Of a stretch of 64,000 nt of DNA, positions 1-64,000 are shown in pieces (the stretch's first letter is position 1; the number at the start of each line of letters is the position of its first letter). Position numbers and translations under genes: made by a program. Source of the DNA: Penicillium oxalicum (lineage: Eukaryota; Ascomycota; Eurotiomycetes; Eurotiales; Aspergillaceae); NCBI RefSeq assembly GCF_001723175.1, contig NC_064655.1, positions 248,001 through 312,000 on the forward strand. Direction: 5' to 3'. The notes under the pieces are model-generated. The model ran no database searches. It worked only from the letters and a program-made list of their open reading frames with translations, and was not told the DNA's origin.

Positions 1-9
1 GGTGGCACG

Positions 10-1084
10 TTACTCGATTCCGTAAGAGACTGGAACTTCCGCAGCAAGGAACACGATCCGTGCTAGCATGACGAGATCCGCCGCAGGTCGGTGCCTCGTG
101 GCAACAAGGGGATGCTAGCCAACATCAGTGAGGCTCCTGAGCGACCTTGTATCACCTCACCACCTTACCTCTTGCAGTGATGCGATTGATTGTGCCAGTG
201 AGGAAGCAGACAAGAATCCAACGCTAGCTGAATCGACTGGCCAGCGATGCACGTCATCTACCCCCGAAATCCCTTTCACCTTCTCGTGCTTTTGTATAAG
301 TGACATAATTATGGACGGTAGGGCTGTGATGTATCTCGTCTGTGACTCGGATGGCGACCCCTCTATGCATTTCTCCAGACAGGCTACGTGATTGTTAGCA
401 GCATCTTCAGATAAATAAAGGACGCTCACCAATCTTGACCATCCCATCTAGGCCGAGCAGTATTTCACGGCATGAAAGAGATTCATGGGAGAGCCCAACG
501 GTGCTCAGATAACGTAGACCGGCCAAGATCTTTCTTTGTCAGTGGACTCTCGCTAACACCACCGCAAGACATCGTACCTGAGACATTATCGACCCTAGCT
601 CCAGCTCGGTGGGATAGATCCTGGGGCACGACACAAGGTGCTGCAGTGTGAGGGGAAGATCTTCGACCAGTGCGTAGAGGGAGGGACCATCGAGGTAGCA
701 GTCCCGAGCTGAGAGAACGTTGGCATGATCAAGACATTCAAATCGCTGGATGAGGCTTTTGGCGTCGGATCCAGAATACTGACGGATCGCCTGGAGCCGT
801 GATCGATTGGATCGGCGGCTAGCGATGATCACTTTGCCTGCAATGTCACATCTTATTGCCGGGCGATATGTATCCCATGGACACTCTTGTCTCACAATCA
901 GCACCGCAGAGATGTCGTCCAATTTGCACAGCGCTGGGAGACATAGGGTTTTGGGAGAGCCCTTGATGATTCTCCCTAGTGGCTCTCGGTTGACATCTTG
1001 AGACAACTGGTTATTCGAGTGCGATTGGAGGAATGACTGAGGGCGGCTTCTTGACTCAATTAAATATGGCTTGGTGGATATCAT
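10..1084 (-). CDS. Protein kinase-like (pseudokinase) protein, 4 exons
   Basis: Four exons join in frame with canonical GT-AG introns: 1084-578, 529-430, 383-169 and 114-10 (TAA), giving about 308 aa. The first ATG is at 1084; the open frame further upstream begins only with TTG. Around residue 90-150 the text resembles a kinase N-lobe, and exon 2 contains ILAGLRYLSTVGLSHESL, the typical alpha-E/catalytic-loop region of a fungal kinase-like family. The catalytic loop has no HRD motif (it reads GLSHESLSCREILL), and the usual N-lobe lysine appears as arginine (AIRQY). By family logic this is a pseudokinase without phosphotransfer. The perfect splice phases argue that the gene is intact. Partner and pathway are unknown. 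The opposite-strand ORFs here are shadows. Confidence 0.7.
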
Positions 1085-2025
1085 TACGGACAAACGGGGT
1101 AGCGATATTACTGTCTACAGAGCTGGATACAGACTCCACAGTAGACATGACTGGTTTTAAAAAGCTGAACGGTTCTTCTGCTTGAGACTATAGCCGAGTT
1201 CTATTATACTGTATTTATAGATATTAGACCCCTACGCAGTCAATGTCTTCCTGCAGATATGCCGTCAATATTTAGACCTCCACCGCTGTGATTGTTCAAC
1301 GGAACCTGGCGCATCCCACTTAAAGGCCTCAAAAATTGTAGAGTTAAATTGATGACACTAACCACACTACCCAAACGGATCATGTAACCATCGTTTAACC
1401 TAAGCTCCAGGGAATTATGAGGCGGTATTTCCAGCTTGATCTAATCCGGTGATGTTTCCTAGTAACATGGTTGAATGGCGGGTTTGGGAATCCATCGTTG
1501 ACAATGGAAGATGGAACAAAGGAGATATCGTGCAAAAGATAATAGATTACAAGCTCTCTGATGCTCTCAAGTCTTTTACTATTAGAGGTTTGACCAGTAA
1601 GGGGAAACTCGTCAACAAAGAAAATCTTGGGGTTGGTATTTGGACTACAAAAACTAGTTGCTGTGGTTTGAATGTTTCTGACTGTACGTTGCACAGGGAG
1701 GCTTATGTGGAGGCATTTCGCCAACAGCCCACGTGGGCTACAATAAACGCCTCAAGGAACCACCGTTCAAGTCAACCGTTGACCAACCATCACCGTTCGC
1801 ATGGCGCTTGCGTCAAAGACGCAAACTCCTAATAAATATTGCAACCGGACCTGTCAAATTCTGCGGTAGAGTTGCCTAGCCATACATCTCACCAAGTGCT
1901 GTAATGACGGACCGTCATGTTGTGGAAGGTGCCCAATTCCCTTGGGTAGAGTTTTGGACAGTGTAGGACGGGCGTCTGCCTGTTGCTACGGTCCGGTCCA
2001 CCTGAGGGCGTTGCGCAACAATCAC
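1085..2025. other. Intergenic, no recognisable gene
   Basis: Two overlapping antisense ORFs (1458-1832 on + and 1724-1395 on -) are open for 110-125 codons. Neither resembles a family I know. I see no RNA gene. Confidence 0.4.
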
Positions 2026-2632
2026 CTACGGCACGTAACGATCAGGAGCCCGTATCGCTCTTTCCGATCGACGCAGCGATGGGGGATTTGAGGCCGCACG
2101 GCTAGTAGGGAGACGTGGATATTCTACGGGCCCTAGCTGTTGATGCGCCGTGCGGGTGTTTGCCCTGGCGGCAGGCGACGCTCCTACAACTGAAGGGGGA
2201 GCCTCGACCGGAGCGGCGATGACACTAAGTGGTTGCTGGTTGTCGTGGCTTGTGGTTGACGAATTCAAATCATCTGTAACCGCGGCCGATTCTTGCTGCC
2301 GAGCCTATAGGGGAGATCAAAGGGGAGACATGCAAGGGTATTCAACTTCTTGACTCCCGCTTTGTGGACATCCTTTGTTACGTAGAGTTTGCAAGGTGTT
2401 TCTCGCTTGGTAAAACCGCAGCAAATCCTGTCCTCCTGACGAGGCCCTTCGCAGATCGCAAATGCATCCCATAGGGGCAGCAACTGAGGCATTGTGCCAG
2501 GAACGTGAGGTTTGATTGAATATGAGAAGGAAATGAAGTAGAATGCCACGGACAACGTTGACGAAATGAAAATCGAACTTGAGGGCCCAAATAACGTTTT
2601 ATATGTTCGTCATTGGTAAAGAATTGTAGCAT
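2026..2632 (-). other. Possible degenerate coding remnant
   Basis: Two minus-strand frames follow each other (2555-2265 and 2268-2026). The first contains ICCGFTKRETPCKLYV, a Cys-rich stretch slightly reminiscent of the region before T5orf172/GIY-YIG-type domains in fungal proteins; the second ends RRSERAIRAPDRYVP. Neither frame begins with a good ATG. This is a weak guess at a decayed gene and could be chance. Confidence 0.2.
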
Positions 2633-4177
2633 TGGGCTAGGCTTGTGATTTTAGCCCCCAACCTCAGTAACAGAAAAGTCCTAGATGGGCACGACGTACC
2701 GAGAGATCCTGGGACTCGTCGAGGCCGTCCCTAGGAGCAAAAACTTAAAAATCACACTGGATTGAGTGTACATCTCCTGGGATGGGCATTGCATGTCCTA
2801 AGAACCACTAATTGAATCCTGAGGGTGCCATCCACCCCAGGAAGCGTCAGTTAGATCCTGGGATGGTCACAAAGTTAAACCATCTCCAAGTTCCATAGTC
2901 ATGGCTCAAAGAACCCCCACAATAACAATAGCTAAGATTTTCAGTCAGATCTGACCTGAACTTAACAGACAACGTGATGTGAGCTGGTTTTACTGATTGA
3001 TAATTTCCCGCCTTGTATCCTGTGAAACAATTTTTGTCGTCAGTTGATAACTGTATCAAATGCAGAATTGGCCGCCCGCTCTTAGGAACGGTGCCCCTGG
3101 GACAATCGTACTGGCTGTGAACTGAGTTTCAAGGCAGTGTAGCGTAGCATGCCTATGGCATGATTCCGCTTCCCAGGAGAGGTTCTTAACTATTGGAAGT
3201 AACGCTCTAATAGACCTGTGGGTATCGCATATCTCAACGGTTGTGGAGCGGCCTCCAGTTGCGGCTCAAAGATGGTCGCCGTGGCATCTGGTGTGAAATA
3301 TCTCGGACGAGTCACAGCAGCCATTCAGTGTGTATGAGTATCTTGCATTGAAAAATGCAGTATTAACAACCACAGTAGCTGTATAGCTCCCCTTCCGGAT
3401 GCATCACACCGGAATCGAGCAAGCAGACTTGCTGGCAAGTAAAATGGTTCAGGACCCTTCGTCATTCTCTTGTTCTTTCAGCTGCTATTGAGAGAGCTTT
3501 CGTGGATGGATGGAGGGCTGGATGGATGATTTCATTTATGCTGACCGCTCGCAAAGTTGGATTGTAAACCACAGCCCACTAGGCTAGGTACGAATTCGTA
3601 TTCTGGCTTAGACGTGTAAACTAACAACTATAGCTATCAATGTACATATATGTGTCTCATGCTTCTTCTTAAACGACCTTAGAGCCTTGGGGCCTGCCGT
3701 GGTCAGTAGTCGTTAGTATTGGATTGCTGACGTCCAGCTCGCGGTTGTGGAAACGTGGGAAGCGGTGTGGGTTGGAATTTGCTACCGGTACGTGAAAATA
3801 TACAAAAGGTCTTCGGGACTTAAACCTTTCAAATCCTTTGAGGGAAAGGTGTAGAGGACGAGCAGTGCATACGCTAGACTGACGTGCTTGGAGATCAGCG
3901 GGTTGCATCGATGCGACTGCGGACTTTTTCTTCGTCTGCTCCCACGATGGGCCTTAGGTTGTGGGTGCCTTTTGTTGTAGTATAAAAGGAAGCTTGATTA
4001 TTATCATTTCAGAGGGATACAGAGAGGCCATGTATACACCAGGAAGTCCAAGTTGATTGGAAATCAACTTGGAACTTCGTATAGATAGTGCAGGAATTAT
4101 TTCCGATATTGCGGCTTCTTTCCTGAGCAGCTACAGCCTCATATCACAACAGGACGGAATGTCGATAAATATGCAGC
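2633..4177. other. Gene-free stretch with TCCCAGGA-like motifs
   Basis: No supported gene. Between 2700 and 3190 the words CCTGGGA, CCTAGGAG, CCCCAGGA and CCCAGGAGAG recur every 30-100 bases, as in 10.0-10.7 kb. A short GGATGGAT-type simple repeat lies near 3505-3530. Confidence 0.4.
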
Positions 4178-4789
4178 TCATAATTGAGCCTTGATCCATG
4201 CTATGCCAGCACTTCCCAGAGTCATCACCGCGCCTCCTAATTGTGCAGCTCCGTTAACAATGACCAGGCCATTTCCTCCTGCACCAGCACTCTGTCCTAT
4301 CGCCATCGCGCTCCCCGCTACAATGTTTCCGATCCAACTATGGGCGGTTGCGGCTGCAGACCCTGTATTGTGGAAACAAATGGTTATTCAAGCTTCACAG
4401 CACAGGAGGCAGAGGAGGTTTTGTTGACTTTTCTACCACATTGTACATACCTGCTTGTATACCGTTCATCGTAAAGCCTAAACTCGACAGTACTGGGGCT
4501 GTTGCAAGGCCAGGAGCCGCCAGAATAGTCGCTCCGGTGGTGCCGACAACTGCGCAGGCAGCGAGAATCGGGTTTTCAGCACTCCAGTTTGCTGCCTACC
4601 GGAATTTAGTAGCAAGCATTCGAACCTTTTTCATAAGTAGTGTATACCGACCTGAACCGCCAGGTTTGCGGACTTTTCAAGGGTAGGTTTGCCATAAGCT
4701 ACGACAATCTTACCGCCTTCTAACCCCGCTCGCATGATTCTCGTACCCCCAGCCATCACGTCCTCGGGAGAGAGAGTCCGAAAAGGCAT
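4178..4789 (-). CDS. IFI6/IFI27 (ISG12)-like membrane protein, 3 exons
   Basis: Exons 4789-4652, 4595-4451 and 4362-4178 (TGA) join in frame with GT-AG introns of 56 and 88 nt, giving 155 aa. Exon 1 starts MPFRTLSPEDVMAGG. Exon 2 has AENPILAACAVVG and a Gly/Ala-rich hydrophobic run ending LGFTMNGIQAG; exon 3 continues with AHSWIGNIVAGSAMA and ends SAGIAWIKAQL. This pattern of hydrophobic Gly/Ala/Ser helices, with A-E-N-P-I-L at the start and x-G-F-x-x-x-G-I-x-A-G in the middle, matches the interferon-induced 6-16 family. Animal members sit in mitochondrial or ER membranes and affect apoptosis. Fungal relatives are of unknown role, so only the fold and membrane location should be inferred. Confidence 0.75.
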
Positions 4790-4860
4790 GGATAAAATGG
4801 TCTAATTATTGGACAAGGAGTTGCGCAAGGCCTTTTGTTGTAAATAATCCGTAAAAAGAA

Positions 4861-7324
4861 GCATTGAAGAAAAGCTTAAGAGTTTGGTGTCCGACATGCA
4901 AGGGAGTCCGATCTCGGACTTACAGAAACTCCGGACAGAGCAAAAGAGTTGCTCGAAGTACAGCAAAATTAACTAGAACGCCGGCTTGCCTGCCGATCAA
5001 AGTGGTGAAGATCATCACCTTGAGCTGTTGGATGGCCGGGAGGTAAGGTCAAGATAAAAGAACGACTGCCATCTCCCACGCCAGTCAAAGCGTTGTCAAC
5101 CGTCCCTGAGCTTTCCACCAGGTCCCACGGCCCTCGGCGATGGGCACTGCGGAAAAAAGATATCCCGGTCGAGGATGATGCCAAGTTCAAGTCTCTGGTG
5201 GAGCACAGAGCCGCAGTTGAAGCGAAATGGAAGGAAACGAGAACGAGAGCCGTCACTATCGCCGCGTAACCAACCTTTCCTCATATTGCTGCGACCATCC
5301 GCGGTACCAGAGATCAAGAACGACTCCAAGAGCGAGTTTCTCTCGTCGCGACTGCTTCCGCGTGTTCAGTCGATCATGGCCATCCCCCAAGTCGACCCCC
5401 TCCTGAGCTGGGTCACTGTGTAACTTTACCACCTCTAGAGTCCATATCTCTGCCATCCTCCGTGGCCACACTCCCCGACTCGGGCAGCAGCAAACCGAAC
5501 GCGAACTTCCTCCCCTCCATCCAATCCGCGCTCGGTGGCCTTCCACTCGGCGAGTCCCCTTTCACTCCGCTCAGTGGTCTACGTCCGTTGTGCCCCTCCT
5601 CGTCCTGTGCGACGTCTGCAGCATCGACAGACTCTCCTCATGGCAATTCTTCCCATCCCGCATCTCACCCAGTCCGTTCTCACAACACCTCTTCCCTTTC
5701 AGTCCCAAAGAGACCTCCAACAATGCTTCTCCCCAGGCCCAACCGTCATCCACATTCTGGCGCGGACGTCCCTCGCCGCCGCCACCATCACCCCAGCCAA
5801 CCGCCGACGCCGCACCTACGCTCTATCTATGACATGTCCCCAATGGCCGAATCTCCTACACCAGAAACAAGCGGACCTCGTTCGGCTCGACGGCACTGAT
5901 CAATGGCGCTCGAGCAACCGACAGTTATACATGCACGCATCTCGGATGTACAGCACCGCCATTCAAGACCCAGCGTCGGCTCAAGCAAGTAGAAATCAAC
6001 TAGCCGCCTAGCCTGATGACGACCATTTGAAAAGTACCCACCATTTAGATATCCCCGTTGACACTTCCTCGTCCTATCAAGCAAACTCCGCGTATACAGT
6101 AAAAGCAATGTCATCAATATTGTTCGAATGCACGAGGGTCAATTTCGCTATTGCTCCGTACGGACATCGAACGAGTAGTGCCCCAACAACAACAAAGGCT
6201 GACAAAATCCAGAAATATGTTGATGAAGTTTCGGGATATGATTATGAGAAGGCAATTGACGTCATCCGCAGAGACAATGCTTTGGCCACAGGAAAAGGTC
6301 TGCAAAATCGATACGACGAAACAATTTTCTGGAAAATCATTCTCAAGGCTGCGGCGTTGCTCGATCATACAAAACTGCCGTCAGCGAAATGACCTGCAGA
6401 TGGATTCACTATGGCAGAAAAAGCTGCAACCAAGAAGTTCATGGAAGATGCTGGATACGGGTTGGGTTCTGAAAACCAACAGCAATGCCGTATTTTCTAG
6501 AAAAACCTATTCCAAATGCGCGAAGCCGGTATTGGCAAAGTCCTCTATTACCGAACCAAGGAATTCGACGGCTACTGCAAGGAATACCCGAAGACATCAA
6601 AAATCTCCCTTGTAGATGCAATAACGAAGTGGGAGGCCCAACATAGACCCTATATCGAACAACTGGAAACACGAGCTCTCGAACTCGCGAAAGGCGACCT
6701 CATCCGCGTATCTAATCTTGAGAACCCCCAAGTTGTAGACAGGCTGAAAGTTCACGAGTCCTCTTGGCATAATGCCAAAAATGAATGGGCTGTCACCAAT
6801 GAAGAAGAAAGCTTCAAAGGAAAGGGTCTACAGGCTTTCTCTCCTGATGTCACATGCGCACCTTACGACAACCAATTAGGGTTCGAATGTGGGATTGATA
6901 AGTCCGCATTTACCCTCCTCCTGCCTAAAGATGGCAGCTCTTTATTCGTCTATTCCATCGTCCCCGTGCGCGAGGGAGACTTTCTAGGCATATTTGCTGG
7001 TAAGATTCGGGTTTTGACTACCCACGGTATCCGCGGTCCTATCGACAATCTGTGGTTAGACTACTCACAAGTCACTGGTACGCTGAACCAAGCTGGTCTC
7101 AGAATCTGGTGGTCCCGCAAACATCCACTTCCAGTGGGAAGTAATCCAAGATGATATTGGGACCGATAGTTGCACTTCATGGAGAGCTTCTGTGAAAGCC
7201 ACGAAGCCCATAATGCCGTTCCACCCTCTCGTTCGTGCGGCTGCTCAGCAGGAGCAGTACGTGCTGCATTCATCCTCTGAGAACGCAAAGAGGGGATTTC
7301 TTGAACCTTGCGAAGCTGACTGAC
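4861..7324 (+). pseudogene. Decayed gene of unknown family
   Basis: Protein-like text jumps between frames. One frame at about 5050-5268 reads DDAKFKSLVEHRAAVEAKW and stops. Later stretches are 5535-6011, 6027-6392 (FWKIILKAAALLDHTKLP) and 6516-7154 (EGDFLGIFAGKIR, LWLDYSQVTGTLNQ). At about 7110-7130 the frame shifts: the continuation, running to a stop near 7322, reads CTSWRASVKATKPIMPF. An in-frame TAG also lies near 4971. Gene-like composition with several breaks points to a pseudogene of about 2.4 kb, or two neighbouring ones. I do not recognise the family. Some breaks could be unmodelled introns. Confidence 0.45.
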
Positions 7325-7892
7325 AATACATTGAAACATCCTTGTTGCTATATTTAATCGAACACTGGCTGTGTTAGGGGAATGCTTGACGTCGGAACAA
7401 CAAGCAAAAAAAAATTAGCCAGTTATAATGTGTATGCGTAGTCAATTTTGCACCCAGATCAAGCACACATATTCACATCGAATTTGATAATTGAATAAGT
7501 GATCTGCTTTCACAACTCGATATGTTTTGATAAGATGTACGAAAGAACGTAATTGTAAATGAACAAGTAATCTGCGACCATAAGAAGCATGTTGTCATTT
7601 CTCATAGAGCCTTGGCAGTGTGTAACCCCCTCTAGCGAGATTGGTACAGTATGCGCATTTTTTTCGGTAATCATTAATTCCCCTTTACATCGCCTCTAGG
7701 CTCACGCTGTTAGTTCCTTGGAGCTACTAGCCGTGTTAACGAATTTATACGGTCTGGGGACACATAGCTGACCCTGGGAGTTATCGTGCTACTATAATCA
7801 GTTTTCTACGTCCAGGGATTGAGTGGAATACTTCTAGCATTGATCCAATTCAGATATCCTTAGGTTTACCACTTAGCTGAACCTCTTTAGAG
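7325..7892. other. AT-rich intergenic
   Basis: No ORF or repeat that I can support. The stretch is AT-rich and separates two decayed elements. Confidence 0.4.
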
Positions 7893-8330
7893 TCCCTCAA
7901 AAGCTTTTCAGGGAAGGCGATGCCTGACGCGCACATTGGCACTTACAGAGCAATCACCTCCGCCATCTCACAGATGCGCACGGGCAAGATCGGACCTCGT
8001 GCATACCTCTGCGCCATCAACAAGGCCGACTCCGACCAATGCGGATGCGGCCACGGGCCGCAACCCGTGAGGCACATCCTGCTCGAGTGCCAAAACTGGG
8101 CGGACGAACGACACCGAATGTAGGCAGGCAAAGCTCCATGCATCGACATCAAACGCATTCTCTGTAGCCCGCCAATGGCAGTACAAGCAGCAAAGATGAG
8201 ACGACCGTTCGGAGCGGAAGATGGAAGCAGTTCTGGGTGGGACGGCTTGTTGTCTGAAAGCAAGGGCGGGGACACCTGTCGCTGAAGGCCCGAGCGGATC
8301 GGTGCCTCAGGCACCACAACCTTTCGCTAT
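7893..8330 (+). mobile_element. LINE (Tad-like non-LTR retrotransposon) 3'-end remnant
   Basis: The frame 7920-8123 reads [20 protein letters not shown], then [20 protein letters not shown] and ERHRM. This matches the C-terminal tail of the polyprotein of fungal Tad/I-type LINEs, downstream of the RNase H region, where a Cys/His cluster (C-x-C ... H-x-x-x-x-C) follows an RTGKIG-like motif. After a TAG the similarity continues (DIKRILCSPPMAVQAAKM) to about 8230. Only this 3' end is present, as expected for a 5'-truncated dead copy. No poly-A tail or target-site duplication was recognised. Confidence 0.65.
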
Positions 8331-8559
8331 GAGTGGTTTTAGTCGCCGTTTCCAAAACATACGCCGATTCGATGGTACCTAATGTGCCTCGTCAGTACAG
8401 ATAAATTGGGTCCATCTTCAAAATCCTCTGCAAGTACAGTCACCATAGCGAGAATACTTTCTCAGTTGCATCACTCGCGAGGTCCGCATTTCGTCCTCCA
8501 ATAAAGGCCGTTTACTTCGAAGGATAATTATGTTTTGTCATTTCGCTGAGGAAGGTTCA

Positions 8560-9990
8560 CAATAAAGCCAATAGTCAGCGAAGTTCTTTTGAAATGGGGG
8601 AAATACGCTTACCTCTATCACTGTCCGTCTGACGAAACACGCTTCGGCATGCTCTAGTCTTGGCTGTTAGACATCATGCAATCATTCCAAGGGACCTCGT
8701 GGAAAAATGAAATGACGTACCTGACCTATCTGTGGTAGTCAAGTCCCTTTTTAAGGAATAGGATCTGTGCCAGAGGCAAACTGAAGTGCCATCGCTCACA
8801 GAACCCATGGCCAGAGGGTTGACGTAGATCTCCGACACGATATTTATAGACGCGAAGCATTCTTGATCATGGTAGTCTTGGACAGTATCCTCAGTTTTGA
8901 ACAGGTTAATGGAAAATTGGACGGGAACTGTAGAATGAGCATCCCTGCAGAAAAAATAAGGAGGAGATAATCACTTGCACCAAAAGCAACATACCTTGCC
9001 CTCAATTAAAGCTAGTGTTAGAAGTCCCATGGATTATACCCTATGCTTTGTATGCCTCATATTTTAATATTTTTGCCCGTATTTTTTCTTCATCGCCCAA
9101 TTCTCATGAAAACAATCCTTTATTCAGCAACAACTAAAACACCAATTAATGTATACAAATTAGCTCATGCTTACCTACTGTTTACGCCGCACTTCCCTGG
9201 CATTATAGAAATTTCAGCACGGGTACATAGTTTTCAGAACGGAGGTATACCTGATCTTGTAGATCCGTCCATCTCCTCATCTTTCCTACGATCTGTCGAC
9301 CTCAAAATTTTTTTCAATTAACTAGGGTCAATTATAGGCCTGGAAATTCCCCAATCCATCGACTATTGTTCCACCATTTACTATCGCTCACTAATACATA
9401 ATTAAAGCCACAGGAAGGCATGTCAGCTATAACAGATCATGTGCCTCATCTTTTGACATGCCAACTTCAACGCTCAGCTTCGCGGAACCGGTTGGAACCG
9501 GGTGTTTTCCGAAATAGTAGTGTTCGAGTGGGCCTGCGTTAGCGGCGATGTGCTCTCCACCAGAGCAGTCCTGTAGGACTGGCTGACAAGGTAGCCCACA
9601 CAGTCACGTTGCTCAATATCAAAGCCTTTGTATTCCGGAGGACAGGTTGGCCCATTTTGGGTTAGGAGTCCCAAATCTCCACTGGGCCCCACTGATCACC
9701 GCCAATAAGGCTGAGTGACGTTATTGCTCTCGCTCTTCCCCCAGCATGAATGGGTATTCTGGCGTGTTTTAAACATGGTTGGGAGGGAAAGTGAAGGTCA
9801 AATTAGAATCTCTCTGAATAGGCAGCATCTCCCAACTGTTCTGTACCTCGTAGCAGTTGTTCGTGTAAAAATGGGGCTCAGGGGACCGCAGGAAAAGGAG
9901 ACATGGGAAATTTTGAACCCTCAGATGTTTATTGGGAACCACCATCAATCAAAGCTAATCCTAGAGACACTCCATTCGCTCCACGGAGGG
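8560..9990 (-). repeat. Left arm of a diverged ~1.4 kb inverted duplication
   Basis: Read on the minus strand, this arm matches 12950-14360 read on the plus strand, in the same order. Shared words include GGCATGTCAAAAGATGAGGC, AGTATTAAAATATGAGGCAT, AGCTGAGCGTTGAAGT, GGAGAGCACATC and TAGGTCAGGTACGT. A conceptual protein fragment is also shared: VQFSINLFKTEDTVQDYHDQ here and VHFAINLPKIADTVRDHQDQ there. Identity looks like 65-80 percent by eye. This arm has an extra stretch of about 110 bp near 9745-9900. The minus strand near 9030-8590 may be a remnant of a small multi-exon gene (candidate exon starting MGLLTLALIEG), but the phases do not close. Confidence 0.65.
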
Positions 9991-9999
9991 CATGTTGCT

Positions 10000-10680
10000 G
10001 CTCTGGGAACTGTACGAGAGGTTCCAGGAGCAACAAAGTTTCTAGAGTCGACTTGCACGCTCTTAGAGCTAGCGCTATGTACTGCAAGCTCATGTATTCC
10101 GTATATCCTTCACATCAATCCCAGGTACACTCGAGGCGGTCCCAGAGGTACTTCAGTCGCCCGGAGATCCGCTGTTGACCTCTTAAGGACGCAGCTTGAG
10201 TTTCCAGGAGCAGTAGAGTTACTGGGGCTTGCCAACACGTTCCTGAGTCGATAGGGCTGTGAAGAAAGGAGTGGATCCGTACGTGCAGCAGCCCAAAAGT
10301 TTCTTCATCCATATTCTGAAGGAATTCTGTTCCCAGGATCGACGGAAGTGTTTCTGGGAATATGACCTTAGTGTTCCAGGATCAATATGCTTTCCAGGAG
10401 GCGGTGTTCATGTTCCCAGAGACAGATTTTACAACCCTAGGAAGATAACCCGCGATCCTGAGAGCTTCAAACCCCTTCCTAGGAGTAACTGTGCCCATCC
10501 CGGGATCACAATTTTTTGTATGAGTCTAATAAAGCTTCAGTTCAGTGGCAAACCTAAGACTGCCCCGCATTATTTTAATCCCAGAGGCATTCCACTCAAT
10601 CTCTGGAGGCGCGGGAAACTGACGCTGATCCCAGAGACAGCCTCATCGGCTCCAGGAACATAAAAGCCAGCCCTATGAGC
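10000..10680. repeat. Cluster of degenerate TTCCAGGA/TCCCAGAG motifs
   Basis: About fifteen copies of a short word in this 680 bp: GTTCCAGGAGCAA, TTTCCAGGAGCAG, GTTCCAGGATCAA, TTCCCAGAGACAG, TTCCTAGGAGTAA, ATCCCAGAGACAG and relatives, spaced 15-90 bp. Similar words occur at 2700-3190 and 12595-12645. They are too irregular for a simple minisatellite. The overlapping ORFs here are not convincing genes. Confidence 0.4.
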
Positions 10681-10898
10681 TTTGTTGCTGTAATACACGT
10701 GGATCTGTCCAAGTCGACACATTTGCTTAAGACATCGCTGGCAAGCCTTGGTTTGGTGGCGGATCCGGTCAGTTTATGTCAGCCAATCCCGGATGCCGGC
10801 TGGGTATTTTTCCGAAAATGATATGTGGTCGCATTTTCCTCTCATCTAAGAACTGAGTACGCAGTATATTCATGTCGAGTTCGGCTCGCGATTCGCCA

Positions 10899-11330
10899 TC
10901 AATTCGTCTTCGGTCGGCTTTTTTGCCCATACACGTCGACTAAGTTTGTTAGCACATGGAACAGCCAGAGAAGAGACCATAAGGAAGGAGAGCTTACCCA
11001 TAATTCCAGCCACGTGTGTGTGGATTTTTCAACTCCAAACGCACTTTGGCCAGACAGATAAACCTGGACCTCATCCCTTGTCCACGGCACCAGTTCCCCA
11101 AAGTGGGTAAGCAGACACATCGCCCAGCCCTCCTAGGGCAGCTTTCCAATGAGCGTAATGAAGCCGCCCGGCCTCTTTCAGAATTTTGTCCTTGGCCCAT
11201 GGTCCAAGAGGTATTTTTGTACAGCTTTTCATGTGTATCCACAAATCCGGCCTTCTCCATGGCGCCGCGCATCGTTTCCTGGGTTGTGAGCGACCGCCCG
11301 GCTCGCACGGAGCAACGAAAAAACATATCA
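10899..11330 (-). pseudogene. LaeA-like SAM methyltransferase, C-terminal pseudogene
   Basis: Minus-strand text matches the C-terminal third of LaeA-like fungal methyltransferases but is spread over three frames: TMRGAMEKAGFVDTHEKLYK, then IPLGPWAKDKILKEAGRL, then LLTHFGELVPWTRDEVQVYL, then AKVRLELKNP. The lesions read as an A-run indel near 11208, one extra G near 11125 and a 4-base TCTG duplication near 11060. A GT-AG intron follows the NP-H segment, and the last exon (VDVYGQK...) ends at 10899, as in family members. The SAM-binding N-terminal part is absent. LaeA-like proteins are nuclear methyltransferase-type regulators or enzymes; this copy cannot be active. Confidence 0.65.
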
Positions 11331-11618
11331 CCCCAGCCGGCTATCTTTCTTCAGGGTACCGCAGGACAACACGCCGCTTCGATGCGTTGACTGAAGGAAT
11401 GGTGGGTGGAAGATATCGCTTCGAAAAGGGTGGTTGTAGATGTATTGTAAAAAGTGGAAACTCGCCGTGGCGCACCCACAACGGGACGGTGTGGGTGGTT
11501 GGGCAGAAAGACACGGATACATACCAAGAGGAGGGGATCCTAATTAGGACTAGCGCAGTGCGGTTAACAAAGCCGATATTTTAAGCGGGCTGTCGCAACC
11601 CCTCACATGACAACCTAC

Positions 11619-12344
11619 CTAATCTGCCGCTCTTCTCCAAAAGTCGCTGTCATTGTCAATGTCATACTCATCATCGTCGTAATCATCAAAAAGATAATCT
11701 TCATCTTCAATATCATCCCAAAATCTGCCGATGTCCCACTCCTCTTCTTCCGCTGGCTCCACTCCGTTGAGTTTCCATCCTTGACTCTCCATTTCCCTTC
11801 GAATATCTGAGCTTGGACCTTCCCCATAAACCTCGATGACAACTTCTTGGAGAGACGAAATTTTTCTGAAGTGAGCATCCACCAATGCTAATGCCTTAGC
11901 ACAAATCTTAGAACTGTCAAATGAATCCAGCTGGTATTCCACAGCATTTGTGCTATCTGCGGCTGTTATGAGCTTTTTTAGGTTGGTACAGCGTGATTGG
12001 ATCTTTTCCAGGATATGAACGCTGTGTTCGCCCAGGCTGACCTCGTCTTCAAGATCGTGAAGCTCAGGAAAGTCGATGCGGATACATTGAAGGTGAGATG
12101 CGTTGATAAAACCAATTGTAACAAGAAATTCAGGTATACGGCAAGGTTCCCATGTGAGGTCAAAGCAGTTATGGCCATATAGTAGTGACCCTGCCTCATG
12201 TAAGATGGCCGAATTCGTGGAGAGGAGATTGAGTTCTAGCTCATGATCTCCATTCCAGGGATCAATAGGCTCTCTGCGTATAAGGAGATATTTGTATATC
12301 TCATTACGAAGTTCGGCAGGAAGACTCAGGAGGCTCGCTGGCAT
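11619..12344 (-). CDS. F-box-like (2EXR-type) protein, 241 aa
   Basis: Single-exon ORF from a real ATG at 12344 to a stop at 11619. Residues 7-20 read LPAELRNEIYKYLL, the hallmark of the F-box-like/2EXR domain common in filamentous ascomycetes (L-P-x-E-[IL]-R-x-x-I-[YW]). The next segment (NLLSTNSAILHEAGSLLYGHN) also fits the family. The C-terminus is strongly acidic, rich in D, E and Y. F-box proteins can tether substrates to SCF ubiquitin ligases, but for this fungal class no partner is known. The gene sits between the arms of the inverted duplication and next to the LaeA-like pseudogene. The acidic tail could be low-complexity. The opposite-strand ORFs are shadows. Confidence 0.7.
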   Translation of the reverse strand: MPASLLSLPAELRNEIYKYLLIRREPIDPWNGDHELELNLLSTNSAILHEAGSLLYGHNCFDLTWEPCRIPEFLVTIGFINASHLQCIRIDFPELHDLEDEVSLGEHSVHILEKIQSRCTNLKKLITAADSTNAVEYQLDSFDSSKICAKALALVDAHFRKISSLQEVVIEVYGEGPSSDIRREMESQGWKLNGVEPAEEEEWDIGRFWDDIEDEDYLFDDYDDDEYDIDNDSDFWRRAAD

Positions 12345-12949
12345 CTTTCCGATTGCGACTCCATAAATGTTGGATGGTGTTGTGAATAACTTAAGACCGT
12401 CGTTGAGGGTGGTGAGGTCAAGGAAGTCACGACTCGAGAGGTATTAATCACGTGTTTAGATTCATACGTCACGACTCGTGACTCACGACTTAACCTCACA
12501 TGATAGGTACAAGAAGCTAGTCTTTTCATATTGTCGCATCAAAATACATAATACTGAAATTTGGGTTGTGAAGCTATCTGCGGCCCTGCCCACCACTTCT
12601 GGGAACATTCAAACTAGAGTTCCAGGAGCAATATACCTCCCAGGAGAGGTTATTCATGACTGATTGATTTATTCATAGGCTGTCCCAGCCGCCCTAAGGC
12701 AGCTATGCAACGTCCATCTATAAGTACAGTCGATTGCCGAGCTGATTGCTCTATGTGTCCCGACATGTGTATCGAGTATCGCTTTCCCCGGTCGCACTCC
12801 AAGTCTAAAAGGCTCTCTGTCGTGTTTGCATGTCTCTCAGGCTAGGTCCCACTCGTTTCTCATCGCTCGGCGAATGGTGGACTTGGCGGTTGCTGTGAGT
12901 GTTCGCAGGGAGTCTGGTTCTGGTATCGGTTCAGCGTTCGCTCTTGCGT
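12345..12949. other. Intergenic with short direct repeats
   Basis: No gene supported. Near 12424-12490 the words CACGACTCG and GTCACGACTCGTGACTCACGA form a small imperfect palindromic cluster upstream of the F-box-like gene. TTCCAGGAGCAAT and CTCCCAGGAGAGG motifs occur at 12617-12645. Confidence 0.35.
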
Positions 12950-14360
12950 TCGGATCAACCCCTCCGGGGATCGAGTGGAGTGTCTCTGAGATTGCTACCG
13001 CCTTGGGGTTTCCAATAAACATCCGCGGGTTCACGGTTTATTCGGAGTAATGCTAATTTGAGCTTCACATTCCTGCCCGGCCCGTCTCTAAAACACGTTG
13101 AGACATCAGTATACGTTGAGACCGAGCCAGAGCAATGACATCACTCAACCTTATTCGTGGTGATCATTGGGGCTCTGTGGAGATTCAGACTCCTAAGTCA
13201 AAATCGACCCTACGCCCTCAAGAATGCAAGGGCATTGAACAACGTGACTGCGCGGTCTACCATGTCGGTGGAGAGCACATCACCGCTAACGTAGACCCAC
13301 TCGAACACTAGTAATTCGTACAATCGGTTCGGCAAAGCTGAGCGTTGAAGTCGGCATGTCAAAAGATGAGGCATCCAATCCATTGTAGCTAGGATACCTA
13401 CCTGGGCTTTAATTAAGCATTAGTGGATGGTAGTCAACAGTGGAACTTGATATAGTCAATGCATCAGAGAAATTTTGAGGCATATGATAAGCTAGTTGGC
13501 TCATTTTTCTTGAGGCTGATGGAATTAGAGGAAAAACATATCTCCGTTCAGAATATTATGCATATGTGCTGATATTCCCTTAATGCCAAAAAGTGCGGTC
13601 TAAAGAGTGGATAAAGATAAGGTGTTCGAGTGCGTTTAGCTGGCAGCCCACTTGATACAGAATAAAGGATCTTTTTGGCGGGAGTCTACAATGAAGAATG
13701 AGGGCATGAGTATTAAAATATGAGGCATCTAATGCGGCGGACATAACCCCTCGGGTATCTATACAAGCTTCAAATGAAGGCAATGAAGGGTCTTTTTTTG
13801 ATGTCAGTGATTATCTCCTCGGTGCTTTTGATGTATTTCTGCGGGGATCCTTGATTTTACCAGTACACTTTGCCATCAACCTGCCCAAAATTGCTGATAC
13901 TGTCAGAGACCACCAGGACCAAGCAAGGCTTGCCCCTATAAATACCTCATAGATGTCGGCCCTCCAAGCATTTTCTAGCTCAGGATCATTGCAGGTTAAC
14001 GACCTAGATAGGTCATGATAGACCTACAGGTCTACAAGGCTAGGAAGCAATCTGGAGGCGAGACGACTGGGATTGGGAAGTCTATCTCAGGAAGGAAGAA
14101 GAGAGAGGGAAAACCCACGAGCGGGAGAAAAACCCTCAAGGCACGTGACTGCTGCTGGGCCTAGCAAACATCTGGAGAGGGCAAACTCTCTCAGGTCAGG
14201 TACGTTTTTTTACCTTTCCATGAGATGAGTGCATAAGGTCTAACCCTCAAAGCCTAGAGCATACAGAAGCGTTTCGCAGACAGACGAACAACCAGAGATG
14301 TAAGCCTATTCTTTCATCACAGCGACTTTCGCTGACTAGCTTCGTATTCACTATACTCAC
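12950..14360 (+). repeat. Right arm of the inverted duplication
   Basis: Plus-strand counterpart of the arm at 8560-9990. Matching blocks run in order: CCAATAAACATC near 13011, GACATCACTCAACCTTATT near 13136, GGAGAGCACATC near 13270, GGCATGTCAAAAGATGAGGC near 13350, TTAAAATATGAGGCATCTAA near 13710, and the protein-like segment VHFAINLPKIADTVRDHQDQ near 13866-13930. A 178 bp LTR (14016-14193) interrupts this arm only, so the other arm preserves the empty site. The pair encloses about 3 kb with the F-box-like gene and the LaeA-like pseudogene. Confidence 0.65.
14016..14193 (+). mobile_element. Solo LTR, 178 bp, family 1
   Basis: The element starts TGATAGACC, ends CTCTCTCA (TG...CA) and is flanked on both sides by GGTCA (14011-14015 and 14194-14198), a perfect 5-bp target-site duplication. 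The other arm of the inverted duplication reads AGATAGGTCAGGTACG across the same place, i.e. the unoccupied site with one GGTCA. A second copy of the same length lies reversed at 49527-49704, about 95 percent identical by eye. No internal retrotransposon sequence is present, so this is a solo LTR left by recombination. Confidence 0.8.
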
Positions 14361-14767
14361 AGCCGCATCACGCAACATATCTTATGCGCGGGGCGGTTTT
14401 GACAGGGTAACGGAAAGCAGGGCCTTGCGACTGTCGCAATTGAGATAATGATCCCATACACAGTGACTGCACTTTAATGAATTGCTCCAAGAAGAACTCC
14501 AATTCACTGACGAGGCCAGTCTAAGCACCACAATTGAATCGACACACGGAGTACAGTCTGGAACCAGGAACTTAAAAAGTCAGCCGAAAGGTCAATGCGT
14601 GTTAGTGCCTGAGGCAGCAAAAACCCGACCCACAGGGTAAGTTGGTAAACATCCAGGTGCGCATTCCCTTGTAACACTTGGTTCCACGTGTCAGACAGCG
14701 GCCGCTTTGCTCCGTTGACTTCGATTCCCGGTCATTCGATTATCTGCTGAAACTGCTTTCGACAAGG

Positions 14768-17026
14768 ATGGAAGAAACAATCGCCGAGTTACGACGCCAA
14801 CTTGAAGAAGAGAGAAAAGCGCGAGAAGACGCAGAGCGCCGAGAAGAGGAGGAGAGACAGGCGCGAGAAGAAGAGAGACAGGCGCGAGAAGAGGCAGAAG
14901 AGCAACTGCAACCCAACACACTACTACGCCTCCTCGATCGCTGCCACCATTCTCTGTCCCAAGCGATCAAAGTTGAGACGGATGCGACCCTCACGACCCA
15001 GGGCGACGCGACCGACCCAGTAAACCGACTCTACCCCAAGCACATCATCCCTTGGCTTGACTTCCCCGAACTACAGGAACAAGTGTGGGGGAAATTCGAC
15101 CGCACCGCCTTTAGCTTGCGCCCACTATTCCCTTCTGATACCCAAATCGATTATGTCGTTACGAATATCCAGAACGGGCCGATCTATTCGGAAGCGTCAC
15201 TTCGGACTTTTGAGCGAGACACGGTGGATAACTTTGTCGAAAAGGTCATTAAGGCTTTGCGAGACGATGGACCTCTTCGACGTGAGTTTGGAATCCAAGG
15301 CCGAGTCACCTTCTACGATCGCGCAAACCCATCGGAAACCTCGCTGGAGAACAGCCTGGAGCAAGTGAACCTTCAGGACGCGCGGACACCCCAACGACCG
15401 ACGAACACTAGGCATGGAAGAGGCAGAGGAAGGGAGAGAGGAGCGGCGCAGGGACAGAAGAGGGATGGCACTGCACGAAGACGCAATCGGCGTGCCGATC
15501 AGTTCTGCGTGCACCTTGTGGCTGATGAACGACAAATACCGGTGTATGCGGTGGAGTTCAAAGCGCCGCACAAGGTGACAATCCCCGAATTAGTGGCGGG
15601 TCTACACCAGATGGATCTGGCTCGCGATGTCATCGACCAAGAAGGCGACACATTTGAATTTTATTCCACCCGCCTTGTCGCCGCCGTGGTCACTCAAATA
15701 TTCTCATACATGATCGACAGTGGAGTTCGATACGGCTACATCTGCACAGGGGAGGCCTTTGTTTTCCTACATATCCCGGAAGATGACCCCACGGTTGTTC
15801 AATATTTCTTGTGTATTCCAAATCAAGACGTGCAGCCGGACGATGAATTGCGCCTCCACCGGACCGCCATCGGGCAGGTGCTTGCGTTCACTCTTCAAGC
15901 GCTGGCCGCAGAAGCTCCCTCTCAAGAGTGGCACGATGTGGCACACGACAAGCTAACGACCTGGGAGGTCGAATATCTCGACGTGTTGAAGGAAATTCCC
16001 GAAACTTTTCGTAAAGATCCGAGGTCCTCTAATTATCGGCCCTCGCATTGGAAACGAGATCGGAAAGTACACAACACACGCTCTCGCGCTCGCTGTCAGC
16101 CAGACGCACCTACACCAAGGCAATTGTCGCCCGAAGGCAGCGGCAGCGATCAAGAATCGCAATCGCCATCCGCCGCCGCAGCGTCGCGTAGCCGATTGAG
16201 CCGTAGCCGAGGTAGCAACCATCAGTCAACTAAGGGGAGCGAAAGGACACGAGCCGGCCGGGACAAAAAACAGAATTCTCGGAAAGACGGGCATTCTACA
16301 CGACCATACTGCACTATTGCCTGCATCCGTGGCATGGTCAACCGTGAACCTCTGGATAAAAAATGCCCCAACTGGAAACTCCACGGTGGTCAGAGACACT
16401 CTATGGGGCCGCAAGAGTTCACACTCCAGCTTCACCGTCAACTTGTTCGAAATCGAGACCTGGGCTTTGAACAATTGCACATCTGTGGTCGAACAGGCTA
16501 CCTCATGAAAGGCACGCTCCTTTCACGCGGATACACTGTGATCATAAAGGCTACGACTATGGAGAAGCAGCATCGCCTCCAAGCGGAAGCTGACAATTAT
16601 CACCGTCTCGGGAGCTTGCAAGGACAACACATCCCTGTCTGCCTTGGGGAATTTAAGCCTCGCATTGCATATTGGTACCACGGCGAATTGATGGCCCAGA
16701 TGATGGTCTTGAGCTGGTCTGGAACGCGGCTTCAGCATGTCATCAATGATCAGAATTCCAGATTCTTTCGCCAAGAGCGAGAGAAAGCACTGGCTGTGCT
16801 CCGGTCGCGCGGAGTTATCCACGGCGACAGTGAGTGGCGTAATATGTTATGGGATGACCTGGGCGGCAGTTTGTTTGTCGTTGACTTGGAGGATGTGAAA
16901 TGGTTGAAGCGCCCTCGGGCCCTTGAACCCACGTCTGGTAATACACGGCGCAATCATTGCGCCAGAGCAAGGAAATATAAGCACGGCTTGAAAAGGGTGG
17001 AATTCTGCGATATGGTAGTGCCTTAA
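14768..17026 (+). CDS. PD-(D/E)XK-like plus protein kinase-like fusion protein
   Basis: First ATG at 14768 (the frame opens upstream only with TTG); 752 aa, no intron needed. Residues about 1-45 form a charged coiled coil with EERQAREE repeats. Residues about 250-370 look like a PD-(D/E)XK nuclease core: after a basic Arg/Gly patch, VYAVEFKAPHK supplies the E-x-K pair. Residues about 480-560 are Ser/Arg-rich linker. The C-terminal 220 residues resemble a kinase-like fold: VIIKATT (lysine), RSRGVIHGDSEWRNMLWDD (HGD catalytic loop with N) and VVDLEDV (DLED in place of DFG). REase-plus-kinase combinations are known among Crinkler/RHS-type effector or conflict proteins of eukaryotes; membership is inference. 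The ORFs in other frames are shadows. Confidence 0.6.
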   Translation: MEETIAELRRQLEEERKAREDAERREEEERQAREEERQAREEAEEQLQPNTLLRLLDRCHHSLSQAIKVETDATLTTQGDATDPVNRLYPKHIIPWLDFPELQEQVWGKFDRTAFSLRPLFPSDTQIDYVVTNIQNGPIYSEASLRTFERDTVDNFVEKVIKALRDDGPLRREFGIQGRVTFYDRANPSETSLENSLEQVNLQDARTPQRPTNTRHGRGRGRERGAAQGQKRDGTARRRNRRADQFCVHLVADERQIPVYAVEFKAPHKVTIPELVAGLHQMDLARDVIDQEGDTFEFYSTRLVAAVVTQIFSYMIDSGVRYGYICTGEAFVFLHIPEDDPTVVQYFLCIPNQDVQPDDELRLHRTAIGQVLAFTLQALAAEAPSQEWHDVAHDKLTTWEVEYLDVLKEIPETFRKDPRSSNYRPSHWKRDRKVHNTRSRARCQPDAPTPRQLSPEGSGSDQESQSPSAAAASRSRLSRSRGSNHQSTKGSERTRAGRDKKQNSRKDGHSTRPYCTIACIRGMVNREPLDKKCPNWKLHGGQRHSMGPQEFTLQLHRQLVRNRDLGFEQLHICGRTGYLMKGTLLSRGYTVIIKATTMEKQHRLQAEADNYHRLGSLQGQHIPVCLGEFKPRIAYWYHGELMAQMMVLSWSGTRLQHVINDQNSRFFRQEREKALAVLRSRGVIHGDSEWRNMLWDDLGGSLFVVDLEDVKWLKRPRALEPTSGNTRRNHCARARKYKHGLKRVEFCDMVVP

Positions 17027-17156
17027 TGTTCTCGCTGTTCACTTGAAGACAATGCAAAGCATTACGCCACAAATCCTCGATACCTCTTTGTCTGAAACTG
17101 TGTTCTCCACAGGACTGAGCAATGGAATTTTCCACATGACTTTCCCAGGTATGCTG

Positions 17157-18661
17157 CTAGAGACACATCCCGTCCACCATCCCCTGTCGACCGAACTCCT
17201 TCGAAAATTCCTTATTCGATTCCGCAGCAGCTAACTCCAAGTATTTGTAGTTCACCTGATTGACGTCAACCTCAGCGAGAGCGTGTGCAATTGCTGCAAT
17301 GTTTTTGATCTAGTTCACGATTTGTCAGTACGAGAGCCGTCCAGGGCAGCGCTCCGTCACCTATCTCTCGTCCATTCAGAGCTAGAGACTCCAATCGTCG
17401 GACGTCGTGCTCCTCCACAAGCGCTGGTCCCTGCATCGTACATGCCTTGGACAGAAAAGTCGACCAGAGGTCTCTGCGAAACTCTTTCGTCAAGACTTTA
17501 TACTTGACGATTAAACGGATCCGACTAAGGGTTGCATCATCAAATTGAATACCCCGATGCGAAGTCAAGAACAGGTCTCCTTGGTAATATTCTAGCTTTC
17601 GGAGAAACACGGTCGCCAGGCGGTTGTGAGTATCAGGGTAAGATGTACGCTGCTCCATGAACGCATCTGCCTCATCCAAGAGGAGCACGGCTTTGAAGTG
17701 TTTAGCGATCTTGAATACAGTTTCAAGTTGTTGCTCAAGCGCATTGGAATCTCCGTGGTCGACAATGAGCTCGCCTGCGGATATCTGGGAAAGTTAGTGA
17801 GGCCACAATCTGCGCCACAACTGGCTCGTACCGAATAGAGAGGCAGCTGGAAATATTCCGAGGCTGCTTAACCGTGAACGTCTTTCCGACGCCGGGCCTC
17901 AATAGTCGCGATCGGCTTTGACCCTCGGAACTTTGGCACACGCAGAAAGATTCCGGCCTCGCCGAACTTGACGCCGTCGTAATCAGGAAATCGGCATTCG
18001 AGATTAAACCACGTCTCGCCATTTTGGGTTCTTTCTTCTGAATTTGACACATCGCGGCTCTTTTGTGCCAATGCATGTAGTATAAACATGGCAACCAGGC
18101 TTGAGAAGCGCCCAAAGAAGGTCATAAGTAATATGATCGTGCTGCAATATTGACGAGAGACGCTGAGAGATAGCTGCATATGCCTGCTTGAGGTGGTCAA
18201 TGAGCAAACGGAGATCCTGCGACGCGGCCGATCTGTGGTCCGAACTGTTGTCCGTGTTCTCCGCGCATCTGTCAAGCTCTGGGAGGAAATGAAAAAATAA
18301 GTTTTGCTCGATCTAAATCCACTTCAGCGTTGTCATTGGAAATAAGACTCTCTCTCAATTACCGACGGCTTGTCTTCCATCAGACTAATGGCATTGACAT
18401 CGTGCAGCACCACACGCAGGATGTCACGCAGGTCTTCCGATTTAATGTGTATGTACGGCATCACCTACTCGGAATTCCGGTCTAATAATACTATTAGTAT
18501 GGTTCGGTCTTTTAGGTAAAGGTATTATGTACCAACACGTTCACGGACAACGAATGTATATTGAGCATAGTCGTCAACACCACCGCTGATCTCCACCGGT
18601 TCGGTGATCGTGTGTTTACATGCTTCTTTGTCCCAGCTATACCGGCGTCAAATATTTTCTG
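17157..18661 (-). pseudogene. DUF7025-AAA+ ATPase, disrupted
   Basis: Text of a fungal DUF7025-AAA protein in several frames. N-terminal part: EPVEISGGVDDYAQYTF (about 18590), PYIHIKSEDLRDIL (about 18440), and IEQN-F-FHFLPELDRC after a plausible intron near 18360. Then HITYDLLWALLKPGCHVYTT (about 18120), with a frameshift near 18040 before WFNLECRFPDYDGVKFGEA. After FRGSKPI (about 17915) the text jumps to the Walker A motif PGVGKTFTV (about 17885), so the segment usually between DUF7025 and Walker A is missing. Walker B LLLDEADAF follows at about 17680, then the lid region, ending near 17157. Such proteins are NTP-driven remodellers of unknown target; this copy is broken. Confidence 0.65.
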
Positions 18662-19825
18662 AAAGGTAAAGAGACGGAAGGAAGGGAGTTGATTGGATCA
18701 GAGGGCTTAGCGGGCGACATACATTTGAGAGGGGGCATGACTCCATTCGTCACTCCTGGACTTCCAATGCTCTATTGCGGAGCTCATACTTTCTAAATTT
18801 TGGATCCCTTGAACTTAATATCTTCCGCTGCTCAATCACAATCATGTTTCCACTATCTATCATCTACTGTTCTTGACAGGTACAGAGGAAATTCAGTAAC
18901 GAGAAAAAAAAGTGTTTCCAGTATCCTCGTAAATCGCACCTGTGCGTAGGGTTCTCCACACCCTGTATCCTTCACTGCAATATCCTCCGCGACGAAGAGG
19001 ACGGTCTCTGAATACGAACTCACGAATGTATCCACCAGGATGCTCATCGTATTCCATATTTCCCTTTCGATCAAACCATTTTAGCCCCCCGGAGAAGTGG
19101 ACAAATTTCCTTTGCATATCCTATATGACGAGCTCGTTCCCGAGAGCGCACCGGTTCCCCAGAAGAATCCAACAAGTTAAGACGGGTGGTCTCTGACATT
19201 CGTTACGCCGCTATCCATAGAATTATGCAAGACCGCCCTAGCTTTTACCAGAAGCTTAATGCTACGGCCGAGCTTGCAGGGTACACTGGAGGAGGTCAGT
19301 GGGCAAAAATGCTGGCGCATCTTCGGAAGGTCGTAAGCGCCTTTTTGACAAAGATAGATGATCAGTTCTTTCGGCTCAAGGAAAATATCCAATGGCAGAT
19401 GCAACTTTGCCGTTCCTATCCGCAGAAGCGCAGATTGAAGCATTAGATCGGTTTGCTTCCCAAGGCGGCAAAGAGGGTAAATGCACGTCACGAACGGACT
19501 CTCTACATCCAAGTCCAAAATTTTATCCGAAGCGAATCACAAGTATAGATATGTCGTCGTTCGACAGTTGTTTAGATGTTTTCTTCAGGTTTACGGTCAT
19601 TGTAGTTATCATAATTGTCTCCCAATGATCCTTTCTAGCGATTTTTAAGTCTTCAAAGCTAGCGTGCCTCTTATCAGGGAGCTGTTCTATTAGCATTATG
19701 GAATGCAGAGTTTATGAGAAAACTATTTCAGACTAGCTCTAGCTGATGCAGCCAAAGTACCGGCCCGTCCATTAGATCCACCGGGTAGGAGGACTCCAAA
19801 CTCTCGAAACACTCCACTGCCGCTT
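18662..19825. other. Unassigned, short minus-strand frames
   Basis: Minus-strand frames 19117-18893 (ATG, HPGGYIREFVFRDRPLRRGG) and 19518-19177 (no ATG start) are open and might be exons of an unknown gene or an upstream part of the decayed ATPase. I recognise neither and could not close the splice phases. Confidence 0.25.
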
Positions 19826-20227
19826 CTATTCCTGCTCTGCCTGAACCTCGTGCACTCTTGACCGATCTAGCGTAGTGCGTAGCTTGTGGATTGCTTGCTG
19901 GACATGTTTATTCCTAACCGGGCTGACCTCGGGCTCACAATAGTAGTGCAGTGTTATATCCTGTGCTGCTTCAACTACATCAAGAAGAACCTGGTGTAGA
20001 TTCTCAAAACAAGCCCGGTAGAATTGATTTTCAGTTTCTTGCTGATCTCGCTGGCGTAACGTTTCCTCCCTCAACTCTGAAAGCGAAAGTCGATTTTGGG
20101 ACTTTGAACTTTGTATACGGGTCCGGGTGGTCTCTAGAGCAATAGTCGAACCTCGGGCCACAGCGATCTGATGGTCCAAGGAGTTTATTTCAGGAAGATA
20201 ATGTCGGATTGGAAGAATAATTGGCAT
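19826..20227 (-). CDS. Hypothetical coiled-coil protein, 133 aa
   Basis: ORF from ATG 20227 to a stop at 19826. The middle (SELREETLRQRDQQETENQF) is charged and helical, likely a short coiled coil, followed by a segment with VVEAAQDITLHYYCEPE. No family recognised. It could be one exon of a larger gene or a remnant; composition is the only support. Confidence 0.3.
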   Translation of the reverse strand: MPIILPIRHYLPEINSLDHQIAVARGSTIALETTRTRIQSSKSQNRLSLSELREETLRQRDQQETENQFYRACFENLHQVLLDVVEAAQDITLHYYCEPEVSPVRNKHVQQAIHKLRTTLDRSRVHEVQAEQE

Positions 20228-21600
20228 CAATTTCCACGACAGAGCATCCTGAGGAGCTTCTGGTGGCCGGCCGTAGATACTTGAAGCGTCATCTTGTTAC
20301 CCGGTGCCGACCGGTCACTGTGAGTTAGAACGTCCCGGGCCGATACTTGCCTGCTACCCTAACTTCAAATCTCAAGACCTGATCTCTTAATCGTACCGTT
20401 GCTTCGCAAAGCCTTACTGCGGGCTGGATCCTGTTGAGTGTCTTGCAAGACGTGCCAGAGGTGCGCGCCAAGTAGGTCAATCACTAAGTGTTACCACTGA
20501 GTGAATCCCCTACCTGTAGGTCGGGTTGTCTTAAAGTTGAACTGCGAAGTGCAAAATGCTCAAGGTAGTAACCAAGTAACTGTGCGATTAATCGCGAAGA
20601 ACTAAATGCATGATGCTCAAAGAGTGCCTTTGTATATCCAGTCCTTCCTATCACTGATAGGATATAGTCACGTGAGAGCTTACCGCGCTCTAACATTTAA
20701 GGTGTAATTTTTCTTCGAATGTTTCATATGGACGGTTAACGCCATTTCCCCTTAATAGGCTATCATATGCATACACTTTCCTCATCTCCATCTACCGTCG
20801 CTACCTGGCGCAGCTATCCAAGGCACAGTGCTGGCGATCTCGGGGTACTACTTATGTCCAGTGCCCATCGTGCGATCGACATGCTTCAGCACTTATGGGA
20901 TCAAATGCTAGATGGTCGAGAGAGATCTCGGAGAGAGGCGCTAACTCCTTTGACAACACCCCTGGGCTTTACATGGATGACGAGGCTGAAGCTCAGACAC
21001 TGCTTCGCGGTGACACCCACGAAGCAGCAAAGCAGAAGACCGGTCCTATCAAGTCGACCAATGATGCTGTCTAGTGTCGATGTGTTTTTAGCAGTGACAC
21101 TGGGGTTGCGTTGTCTCGCGAGAGGCGACAGGGCGGGTTTGATGCCAACCTTGGAAGATTAAGCTGATGCGTTTATGATTGAAATTAAACATTGCTAGTT
21201 TTTTAGGGGTTTCTCATTCTGAGTTAAGAGTCTTTTTTTTCTGACAGAACTTGTTATACAAATGTGCCATGAAATATTTGAATAGGATTGTTGAATTTCA
21301 AATGGTCAAATAGTGCAAACAACGTCCAAAGTAACGTCTACTAGCTCATTGAACCCTTGAAGGAAGTTCTTTCATACATTGAAAGCTAATATATTTAAAC
21401 GACATTCTGTACATGAAATTGACGATATGGACGAAGCTAGAGTAAAAACGAAAGAATGCAGATGTTGATAAAGGTTCGCTGAAGTAGTTCGTATTTCCCA
21501 ATAAACGCCCAAAAAAAAATAAGATGCAACATGACCGGGATGCAGAGACCGCTTGTCTTGGTAATCATCCTAGGCTGTTTGAATATGGAAATGGCGTACA
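20228..21600. other. Intergenic, downstream of the NRPS
   Basis: The plus-strand frame 20767-21162 is open but unrecognised, and another frame inside it reads YMDDEAEAQTLLRGDTHEAA, so this may be a small decayed gene. From 21180 to 21600 the DNA is AT-rich and carries the 3' flank of the NRPS gene. Confidence 0.3.
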
Positions 21601-24600
21601 TCAAGCTTTTTGGAAAACCATCACATGTGTTCCAGCATCCTCATCTGAGAGTCCAGTTGTTCCATAAACTCGTTCGTGTGCAACACAGACGAGGCCAGCC
21701 CCTTCCGCCATCTGCTTGAAATGTTGAGGATACGTTTTCTGTTCCACTTCGTAGTCGAGGCCGGCTATGAGGGCTTGTAATTCCAACCACTGAAGTCGCC
21801 AAAACGCGAGTTTTGGATCCGATACCTTAGTTGTGAATCCACGCTGCTCCGTTCGGGAAAGCAGTTCTCTGCACAGGGCTTCTGCATCATCAACACCACC
21901 GATATCAGCATGAAATTTGGCATGTGGAATGGTGTGGTTGTAATCGTCGACGAAGTCCCGTTCCGACGGGGTAAGCATTTCCCTTTCTGCTCCCGACCAG
22001 GGGAAACATAACGGGGTCATATATGCCAGATGGTGTCGAAGCAAATTAAGCATTCGTTCTGTCCGCGTCGTAAATGGAGAGATCATTTCGTCGGCGATAC
22101 ACCAATATCCTCCAGGTCGCAACCACTCTATGCTGCGCTGAAGGAATGCGTCTGTGTTGAAATGATGAGATGCGCCCGTCGACATAATGTAATCAACTCC
22201 TTCGGGTTCCACCGGTAGATTCAGGAAGTCTTCTTGAAGGCATTTGACTCTAGAATTGTTTCTGAAATGGTCTTTGAGATATTGAAAAGCAACGTCACTG
22301 GGCTCAATTGCCAGAATTTCGGTATGCGGCATTAGCTCACAGAATGCAAGAAGGTTGCTGCCGGGACCCGGTCCAACATCCATGGCACGTGAAGAAGGTT
22401 TCGTAATAAACTTGGTGACCATTGTAGCTAAGGCTACCGTTTGGCGAAAATAGGCGGGGTGAACCAGCTCAAAGAAATTGTAATCGTCAACGTTGATTCT
22501 TTTCTCGAATGTTGCTGCTGCGTTCTTGGTGGTTCCGTTGAGATCAATAAAAGCACCGGCCTTTTGTTGAGAGCTTCTGATGGCCTGTGCGGGCAAAGTC
22601 GGCGTTCCTTGGTGGGTCAAGATCTCTGCTGCTAGGGAGGCTAACAGCATACTGTCACCCTGAGCAATGGATAAGAGCTTTGCCATGGCTTTGTTAGCTT
22701 CCTGAGGGGCTATCAAATGGAGAGATCGATTATCGAGTTCGTATGCGAGTCGATACAACGTTTGTGCAGTAGGTTTGGGATGGGTCAGCAAATCCGAAAC
22801 TGCGTCTAGAAGACCACTGTAGGACGATTTGTAAGAGTTGTATCGCCGGGCGGAAAGCATAATAAGCACGGGTTCGTCATTCTGCAACCAGTAACACTGG
22901 ACAGCCCAATGATACGGACCAGTGAGTGCCTTTGCTAATCCTTGAGCCGCGAGAGCTCGAAGTGAGACCGCGTCCAGGTCGTGATTGGTGGTAAAGATAA
23001 CTTTCTCGGCAGCAATACCATTGCTGATTCCAATGAGTGATTGACGAATTTGTTCAGACAAATCATCCGATGACAACATGTCTACATTGATGATCTTGCT
23101 TCCCCTGTGAATCGCCACAGCTGGAGAATTTCTTCCAAGCGGATGGAGGTTTGGAACACACTGCTGATTTATAGCCTTGCTGAGTTCTCCTAATGCATTT
23201 CCCTCAAACAGAGTGTGATGGGTTGTGCTAACATGGTGTACCTGCAACAGCGGATAGTTGTTGGCCCACCATTGAGAAACCCCAGATTTCAGTGTGTCAT
23301 TTGTTGAAACATAGAGACCCCTTCCGCGGTATTTCGGCTGTCCCCTCAGGCTCAGCATCAGCGGGCCAAGCTTTGTGAAGTGTTGCTGAACGTACACCCT
23401 TTGGTCATGCCCGAAAAGCTGAAGACCATGTTGGAGCTCGTCATCAATGGCAGTGGGATCCAGCTTGCTAATATCTGTGACTTCGTAGATCCCAGGATCT
23501 AGCAAAACGACGGATTTTAGATTCGCAGCGTGCCATTCACACCACATTGAAGCCATCTTTAAGGCGATCAAAGCTCCGGAAGAGTATCCACCGAGAATCA
23601 CGCAGTGATCTGACGGCACGTGTTCCTTGAGAGCTGTGAGATAAAAGACTGCCCAGTCATATACTGTCTGCGGCCCTTGTGGCCGCCCAAAGAAAGGATC
23701 GTGTACAATCAAGACATTGAGGGCGTCATGCAACATGGGAACCAGTCCTGCGAAGACACTTCCTAATCCCCAGAAGCCGTGTATCAGAATCAAAGTCGTA
23801 CGGTTGTTGTCCCGGGCGTGCAGCTCTAGGTACGAATGTGACATTCCAGGATCAAAGCCATTAGTAGCTCGGAGATTGATCTCCTGGCACAATTCTTCTG
23901 GACTGGAGTGCCGATAGAGGTCGCGGAGAATTAGATTGCAATGCAAGCGTGTGTTGATTCTAGAGAGTAGGCGTGTGGCCATGAGAGAGTGGCCGCCGAC
24001 ATCGAAGAAGTTATCTGTGATGCCAATCTCGAAGCCTAAAACCCCGGCGAATTCTTCACAGATGGCCCGCTCCTTGTCGGTTCGGGGAGGAACTACCCGG
24101 CGAGAATCTTGGACTGTGGCTGTGTTCGTCATTAATGCCGCAAGCGCTCGCCGGTCAACCTTTCCGTTCGCATTGAGAGGCATCTCATCCAAGACCCTAA
24201 TCCGTGACGGAATCATGTACGCTGGTAGCACAGCACGTAGGGCGTTACGAAGTAGCGTTTCCAGGTCTTGGTATAGTCCGAAACCAACCTGCGGTATCGT
24301 CAAATATTGCTCTGCAGTAATCCGACGTGTATCGGCAGAGTATACTGAGGTATTGTAGCGGTGGACAGTAACAAATGCGACCAGTTCAACATCACCTTCC
24401 AGCTCTCGGGCCATGGCGGCGGCATCGCTGACCAAATCCTCTCGTAGTAAAGAGTCCTCCACTTCTGCCAGCTCGACACGGTGCCCGCGTATCTTGACCT
24501 GGTGGTCCATACGCCCGAAGAACTCGAGCTCGCCGTCAGTAGGCCGATAACGCACACGGTCTCCAGTTCGATAAACTCGTATGAGCTGTCCGTTGATTTC

Positions 24601-27600
24601 AAGATGAACGAATCTGTCAGTATCTAGTGCCGGATCGGTGTATCCTCGAGCCAATCCATCACCGGTTACGACAAGTTCGCCCATCACGCCAAGCGGGACA
24701 AGTCGATGCTGCGGATCCATGACAAATGCACCAGAATTGCTGATTGCACGACCAATAGGAACTCCGTTGACATTGTTTCCATGACGCGGGATAACGTAGA
24801 ATGTGCTTGAGGTTGTGTTTTCGGTAGGCCCATATGCATTGATGAACTTCCCTTGAATAAACATCCTTGCCTCGGTGGCATCACGATGGTCCAAACGGTC
24901 GCCCGCCGAAACAAGGGTAGTGATTCCAGTAAGGAGATTGGGAATGTGCCTAAGGAATTGCTTCAGCAGAGCTGGTGTGAACATAGCAGCCTTGACTCCC
25001 TGTTCCTTTAAGACACGACCCAAGGCATGGACATCCAAAAGAGTTCTATGATCAATACAGACCAGCGTGCCGCCGTTGAGGAGCGCCATATATATTTCCC
25101 ACGTCGCATTATCAAACGCAATGTTGGTGATATGGGCTATGGGAACGGCTGCTTGAGCTTGTGTCATCACGTTGGTGTTTTTGACCAGCCGTACAATACC
25201 GCGGTGCTCTACCATCACTCCCTTGGGCCGGCCGGTCGACCCCGAGGTAAACATGACGTACGCGAGGCTTGTTGCGGACGGTTCGGGGCGCACAATGTTA
25301 TTGGTGCTGGTGGCTCTGCCAGGGTGGTCGAGGGTGTTCGCAATAGGGAGAAACTCGACATCGGTAAGCGTTAAGACTGGGGCCGTCACTCCGGCACCTA
25401 GTAGCACGAGCTTGGGACCGACAACGGTGGATAAGATGCTTTCGATACGCCCAGGCGGCACGTTGACATCCAACGGCAGGTAGGCGAGGTTGGCCTTGAG
25501 ATACCGAGGAAGGCGACGATGGTCTCACACGATCGCGGAGCGAGCACTCCGACCATGGTCTCTGGGCGGAGTTCCTGTCGAGCCAGCCAGTCGGCCAGGC
25601 GATCGGATTGAGCGTCCAGTTCCGCGTATGTGAGCTGGGAGGAGGCGTCCTTGACTGCGACCGTGTTGGCCGAGATGGCAGCCTGTTGGCGGAACAGAGC
25701 CGGCACGCTAGAATCGCGTGGATAGTCTGTACGGGCCACTTGGGTGAGGCCCATGTCAGCGAGAGCGGCAAGGCCGCGTGTTAACGGCACAGTCGCAATA
25801 GAGACGGTCGGGTCTGCGAGACCGCGCTCGAGGATCTCGAAGAAGACGGAAGTTATGCAGTGGATCGACGAGGCGTCGAAAAGATCAGTCGCGAACAGGA
25901 CTTGACCGCGTACGCAATCGTTTTGTTGGAAGAAATTGAACTCGAGGTCAAACCTGGACGTCTTTGTTTCTCCTACAGAGTGTGTCTCCAACCCACGAAT
26001 CTGAAAGTTGTTGATATTTTCCTGGGCGTTAAAGGAGATGATATTTTGGACGAGAGGATTTCGAGAAAGATCGCGAGGCCCTGGTCGACATTCTGCGACG
26101 ATTCGATCGAACGGTACGTCTTGATGTGCGGCCGCTTCTGCGGTTGTGAGCAAAACTTGTCGGACAAGAGCTTGGAAGGATTCATCTTTAACCGTCGTCC
26201 TGATGCATTGTAAATTAACAAAGAAGCCGATGATGTCTTCTAGCTCTTGTCGATTGCGACCGTTACTTAAAGTCCCGATTGTGGCATCTTCAGCGCCCGT
26301 GAGGCGGTAGTGCGTCGCCCTGAAGGCAGCGAGAAGCACCGCAAATGGCGTAGCCTGCGTCTTCTTGCAGAATTGCTCGAGGCTGCGGTACAGCACACCT
26401 TCGATTGCGACCTCATGCACCTCGGCCACGCCGGACAGCGCGGTAGGTCGAGGCTTATCATTCAGGAACTCAGCTGGCTGGCTCCCATCCAGCTGCCGCT
26501 TCCAGTACTCTAGCTGCCGTTGGTGTTCAATTGTCTGCTCCGTTTGCTTCTGCCATACCGCAAAGTCCTTGTATTGAATAGGCAGGGGATGCACCTGTGA
26601 CAGCGGATCTTGGCCACGGACAGCGGCCGAGTAGAATTTCGACAGCTCACGCTGGAGAATGTCTAGCGACCATCCATCGGAGATAATGTGGTGCATGACT
26701 ATGGAGAGGACGTGATCGTCCTCGGCAAGACGGAAGATCGCGGTCCTCCATCCGGGCTCGGTCTCGAGCTTGAAGGGGGTGGTATGTTCCTGATGGAGGG
26801 TTTGTGTCAGGGTCTCCCAGCTACCGCCGGGTATCGGGATGACCCTTGCCTGCTTAGGCGCGAACTCGTGGATGACCTGCAGGTCCACACCATCTCGGTG
26901 CATGAAGGTGGTCCGTAGCGGCTCGTGGCGTTCCTCGAGGGCCAGTAACGCCACGTTCAGCGCATCTAGATGGAGTGGCCCGCGTAGACGCGTGGCAAGG
27001 GGCACCAGATACCACGTTGATTCTGGATACAAGCGATCGATGAACCAGAGACGGCCTTGTGCGAACGACTGCTCTACTGGTCCGTCGACGTGACTTCGCG
27101 GAATAGAGATGTACTTTGTTTCTCCAAGTGATTGACCCGCTTTTGCGGCCAAATCTGCCACGATTGGGCACGCGAACACATCTCTGACGGTGAGGGAAAC
27201 GTCTAGCCGTCGGTTGATCCGCGATACCACGCGAGTGGCCATAAGCGAGTGACCGCCGAGATCGAAGAAGTTGTCTGTTAGGCCAACCTCCATCCCTAGA
27301 ACATGGGCAAACTCTTCACATAGCGCTCGCTCTACGGGCGTCTGCGCCGGGACAATGCTGCGCGGGCCCTTGTTCTCCGAGAGGGTGAGTGCGAGCTGTT
27401 GCAATGCGCGGCGGTCGACCTTCCCATTTGGATTTAGCGGCATGCTGTCCAGAACGGTGATCCGCGACGGGATCATGTATGACGGCAACGTGGCCTGTAG
27501 AGCACATCGTAGGTAGGATTCAATCTTTTGGGTCTCTTGCCGCCGTAGTGGTCGATTCGTGAATGAGCCTGCGGGCCTGCCTTGGTGGTCCGTCTGGAAT

Positions 27601-30600
27601 TGGAATAATGGACGCTGGCCTTCTACACGGTGGAAAATGGCGTCAAGGGCGCCCCGTAGCGAACTTTGACGAGCCCAGCTGAGCTCGACGCGAAACCCTG
27701 CTGCCTCCGCTAGCTCCGATATATCATAGGCCGATAGCGCAGGGCAGCATCGCGCTGATGCGCGAACTGCTGCCAGCCAGTCTGCTTGGTCCTCCGCTGT
27801 TTCATCGTTCACGCCATCGTCCAGCACTTGTGCTAAATGCCGTTCAAGGACAGTCTTGCTGTAAGGGATGTTACTCACAGCTACAAGGTCCGATGCTGAG
27901 GAGTCGTGTAAGAGGCGTAGGAGTCCCGTGCGGTTAAGGTGTTCAGCTTGGAAGTCAGTCCACATTCCACTGCTAATATCACGGACTAGTCGGGGTGGCC
28001 CATCATAGCGCCTTAAATATATCACAGCAGCGAAGCGATAGCAGCTCAACTCATTCGTTGCTTTCATTCGTTTCGGTAGAATCTCGACATGCTCAATTCG
28101 ATCGGGGAAGCGGCTCAGTAGGCTTGTGAAAAAGCCCGGGTCAATGAGCAGCTCTTCCTCGGTCTCCTCAATCGTCGCCATATTGCGCCGCATATCCGAC
28201 TTTGTAGCTCTGTCACCTAGAGTGTGTAGGGACTTGCTGACTTTGAATTCTCGATATAAGGCAAGGGAGCGTATATCGCCGAAAAATATGCGCTCTACGG
28301 TCTTTAGCCGAAGAATACTCTCCACCGTGTTGAGGAGATATTGGGCGCTAGAGAAGTACTGTGCCACCGAATTGACAATCACGAGATTGGGAGACACCAG
28401 GGGGCCTAGTTTCCCAATATCTGCAGCCGTACCAACTCTAATGTCGACTTTTTCTGCAAGGCTAGGATCGGCGCTAGCGACGTTGGCGACGAAGGAGACG
28501 GCCGCTGCAGACGGGTCAAGCCCAACATAACATTGAAGGTGTTCTGCGAGGTTGAACAGGATCATGCCAGTGCCTGTTCCGATTTCGAGGACGTTTTCCA
28601 GTGGCCCGGTCGCCTGAATGGCTGCAATGGTCTCGTCTAGCCACTCATTCATCTGGGCCCGGTCGATCGGCTCTCCATCGTACATCGACTTCCAACCCAT
28701 GAAGTCTCTACCAAGACGGTTGGTTGTGATGGTATCAATTTTCGCATAAGTGCGGTTATCGAAGAGGCTCGTCCATGCCCGGATTTGCTCTCCCTCATCA
28801 TTTTTCCCGCAAACATTCTCCTCCTGTTCTGGCTGCAAGGATGCCACTTCCCAGTCGATGGTGACGAAGCTGATTAATTCTGATTCTGTACCCCGTACTG
28901 CGTGGGCTAGAACAACAGCATCTTTGACCAGACAATCGTTTACCAATGTATGCTCCACCTCGCCCATTTCGATGCGGTGACCACGGATCTTGACCTGATA
29001 GTCCATGCGCCCGAAAAATTCAAGCTGAGCGTCACGCGGTCGGTATCGGCCGCGGTCCCCAGTGCGATATGCCTTCACTCGTCTTTCGTTGACCTCAATA
29101 TGTTGAAATCGTCCCTGATCCAGACTCGCATCGGTATAACCCCGGGCTACTCCGTCACCTATGAGAACAATTTCTCCCATCACTCCTAACGGCACGACCT
29201 GCTGCCTTGGGTCCATGACCAGTACCCCAGAGTTACTTATCGTACGACCAATCGGGACGTTGTCCACAATCGCATCGCGTCTTGAGATGCGATATATAGC
29301 AGTATAGCCCGTGTTCTCTGTATTGCCGTAACAGTTCAGAACACTGCCTTTAACCAATCGTTGTGCGTTAAAGGCATCCTGGGTCCTGAATATCTCGCCT
29401 CCGATAATCAAAACATCCAATGCGCGAAGTGCGGAGGGCATTTCATCAATCAATTGCCTCAGGAGGGAAGGGGCGCAGTACATGGCAGTGATTCCTTCTC
29501 CCAGGAATACCCGGCTCAGACAGACTGGGTCCAGCACTGTCATATGATCAATGCAGATAACCGTGCCGCCGTTGAGGAGGGCTGCATAGATCTCCCATGT
29601 CGCTGCGTCAAAGGCCAGATTGGCAATATGGGCTATGGGAACGGCTGCTTGAGCTTGTGTCATCACGTTGGTGTTTTTGACCAGCCGTACAATACCGCGG
29701 TGCTCTACCATCACTCCCTTGGGCCGGCCGGTCGACCCCGAGGTAAACATGACGTACGCGAGGCTTGTTGCGGACGGTTCGGGGCGCACAATGTTATTGG
29801 TGCTGGTGGCTCTGCCAGGGTGGTCGAGGGTGTTCGCAATAGGGAGAAACTCGACATCGGTAAGCGTTAAGACTGGGGCCGTCACTCCGGCACCTAGTAG
29901 CACGAGCTTGGGACCGACAACGGTGGATAAGATGCTTTCGATACGCCCAGGCGGCACGTTGACATCCAACGGCAGGTAGGCGAGGTTGGCCTTGAGGATA
30001 CCAAGGAAGGCGACGATGGTCTCACACGATCGCGGAGCGAGCACTCCGACCATGGTCTCTGGGCGGAGTTCCTGTCGAGCCAGCCAGTCGGCCAGGCGAT
30101 CGGATTGAGCGTCCAGTTCCGCGTATGTGAGCTGGGAGGAGGCGTCCTTGACTGCGACCGTGTTGGCCGAGATGGCAGCCTGTTGGCGGAACAGAGCCGG
30201 CACGCTAGAATCGCGTGGATAGTCTGTACGGGCCACTTGGGTGAGGCCCATGTCAGCGAGAGCGGCAAGGCCGCGTGTTAACGGCACAGTCGCAATAGAG
30301 ACGGTCGGGTCTGCGAGACCGCGCTCGAGGATCTCGAAGAAGACGGAAGTCATGCAGTGGATCGACGAGGCGTCGAAAAGCTCGTTCGAAAACATAACAT
30401 AACCATGCATATGGCTATCTTGTTGAAAAAAGTGAAACTCAAGATCAAATCTAGACGTTCGTGTCTCGCCTACCGACTCCGTATCAAGCCCGGCAAGTCC
30501 AAGTTTACCAATGTTCTGTTGAGAGTGGACGGCAAACACAGATTGTACCAATGGATTACGCGACAAATCCCGGGCGCCTGGCCGGAGTTCCGCAACAATC

Positions 30601-31748
30601 CTCTCGAAGGGTACATCTTGATGCGCGGCTGCTTCTGCAGTAGTAGACAGGACTCTTTGAACCAAGGTTTCGAATGTTTCCTCCTCTACCGTGACACGGA
30701 TGCATTGAAGGTTGACGAAGAATCCAATGATGTTCTCTAGTTCTTGTCGATTCCGGTTCGCGACCGGCGTACCGATCGTGGCATCTTCAGCGCCCGTGAG
30801 GCGGTAGTGCGTCGCCCTGAAGGCAGCGAGAAGCACCGCAAATGGCGTAGCCTGCGTCTTCTTGCAGAATTGCTCGAGGCTGCGGTACAGCACACCTTCG
30901 ATTGCGACCTCATGCACCTCGGCCACGCCGGACAGCGCGGTAGGTCGAGGCTTATCATTCAGGAACTCAGCTGGCTGGCTCCCATCCAGCTGCCGCTTCC
31001 AGTACTCTAGCTGCCGTTGGTGTTCAATTGTCTGCTCCGTTTGCTTCTGCCATACCGCAAAGTCCTTGTATTGAATAGGCAGGGGATGCACCTGTGACAG
31101 CGGATCTTGGCCACGGACAGCGGCCGAGTAGAATTTCGACAGCTCACGCTGGAGAATGTCTAGCGACCATCCATCGGAGATAATGTGGTGCATGACTATG
31201 GAGAGGACGTGATCGTCCTCGGCAAGACGGAAGATCGCGGTCCTCCATCCGGGCTCGGTCTCGAGCTTGAAGGGGGTGGTATGTTCCTGATGGAGGGTTT
31301 GTGTCAGGGTCTCCCAGCTACCGCCGGGTATCGGGATGACCCTTGCCTGCTTAGGCGCGAACTCGTGGATGACCTGCAGGTCCACACCATCTCGGTGCAT
31401 GAAGGTGGTCCGCAGCGGCTCGTGGCGTTCCTCGAGGGCCAGTAACGCCACGTTCAGCGCATCTAGATGGAGTGGCCCGCGTAGACGCGTGGCAAGGGGC
31501 ACCAGATACCACGTTGATTCTGGATACAAGCGATCGATGAACCAGAGACGGCCTTGCGCGAACGACTGCTCTACTGGTCCGTCGACGTGACTTCGCGGAA
31601 TAGAGATGTACTTTGTTTCTTGAACCGACTGGTTGACCTCGCGAAATGAATGGTTGAGCAGCCGGTCATCGTCATCGCTAATTCCCAGGTTAACAAAGCT
31701 ACTTGGAGGCTGTAAATGAGAACCTTGGCCTTCCTCGATCTTCAGCAT
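21601..31748 (-). CDS. Two-module NRPS, C-A-nMT-T-C-A-T-TE-MT, with frameshift
   Basis: ATG at 31748, stop at 21601. Domains in order (nt, descending): C1 31620-30380 with HHIISDGWS; A1 from 30260 with FTSGSTGRPKG (29745) and YRTGDRGRYRP; N-methyltransferase about 28860-27560 with VLEIGTGTGM, inserted between A8 and A10 (NPNGKVDRRAL, 27430); T1 with DLGGHSLMA (27250); C2 27123-25883, also HHIISDGWS; A2 to 24110; T2 with DVGGHSLMA (23990); TE with GYSSG (23590) and a later HH; a linker of about 220 aa; then a class I SAM methyltransferase with AMDVGPGPGSN (22370). The style is that of fungal N-methylating synthetases (enniatin/aureobasidin group). It should activate two amino acids, N-methylate the first, and release by TE. 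Each A domain has a complete-looking core. One base is missing between 25500 and 25501 in the module 2 copy of a repeated segment, splitting the frame (31748-25398 and 25473-21601). This is either an assembly error in the repeat or a true null; both sides look under constraint, so I favour one gene. Confidence 0.9.
25130..25883 (-). repeat. NRPS repeat block 1, module 2 copy
   Basis: Counterpart of 29626-30380. It lacks one G of the forward-strand run CTTGAGGATACC at 25500/25501, which shifts the reading frame of A2 within the GILKANLAYLP region. Confidence 0.9.
26281..27123 (-). repeat. NRPS repeat block 2, module 2 copy
   Basis: Counterpart of 30778-31620 at a constant offset of 4497. It is separated from block 1 by about 400 bp of diverged C-domain C-lobe. 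Confidence 0.9.
29626..30380 (-). repeat. NRPS repeat block 1, module 1 copy
   Basis: About 755 bp nearly identical to 25130-25883. It covers the C-A linker and the N-terminal A subdomain through core A3. Similarity stops just before the FDxxTW motif of the substrate pocket and, upstream, at the end of the C domain. Only one substitution (30003 A against 25506 G) and one indel were seen. Confidence 0.9.
30778..31620 (-). repeat. NRPS repeat block 2, module 1 copy
   Basis: 843 bp nearly identical to 26281-27123, covering the N-lobe of the condensation domain, including HHIISDGWS, up to EDATIGT. The C-lobes that follow are clearly diverged. I noticed two or three substitutions only. Confidence 0.9.
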
Positions 31749-31855
31749 GATGCCAATCTAAGCGGTCTGACTTCGTTTCTGAGATTTGAAAATTGAAATA
31801 TATTGAAGATTTTTAAGTCGTTGTACCCCCCTATTCCTGGGCTCACATCTCCCGC

Positions 31856-31865
31856 TTTATATATT
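31856..31865 (-). promoter_or_regulatory. TATA-like element upstream of the NRPS
   Basis: On the minus strand the sequence reads TATATAAAG about 110 nt before the NRPS ATG, a usual TATA position for a fungal promoter with a moderate 5' leader. I saw no clear CGG(N)CCG binding site beside it. Confidence 0.35.
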
Positions 31866-34800
31866 CGCATGAATACCCTAGTATTGCCCCCAATTCCTGT
31901 TCATCTTCTCCCTTGTCTACAAAAGTACCGACTCATTTCTTTGAACATCGCGATGGTATTTTTCTCTGTGGGGTCGCCATTCGCACTTCAGTGGAGATTA
32001 CCCACTGACCAACCGCATTTGACCTTTTTAGCCCCATCGTACAGCAATAATACACCACCAACCGTTAGCGCCGCTGTGCCCAGCTGCACTCACGCCATTG
32101 CGGAGAATTCCGCTATCACTCTACTCACCCGAATAATTGTTTGGAACGCCTAACTGTGTAACACCCAATCACCACTCCCCTGAACAAATCGAACATCTGA
32201 TGATCGTTAAGTTTGTGCAATCGGCCGATTGTCGTCTATGGGTAAAGAATGGACATGGAAACCCAAATTTGTGCAGTGATCGACTCAAGTCTTTGAACCT
32301 ATATTAAGTGACAATACTTACCACCGAAGTCTTTTATCGACCCAAACTATCGGCATTACTGATTCCATAAAAATCCTCGAGCCTTAGAGCTCGCGGAGAA
32401 TTTTGCATTAGACCTAATGGCATACCATTTCTTTTTGCAATAGAAGCTAGCAGTGATCGTACAGATCTCTATAGTATCCTGACCTTGCCCCCGTAAAACT
32501 CTTATCCAATAGTGGTCTCCCCAAGTGCACAGTTTCTCTTATGATAATCGTCCCCTTAAAACAAATCTTCTTTGTGCCACTTTTGCCGCGGGGGTTTTTA
32601 CTTCTAAATTTCGCTGCTATCGGGATGCGACCACTCCTGCACATGCATTGGCTAGTAGCCTTAAGCAAGAAATATCATTGTTAGTTCATTTTAGCACCAT
32701 GCCTCCACATTGATAATCCTCCGTGACACCAGAGTAACATCACCAGTATTATTACCTCGTTTCTCTCCTAAATACTAGGCCTTTCTGGTGTAATAAAAAA
32801 TTGAGCTTCTTTTGAGACGTTAGAGTAATGAGAACATTAACCCAAAATGCTCCATAGCTTGCATTCTCAGATTTTGCCGTCATTTCTTAAGTTACCAACC
32901 CAAAAAAGTCTAGTTAATGGCCACTCTATATTATCGGATAATATCGCTATATGAATCATTGACTAAAATCAGTATCTGTAGCTCGGTAGGCATGGGATAT
33001 TGACACAGACAATAAAATCCAGGGTAGTGTCATGCAAAGACAATGTCCGGTCACTTTTGTGCAGCGGTTAAATCCAGTCACATATGCATGGTCAAGCACA
33101 TTGTTCGGCAAAGATATTGAAATCTGATACAACATCACGAAGCGATGTTTTTTAATTTACACGTGGATGAGAGGCGTAGTGCAAATAGCAGGATGGAATA
33201 GGGGCACGGTCTGTGATCGTTATCGTTACCGCCCCTACATGAGGCTATGTTCGGTTCTGGCATCTCCGCCGCGCAATATGCCCGATCATGCATATGTGAT
33301 TGAGAATCAACTAACGCTGTACGAATTTGTCATAATTCTTTATTTGCCAGTCGCTTTTGATAAGACTCACAGGGGCTGTATGTACTTACAGGGGCTGTAT
33401 GTCACATACTAGTAAGCAGTTCAGCCTTGACCGCAATGCTTCTGTTACCAGTCCCAATTACAAGTATTGTTAGGGGGTCTGTATCGCAGGTCAGAGAACC
33501 TGTTGGCTAGGCAGAGAGTCCAAGTCTATGGGGTCTGAATTCAAAGACTGAATCTTGGAGTCCGGGTAGACTCCACTAGTTTCCACAATATATACGTGGG
33601 GTTCCCGCGTACCGAGCCCCCACAGCACCGTAAGGGTTATTACCCTAAGGCGACGCGGGGTCGATTCGATCGTGAATCGTCTCGAGTCACCACATATGAC
33701 TTGCGCCGTGACAAGTATTCCACATATCATGCTGTATATCAAACATAACGAGAATCGCGGTCGAGAACGGTATAAAAAAAAGGCTCAATGTGGCTTCCCC
33801 CGACTGAAGGCTTCATTGATTGACCAACATTAGGCCAGAAATTAGCAACTACTTGGGCAACTAGGTTCTGATTCTGATGTCAGTATTACGCTGCCTGTTA
33901 CTTGGCTTCCCCTCTTTCGGTCTTTCGGCCATTGCTTGACTGATAAATCCTCTTTTGTTATTGAGTTGGGGGTGGGAGGGGTGGCTTGGCTTTTTAGGCT
34001 TATCACTGAGCAATTAAAATACAGAGCTGACAACCCCGGCACAGGCCGAACACGGAGAGCCATTTAGCCGTAAGCCCAAATCAAGCATCAGTAACCAGCA
34101 CTGGCTGTTTACCGATTCTGAACACAGCTAGAAGACCCATGCTAGGCTGTTCCTTATTAAATGGCTCTAGGTGTCACTATTTTATAGGACGTTGTGTACA
34201 TACAGGTTCACTAGAAGCCAAAAGGTGCGGAAGAATTTCGCTATTACCGAAAGAGTGTGTATATTTAAAGCACCCTGGGCCGGGGGGAGGCAAATCAAGA
34301 ATCTGTCTGGGGCAGGCTTAAATTAACAGGCAGTCTAAGATTTGCTGGATTACCGAACTATCTTAAAGAAAGGTTTGACACTTTACCCACACACGCTTCC
34401 TTCCCAGCACCCACTCAGAATGCGCTAATCCAACTGTAGCTAGATGAAGTAGCTGTTGTGAGGCAACGCTGTTCTACTGACTGCGAGAATGTCTGAAGTC
34501 TGGCGATTCGGGCTAGATACCCTTGTGGGTCTCCAGGCCAAAAAAAACGTGTGCCAGGGTCTGTTTCACGCCAGTAGCGTCGTTTAAGATAACGAGATTT
34601 TGACATAGTAACCTAGGCCCTTGCTTGAGACGATGTAACGTTGTCAAGACTTGTGGTGACCGTTCCTACTGCGGAACTGCTGTATTCCCTGACAGAACCC
34701 CGCAGAGGCTGTTTGCCACGTAAGGTAATTGCGAGACCATGTTCACAATTTAGTCAATTACGTATCCATTCAAGAAATCGGAAAATTTGCCCAATAGCAG

Positions 34801-36156
34801 CAGGTCACAGGCGCAAGTGTTGCAGCCTTTTCTCCGTCTCCATCCTGTTTCATCTGCATCGTTAAACCAGGTCCCATTAGATTCTCGAGGCTCTTTAAGG
34901 CTTTGTATCCCGTAGATTATCATTTGCTATCCGCCTTTACGTTTCTTCCTATATCATAAAGCACCAGAGCCGGCACCAGCACCAGAGAGCTGCTGTCTAT
35001 TTCGAAACTATCATTCAGTCTGGTAAGCATTGGTACACTCCCAATCGTGGCCTATGGGAAATCTAAATTTTCTGCCACACAACACAGAGCGTCGGAAGAA
35101 GCAGCATATGAAGTTAGCTAGTCGTCTTCTCGGTAAAAATAGGAATGGAAAGGGTACTGAGCAAACAGCCGAGGATTAGGTTCTGTGTGCAAGATGCTGC
35201 ACGAGAAACCGCCGAGTTTGGCTAGTCGGATCGCCGTATTAAAGGTATTTCTCACATTGTCTCATAGAATCTGCCTACTTCAATTGGCGAGCTTTGAATT
35301 TTGACCACTTTTCTGGCTATGTAGGGACTAACCTTGGTGGCGGCTCGACCCGCACGGATGGGCAACAAGACCAAAGCTACCACAATTGCATTCAGACGAC
35401 TATCCACGAAGTCTCCGAGTTAGCGTCGCCAGAATGTCAGGCAAAATCGGTCCGCTATCGAGTCAAAGAGCGCGAATAAGAGCATTCGGCTTCATTTTAT
35501 TGGAATTGCAACAAAAGGGGCCGCTGAGCCATTTAGAGGATCGGCAGCGACGTGCTCCCTGAAATGATTGTAGCGGATTTCGGTCTGCCCCTAAGCCCGA
35601 CAGCAGTCTCTCCTCTTCCCCTCTGAACCCCGCGCTAAGATGGTATGTCGCCGCAAATTTTGCTTAGACATGCATTCATGGACCGGCCCACTATTTGGCT
35701 TACCAGTACTTTTGCTACTTCTTAATACAATGTAACCTCCTAGGCACGGGCATTTCAGCCCCACGAAATAAGGTAGTTCATTTCATTAGAATCGACATTT
35801 CTTGTCTTGATCTTTGTATCTTCTCTTTTGAACTCAGCACCCATTGCCCAGATCTGGCAGTCCTAGATAGGTTATTTGGGTACTCACTCCTGTCAAGGAG
35901 CTTTTGAACGACGGGAGCAGAGCTGGAAGCGCTTGCAAACTAGATGATCGAATCTGATGTAGTGGGCTTCCGTATGCACGTTATACACGCCCCTCACAGC
36001 CTAAACAACTTGTGTTAAGTGATCTGGGCCTAAGTATATGTAGTACCATGGATAGGTGCCGCCCGAAGAATCTCCATTTGGTTGTGTCTCTTAAACCGCC
36101 AATGCTGATCAGTATCGAGGATATATAACAAAGACAAGATGCTAGCCTTACTCATC
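31866..36156. other. Long AT-rich gap between NRPS and arrestin-like gene
   Basis: 4.3 kb with scattered short ORFs on both strands, none recognisable. It contains the NRPS promoter region and one solo LTR (33468-33713). No tRNA or conserved frame was found. Confidence 0.45.
33468..33713. mobile_element. Solo LTR, 246 bp, family 2
   Basis: The element runs from TGTTAGGGGG to GCCGTGACA, so the ends are TGT...ACA inverted. It is flanked by AGTAT at 33463-33467 and AGTAT at 33714-33718, a perfect 5-bp target-site duplication. Internal sequence is moderately GC-rich against an AT-rich surround. It does not resemble family 1. No internal region is present. Orientation is not determinable from the sequence alone. 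Confidence 0.75.
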
Positions 36157-37491
36157 CTAATCAGTCTCTTCCATGACCAGTACTGGGTGCCTTCCTCTGA
36201 CATTGAGTATCTTTCCACCCACTTCGAGAGCCATCTTCCAATCTAACTCATATGTTCGTTTGATATTATAAGTGATAAATGTTGGAACTTCATGAGGCTT
36301 GAACTGGTCATGCTGGAGTCTTAGGTTGAGCAGGTGTCCTAAATTCAGGATGCTCGAGTTTTCATCAACCGTTAAGCTCAAAAGACTGCGACAAGATGTT
36401 GATTGATTGTTGGAAGGATTTGCTTCGAATTCGGCATCGCATTGAACTCCATCATCCCTCTGCTTTGTCTTCTTCGGTGTCGGAAATTCTGTCAAAATGG
36501 TCCTTATCTTGAAGTGGTCTTCACGTACATCTGCTCCGCCACCCATAGTACCATTTGCGAATGCTATAATGCTCGATGTCGATTGAATAGCAAGAGCAAA
36601 ACTGTTTATACCAATAGTCTGGGGCACGTCGATGCCTTTGCTCGTATCCAGCCATTGGGGTATAGCTCGTATCTCGAATGGAATGGGGTATGGACTGCCT
36701 TTTTGTAGAACTGAAGCTAGGCTGGTTTCCAAGCAGAAAGTAAGATGGGGATCTCCAGAAACACCTAGAGCGCTAGCGATCTGTTGTCTTATGGAAACTC
36801 TGGCAGCGCCCACAACAGAACTTAGGCTAGGGGAGGTGACAGTATAATACTGTCGGGAATGTAACTTGACGTCGAAATCAGTTATCGGGAAAGGGGATGA
36901 TGCACATCGAAGCTGAACTGGCAGGCGAGCTATGGCAAACTTAGAGGCGTCAGAAGTCGTCATTGTAGCCTCCAAATAGTACTCAACAACTGCAAAGTCG
37001 CGACATGAAACAGCAGTATTGTTGGCCAGATCAAATGATGGTGGAAGAGCATGTAGGTAGACACAGGATAGGGGCAGGTATGATGCCTTCCCAAATGGAT
37101 GCAATCTCAAACATCTTGCATTAGGGTGCTCAGGAATAACGATTTCAAAAGGCCAGGTGTTTTGATTTGGACAGGATCTTTGGATATGTAAGGCACCATT
37201 GAAAAGCTCACTTTGAACTCCATCTTGCCCGAACAAGTCCAGGCTGCTGTGACATGAAGAATCACGGCTAAAGAATTCGGTGCTGCACCTTCCACGGAAA
37301 TTGATGATAATCCTTGTTTCAGTGCTAACCCAAGGCGAAATCCGAGACACATAGCCAGTAATTCTTTGGCCTGGGAGGAATGATTTGGCCGAATCCAGGC
37401 GAATTGAAAGATCGGAGCTGTTCAAAGCCAGAATTCTTGCCATTCCTTCGCAACTGTTCAAATTCCGTGGCTTGCTGATCTGGGTGCTCAT
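36157..37491 (-). CDS. Arrestin-like protein, 444 aa
   Basis: ATG at 37491 (the upstream codons open only with TTG), stop at 36157. Residues about 27-50 (LSIRLDSAKSFLPGQRITGYV) are a typical arrestin-N beta-strand start with the G-x-V turn. The C-terminal part (TYNIKRTYELDWKMALEVGG) matches the end of fungal arrestin-like beta-sandwiches. Fungal alpha-arrestins recruit ubiquitin ligases to plasma-membrane transporters, but no PPxY motif is seen here and the protein is short, so this is an arrestin-fold protein of unknown client. It lies divergently from the ABC exporter with a decayed MFS gene between. Membership of the NRPS cluster is uncertain. Confidence 0.7.
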   Translation of the reverse strand: MSTQISKPRNLNSCEGMARILALNSSDLSIRLDSAKSFLPGQRITGYVSRISPWVSTETRIIINFRGRCSTEFFSRDSSCHSSLDLFGQDGVQSELFNGALHIQRSCPNQNTWPFEIVIPEHPNARCLRLHPFGKASYLPLSCVYLHALPPSFDLANNTAVSCRDFAVVEYYLEATMTTSDASKFAIARLPVQLRCASSPFPITDFDVKLHSRQYYTVTSPSLSSVVGAARVSIRQQIASALGVSGDPHLTFCLETSLASVLQKGSPYPIPFEIRAIPQWLDTSKGIDVPQTIGINSFALAIQSTSSIIAFANGTMGGGADVREDHFKIRTILTEFPTPKKTKQRDDGVQCDAEFEANPSNNQSTSCRSLLSLTVDENSSILNLGHLLNLRLQHDQFKPHEVPTFITYNIKRTYELDWKMALEVGGKILNVRGRHPVLVMEETD

Positions 37492-38019
37492 GAGATCGAA
37501 ACGAATGTCTTGAAGTTTTAACAATGTAACGTTTATTCAAGATTATGATAAAATATGTCGAGTAGCAGGCAGCAAGAGATGTAGATGATTGTGTAATGAG
37601 CACTCGAGAGGGTAAGATCTTTTTTATGCTAAAAGAGCAATATATTGCATGGAAATGTATTTGACATGCCCTGTATACGAATCTAATAGACTGACACACG
37701 TATGACAAAGCAGAATACCTTACGGGAAGTCACCTATCACTTGAGAAGCCTGAAATTGACATTTGTGGGGCTATTTGCTTGCCACCGCTTGATCTCAGTA
37801 TAGTCAACCTGTGTAGAAGCGGTACATCGGAATAAGACACAATCCCGAGGTATGTTGCTAAAAGGAATTGATACGTACTGTACTGAAATTGATAGGTAGC
37901 GGTTTGGATAGCTGCCTAGGATTGAACGTACGGCTGGTCGGTTGAGTAAAATGCATGGGTGAAATGCAAAGCATCGGGATTACAATGATTCAAAGTTCGC
38001 ACGTGCTTGGCTAGAGTGA
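37492..38019. other. Intergenic, upstream of arrestin-like gene
   Basis: AT-rich flank containing the presumed promoter of the arrestin-like gene. Nothing else recognised. Confidence 0.4.
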
Positions 38020-38370
38020 ATATGCACTTGGTCGGAATGCAATGCACTTGGTCGGCATGAATATGCACTTGGTCGGCATGAATATGCACTTGGTCGGCAT
38101 GAATATGCACTTGGTCGGCATGAACATGCACTTGGTCGGCATGAACATGCACTTGGTCGGCATGAACATGCACTTGGTCGGCATGAACATGCATTTGGTC
38201 GGAATGCAATGCACTTGGTCGGCATAATATGGACTTGATCGGAATGAAATGCACTCGGTCGGCATAATATGCATTTAGTCGGCATGAATATGCACTTAGT
38301 CGGAATGCAATGCACTTGGTCGGCATGAGTATGCACTTGGTCGGAATAAAATGCACATGGTCGGCATGAG
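38020..38370. repeat. 21-bp minisatellite, about 17 units
   Basis: Tandem units of ATGCACTTGGTCGGCATGAAC, 20-21 bp long. The central eight are nearly perfect (38050-38200); outer ones vary (CTTGATCGGAATG, TTTAGTCGG, CATGGTCGG). Because the unit is mostly a multiple of three and stop-free, all three minus frames stay open (heptads MPTKCMF, HADQVHV, CRPSACS), which makes spurious ORFs up to 146 aa. No start context or homology supports translation. Confidence 0.9.
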
Positions 38371-38455
38371 CGCAAAGGGTGCATTATTTCTAGCCAATTA
38401 CGATACGCAGGCCGTCGGGATATTTTGACTATCGTAGGTTACGTACTAGCTTGAA

Positions 38456-39580
38456 TTACAACGCTAGTGATTGGGTCGTGAAGACCAAATACCACCACCA
38501 ATAAGGAGAAATCGAGCCTTGTGCAGCAGATGGAGTTGGAAACACATTAGGCAACCGCAAAAACATCCTAGTGAACATCACACTCAGCGCCATCCCGATA
38601 AGTGCTATGGAGACAAGAGGTTTGCGGTCGATCCTGTGAAGAAAGTCATCTCTGGTACCAATGTATGATGACAATTGTGACGGGATCTACTTGTACAAGG
38701 TAGAAAGACTTGATCGTCAGGGAAGAAGAAGGCGCCGCTGGTCAGGAGTGAATCCCAAGACTAATTCTTAAGGGTCCCTCGAGGGATCCTATCTTATAGC
38801 TCCCCAGGATTTCACACGAGGCCTGATGGCCCCCTCTGCTATATGCCTGCGTGATAGAATCTGAGAGGTTCGAAACCTTCGGGATGGTGGTGCAACCCGG
38901 GCTTATTCCTTTAGGTCCTCAAACCCTGCGGGATCCTGGTAGTACATGTGAGAGGTCCGAAGCCCTCGGTGGTGGGAGGGGTCCGAGTGCGGATGGGTGC
39001 CGAAGGCTTCCTTGTCAGTCCGCGGTCACCTGATGATATCGGGTGCCGGGGGGGGGGGGGTTTGCGGGCCTGAGGTCTCCCGGGGGCTGACCGGGGGTTA
39101 TCACAAAGGAATCCCCTTTACAACAATCGAGGTCATAGATCTACCTATCTGCAATAATGCCCCATGGAACACGGCGACGAGGGCAACAATGCCTTCGCAC
39201 ATTCCTGATATAGCGAAGATCATGGCCACCTTTGACTGAATGGCTTCACTTTTGCACAGCTTCTCGTCAATGGGCCCCTCAAAGCTGTAGCTATGATTAT
39301 AGTGGCGGTAGCATATGACGTCTTCCACGATCTTCGTTAGAGCCACGTTTGCAAACCCGGTCGTAGATACCACCATCAAAAGAAAGACACAATAAAGGTT
39401 AAGGGTAATGTCACTATGCAGTTTGGATACATGCACATCAGGAAATAATATGCCGAAGAGCGCTGGTTCACGTGACCCTTTGTCTCGTTCCTCACCTGCT
39501 ATCAGGGCTGTCAGCTTATCTTCGGATTCGTGATGAAATCGCCGTTGAGTCATTTTTTCTACCCGATGCACGATGCGCAT
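38456..39580 (-). pseudogene. MFS transporter N-terminal fragment, interrupted
   Basis: From ATG 39580 the frame reads a typical fungal MFS start: a hydrophilic N-terminus, a first membrane helix (LYCVFLLMVVSTTGFANVAL), then VEDVICYRHYN, EKLCKSEAIQSKVAM and a second helix. The frame stops at 39101. Continuation of the same protein, RIDRKPLVSIALIGMALSVM and FTRMFLRLPNVFPT, is found at 38640-38520, followed by a frameshift in the IGGG region. The roughly 420 bp between is GC-rich and does not fit the gene. Everything after helix 3-4 is missing. MFS proteins of this class are often exporters near secondary-metabolite genes; this one is dead, leaving export to the ABC gene. Confidence 0.65.
38680..39115. 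other. GC-rich insert within the MFS pseudogene
   Basis: About 430 bp with composition unlike its surroundings, containing internal degenerate repeats (GAGAGGTTCGAAACC, GAGAGGTCCGAAGCCC, AGGTCCTCAAACCC) and a run of 13 G (39048-39060). GGTTCGAAACC resembles a pol III B box. It could be a SINE-like or other non-autonomous insertion; no target-site duplication was identified. Confidence 0.4.
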
Positions 39581-40256
39581 AAGAGATGTGTTTTCGTTTC
39601 CAAGCAGTAATCTACATCAAGAATAAATAAAGCCCATTATCACCGGAGTACGGAATGGGTTGGGTATTGTCTCGGACTAGAATCAGGCCATAATGAAACA
39701 CCGGCATAAGTGGGGCCGACGATCGAGACCCGCCTGCATCGGGTATTCCGTTAAGAGACAGAGACTAATTTGGCGTATTCGCATAGTGACACATGATCCT
39801 GTGGCTTGCCTAAGTTATCACAGAAAATTCGTGAGCGTATACTGCTTATCAAGGCCAAACGGAGTCGTGAACGAAACGGACATCGTAACTTAATTTATTG
39901 GGCGGTATGCCGGTGGACAGGTATCTGCCCTGGATTCAATATAAAGCAGCATTATATAAATTCCTAATCCACCAATCAACGAGGCTTTCGCTACATTGAG
40001 GAATTCTAACCGGGTCCCGTCCTTCCTAGGATAAACGGGACTAGTGCCACTTTCCGTGGACCTTTTGAAGTCTGCGAATACTGGGGAATAAAAATCTTCC
40101 TCGATTCCTTCAATTAAAGCATTTTGCTAGAAGAGGAGAAACCCATTCATAAGACCTATTGTTGTTGCTTCTCTGTGCGTAAAGCTTCAATAGTCGCGGT
40201 CTAGTGAAATTTGTGAATATTCGCTCATCTAAACTAAAGTGGAGAGCCTTCTGGCC
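39581..40256. other. Intergenic, promoter side of the ABC gene
   Basis: No gene recognised. Holds the 5' flank of the exporter and of the former MFS gene, which are divergent. Confidence 0.4.
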
Positions 40257-43200
40257 ATGATGGTTTCACCCAGCGTCTGCTCTGCGCATGCAGATGACAA
40301 ATTTGGACCTCGAGTGGACATTGCATGCCGACCATTTGATTTCACTTTGCTATTCAACGACATGTGCTTCATCATCCTTCCAGCTTCTGTTTTTCTCGTG
40401 CTGGCCCCGTTTCGACTGAGACTGTTGTGCAAAAGATCGGTTAAATTAAGATCGCATAGATTAGCGATATGGAAACTGGTAATTCCCAGTCACACAAAAT
40501 TTAAAACTTATATCGCTGACCTTTTTTTAGAGCTTTTTAGCTGTCCTGTTTGTGTTTCATATTCTATTCGTTGCTTTCCGCTCAAAGACGCCCCTTTTGA
40601 TGACAAGGCTGTCCGCAGGAGCCGGAGTTCTTAGCGCAGCAGCAGTTCTGGCAGCCGGAATTCTATCGTTCCTTGAGGACCAGCGCTCGCTGAACCCATC
40701 CAACATTATTTTGCTGCACTTCTCGGCATCATCGATTTTATACCTACCACTCCTACGCTCACTCTGGCTCATAAACCATGAGTTGAGCCCCCGAGCTCTT
40801 TGGACGTCGATCTTCGTATTTACTGTGGCTGTTGTGCTGATCGAGTCGACCCGGAAAACAAAGATTCTTCGACCTGAGTTCGATTATGTGACCGCAGAGC
40901 AGATGACCGGTTTCTGGGGCCGTAGCTTCTTCATATGGGTTCTGCCATTCCTTCGCTCAGGTTATTCCAGGATCTTACAGTTGAGCGATATTCCCGATGT
41001 TGATGAAGCCCTGCAAGAGAAACGCACAAGTCTCAGTCTTGATATATCATGGAAGCGATTCAATGGCCGTTTTAGGCTACTCCGTGCGGCATTTTATGCG
41101 TATATGGCGTCGTGTCTATCCGCTATTTTACCACGTCTCGCTCTCTCCGCTTTCAATTTGTGCCAACCATTCCTCATCCAAGCAGCAGTCATGCACCTGG
41201 ACATTAGAGCCGATGATAGTAACAGGGAATCTGGACAGGCACTTGTGGGTGCCTTTATCCTCGTCTATACTGGCATAGCTGTAAGTAGTAAAGACACTTT
41301 TGCCCTACCAGGTTGTACTAATACAAAGCCTCCAGGTATCACGTGCAGTGTATTGGCGCCAGGTGTACCGCATGATCAGCCGAATACGGTCCGGCCTAAT
41401 CTCCAAGCTTTACCGGCATACCGCATCTCTTCCGGCTGTTGTCATTGGCGATTCCGTAGCTCTCACCTTAATGGGGACGGATGTGGAACGAATCGTACAG
41501 TCCCTGAGACTGGTCCATGAACTGTGGGCTTCAATCCTCGAGGTTGGTGTCGCATCGTGGCTATTGGGGCGGCAGGTGGGCATAGCTGCCATTGTGCCAC
41601 TGGTTATATGCATCAGTCAGTAACTTACAAGGCTTCGGCTTACCCCTCGATACTAAACAGCCGTTTTAGTTTCCGTTATAGCGACATCCAAGATTAGTGC
41701 ACGTTTCGGGCTGGCCCAGAGGCGGTGGTTTGAACGCGTACAGAGGAGAGTATCTGTCACAGCCAGTATGCTTGGTGACATGAAAGCAATGAAAATGCTT
41801 GGCCTTTCTATGGTTTACGGTGACAACATTTCTCGATTGCGAGAGATTGAACTAGAAACCTCTGGAAATTTCCGGAAGTTGCTCGTATGGCAGATGGTTA
41901 TATGTAAGCCCAGCTTTCCCTTGTTTGAGTGCGATTCTTTTTCTAAGCGCTGTTTAGCGAACGCTCCTGCAATTCTTGCCCCCTTTGCGACACTGGCAGT
42001 TTATGCTATCATAGCGGTGGTGCAGAAAGATGACACGCTCCTCGCATCGCATGCATTTGCTTCTATCTCTTTGATTGGTATTATCACTTATTCATTGAAT
42101 GTCCTTTGTACAGCATTGCCATCTTGTATGCAGGGCGTTGCATGCTTTGGTCGTATTGAGAAATACCTCCTGAGGAAACCCTGTCTACCTTCTGTACCAT
42201 CGGAATCTTTGGGAGAATCTATATCACTTGAGAATCTCCCCTCAGCCACGTCGAAGGCCGTCATCATTACATTTGAAGAAGCTGATATCTGCTGGTCAGC
42301 TGAATCTCATGATGCTGTTCTCCACAAATTGAGTCTGACTATCCGACCCGGTCTTACTGCTATTATTGGAGCCGTTGCTTCAGGAAAGTCAACATTGCTG
42401 GCGACTATGATTGGGGAAACGACTTTACGAAGTGGGTCCATAACACCAAGCTTGAGCGGCATCGCATTTTGTTCCCAGACACCATGGATCATGAATGACA
42501 CCATAAGAAATAATATCACTGGAGGCCATGGTTTTGACCAAGAATGGTATGAATTTTCCATTTCCTGTTGCGCCTTGCGTGGGGATATCGACAGGATGCC
42601 AGAGGGAGACCAGTCAATTGCGGGAAGTAACGGCGTGGCTCTAAGTGGAGGCCAGAAACAACGGGTGGTATTTCAACACTCCTCTATTATCGCACTGGCA
42701 GTGTCAAGGATTTTAGGCTGACAAATTGCATATGCTACATAGTGCCTCGCCCGTGCCGTATATTCCAGACTCCGTGTCATTGTCCTGGACGACGTACTGA
42801 GTGGTCTCGACACCTCTGCCATCAGTCACATCATTACTCATTTGATCGGCAAAGATGGACATTTTCGTAGATCTGGTATATCTGTGATACTCGCTACTCA
42901 TAACTGTAAGTTTAAGCTCTAACGTTTTTCAACTTAACACTCATGGTCTCAGATCGTATCCTGCCGTTCATGGACTCTGTCGTTGAACTGGATCGCGGCA
43001 GGCTCGTAAGTTGCGGGCCGCCGAGCGGGAGTCAAGGGGAAGAAGCTCAATTATTTGAGATGAAAAAGGCGGTCCCAGGGGCCACATCCCGAACTCATTC
43101 ATCGAGTGGACAGATAGGGACAAACGAAGTGACGATCCATGCAAGCCCTCATGGCTCTACCCGCCCTGCAAAAATGAAAAGTCAGCATTTTGAATTGCAG

Positions 43201-45384
43201 CGCCAAACCGGCAATTGGTCTGTCTATAGGTATTATTCACAAACTGCAGGGTCATGGGTATTGATTATCTGGGCTCTATTTACAATTTCGGAGGCAGTGT
43301 TTGCCAACATTTCGCGTGAGTAAAGCCTACTTTGTGTTCATATTTCATCATCTAAAGCCTTCTGGTTCGTCCTTTCAGCTATTTGGGTCAACATCTGGAC
43401 GAAATCGAATGAAGAACAACCGAACCAGAAGACAGGCCTCTATATCGGAGTGTATGCATTATTTGTCGCTTTGACAAGCTTTGCAGTCGCTGGAGAGTGT
43501 TGGCAAGTTTCTCCCATCAACCGTGAGAGCTATGTGAAGTCAATAGTCTAATCCTCACTTGAATAGGGTATTCTTTATCAAGATTATTAACAATACAGCC
43601 ATGAAATTACACTCAAATCTCCTAAAGGCAACTTTGAGGCAAGTACAATCGCTGACAACCTCACCTAATACTTTTGACGATACCTGATACTTGGCAAACA
43701 GGGCCCCGTTTAGTTTCTTCAGCAAAACAGACACAGGGACTATGACCAATAGGTACAATTTTTTACCGATTACTTCTATTACATTCATTATATCTTACGC
43801 ATAATGACAGGTTTAGCCAAGATATGGACCTTATCGACATGACTCTCCCGTCGCAGGCAATGCAGTTGGCTACGGGCAAGTTAATAAATCAAGCACCAAC
43901 TGTCATAATTTAATCTAACGCAACTGCAGGAGCTACATCATGTCTTGTCCAACTGGTCATAATTTGTGTTCTTGGGAAATACTTCGCTGCTGCACTCCCA
44001 GTCTTAGCTCTTGCATTGTTCCTCGTCCAACGGTATTATTTGCGCACTTCACGCCAGGTCCGTTTGCTGGACATTGAAGCTAAGGCTCCAATTTTCAATC
44101 ACTTCATTGAAACAATCCAGGGGGTAGCAACCATCCGCGCCTTCCGTTGGGATGCCAATTTCCAGCAAAAACATGGCAACATGCTGGACAGGTCGCAGAG
44201 GCCATTTTATATGCTCTTCAGTATTCAGCAATGGCTGGTTCTGGTGCTCGATCTCATCGTTGGCGCCATGGCCATTCTTATCGTCGAGGTGGCTATATCT
44301 ACTATCGGTAGTTTTGAAGCTGGAGCACTTGGTGTTGTTCTTGTGCTCATCGTAGACTTCAACCTGCTCCTGGCGCAAAGTATTCAGGCGTGGACGAAGC
44401 TGGAGACTTCTATTGGAGCTGTCGCGCGTGTCCAAAACTTCGTATACGAAACTCCACGTGAGCCAACCGGGACTTCCCTCCCTCCTGCGATCTGGCCAAC
44501 AAGAGGCATAATCCATTTCCAAAATGTTGTGGCTAGTTACACGTACGTTTCCTTGTTCCCCCAGAATTTACCAGAAGACCGCCTGATTTATAATAGATGC
44601 AACGGCCCCCCTGCGCTGACAAACGTGAGCCTGAACATTAATTCATGTGAAAAGGTTGCCATCTGTGGATCATCTGGTAGTGGGAAAACCACCTTTGTTT
44701 TGGCCCTGCTACAGATGATAGAGGTAAGTCAAGGACTTATTAAAGTCGACGACCTGGATATCGCTACTTTTGACGGCGATGACCTTCGCTCGCGCATCAA
44801 CGTAGTGCCGCAAGACCCCTTCTTTATCCCTGGCTCAATCAGACACAACCTAGACCCCCGAGGTCTATCTTCTAGTCAGTCTATTGAGACAGCAATTCGA
44901 AAGGTTGGCTTGTGGGTGAGAGCCAGCAGCATAGGCGGGCTAGACGTTGAAATGGTGGCATCTGAATGGTCACACGGGGAGAGGCAGTTGCTTTGTTTGG
45001 CCAGGGCACTGCTGGTTCCGAGTAAAATCCTGATCCTGGACGAGGCAACAAGCTGGTAAGATATTTTCCCATAGGACGCTTATTATACCGGCGTACTTGA
45101 TAATCGCACAATTTCCCAGAAACTTATAAAGCGGTGTGGTACTAACTAATCTCAGTGTCGATGCGACAACAGAACGCATTATGCAAGATATTATAGACGC
45201 TGAGTTCCAGCATCATACAATCATTTCTGTTCTTCACCGGTTCACATATATCGAAAAGTTTCATCGGGTTGCTGTCTTTAGCCAAGGAAACCTGGTCGAG
45301 TGCGACGCACCGCTCACTCTACTCGAGAGAGACTCAGCTTTGCGTGTGCTCTATCGCAATCAGCACTCCAGAGCTTCGACTTAG
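40257..45384 (+). CDS. ABCC (MRP-type) multidrug exporter, 13 exons
   Basis: ATG 40257; exons 40257-40478, 40531-41280, 41336-41615, 41670-41903, 41958-42667, 42743-42905, 42953-43315, 43379-43506, 43547-43638, 43702-43752, 43811-43875, 43930-45055 and 45156-45384 give about 1470 aa, the usual ABCC length. TMD0 starts with the fungal ABCC signature CRPFDFTLLFND. NBD1: GAVASGKST (Walker A), ALSGGQKQR, VIVLDD. NBD2: GSSGSGKTT, WSHGERQ (signature-like), ILILDEATS. Introns 9 (43639-43701) and 11 (43876-43929) use GC donors (GCAAGT); the frame closes exactly. Intron 8 (about 40 nt, weak donor GTTTCT) is the least certain. The full-size plasma-membrane or vacuolar pump likely exports the NRPS product or provides self-protection (inference from proximity). 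Confidence 0.85.
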
Positions 45385-46665
45385 TCATCAAATGTTGGCT
45401 CCGAGAGTGAATTGTGAATACCATCTATTTTGTTCGAATCCTTGATAGGCAAAGGCTAGTTGTTTATACTTCAAGCAAATTGGGTCTGATCAGATCACCT
45501 TCACATGAGAAGTCCTGTCCCTATGAGCCTGAAAATTTAGTGACAGCCTCTTTCACAAAAAAACTGTTTTGCGTAACTGGAATCGTACAGTCTAATAAAG
45601 TATAACCAAATAGGTCGCAAGAGTACCGCAAAGGCAGAGGAAGAAAGACTAGAATGGTATCAATAATGGATAATAACGGTGACTCTAGCGACGGCTGATA
45701 AAGCCATTTCAGCGTAACAACTTTGTAGTATAGTTGTATATAACTCCTTTGTTTGAACTGAATGTCGGAGGTTGCGTTGAAATCCTAACAGGCATATAGG
45801 TACAAACAGGGAAACAGAGCTTAGATTGTTAGTCAAAGCGCACTAACATGCACCAATGCGGTGAAAACAAATTATACATTGTGTATCTCCACTATGACTA
45901 ATTTTTTTGTTCTTTTCGGAGCCGGTCTCCTTGGACTGTCACAGTGAAGGTTTTTTAAACCGCTCATCTAGCATCGATGGCAGCAAGATAGTATGCTGCC
46001 AATGCGTAGTCTAGTCTGTGTTTCCTAGCCACTCTTCTCCATTCCTCCCTTTGTGCTCAAATTTCTTGTCAACCTATGGTACGCTGAATGGCTATATCTT
46101 CCAAATGAGCTGCAATAATTGGGCTATATTGTTAGACTTGAAACGAGAGTTAAGAATGGCCTGTGCTACCTCCAAAATCAATCCAGGACGCTTCGGTCCC
46201 TAAATAAAAGCGCGGTTCTTCAGAGATATCCTCTATGCCTATTGAAAAGCTACAGGCTTACTGACATATAGTTCCATCTGATGTCTTAGATACTGTGTGT
46301 TACAATGATCTCAGTAATGTTGTTGGCCTTCCATCGGACCCAACCATATGACCATGGAGACTTAGATGCAATGCTTCCCTTATATGGCATGCAAAGCAAA
46401 GTTAGATGAACTGCTGTAGCAGAATATTATGCAAATGGCTGCAGCGACTGATCCGCCATCCCTGCTTGATTTGTAATTATCCAAGTACATTATACAGTCA
46501 CACCGAAGACAGGATGGTGTCGGCGTTGGCGATTCTTCTGTCCCTCAAACAGCATTCTCACGGCCCTGTTGAATCATAATAAATTTTGAAAACTGTCATA
46601 ACTACAATTCTGGTCAGTAATAGAGCCTGTTGGTGACATAATAAAATAGCTTGTAGGCGAGGACG
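45385..46665. other. Convergent intergenic region
   Basis: 3' flanks of the exporter and the regulator gene. AT-rich, no ORF of note. Confidence 0.5.
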
Positions 46666-48998
46666 CTACAGTATCCAATCCTGGCCATCAACGTTCTCCA
46701 GCCACAGCCTGAATGCATGATCTGGACCTAAAACAGGCGCACTCAGATCATAATTGAGACCATCCGTCAAGTATCCATCTAGCCTATATGCGTTGTGAAC
46801 CGTATTGTTTGTGAAAGTGTTGGTACCGGGCTGCTGTCTTGGTGCAGAAGAAATTTGGCCAAGCCTATCCGCGGTATTCAAAGGACTCAGGATCTTATCA
46901 AGGATCCGAGAAATCAGCTTTCGGCCCTTTTCGCAAAGTTCTCTATCTCCAAACATTGGATCCAAATCGCTCAGCTGAGTTGTGAAGATACAGAGATCCT
47001 GAATTGTCCTGCTTCGAGGCAGAAGCGGCTCGTTGGGATACACTGGGAGTTGTTCCTGCTTCAGGAGTTCTATCGCCAATATAACCGCACTGCGAAGTCC
47101 ATGTACTGCTAGGAAGTAGATGAATGATGTTGCTGCCGACATTTCGACACGTTTGTACAGTCCCATCACATCACTCAGGATTGTCCGTGCCATATTTATC
47201 AATCCTGCGGGGCCCATACCCGCTTTGCGCATGAGTACGCGGTGCAGTAGAAGTGAATTCGCCTGCGGGCCTTGACGAAAGACGTTCTGAAAGTGTAACT
47301 CGTTGACCCTTTGGTTTTCGAGCCCACATATCCCATCTCTCAAATTCAACATAACTTGCGGAAGAGCTCCCCAATGTTCCTCCGTTTTGCGTTGAATAAT
47401 ATCTGCATTTTGCAGCACCTCGTCTGGAGTGAGGTTCCCTAATGACAGCTCCAAAATGTCCTCTCTCCTTGCCATGAAATTGATAGAAGACCGTATCCAA
47501 GAAACATGACTTATCTCTCCATCTCGGTTATAACCTTGCTCGTCCAGTTGGGCGATGGAGACGGATAGTTCCTCTTGATCTTCCGAAAATAACTGTGAGT
47601 CCGTCAGATCTAGTGGCGGCTCTAAGTTAATATAACGATGCGAGAGTCGCGGTGGCCGACCCAGAAACGTAGCTATGCTGATCTCTGCTGTGTAGATCAT
47701 TGCTCTAAGTCGTTTTCGTAGCTCAGCGAGGAAAAAAGGAACTTGACTATCGGCTTTGATCTCCTGGTGAAGACCCATCGCAACAAAGGCGCTATTCACT
47801 TCAGCACCGAAACAGTAAGGTGTATAACAAGCTTCTCCCTTTGTATATTTGGTGATGTTGTAGTGCTCGAAAAGGGCCCAGATGTATGCATCATCCAAAG
47901 CGCCGATTTCTCGACAAAACCCGATGCATACATCTGAAACTTCAACGATGTGATCCAATAGTGATTTTCGATCCACGTTGAATTCCTGGAAAAATGGATC
48001 CGATGAATTTGTTACCATTGCATATGTCCCCAGGTAGTTAGCGATCATGGCGATCACTCCCCAGCGTATGTGTTTGCCTGTGGCAGAGGAAATCCATTGC
48101 CTTGCTGTGGTGCAGCCATCAAACACTTGTGGTGTCGCCGTGTTCTCACAGAGCAAACGACATAGCTGCCGTATCTGCTCGGGATTCTGACTTAACAAAA
48201 TCTCGCCATGGGCAAACCACAACTGTGATAACCACTGTCTCACAATGAACTCGCCGCAATGAATGTGGATACATTCGGTAGATTGGAAAAACAAGTCGAT
48301 GCCACGATCTATCATTGCCCTGTGTTGCAGGAAAGAGAGAACCCGGCAACCGCTGGCGATTCTTTCGCACGAAATAGGTTTCTTGTGGACAGCCGTGGCA
48401 CGTTCAAGGCCGCTGGAAGTTATACCGAGTTGTGTTAAGTCCTCTGTCATGATGGATGTGTGAGAGGTGAAGCCAAGGAACCCGTGCTTGCCCCGCCAGA
48501 TCTCCGAAAAGTCAGATAACGGCGGTGCTGACCCTGCACGCTGTGGTAGTGCAAAGATCGCCCTGGGACTGTACAATTGCGAAGCGGTAACAATTCCGGT
48601 TTCATCGCCTCCACGAGCTTGCGCAATTGAGGAGCGAGAGACAGCGCTGGTCGGCGGTGATGGAGTCAGGACATTTGGTTCTGCTGCCGCAGTTGTAGTG
48701 GCTTCTTGACGATGCTAAAGAGACATATTTATGTTAGTGGGACATATAAAAGCTACATCCTTGCTTTCGAATTAGGATGGAATGTCCGTTTCCTTACACG
48801 CGTAAGAGGGTTCGGATGATAGTAGCATTCATCAACACACCGCCTCCTAATACATCTTGCGCAAGGTATGCTGTGATCGCACGCAACTTTCGACTTTCGG
48901 CATGGCTCGCAGGACTGCAGTTTATGATTTCGGCGGTATCTAGCGATAGGAACCTTTGCCGTACGTTGCACCAGTATCGACCGCCTGCTAGACCCCAT
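46666..48998 (-). CDS. Zn2Cys6 transcription factor with fungal regulatory domain
   Basis: ATG at 48998 (the frame upstream opens only with GTG). Exon 1 48998-48798, an 83 nt GT-AG intron, exon 2 48714-46666: 749 aa. Residues about 27-55 hold the binuclear cluster CEPCRKSKVACDHSIPCARC and then a final C, followed by basic residues. After a low-complexity linker, exon 2 matches the fungal-specific regulatory domain (TAEISIATFLGRPPRLSHRY motif region). It is a nuclear DNA-binding activator or repressor recognising CGG half sites. Position beside the exporter and within 17 kb of the NRPS makes it the best candidate cluster regulator, but no target site was demonstrated. Confidence 0.88.
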
Positions 48999-49526
48999 GT
49001 CGACGGGACAGGCGGGAGAAGGAGGTGGGTAATTGGAAATAATACAGAAGTAACGGCAAAAACAGAGCGCGAGCCTCAAGAATGGGTTTTCTCTCACTTC
49101 GAATGACGATAAGGTAGAAACTGAGTGATTTAAAAGTCATACCACAGAGTCATGTCCGCACTTAGATAGGGGTGACATGGTATTCCAGGGTGGATGGAAA
49201 ACAACCTTCTCATCCGAACGTAGGCAGGGAATCTTGTGGGCTAGCTAGTCTCCGTCGGTTGACTGGTCACATGAAATCCCGAAAAGACTTAGTGTCCGTA
49301 CCTTACCAGAGCACCCACATGATTGCGCCACTGCCTGCGCGTCCGCTGGCGGAGACATGGTCAATCAGACATCACGCTAACTGAACCAGGCTGAGGCCAA
49401 TCTTGGTGGGCCCTTGGAAAGACACCGTAAATGGATTGACTCAAGGCTTTTTCCGAATCAACAGCGACTGAAGTGGACCTCTTTTAAGGTCACTATTAAG
49501 TTTTTTTATTCCCTAAGTGATGATAC
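48999..49526. other. Upstream flank of the regulator gene
   Basis: Promoter side of the Zn2Cys6 gene; no other feature recognised. Confidence 0.4.
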
Positions 49527-49704
49527 TGAGAGAGTTTGCCCTCTCCAGATGTTTGCTAGGCTCAGCAGCAGTCATGTGCCTTGAGGGTTTTTCTCCCGCT
49601 CGTGGGTTTTCCCTCTCCCTTCTTCCTTCCTGAGATAGACTTCCCAATCCCAGTTGTCTCGCCTCCAGATTGCTTCCTTGCCTTGTAGACCTGTAGGTCT
49701 GTCA
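49527..49704 (-). mobile_element. Solo LTR, 178 bp, family 1, reversed copy
   Basis: Reverse complement of the LTR at 14016-14193, same length, about 95 percent identical by eye, running TGACAGACC to CTCTCTCA on the minus strand. Flanking five-mers are GATAC (49522-49526) and GATTC (49705-49709), a target-site duplication with one mismatch. It marks the right outer side of the NRPS/exporter/regulator block. Confidence 0.75.
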
Positions 49705-50239
49705 GATTCCTAGTCTGGATGAGCTTAGTCACTTCGGCTCCAACTTGACTCAGTTAACCTTACCCGAGTACGGTGGAAAATGCCTATCATCCTTTTTTTT
49801 TCTGAAAATCATGGAATTCGGTAACGTGACTGTCAACCTCGTCCGCGTATGACTGTATGATCTTAGTCGGTGGGAAGTGGAAATCATATTCAAGGCCCAT
49901 CACAGATCCCGGAGGATCAGTTCACAATTCGTGGCTCTAGATAGCCGAAATACCTGCAGAATTTGGGAGAGATTAAAAGACCGGCTCACTAACTCCTAGA
50001 GGGACTTCCTCGTATATCGAAGTCAGTACGGCATACTTACGCCGCAACGCTAGGTGACGGTAAATTTGTCACCGGAAACGGCTAATTTGAACGCCAGTTT
50101 AAGCGTGCTTTTTACCGGAATCTTAGTCATTAACAGGTCACGTGATAGAACTGAGTGCTAATTTGCTATGTGTTCCCTGAATATTCTCCGAGTGCTCCCC
50201 GAGTGCTCCCGAGTTCTTAGTGCTAAGATCACTTCTTCA
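49705..50239. other. Intergenic with a short palindrome
   Basis: No gene. At 50051-50072 GGTGAC and GTCACC flank a short AT-rich centre, just after TTACGCCGCAACGC. A similar CGCAACGCTAACTTACGG occurs near 55155. Confidence 0.3.
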
Positions 50240-50770
50240 CTCACTATGCCCACGGCAGGCGGTCAGGGTAACGCACGAGCCTGTCCAATTCTATATCCGC
50301 TTGTAGCCGGTCCTCGCCAACGGAGAAAGGGCGTTTTGCAAGATGCACACGGCCACCCTCCGAGTGTATCAAGCCCGTTCTCTTTGCATCAACATCGTCG
50401 ACCATTCCCTGCTCGAGCCCCAGGCCTCCTGGGAGGATCTGTACCAGGCCTTTTCCTGTTCGGTCAAAGTCATCATGTTCACCTACTTTGACAGAGCTCT
50501 CGGTGATGCCCAGGTCTACTCCGACCATGTACCATCACCTTGGTCCCGGTCTCCACGGCTGGTGCTTCATTGTCCGCCAGTTTGCCGTCAAGTACGCCAA
50601 GCAACCTCGGTGTTGACTGCAATAAGATGCTCGACCGTCCGTGGGGCGACAACTACCTCAACTCCTAGACCAAGAAACTAAACAAAAGCGCCGAGGCTGA
50701 CAGCAAGCCCCTGGGGCGTGGCGTCAACCAGGTCATCCTAGATTCCATCTTTAAGGGGTCGTTCTGAATG
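50240..50770 (+). pseudogene. Unidentified gene remnant
   Basis: GC-richer stretch with protein-like text in shifting plus frames: [14 protein letters not shown] near 50570 and, after a break, [14 protein letters not shown], an in-frame TAG, then PLGRGVNQVILDSIF with a stop near 50767. Composition and the repaired-looking frames suggest a decayed gene. I cannot name the family. Confidence 0.35.
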
Positions 50771-50942
50771 ATATTTAAAAGGTCTTCTCCCTCCGTCCAT
50801 CCCTAAGCTTTGTTTGGTATAAATAATTTAGAGACGCTTTATGCATTCCTACTTTTGTGATCTTCTCTTTTACGGCCGCTAACAATTCCCATCACCATCC
50901 GCTTTTCCATAGTCTCAGCTGAGATTATCGATACCTGAGATT

Positions 50943-52278
50943 ATGACTGTTTTTAGCATCTGCACTTCAAAAAATAAGAAGCTGGTGTTTAGCCCTGAGC
51001 ATTATCGACGACGTCGCCGACAATTGGAGAAAGGCATCATTCAAGAACGGCATGCTGTTTCCACTAAAAACAACATTGACTTCATAAAAAGAAGATGGAC
51101 CAGGTACCACCTCCTTCCGGTGTTGGTTTTCATTTTAGCTAATCAAGCCAGACACTGTGTCCATTTAGGGGAAGATCCTCTTCAGTTCCTCGTTAGGGTG
51201 CAGAAAGGAGATGTGATGGTATTTCTGGAGTGGATACTCGATAATTCTGAGATCAAGAAGTTCAGCAGTCTGCACGAAAACTGGAGGTTATGGTGTCAGC
51301 TCTATCGCAAGGCTGTTGGACGTAGTCTCCATGCGAAGAGTTGCCAAGATATCAATGACGTGGGTAAGATCTTACTCCCTCAATATTTAAATTCTGACAT
51401 AAGATCGGTATTATATGAAAGAGACTCTGGCTCCACGATATAATCTTGACATGTCAGTTGGAGAAAAACCTGTCATGAACGTCGATGATCTATATATTAT
51501 GCTACATCATCACTGGACGAAAGATACAACACCATATCCCGATGGTCGGCAAATCATCTAGCTTGCCTTCCTTCTGTTGGTTTCAGCTTATACCGGAAGC
51601 CGGCCAGGGGCACTAGTCTATGTCGAAAAAAACGAGCGAACTAATGTCCGGCACTTCTTTAGCATTACTGACGACGGTGAAGAGGATCATGAAGAGGATT
51701 GGGATCTTAGGGACAAGGATCTCAAAACTCTCTGTTATGGCCAGATTAACCTGGTTCAGCTACCAAATCCTGGTGGACTCCGTGATCACCTTGTAATGGA
51801 AGTCGATTTGAAGCATACCAAGGGCCATTGTAGCAGGCCAAAAAGGTGAGTAACCCATGTGGCTTGACTTGCGATGCGCGAAACTGACCAGAACGCCAAG
51901 AAAAATCTTTTTGATGTCAGAAGTGAAGCAGCCTATCTTCGACATCGTAATTCTGGTACTTGCAATGGCGATTATGGACGGGGCATTCAGAAGTAACGTT
52001 TGCTCTGTGGAAGATATTTTCAGGACCCGCGTATCCTCACCACGCCGTTCTCTGAAATTGGATTTCAAACCAGAGAAACACAACGTGCCCATCTGTCGTC
52101 AACCTGTTTGACCTCTTCCGGTATGGGTACTCACGACATGAAACCTCTCAAGTATCATACCTATCTTTACTTTCTTCAGCGGCTGAGCCTAGCTGTTGGG
52201 ATGATTCGCGCTATGGGACCCTACGATCTACGGCGGGGTACAGGCGAAGCTGTATGGTTGCGTGGTAGTGGAAAATAG
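50943..52278 (+). pseudogene. DUF3435 tyrosine recombinase (Starship-captain family), inactivated
   Basis: ATG 50943; the first 160 codons carry the DUF3435 N-terminal pattern (LHENWRLWCQLYRKAVGRSL, QDINDVGKILLP). A frameshift near 51415 moves to NLDMSVGEKPVMNVDDLYIM, then an in-frame TAG (51559-51561) sits where family members have Gln in the LAFLLLVSAYTGSRPGALVY block. A GT-AG intron (51846-51891) joins RPKRTPRKIFLMSEV. A TGA (52109-52111) stands in place of Arg after CRQPV, with a one-base shift before MKPLKYHTYLYFLQRL and the GPYDLRRGTGEAV motif bearing the recombinase Arg. DUF3435 proteins include the captains that mobilise Starships; this copy has at least four lesions and is dead. Confidence 0.75.
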
Positions 52279-52819
52279 AAGAGATGCGAAAACGCGTGTT
52301 AAAAAAAACGCGCTAAATTAGCGTGGTGTAATCAGACTTTTGGAACCCATTGTAGTCAACTAACTAACTAACTAACTAGTTAATGCTTGGCTGGAATTGG
52401 TGATGTAAGCTGACGCTCCCGTGACAATTCACTACCCAATGCCAGTGCGGGGTTCATATTTGTTCAACCTTGTTTCTACCATCGCCTTTTGGAACTGAAT
52501 CTACGGGGCAGTTGGTCGTACACAATGGGCAACAATAGTAGTTCTCTGGTATGTCTAGTGAAGACGGTATCACAAAAACGAGACTCACATGACGGGCCCA
52601 GGTCCAAATCGAGATACCGTTGAAACGTAAGGAACTTGCCGATTTGGTGTTATCTGCTGGTGAGCTTGTGAGGCCAAATTGCTGAACTCTCGTCTATAAG
52701 TTTGCTAATCCAATAGGGAAGCTACTCATAACTTACGGCAGATCTCGGTTTCGCATGCATTGATAGCATCATGGCGTGCAAAGTTAATTGGAAATAGTGG
52801 TGTTAGTAATTTAAAAGGA
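52279..52819. other. Intergenic with (CTAA)n
   Basis: Contains a (CTAA)5 microsatellite at 52360-52379. A possible short exon starts ATGGGCAACAATAG near 52524 with intron-like GT-AG boundaries, but phases do not carry into the next frame. Confidence 0.3.
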
Positions 52820-54230
52820 ATGGAAGTTGAAGAATGGTTCCAGAGGTAGGAGAACGATAAAAAAGAGCGACTTTCAGCTGAACAAGCCTCTCGCCTGGCA
52901 AAATTAACAAAGAAATGGAGGTGTCGCACCGGAACTGATGTACCGCAATGCTTGTACGACTGGATCTCGGAGCCCGTTGCAAACTTCTGGGGGCACAGTC
53001 AGCCTCCTTCGAATCCCGCGCTTGTTGACTGTTGTCTACGTGATATTGATGAACTTGACGATTCAACAACGCTGAAACCTATCGGCCGAAGGGTCGTACT
53101 TATCATACTACATGATATTGTTCAAAATGAGAAAAAGCGGTTGGAACGAGAGACCGATCCCACCGTCAGCGAGAAAGGGAAGCTTCTCACGAAGGCAGTC
53201 CAAAATATCATTGGCGAAGCCTATCGCAGCGCCGACTTACCCAAAGAAGATCGAGAACGCGCGCGGAAGCGATGCATGTATCTCCAACGATATGATAGAA
53301 GGTGGTAGTTGTTTAATCGGAGAGAAGCCATACTGGAATTTCCACTGGTGCATGCAGCGAAAATGTGCGTCAACCCCTTAGGATATAGGGTTAGTTACTA
53401 ACTGTCTTTTTTGTTTAGTTTCGAACGAGCCGGGCTATCGAAAATTGAGATTGAAGCTTTGAACGCTTATGAAGAAACGATGTACGACGAAGATTATCGA
53501 TTAATATTGCTGAAGGTATATGAAGCAATATACAATACATATAAGTCTTACCGATGCGCGTTTCAGATGCGCAACTCTTATCATATTGCCCCATTTACCG
53601 GAGTTGCTTCTGGTTATACAGGCCGGAAGAGGCCACATGACGACAGCAGAAATTTCGACGCGTCTGCTAGAAAGAGAGCTACTTTACATTCTTGCGCTCA
53701 AGGTTACACTGGGCAAGGCTCTGTCCTAGGGTCTCAAATTGTTAGCCTAGGTGGGTGTCCATAGTTACTGGAGTTCAATGAAGGTAGAAACCTTTTAACA
53801 TCTAACCCCAACAATAGATTCTATGGTTCCTGTCCACGGTGGTTATTCAGGAACAGAAATAAGTCTTGGACAGACGGGCCAACCATCGATTTCTGATGAT
53901 GATGGTCTTCAACCAGATGCATTATTGCGTCACAACGAAATGCCCAGCGAAAATGCTGACTCTCGCAGAGTCATGGGCCTTTCACGATCCTGCCAGAGGC
54001 CCATCAATACATCAAAATCTGGGGATGTTGATATCGGAGCTAGAGGAGGCAATGACCGCACGCAACTTCATACCAGTTCAGCGCCAGGTGCCCGAAGCAC
54101 ATGTGTCACTGGAAACCGAGAGCCATCTGCAGGGTTTTCCATACATTTCCCGGTCAATGTCCTACAGCCTGGGGCAGCTGAGTAAGGGAGCACAGATAGT
54201 TCAGTCCACAGAGGTTGCAAACGCATGAAT
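52820..54230 (+). pseudogene. Hypothetical gene with in-frame nonsense codons
   Basis: One plus frame continues from 52820 to about 53370 through TAG at 52847-52849 and TAG at 53306-53308: EQASRLAKLTKKWRCR, CLYDWISEPVANFWGHSQ, LLTKAVQNIIGEAYRS, REAILEFPLVHAAK. After a likely intron (53367-53419) it goes on with FERAGLSKIEIEALNAYEET, then another intron near 53752-53818. The last exon region is open in two frames. No family recognised. It directly follows the recombinase relic, so it may be part of the same element. Either stop could hide in an unmodelled intron. Confidence 0.45.
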
Positions 54231-54298
54231 TGGGCTTGATAGTGCTTTAAAAACTCATGAAGCCTCTATTGTGTCCTTCAGTAACATGTATCTGAGCT

Positions 54299-54886
54299 TC
54301 ACTTCTTCAGAGGCAAGGGGAACTTTCGGATCCAGGCTTGCAAGCAGGTCTCATCGCCATAAACATAATCGGACTCATCATACTCGTCAATCAGCTTCAT
54401 CATAGTGCGATTAAAGTCCTTCACGGCCGCCTGCCAGATATACCAGCCATGATCACCCCACTGTAGGCGCGGCTTTGTGGTAGCTTTGGCATATAAGGCT
54501 CCAGGTATTCCTTTCTCAGAGATGGGCTTTTGAGGGTCGATAGATGCTCTATGGGACGCACAGAAGGATTCAAGCCCAGCCTGGTCATCCAAGTACCGGC
54601 GCTGGTGGACCCCGACAGCCTTAGTGAATTCAGCATTGAGGTTGTGGATCGCCTCAGTTGTCTTGGCGTTGTACGAATCAGGGTTCATAGCCGAATATTT
54701 GAAGTTCCAGTCTATGGTAGTGATAAGGGCGAGGTATTCCAGGCGAGTGCCTTCGAGACTAGCAGGAAATGGCTGGCAAGCAGCGGTATGGTCACATTGA
54801 ACTCGGAATGGTTCGCCTCCGCGCCAGAGGCGGTCAGAACGTTCAAGGCAAGGGAGGCAGAAGTCTTCGTTCGGTATGTCTTCCAT
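54299..54886 (-). CDS. Hypothetical protein, 195 aa
   Basis: ATG at 54886 (MEDIPNEDFCLPCLERSD) to a stop at 54299, one exon. Cys pairs near the start (CLPC) and at residue about 30-37 (CDHTAAC) could bind zinc. The rest is Trp/Asp-rich (YIWQAAVKDFNRTMMKLIDE). The frame is clean, unlike its neighbours. Family unknown. Confidence 0.5.
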   Translation of the reverse strand: MEDIPNEDFCLPCLERSDRLWRGGEPFRVQCDHTAACQPFPASLEGTRLEYLALITTIDWNFKYSAMNPDSYNAKTTEAIHNLNAEFTKAVGVHQRRYLDDQAGLESFCASHRASIDPQKPISEKGIPGALYAKATTKPRLQWGDHGWYIWQAAVKDFNRTMMKLIDEYDESDYVYGDETCLQAWIRKFPLPLKK

Positions 54887-56252
54887 GGTGGATGACGGTT
54901 TCAACGAGACGAGGCTTGTGACTTTTAACAGACTGGAAAGCCTGATGTTGTGGAATATCTAAAAAGACAGTCTGCAGGATAGAGAGCTAACCGCTGCAGA
55001 GTGGGAGTGGGAGATGAGAAGAAGAAGAGGAAGAAGAAAAAGAAAAAGAAGAAGCTAAAATAGGGGTGACAGGGAGACTTTACACCTCTCTTCTAGAAGA
55101 CAGCAAGCGATCGCCTGATGGAAAATTCCGTAGAGATGGGAACTTCCTATTTCGCAACGCTAACTTACGGTAGTGATATTGTTACCCGCGGACAGATGAA
55201 CCGGAAGAGAGAAGTGTATACTGTAAAAGCTCCTGCTAATGGACTGTACAGAGGTAAGGGACATTTGAAGGAAGTTACGGAGTGAAGTAGGAGACGTGTT
55301 CGCCAGTATCTCGGGTATTCTGGGAGGCTTAAATGAAGGTAAGAAAGGCAAACCATACACCGTCTCGCGGGCTAGGACGGTCACGGCCATGCTAGACTTC
55401 GCCCAGGCGCCAAAGCGGTTTCAGAGCCGCGCGCCACGGGGGCAGCCTAACAGTCACAAATGGCCAAAGCTGCTGGATGTAATAAGCATTCGATCATCAA
55501 TATCAGAAGCTTCGTGCACTCTACTTGTATTTGGGGAAAGATCGTTTCCGCTCTTGAGTCGGTGTGCTGCGCACTAGGTTGTGGCGGGTGATGGTCTTGT
55601 CGCCCCCTGTTGCAGCCCAGGTTGGTTTTTGGTCAGGAATCCATGAGGGTATAATGAGGGTATAGCTGACAAAAAGCGGCTCGTGTTTTTCCGCCGCGGA
55701 GACATGTCGCCGAATCTGAAATCTCAAGCTTGGAGTTTGAAGTGGTATGTATAGACTTGATCTGGTGATATCAAAGTGACTTGCGATCTTCGTAACTTTT
55801 GAGAAATAGTGCACAATGAATAGTAGCATACATAGCTCGAAAACTTTTCTTCAAAATATTGAGAGTTGATTCTGACAGCGTGGCTGACACTACATTATCA
55901 AGTGTCTCGCTTCCCTAACAAAATACTACCAAACTTCTTTGTTGAGAGATGCTGAATCGTTGTACATACACCAGTATAGCCTTTTGGAATATCGAATAAT
56001 GTAACCAAGTATTAGGACCATTGCATTTTCATCACTGGAACTGTCTACGCGTCATTGTCACTATATTTAGCCGGTTCTGATATCATACGCCCCCCGTGAC
56101 TTGCTTTGTCTTTAACTAAAACTACGTATCCAACCACCACAGCTGGGGCAAATAATACTTATAGATAATATATCAAATTCTCTATCCTGAATCTATTCAC
56201 GTTTTTGTGAGACCGATTTTCAACGGAAGCGGTACTACTAGCGGCACCATCC
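54887..56252. other. Intergenic with purine tract
   Basis: A GAA/AGA-rich purine tract lies at 55013-55058, upstream of the 195-aa gene. No other gene recognised; short ORFs on both strands look random. Confidence 0.4.
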
Positions 56253-57173
56253 ATGTCGACGATGACTGAACTCCAGGATGTAATGCGGGACTTACTTCTA
56301 CGAGCCCAATTCTCGGAAATGGTGATTCTTTGCCAAGCAGTTACTTTCAAAGTCCTCCAGGCTATTATTTGCACTCAGTCAAGCTATTTCTATAGCGCGA
56401 TCTGTGATGGCTTCCAGGTATAATGAATAGGGCATAGCAGATATATTCGGTCACTGACGTTTTTCTAGGAGTCTGCCGACAAAGCTATTAACATCCGAGA
56501 TGACACCCAAGAGACCATGGAGCGTGTTCTGTCCTTCCTCTTTCTCAGGGAGTATAGCGAGGACGGGCACATAGTTCAATATCAGCCCATGTCAGCGCTG
56601 GCCATCTCTGGTCACGAGTCTGAATTATCCGCTTCAGAAGACAAGCCAGAAGACACAGCGCCAGAAAATACAGGGTCAGAAAATACAGAGCCAGAGAACC
56701 AAACTGCTTTCAACAATATTGAATTATTCATCGCTGCTGATAAGTACGAAATCCTTCCATTGAAGACTCTGGCTACTTTGAAGTTCTTTCAATGGGCGAA
56801 CACAAATTGAAGCTCTCCAGTGTTCTACGAAGTGGTCGTAAAGTTCATAACGTCAGTACCGCCACATGAAACAACTCTCCGAGAAGTGGTTGCCGACGTG
56901 ATATCGAGGCATGTCTTCGACCTTATCAAAGAACCAGAGATTGTTCACATTTTGAATTCCTTTGGATGCCTTAGGTCTCTGGTTATTGTGAGATTAGTCA
57001 GCAACGAGCTACTTAAACGACCCAATGAATATGACAATTTTCGAGGACTTGTTCAAAAGATAAACTCCTCCAAGCGATGTCGGCATTTTTTGAAGCCGTT
57101 TAACGTGCGGTTACAAAGCGGGGGGTATCTCGATGAGAATTTCCGCTGTGCTTCTTGCAATACACGACACTGA
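56253..57173 (+). pseudogene. BTB/POZ-domain protein with internal TGA
   Basis: Exon 1 56253-56417, intron 56418-56468, exon 2 56469-57173. The start reads as a BTB domain: FSEMVILCQAVTFKVLQAII, then SSYFYSAICDGFQ and ESADKAINIRDDTQETMERV. Exon 2 has an acidic repeat (P-E-x-T) and IELFIAADKYEILPLKTLA. At 56808-56810 a TGA stands in ANTN-stop-SSPVFYEVV, where relatives have Trp, and the frame then runs on unbroken to 57173, ending in a CASCNTRH motif. Fungal BTB proteins may act as Cul3 adaptors. One TGG-to-TGA change suffices to explain the break; a sequencing error or readthrough is possible. Confidence 0.6.
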
Positions 57174-57800
57174 AGCGTCCTATTCTAGATGATCTTTCCG
57201 GTTGTCAATTTTGATGGTGATGTCACGTCGCCCCGAATACACAAACTGCCACTGTATGCGAACTCTGCTGACGGCTTGAAGGTACTCGCCAGCTAACTGA
57301 TCGACTGCTCTACGGGTCGCAGGGAGAGTGTGTTGACAACTGTCCGTCTTTTTCAGATCTGGGACTCTTAAGGTCCTACCTGTCAAAATCCTATGACTAC
57401 ATAATGCTTGTTGGAGCTTTACAATATAATGACAGAACAGACCATCTCACTGCTCCAAAGCCAAATATAGAATGATTGCCAGGGATTGTCGAGTCCCCTC
57501 AAATGATAAATTCAAAAGGCACTAGCGTGCGCCAATCAAACAGACAGTGGAGCTGGGATTAGAAGTGGGCCAATCAAATCTTCCCAACAAGCAACACAAG
57601 CAGCAAGCAAAAGCCCATACAGTAGCATTCTTCGAACCCTTCTCATTCAATGTGGATTTCATTTTCCATACGCGACCCTCTCAATATGGTGGAATTCAAC
57701 AGTATGATATTTCATGCACAAGAGACTCACACCTGGACCAACGCAAGATAGTACAGTCAACCCGAAGTCGGCCATGCCTCTAAGACGTCAAAATCCTAAG
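57174..57800. other. Intergenic
   Basis: No feature supported; a 78-codon plus ORF (57547-57783) looks random. Confidence 0.4.
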
Positions 57801-58456
57801 TTAGGTACTAGTGAACTGATCCAGTCCTAGCCCCTCAAGATCTTCATCCAGGGCCCCAAACATGGATGCAAAGGAGGCTTCACGGCAGCGGGGCTTGTAG
57901 TTAGACCCGTAGCTCGAATATCCCGAATATCTCGAGGACGAATCATACCATTCTGGTGATTGAAAGGCCATTACTCTTTGCACGAGAGACTTGTAATTCA
58001 AATTCGGATAAGGACATTCGGGTCTCGGCAAACGTAGAGCGTTTGACTGGATAGTCAGAGCACCGTACATGATCGAGCGACATTCAAAGCGGCAGCGCCG
58101 AGCACCGATTAGAAATGATTTGCATGTTTCATCGAGAAAGCCAATTGAATTCTCAATGGCCTTCTCTCTGCGTTCATTGATAGAAACTACAATACCGTAA
58201 GTTTTCAAGCATTCAGAAGAGTGTACATGCTCCCACCTATGACGTTTTTCGAGATTGGAAGTCCTAAAGTATCAATATAACCATTGCTCTGTGACATACA
58301 GGGCCACTCGAAATTAGTTTCACCCAATCCTTTCTTTTTGATAGTTTTTGTAACTTTATCCTGCATCATGCTATACCAGTTATAGTTAGGCTGCCCCTGA
58401 GTGGATGCTTGGCAGTATTCTTGTACCGTTGTAAATAAACGTTTAAAAATAGCCAT
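57801..58456 (-). CDS. Hypothetical protein, 201 aa, 2 exons
   Basis: ATG 58456 (MAIFKRLFTTVQEYCQ); exon 1 58456-58237, a 50 nt GT-AG intron, exon 2 58186-57801, phases closing exactly. The N-terminal half has EYCQASTQGQPNYNWY; the C-terminal half has RRCRFECRSIMYGAL, a Tyr/Ser-rich patch (SSRYSGYSSYGSNY) and an acidic end. No family recognised and no membrane helix obvious. Clean splice phases suggest an intact gene among decayed ones. Confidence 0.5.
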
Positions 58457-59721
58457 GGTATGATCTTGGATAGAGATTCGTTGTCTCGAAATGCTACCTT
58501 GCAAACAAATCAAACAGTTCAAGTGGAAGGGGCAGTTCGTTGTCTCGCCACGTTCGCAACTCACATTTCCACCTTCTCTCAACCTCTCTCGTCCCACAGC
58601 TGAAATTCCACAGCTGAACCTGGTAGATGAGCGGTAAGACGTGCACAGCTAGGAAATCAGGTGGGGCATTTCATTACAGCGTTTTCCCCCTATCTCCATG
58701 AATGCTGGATTTCACGTTGAGCCTATCGCCTGTTGAGACCTGGAGACCGGAAGAGTGCTAAAGTCGGACTCAACAGGAGACTGTTGACCATGATCAACGA
58801 CTCTCTTTGCGACCGTCACGATTCTCAAGCTTATACGCCAGATGTCTCGGGCCAGGATTGGCAATATGCACCTACTCCAGGATACTCTGATTACACCCTC
58901 CAGGATATGGATCCACTCCTTCACCAGCTTGAGGATCGCTCCTAGCCCTGGCTTCCCCCGGGCAAGAAGTTCCAAGAGCTGACGAAGCTTATCCTCCATG
59001 CTCACCCTCTGCTCAGTGAGCAGGTGAAATCATTTCTAGTAAAAGTGTTGGGGGGTGCTAGGGTACCGGGTGCAACAATCGAAAACAACCCGTCTGAACT
59101 GCTACAGTGCCCCTAGCTGGGCAATTTTTGTGGGCGTAGCATGACTAATCTTGGCAGATATATAGCATCTCCTTTCTTCGGGCATCCACCAATCCTGCTG
59201 CGCCGAGAGGCCTTTTGGTTCCTATCCACGTCATAAATACATCTACTACGTCTATGTTATGGCTTTCTTTCATGTTGCCCTTTTCGATTACGGCCATGTG
59301 GCCTTCTCCACTCTCATTCGCGGATAATGGATCGAGAGGAAATCGATGATCTCTCGCGGGGTCCTCGCCAGGAGGACTGCCCCGTCTGCACACCTACATG
59401 TAACCCCGCTCTCATGTTGCGCATTCCATTCTTTGCTTTTTCTGAAAGCTCAGCTCGCATCATGTAACCAGATCGGACGAAGAGGCCTAAGTGCTATCGC
59501 ATGTTAAATAGCCTGAGATCAGAGGGGTCTTGAGGGATCCTCAAGAAACAGTTTTGTCACCACCACACTGCTACCTTCTTCCTTACCTGACTGACAGGCC
59601 ACTACCCTGACTAGTAGTCTCTTTACAGTCTAGCGAAGATGGCTAAGCAAGAGTGTTCAATCGCTGGTGAAAAGGCGATGAAGGGGGACAACAAGTGGCT
59701 TTAGAACGCCGTAGATGCGGC
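58457..59721. other. Intergenic, weak ORFs only
   Basis: Open frames at 58733-58945 (+) and 59005-58712 (-) overlap in antisense; neither resembles a known protein. Confidence 0.35.
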
Positions 59722-62640
59722 TCATACGCTATGCAGGGGATTGTGTTCTGAGAGTGCGAGGAATATGACACGACCTGATGAACAACCGATTGCCACAGTT
59801 GTTGCAGATATAGCAAATAAAGAGGGCTTAGCAGGCCGATATTCTGCAGGCAACCACAACAGGTTGAACCCATTATAGGTTATCCATGAAGAGTCATCAC
59901 TTAAGCCATACCCATAAGTTCCTGTCAAACGATGGGGGCTGGACGCACCAGGGTTGGTGGATTTTAGGTTTATTGTATCGACCTTCGTGCGAAGAAGATT
60001 TGACTCGGTTCTATCAAATTGGAGGAAGTAAGGAAAGCGAACCTCAATGGTAGATGTTCCCTGGCCGGTGGGTGAATCCCAAACTGTCACTGTCATATCA
60101 TCCGACGCTGATACGAGTCGGCTGCCATCTGTCGACCAAGCGATCAACGTGGCAAGGCCAGTATGTCCCTCGAGGATATACGTGCATTCGCCAGTGGCCG
60201 GATTTCAAATTCTGACGGTATTATCAACCGAGGCGGATGCGAGCTTGCTTCCATCTGGCGACCAGACAATTGATTTAATCCAGTCACTATCACCCGCGAG
60301 GATACACGCGCACTAGCCAGTGGCCGGATCCCAGATTCTAAGAGACTTATCTTGCGACGCTGATGCAAGTCGTTTTCCATCTGGCGACCATGCGATTGAT
60401 CGGGCGGAGCCACTATGCCCCTCGAGGATAGATATGCATTCACCGGTGGCCGGATTCCAAATTTTGATGGTTTTGTTATCCGACGCGGATGCGAGCTGGC
60501 TTCCGTCGGGCGACCAGGCAATTGTGCTGATTTGTTCACTATTCCCCTCGAGGGTTGATTCCAGCTGGCCGGTGGTCGGATCCCAGATCCTAACAGCCTT
60601 TCTGAACGATACTGATGCAAGTCGGTTTCCACTTGGTGACCAGGCGATCGTGCGGACTGAGTCACTGTGCCCCTCGAGGCTTGATTCGGGTTGGCCAGTG
60701 GCCGGATCCCAAATCCTGACAGTTCTATCCCCTGACGCGGATGCGATGCGGCTTCCATCGGGCGACCAGGCGATTGACCAGATAGAGTCACCATGGCCCT
60801 CAAGGGTTTGAAGACACGAATTCCAAGTCTCATCTACCACTGGGCTATTCATGACCCACCCAGGTTTCTCAATTTGGTAGATTGTCCTCGTGGTACTTTG
60901 AGTCGGGCTGAAGATAAGGGCTGCATTATATACTTGAAGCGGACAACATTCAATTCCTTGTCTGTGGTATCGGATGAATCGTGATGCGTCTTGGATTTTG
61001 TCTAATTGGGCCCGGTGCTCGCCTTTCTCCTATAAATATTACCAGGTGAGGAGAGGAAATTACCTCAACATTATAACAATCACTTACCTGCAGTAACTCT
61101 TCAAGCTTCAGCATAGCCGTTATACCTCGAGATAAGCTTCGCAAAATACTAAGAGCTTCTAGCAAATGAAGATATTTCTGTCCCGGAAAAGAGCACAGAT
61201 ACTCTCCATTTTGAGGGCCGTGGTTTTCGTCATCATCACGCCAACCTGCCTGAAGGTGATCAACCCAGTACAGACACGCCTATCTTACGCCTGCTAAAGG
61301 ATCTGGGCTAGGTTGTGTGACTTCCTCAATCGCCATTCCAACAAACTTTATATCAAAGATATTACGCCGAAGCGTCTTGAATAACGATTGTAGAGATCGT
61401 GAGAAGATAGCATAATGCTCAGCTTCTCTACCTTTGGCAAAGAGTTTATCTTGCGACATTTCGAGCAGAAAATCTTTTGCGGACTGATGGATGAAAACAA
61501 TAACGTTCTCATGTAATGTCAGGAATGAGCCGCAAGTTGCGATAATCTCCAGTAAATCTTCTTGGTCATCAGAGAGATCATCAGGTGTCTCAATCAGGGT
61601 GGCCAGTTCAGGAAGGGCGATCGGCTGATACACTATTGACATGACAGCCAGTATTCGCTTGCAGAGCTCAGCATCTTCCGACTTCCGAACCTGATCAATC
61701 ATTCGGCAGTATAATGCATCCAGTCCAGGAGGGAGCTCGTTAAGTTTCTTCAGGACATGCCTCCTCGATGTTCGGCTGAGATCTTGACAAACCAGGGCCA
61801 CCCAGAGGAAAGTGCCCTGCGAGTTTCCCAACATGTGACCGCTGACAATATCACGGACTTCATCTTTATATTTTTTGACTTTTGTCAACTGATCAACCTT
61901 ATGCTGAATGAACTTTCTTACAGCGTCAGATACAGATGCCTCATTTAGTTCCAATGAAATCGGCGCTGTCTGAGCTGCAGTATCCAGATGTTCTTCAGTA
62001 TCAGGCCAGTTACGGCTTGAGACAATCCACTTCACGTGCGAGTGGGTGGACGATTCCCGAACAATCAAGTCCAGAAGGAAAGGGAGATCTGTTATGCACT
62101 CGTCCAGCGCATCGTTCACCAAATAAATATTCTGTAAAACCGGATCTCTCAATATATCGGTGAAGATTTTCGAAAGGACATTCCATGCGTTTATGTCCTT
62201 AAACAGCGTCTTTCCCGCTTGGTCGTACCGGCTCCGTACATGGGAGGGAAGAGTTGGCCGTTTCTGAATTAACGAATATATCAAGCCACGGAGGACGGCT
62301 GTGGCGTTATTGATTCGCACATCAGTAGCTTGGCAGAAAAAAAAGATATATTCGTCGTATCCCCGCCGATACATTGGGTCAATTCGTCGATGATGCCGCA
62401 CAGAAGCATTGTTTTGCCTTTGCCGGGGTCTCCCCTGATCCATAGGAGACGACTGCTCTGGTTGTCCTGCCATTGTTTGAATTCTTCGTTGTCAAAAATC
62501 CAGCAATATGAGTCTTTCAGCAACCCTCCATTGGTCTTTTCAATACGGTCTTTATCATCGTAACGGTTTGTTGTTCGTAGATCTCGTAAGCACGCCTGAT
62601 TCAATGACGTTTCCGATTGTGCTGAGGCAATCGCACCAAT
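59722..62640 (-). pseudogene. NACHT-WD40 (NLR-like) protein, interrupted
   Basis: Minus strand: DLRTTNRYDDKDRIE and WIRGDPGKGKTMLLCGIIDE (P-loop, about 62430); a one-base loss in a T8 run near 62340; YLVNDALDEC (Walker B, about 62110); NACHT helices to a TAG at 61280-61282. The same frame then runs on (YWVDHLQAGW...), passes a GT-AG intron near 61090-61030, and enters WD40 repeats of the type [17 protein letters not shown]...VRIWDPATG. These are broken by TAG 60313-60315 (where GQ is expected) and TGA 60205-60207 (where IW is expected), ending at 59722. No ATG was found upstream of 62640, so the effector N-terminus is missing. Intact relatives are STAND NTPases in heterokaryon incompatibility/immunity. 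Confidence 0.75.
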
Positions 62641-62738
62641 TAGTCAAATTCTGTTAGAGTCGTGTTTGTCCTGTTTTCCTCCACTTACAGAACTGTGCAG
62701 TGATATGGCCATAGTTCTGTCCGACCTGAATCCCTGAG

Positions 62739-63400
62739 TTAGGGCCATCGTAAGATATATAAAGAGGTGAAACTGATCTCGAGTAGCCCTGTAGCGATGG
62801 AAGTCGATGATTTGAACTGAGAAGGGAGTCGGAAAAACCAGGCGATCCACAACCATAAAATCAAATCCCTGGAAGCTATCGGCGGGATTTTCTCGTCCAG
62901 CTTCTCGATCCACAGCTCTGTCAGAAAATGCACAGTCTCCTGGCATTCATAATAGTCTGCAATAACAGTAAGCTTTGCAAGCATCTCTGGGGTGAGCTTC
63001 CTAGGTATCTGAGAGTGTTGAGCGTGAATGGCCCGAAGTAATATAATGAATACCTCAACATCCCAGCATTCTGCAGTGATCTCAACTGAGCCCTTCTGAA
63101 AACAAGCGATGCTTTCCTTCCAGCCTCCAGTAAGCAGCCATTTAAAAACCGGAGAGGCAAACATCAAGTGCTTCGCAGAGACCTGGATACGCGAGCAATT
63201 GTAATCCAAACGGCTCTCGACAAGAGATTCTTCGGCAAGGGAATCTTCGGTAGCAGTGGCCTCAACAGCGGGCTCTTCGACAGCAGTGGCCTCGACGGCA
63301 GTCTCTTCGGCGGCGGCCCTTCTTTTCTTGTCCTTCCGCTTCTACTTTTTATCCTTTTTATACTGTTTCTTATCGATCTATTCCTTAAGACCCAGCTCTA
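62739..63400 (-). pseudogene. BTB-domain protein with Lys-rich N-terminus, nonsense codons
   Basis: IQVSAKHLMFASPVFKWLL, GGWKES, KGSVEITAECWDVEVFIILL and ADYYECQETVHF form a typical Aspergillus-type BTB domain. The frame extends upstream through an Ala/Glu repeat (EETAVEATAVEEPAVEAT) into a Lys-rich segment containing TAG at 63342-63344 and TAG at 63378-63380; Gln codons fit both places. No ATG downstream of these precedes the BTB domain, so the start is lost. It ends at 62739. Confidence 0.6.
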
Positions 63401-63419
63401 ACGGTATATAACTGAATCT

Positions 63420-64000
63420 TGGAATCCCAGTCAACCCCTGAGAACCCAGGGGATTGCCAAGAGATGGTCCAGAGAAGTGTGCATTCCCGGCCAGTTGGGC
63501 AAAAGGGCTGTTCGTGTGAAGGGCTGTAGCAGAATTGATTCAATTGTACTAGGCCACATGCAGTTTACAACAATCTTGAGGAGAGAAAGAAGCAAGGACA
63601 GGAGTGGTCGCGGTCCTTAAGAGTGTCGATCCCTTATGCATGCAATCCTCTAGAACCTCGTGATAGAATCGCTCAGAATTCTTCTGCTAAGACGATATCC
63701 GAAGGCCATGACACATGGTTTACCACCGGGCTCTGGCCCGTCACAGCTGGAACAGTCTATGATTAAAACAATCAATCTTCAAATCTCTTCCGAGGAGTAA
63801 CTGTGTCTACAGTATTGTCAGGTAAATAGACGGATCATACATGGTAAGTGGAGGAGATGAACCCACGTGGCGCATCTGAGTTTCCCCCAGCGCGGGAGAG
63901 CCACCTCGCTTTTGCTTCCTCGCGCTACGACCTGTATCTACAGTCCACTTTAGCTTTTTTCACTATTGCTTAATCAACTAAGTCTGCGATGGGATTATAA
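63420..64000. other. Intergenic to window edge
   Basis: No feature supported. Confidence 0.4.

Follow-up and report, generated by a model that had tools for sequence, protein, structure and literature searches.

The window analysed here, a 64,000-nucleotide stretch of the Penicillium oxalicum genome (NC_064655.1, positions 248,001 to 312,000), carries on its minus strand a two-module fungal nonribosomal peptide synthetase (NRPS) of the order C-A-nMT-T-C-A-T-TE with a methyltransferase (MT) unit behind the thioesterase (TE). On the evidence of full-length alignments, this MT and the ~220 aa in front of it form one family of ~500 aa, which is also found unfused, as an independent protein, in fungi and in bacteria. 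The probable role of the fused MT is methylation of the completed peptide or of a component of it.

Domain layout and the frame switch

The downstream portion of the synthetase lies in a stop-free frame of 1307 codons (21601-25524, minus), which reads A2-T2-TE-MT according to the ORF list and Pfam, while by Pfam the upstream ORF (25398-31757, minus) contains C1-A1-nMT-T1-C2 and the start of A2. The features are as follows, with residue numbers referring to the ORF concerned.

30279..31565, minus: C1 condensation domain, borders approximate (Pfam PF00668 in two stretches of ORF 25398-31757, with the C2 match as guide to the border)
29136..30191, minus: A1 adenylation domain (PF00501, residues 520-871)
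27519..28751, minus: in-module N-methyltransferase (nMT) region (Methyltransf_12, residues 1054-1146, 28.7 vs 30 bits, slightly below cut-off; PDB NRPS chain 5wmm, E 4.4e-30)
27144..27326, minus: T1 carrier domain (PF00550, residues 1475-1535)
25782..27068, minus: C2 condensation domain (PF00668, residues 1561-1989)
25398..25524, minus: overlap of the two NRPS frames, with the switch at the start of A2 (ORF list; within the repeat that shares 99-100% identity with module 1)
24640..25500, minus: A2 adenylation domain, the part in the downstream frame (PF00501, residues 9-295)
23881..24066, minus: T2 carrier domain (PF00550, residues 487-548; GGHSL at 23983-23997)
23167..23808, minus: TE (phmmer alignment to the NocB TE, motif positions, Abhydrolase_6; Pfam alpha/beta-hydrolase/TE at residues ~577-717)
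23581-23583 (Ser), 23497-23499 (Asp) and 23218-23220 (His), minus: TE catalytic-register residues (alignment to the NocB TE)
23110..23157, minus: junction of the TE with the MT unit, ~16 residues (poorly conserved but gap-free in the fused homologues; pLDDT <50 for residues 1-16 of the modelled piece)
22558..23100, minus: N-terminal domain of the MT family (N-domain), an alpha/beta part followed by a helical part (full-length standalone homologues; AlphaFold2 models)
21604..22491, minus: class I SAM MT domain with helical lid, stop codon at 21601-21603 (Methyltransf_25, residues 1048-1139, E 3.3e-12, above cut-off)
22162..22167, minus: His1120-His1121, equivalent to the His-His of the metal site in CysG/BelI (phmmer and hhalign alignments)
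21742..21744, minus: Glu1261, possible third metal ligand (position counted backwards from the AGF/AGL motif)
~41.7-45.1 kb, plus: ABC-transporter ORFs, upstream of the NRPS
46.7-48.7 kb, minus: fungal transcription-factor ORF, upstream of the NRPS

The order T2-TE-MT, as proposed in the sequence-only reading, is borne out by the single stop-free frame and by the Pfam domain order. That reading had placed the whole feature at 21601..23150, an interval which does hold the N-domain and the MT but not T2 and TE, these lying at ~23.17-24.07 kb. Over a length of 214 residues the TE aligns to that of NocB, its Ser, Asp and His falling in register (phmmer, E 1.5e-08). Its Pfam scores are slightly below the cut-off for PF00975 (24.9 vs 26.4 bits) and Abhydrolase_1, and slightly above it for Abhydrolase_6 (26.9 vs 26.3 bits). 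With A and T domains ahead of a TE that has its Ser-Asp-His in register, the protein has the make-up of a TE-terminated NRPS; the TE is nevertheless not its last domain, as the N-domain and MT come after it in frame.

The synthetase is not one uninterrupted frame in this assembly, its two ORFs being in different frames and overlapping at 25398-25524, a feature that had escaped the earlier reading. The switch was kept as in the assembly and the coordinates refer to the unmended sequence. Comparison of modules 1 and 2 gave two tracts with 99-100% DNA identity, separated by a stretch of 56-78%. These near-identical tracts are located at ~25.2-25.8 and 26.3-27.0 kb, the second extending to the limit of the compared range, and were compared with stretches 4.5 kb upstream. 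They could result from recent gene conversion, from duplication or from an effect of assembly, and the NRPS copy may be broken or mis-assembled at 25398-25524.

Decay of the gene in this strain, by a frame break at the start of A2 with the TE-MT half lost or made without the upstream part, would account for the two overlapping ORFs in different frames. The gene models of two relatives introduced below are in keeping with decay, with P0084 skipping a short A2 stretch there and P0001 lacking the front of A2, and a precedent may be seen in thiamyxin biosynthesis, where domains after a TE were judged to be non-functional by the authors (PMC10100342). However, the 1307 downstream codons are free of stops, 85 of the 86 family-conserved columns of the MT are kept, the switch falls where module 1 is matched at 99-100% identity, a setting in which assemblies can err, and the metagenomic relative P0002 has one single frame through the matching stretch. 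Decay appears quite unlikely on balance.

The C-terminal unit and its joint to the thioesterase

The ~220 aa between TE and MT had been taken for a linker of unknown fold, a description that does not hold, as standalone homologues and an AlphaFold2 model show this portion to be the N-terminal region of the family to which the MT itself belongs. A profile search restricted to proteins of ~273-870 aa found 81 proteins. These include 14 standalone proteins of 503-577 aa which align over 100% of the unit with 61-74% identity, six of them bearing fungal names (Pyrenodesmia, Monosporascus, Polycauliona and three Aspergillus). Like the window, the standalone fungal enzymes, such as P0004 (Pyrenodesmia) and P0013 (Aspergillus terreus), have the full N-domain and MT, but they are unfused to an NRPS in their deposited models. 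Another 11 standalone proteins align over 96-100% of the unit with 34-37% identity, two being named Anaerobacterium and Nostoc. The N-domain and MT together thus align at full length with standalone members of the family from both fungi and bacteria.

From an alignment of 32 sequences (the window and 31 of the 81 proteins), the AlphaFold2 model of the unit has a mean pLDDT of 86.1 and a pTM of 0.88, and that of the N-domain alone a mean pLDDT of 88.4. The N-terminal part is folded in the model of the unit, with pLDDT <50 at residues 1-16 and 203-219. The C-terminal MT is also distinct from the in-module nMT, as the earlier reading had stated. BLASTP gave no significant similarity between the two (E 0.34), and chain 5wmm, matched by the nMT, is absent from the 37 matches of the C-terminal MT.

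Between the fused proteins, 4/16 and 5/16 residues of the joint are identical (25-31%) with 0 gaps; in the domains flanking it, identity to P0001 and P0002 is 67-88%, except for the P0002 tail, which diverges (9/21 identities, 163 gaps). As standalone versions of the MT are common among the matches, it may be asked whether two genes have been joined by annotation or assembly into an apparent fusion. Against this, the stop-free frame is genomic and the joint has the same length in P0001 and P0002. The first Met of six of the 15 standalone rows (P0004, P0005, P0008, P0009, P0012 and P0019) aligns to a Val in the window, and the same column is Val in P0001 and P0002 also; of the other rows, eight have an earlier start and one is fragmentary. 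No Met was found in the 24 window residues around the joint, and the MT has no reading frame of its own in the window. The genomic sequence speaks against the MT being a separate gene, which, if borne out by transcripts, would by the earlier reading's own account overturn it, and a join of two genes is very improbable.

Relatives of the unit and the origin of the fusion

When residues 810-1307 were searched against proteins of ~720-2290 aa, three matched: P0001 (Penicillium viridicatum), P0002 (metagenomic) and P0003, the last being an HTH-cupin-MT protein. P0001 and P0002 have the same fused tail as the window, the fusion recurring in them with 74-75% identity. P0001 (1280 aa) has the order A-T-TE-N-domain-MT like the window, with 74% identity overall and 83-86% in the MT, but its model is without the upstream modules and the A2 front. 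A search of long proteins gave in addition P0084 from Penicillium oxalicum (3362 aa), which is 100% identical over the N-domain and MT and has the same C-A-nMT-T-C-A-T-TE-MT order, differing in that its gene model omits a short A2 piece at the frame switch. The many TE-MT NRPSs that would have told against the earlier reading did not appear, as these three (P0001, P0002 and P0084, the last identical over the unit and perhaps from the same organism) were the only other fused proteins found.

P0001 and P0084 are annotated as 'Beauvericin nonribosomal cyclodepsipeptide synthetase BEA1' despite their TE-MT end. Beauvericin-type synthetases carry a terminal C domain, which the order of the window and P0084 lacks, and the name, which gives no hint of the tail, looks to be wrong and automatic. 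In a tree of 42 rows, from which P0084 was left out as it is identical over the unit, the three fused sequences (window, P0001 and P0002) form one clade (100/99). This is nested in a clade of 17 fungal rows (100/100), with the rows labelled as bacterial or HTH lying outside. Since the fused sequences form one clade, a single fusion event is the simplest reading of the tree, and such an event is likely.

No fungal NRPS with the TE-MT order was found in the open-access PMC papers searched, by strict phrase matching, which agrees with the earlier statement that no characterised example was known; nor was a characterised member of the N-domain and MT family found. The one TE-MT label found in print is that of Pflav_013340 of Phytohabitans flavus, given as ACP/TE-MT in a table (PMC7692728); it has an MT after the TE like the window, but is a bacterial polyketide synthase.

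Bacterial relatives include XRE-HTH(-cupin)-N-domain-MT fusions (loci L002-L017, L020 and L022), which possess the same N-domain and MT unit as the window, mostly with 31-41% identity, but differ in being fused to a regulator and located beside amino-acid exporters. A scan of genome contigs gave 16 bacterial loci with the MT family, all proteobacterial by organism name. One conserved ORF comes after the HTH-MT gene in 13 of the 16, and a second in nine; among the three loci without the first ORF is L016, where the contig ends inside the MT. By Pfam these downstream ORFs are AzlC and AzlD, as determined at one locus (L005), and the pair is also annotated on two Cereibacter plasmids. No function was found for this operon. 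In the metagenomic protein P0035, an AzlC exporter domain is fused behind the MT unit. Branched-chain amino acids are what AzlCD pairs export, and because of this neighbourhood the usual substrate or product of the family may be amino-acid-like. It is also worth mentioning that in L022, on a Cereibacter sphaeroides plasmid, an HTH gene is separated from the MT gene by IS21-family transposase genes, which looks like the interruption of an HTH-MT gene.

Possible function of the fused methyltransferase

CysG and BelI, of cystargolide and belactosin biosynthesis, are among the best structural matches of the MT, with other MTs close behind. They have a class I MT core related to that of the window in sequence and fold and are metal-dependent carboxyl O-methyltransferases, with whose His-His pair the window MT agrees. 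The columns of His1120 and His1121 contain His in 32 of 32 and 31 of 32 sequences respectively; the pair is also present in two of 15 other MT loci and in the uncharacterised MM_2633. In contrast to the window MT, CysG and BelI are small, lack the N-domain, have a short lid, use Asp as third ligand and act on malate derivatives. Glu1261, with Glu in all 31 sequences reaching its column (the 32nd has a gap), may replace the CysG Asp as third metal ligand, although no scored alignment pairs the two.

The best reading, albeit a tentative one, is that an MT unit captured behind the TE methyl-esterifies the product which the TE releases, an idea already raised in the earlier reading and indirectly supported by the resemblance of the MT to CysG and BelI. 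The NRPS would have acquired a complete ~500 aa MT by in-frame fusion behind its TE. The TE would release an N-methylated peptide, which the fused MT, held beside the exit, would then methylate on its carboxyl group with the help of a metal, in the manner of the O-methyltransferases CysG and BelI, the resulting peptide methyl ester being either the end product or a masked intermediate. A further-reaching and more doubtful version sees in the MT, captured from a family with export-tied bacterial members, a release-coupled, metal-assisted carboxyl-capping domain behind the TE, which would be a novel means for an assembly line to end its peptide in a methyl ester, the N-domain possibly being a new docking or substrate-presenting module.

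The bacterial neighbourhood can also be read differently, in that the MT would act before assembly on a free amino or hydroxy acid, which is then loaded by an A domain of the same protein. Bacterial relatives adjoin AzlC/AzlD, with P0035 being an MT-AzlC fusion, and there is a precedent with KK-1, for which the authors infer from deletion data that a separate O-methyltransferase acts on tyrosine before loading (PMC10512319). There is however no obvious gain from placing such an MT behind the TE, and action before assembly, although the main alternative, is considered rather unlikely. Methylation of another atom of the peptide (N, O or C), whether carrier-bound or released, is less probable again, as N-methylation is already served by the in-module domain and, apart from MM_2633, the aligned neighbours with the His-His pair (CysG and BelI) are carboxyl O-methyltransferases.

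Should the fused MT cap the product by methyl-esterification, as preferred here, genome mining that treats the TE as the final release step would predict the wrong chemistry for synthetases of this type. The tail of a fungal NRPS, an unfused enzyme of fungi and a bacterial operon of regulator, MT and exporter are moreover brought together as one family with a testable class of substrate; the usual chemistry of this family may concern amino-acid-like molecules.

No oxidase was detected among the ten ORFs of the window scanned by Pfam, four of which gave no Pfam match, and therefore the synthetase itself may perform much of the tailoring, although small spliced genes could escape such a scan. 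An NPHP3/NACHT-like ORF was noted at 61283-62491 (minus), with WD40-like ORFs, recognised by eye, adjoining at 59.7-61.0 kb; this is a probable fungal NLR-type gene. A protein tandem repeat of short units is also present at 37916-38438 (minus), in two overlapping frames.
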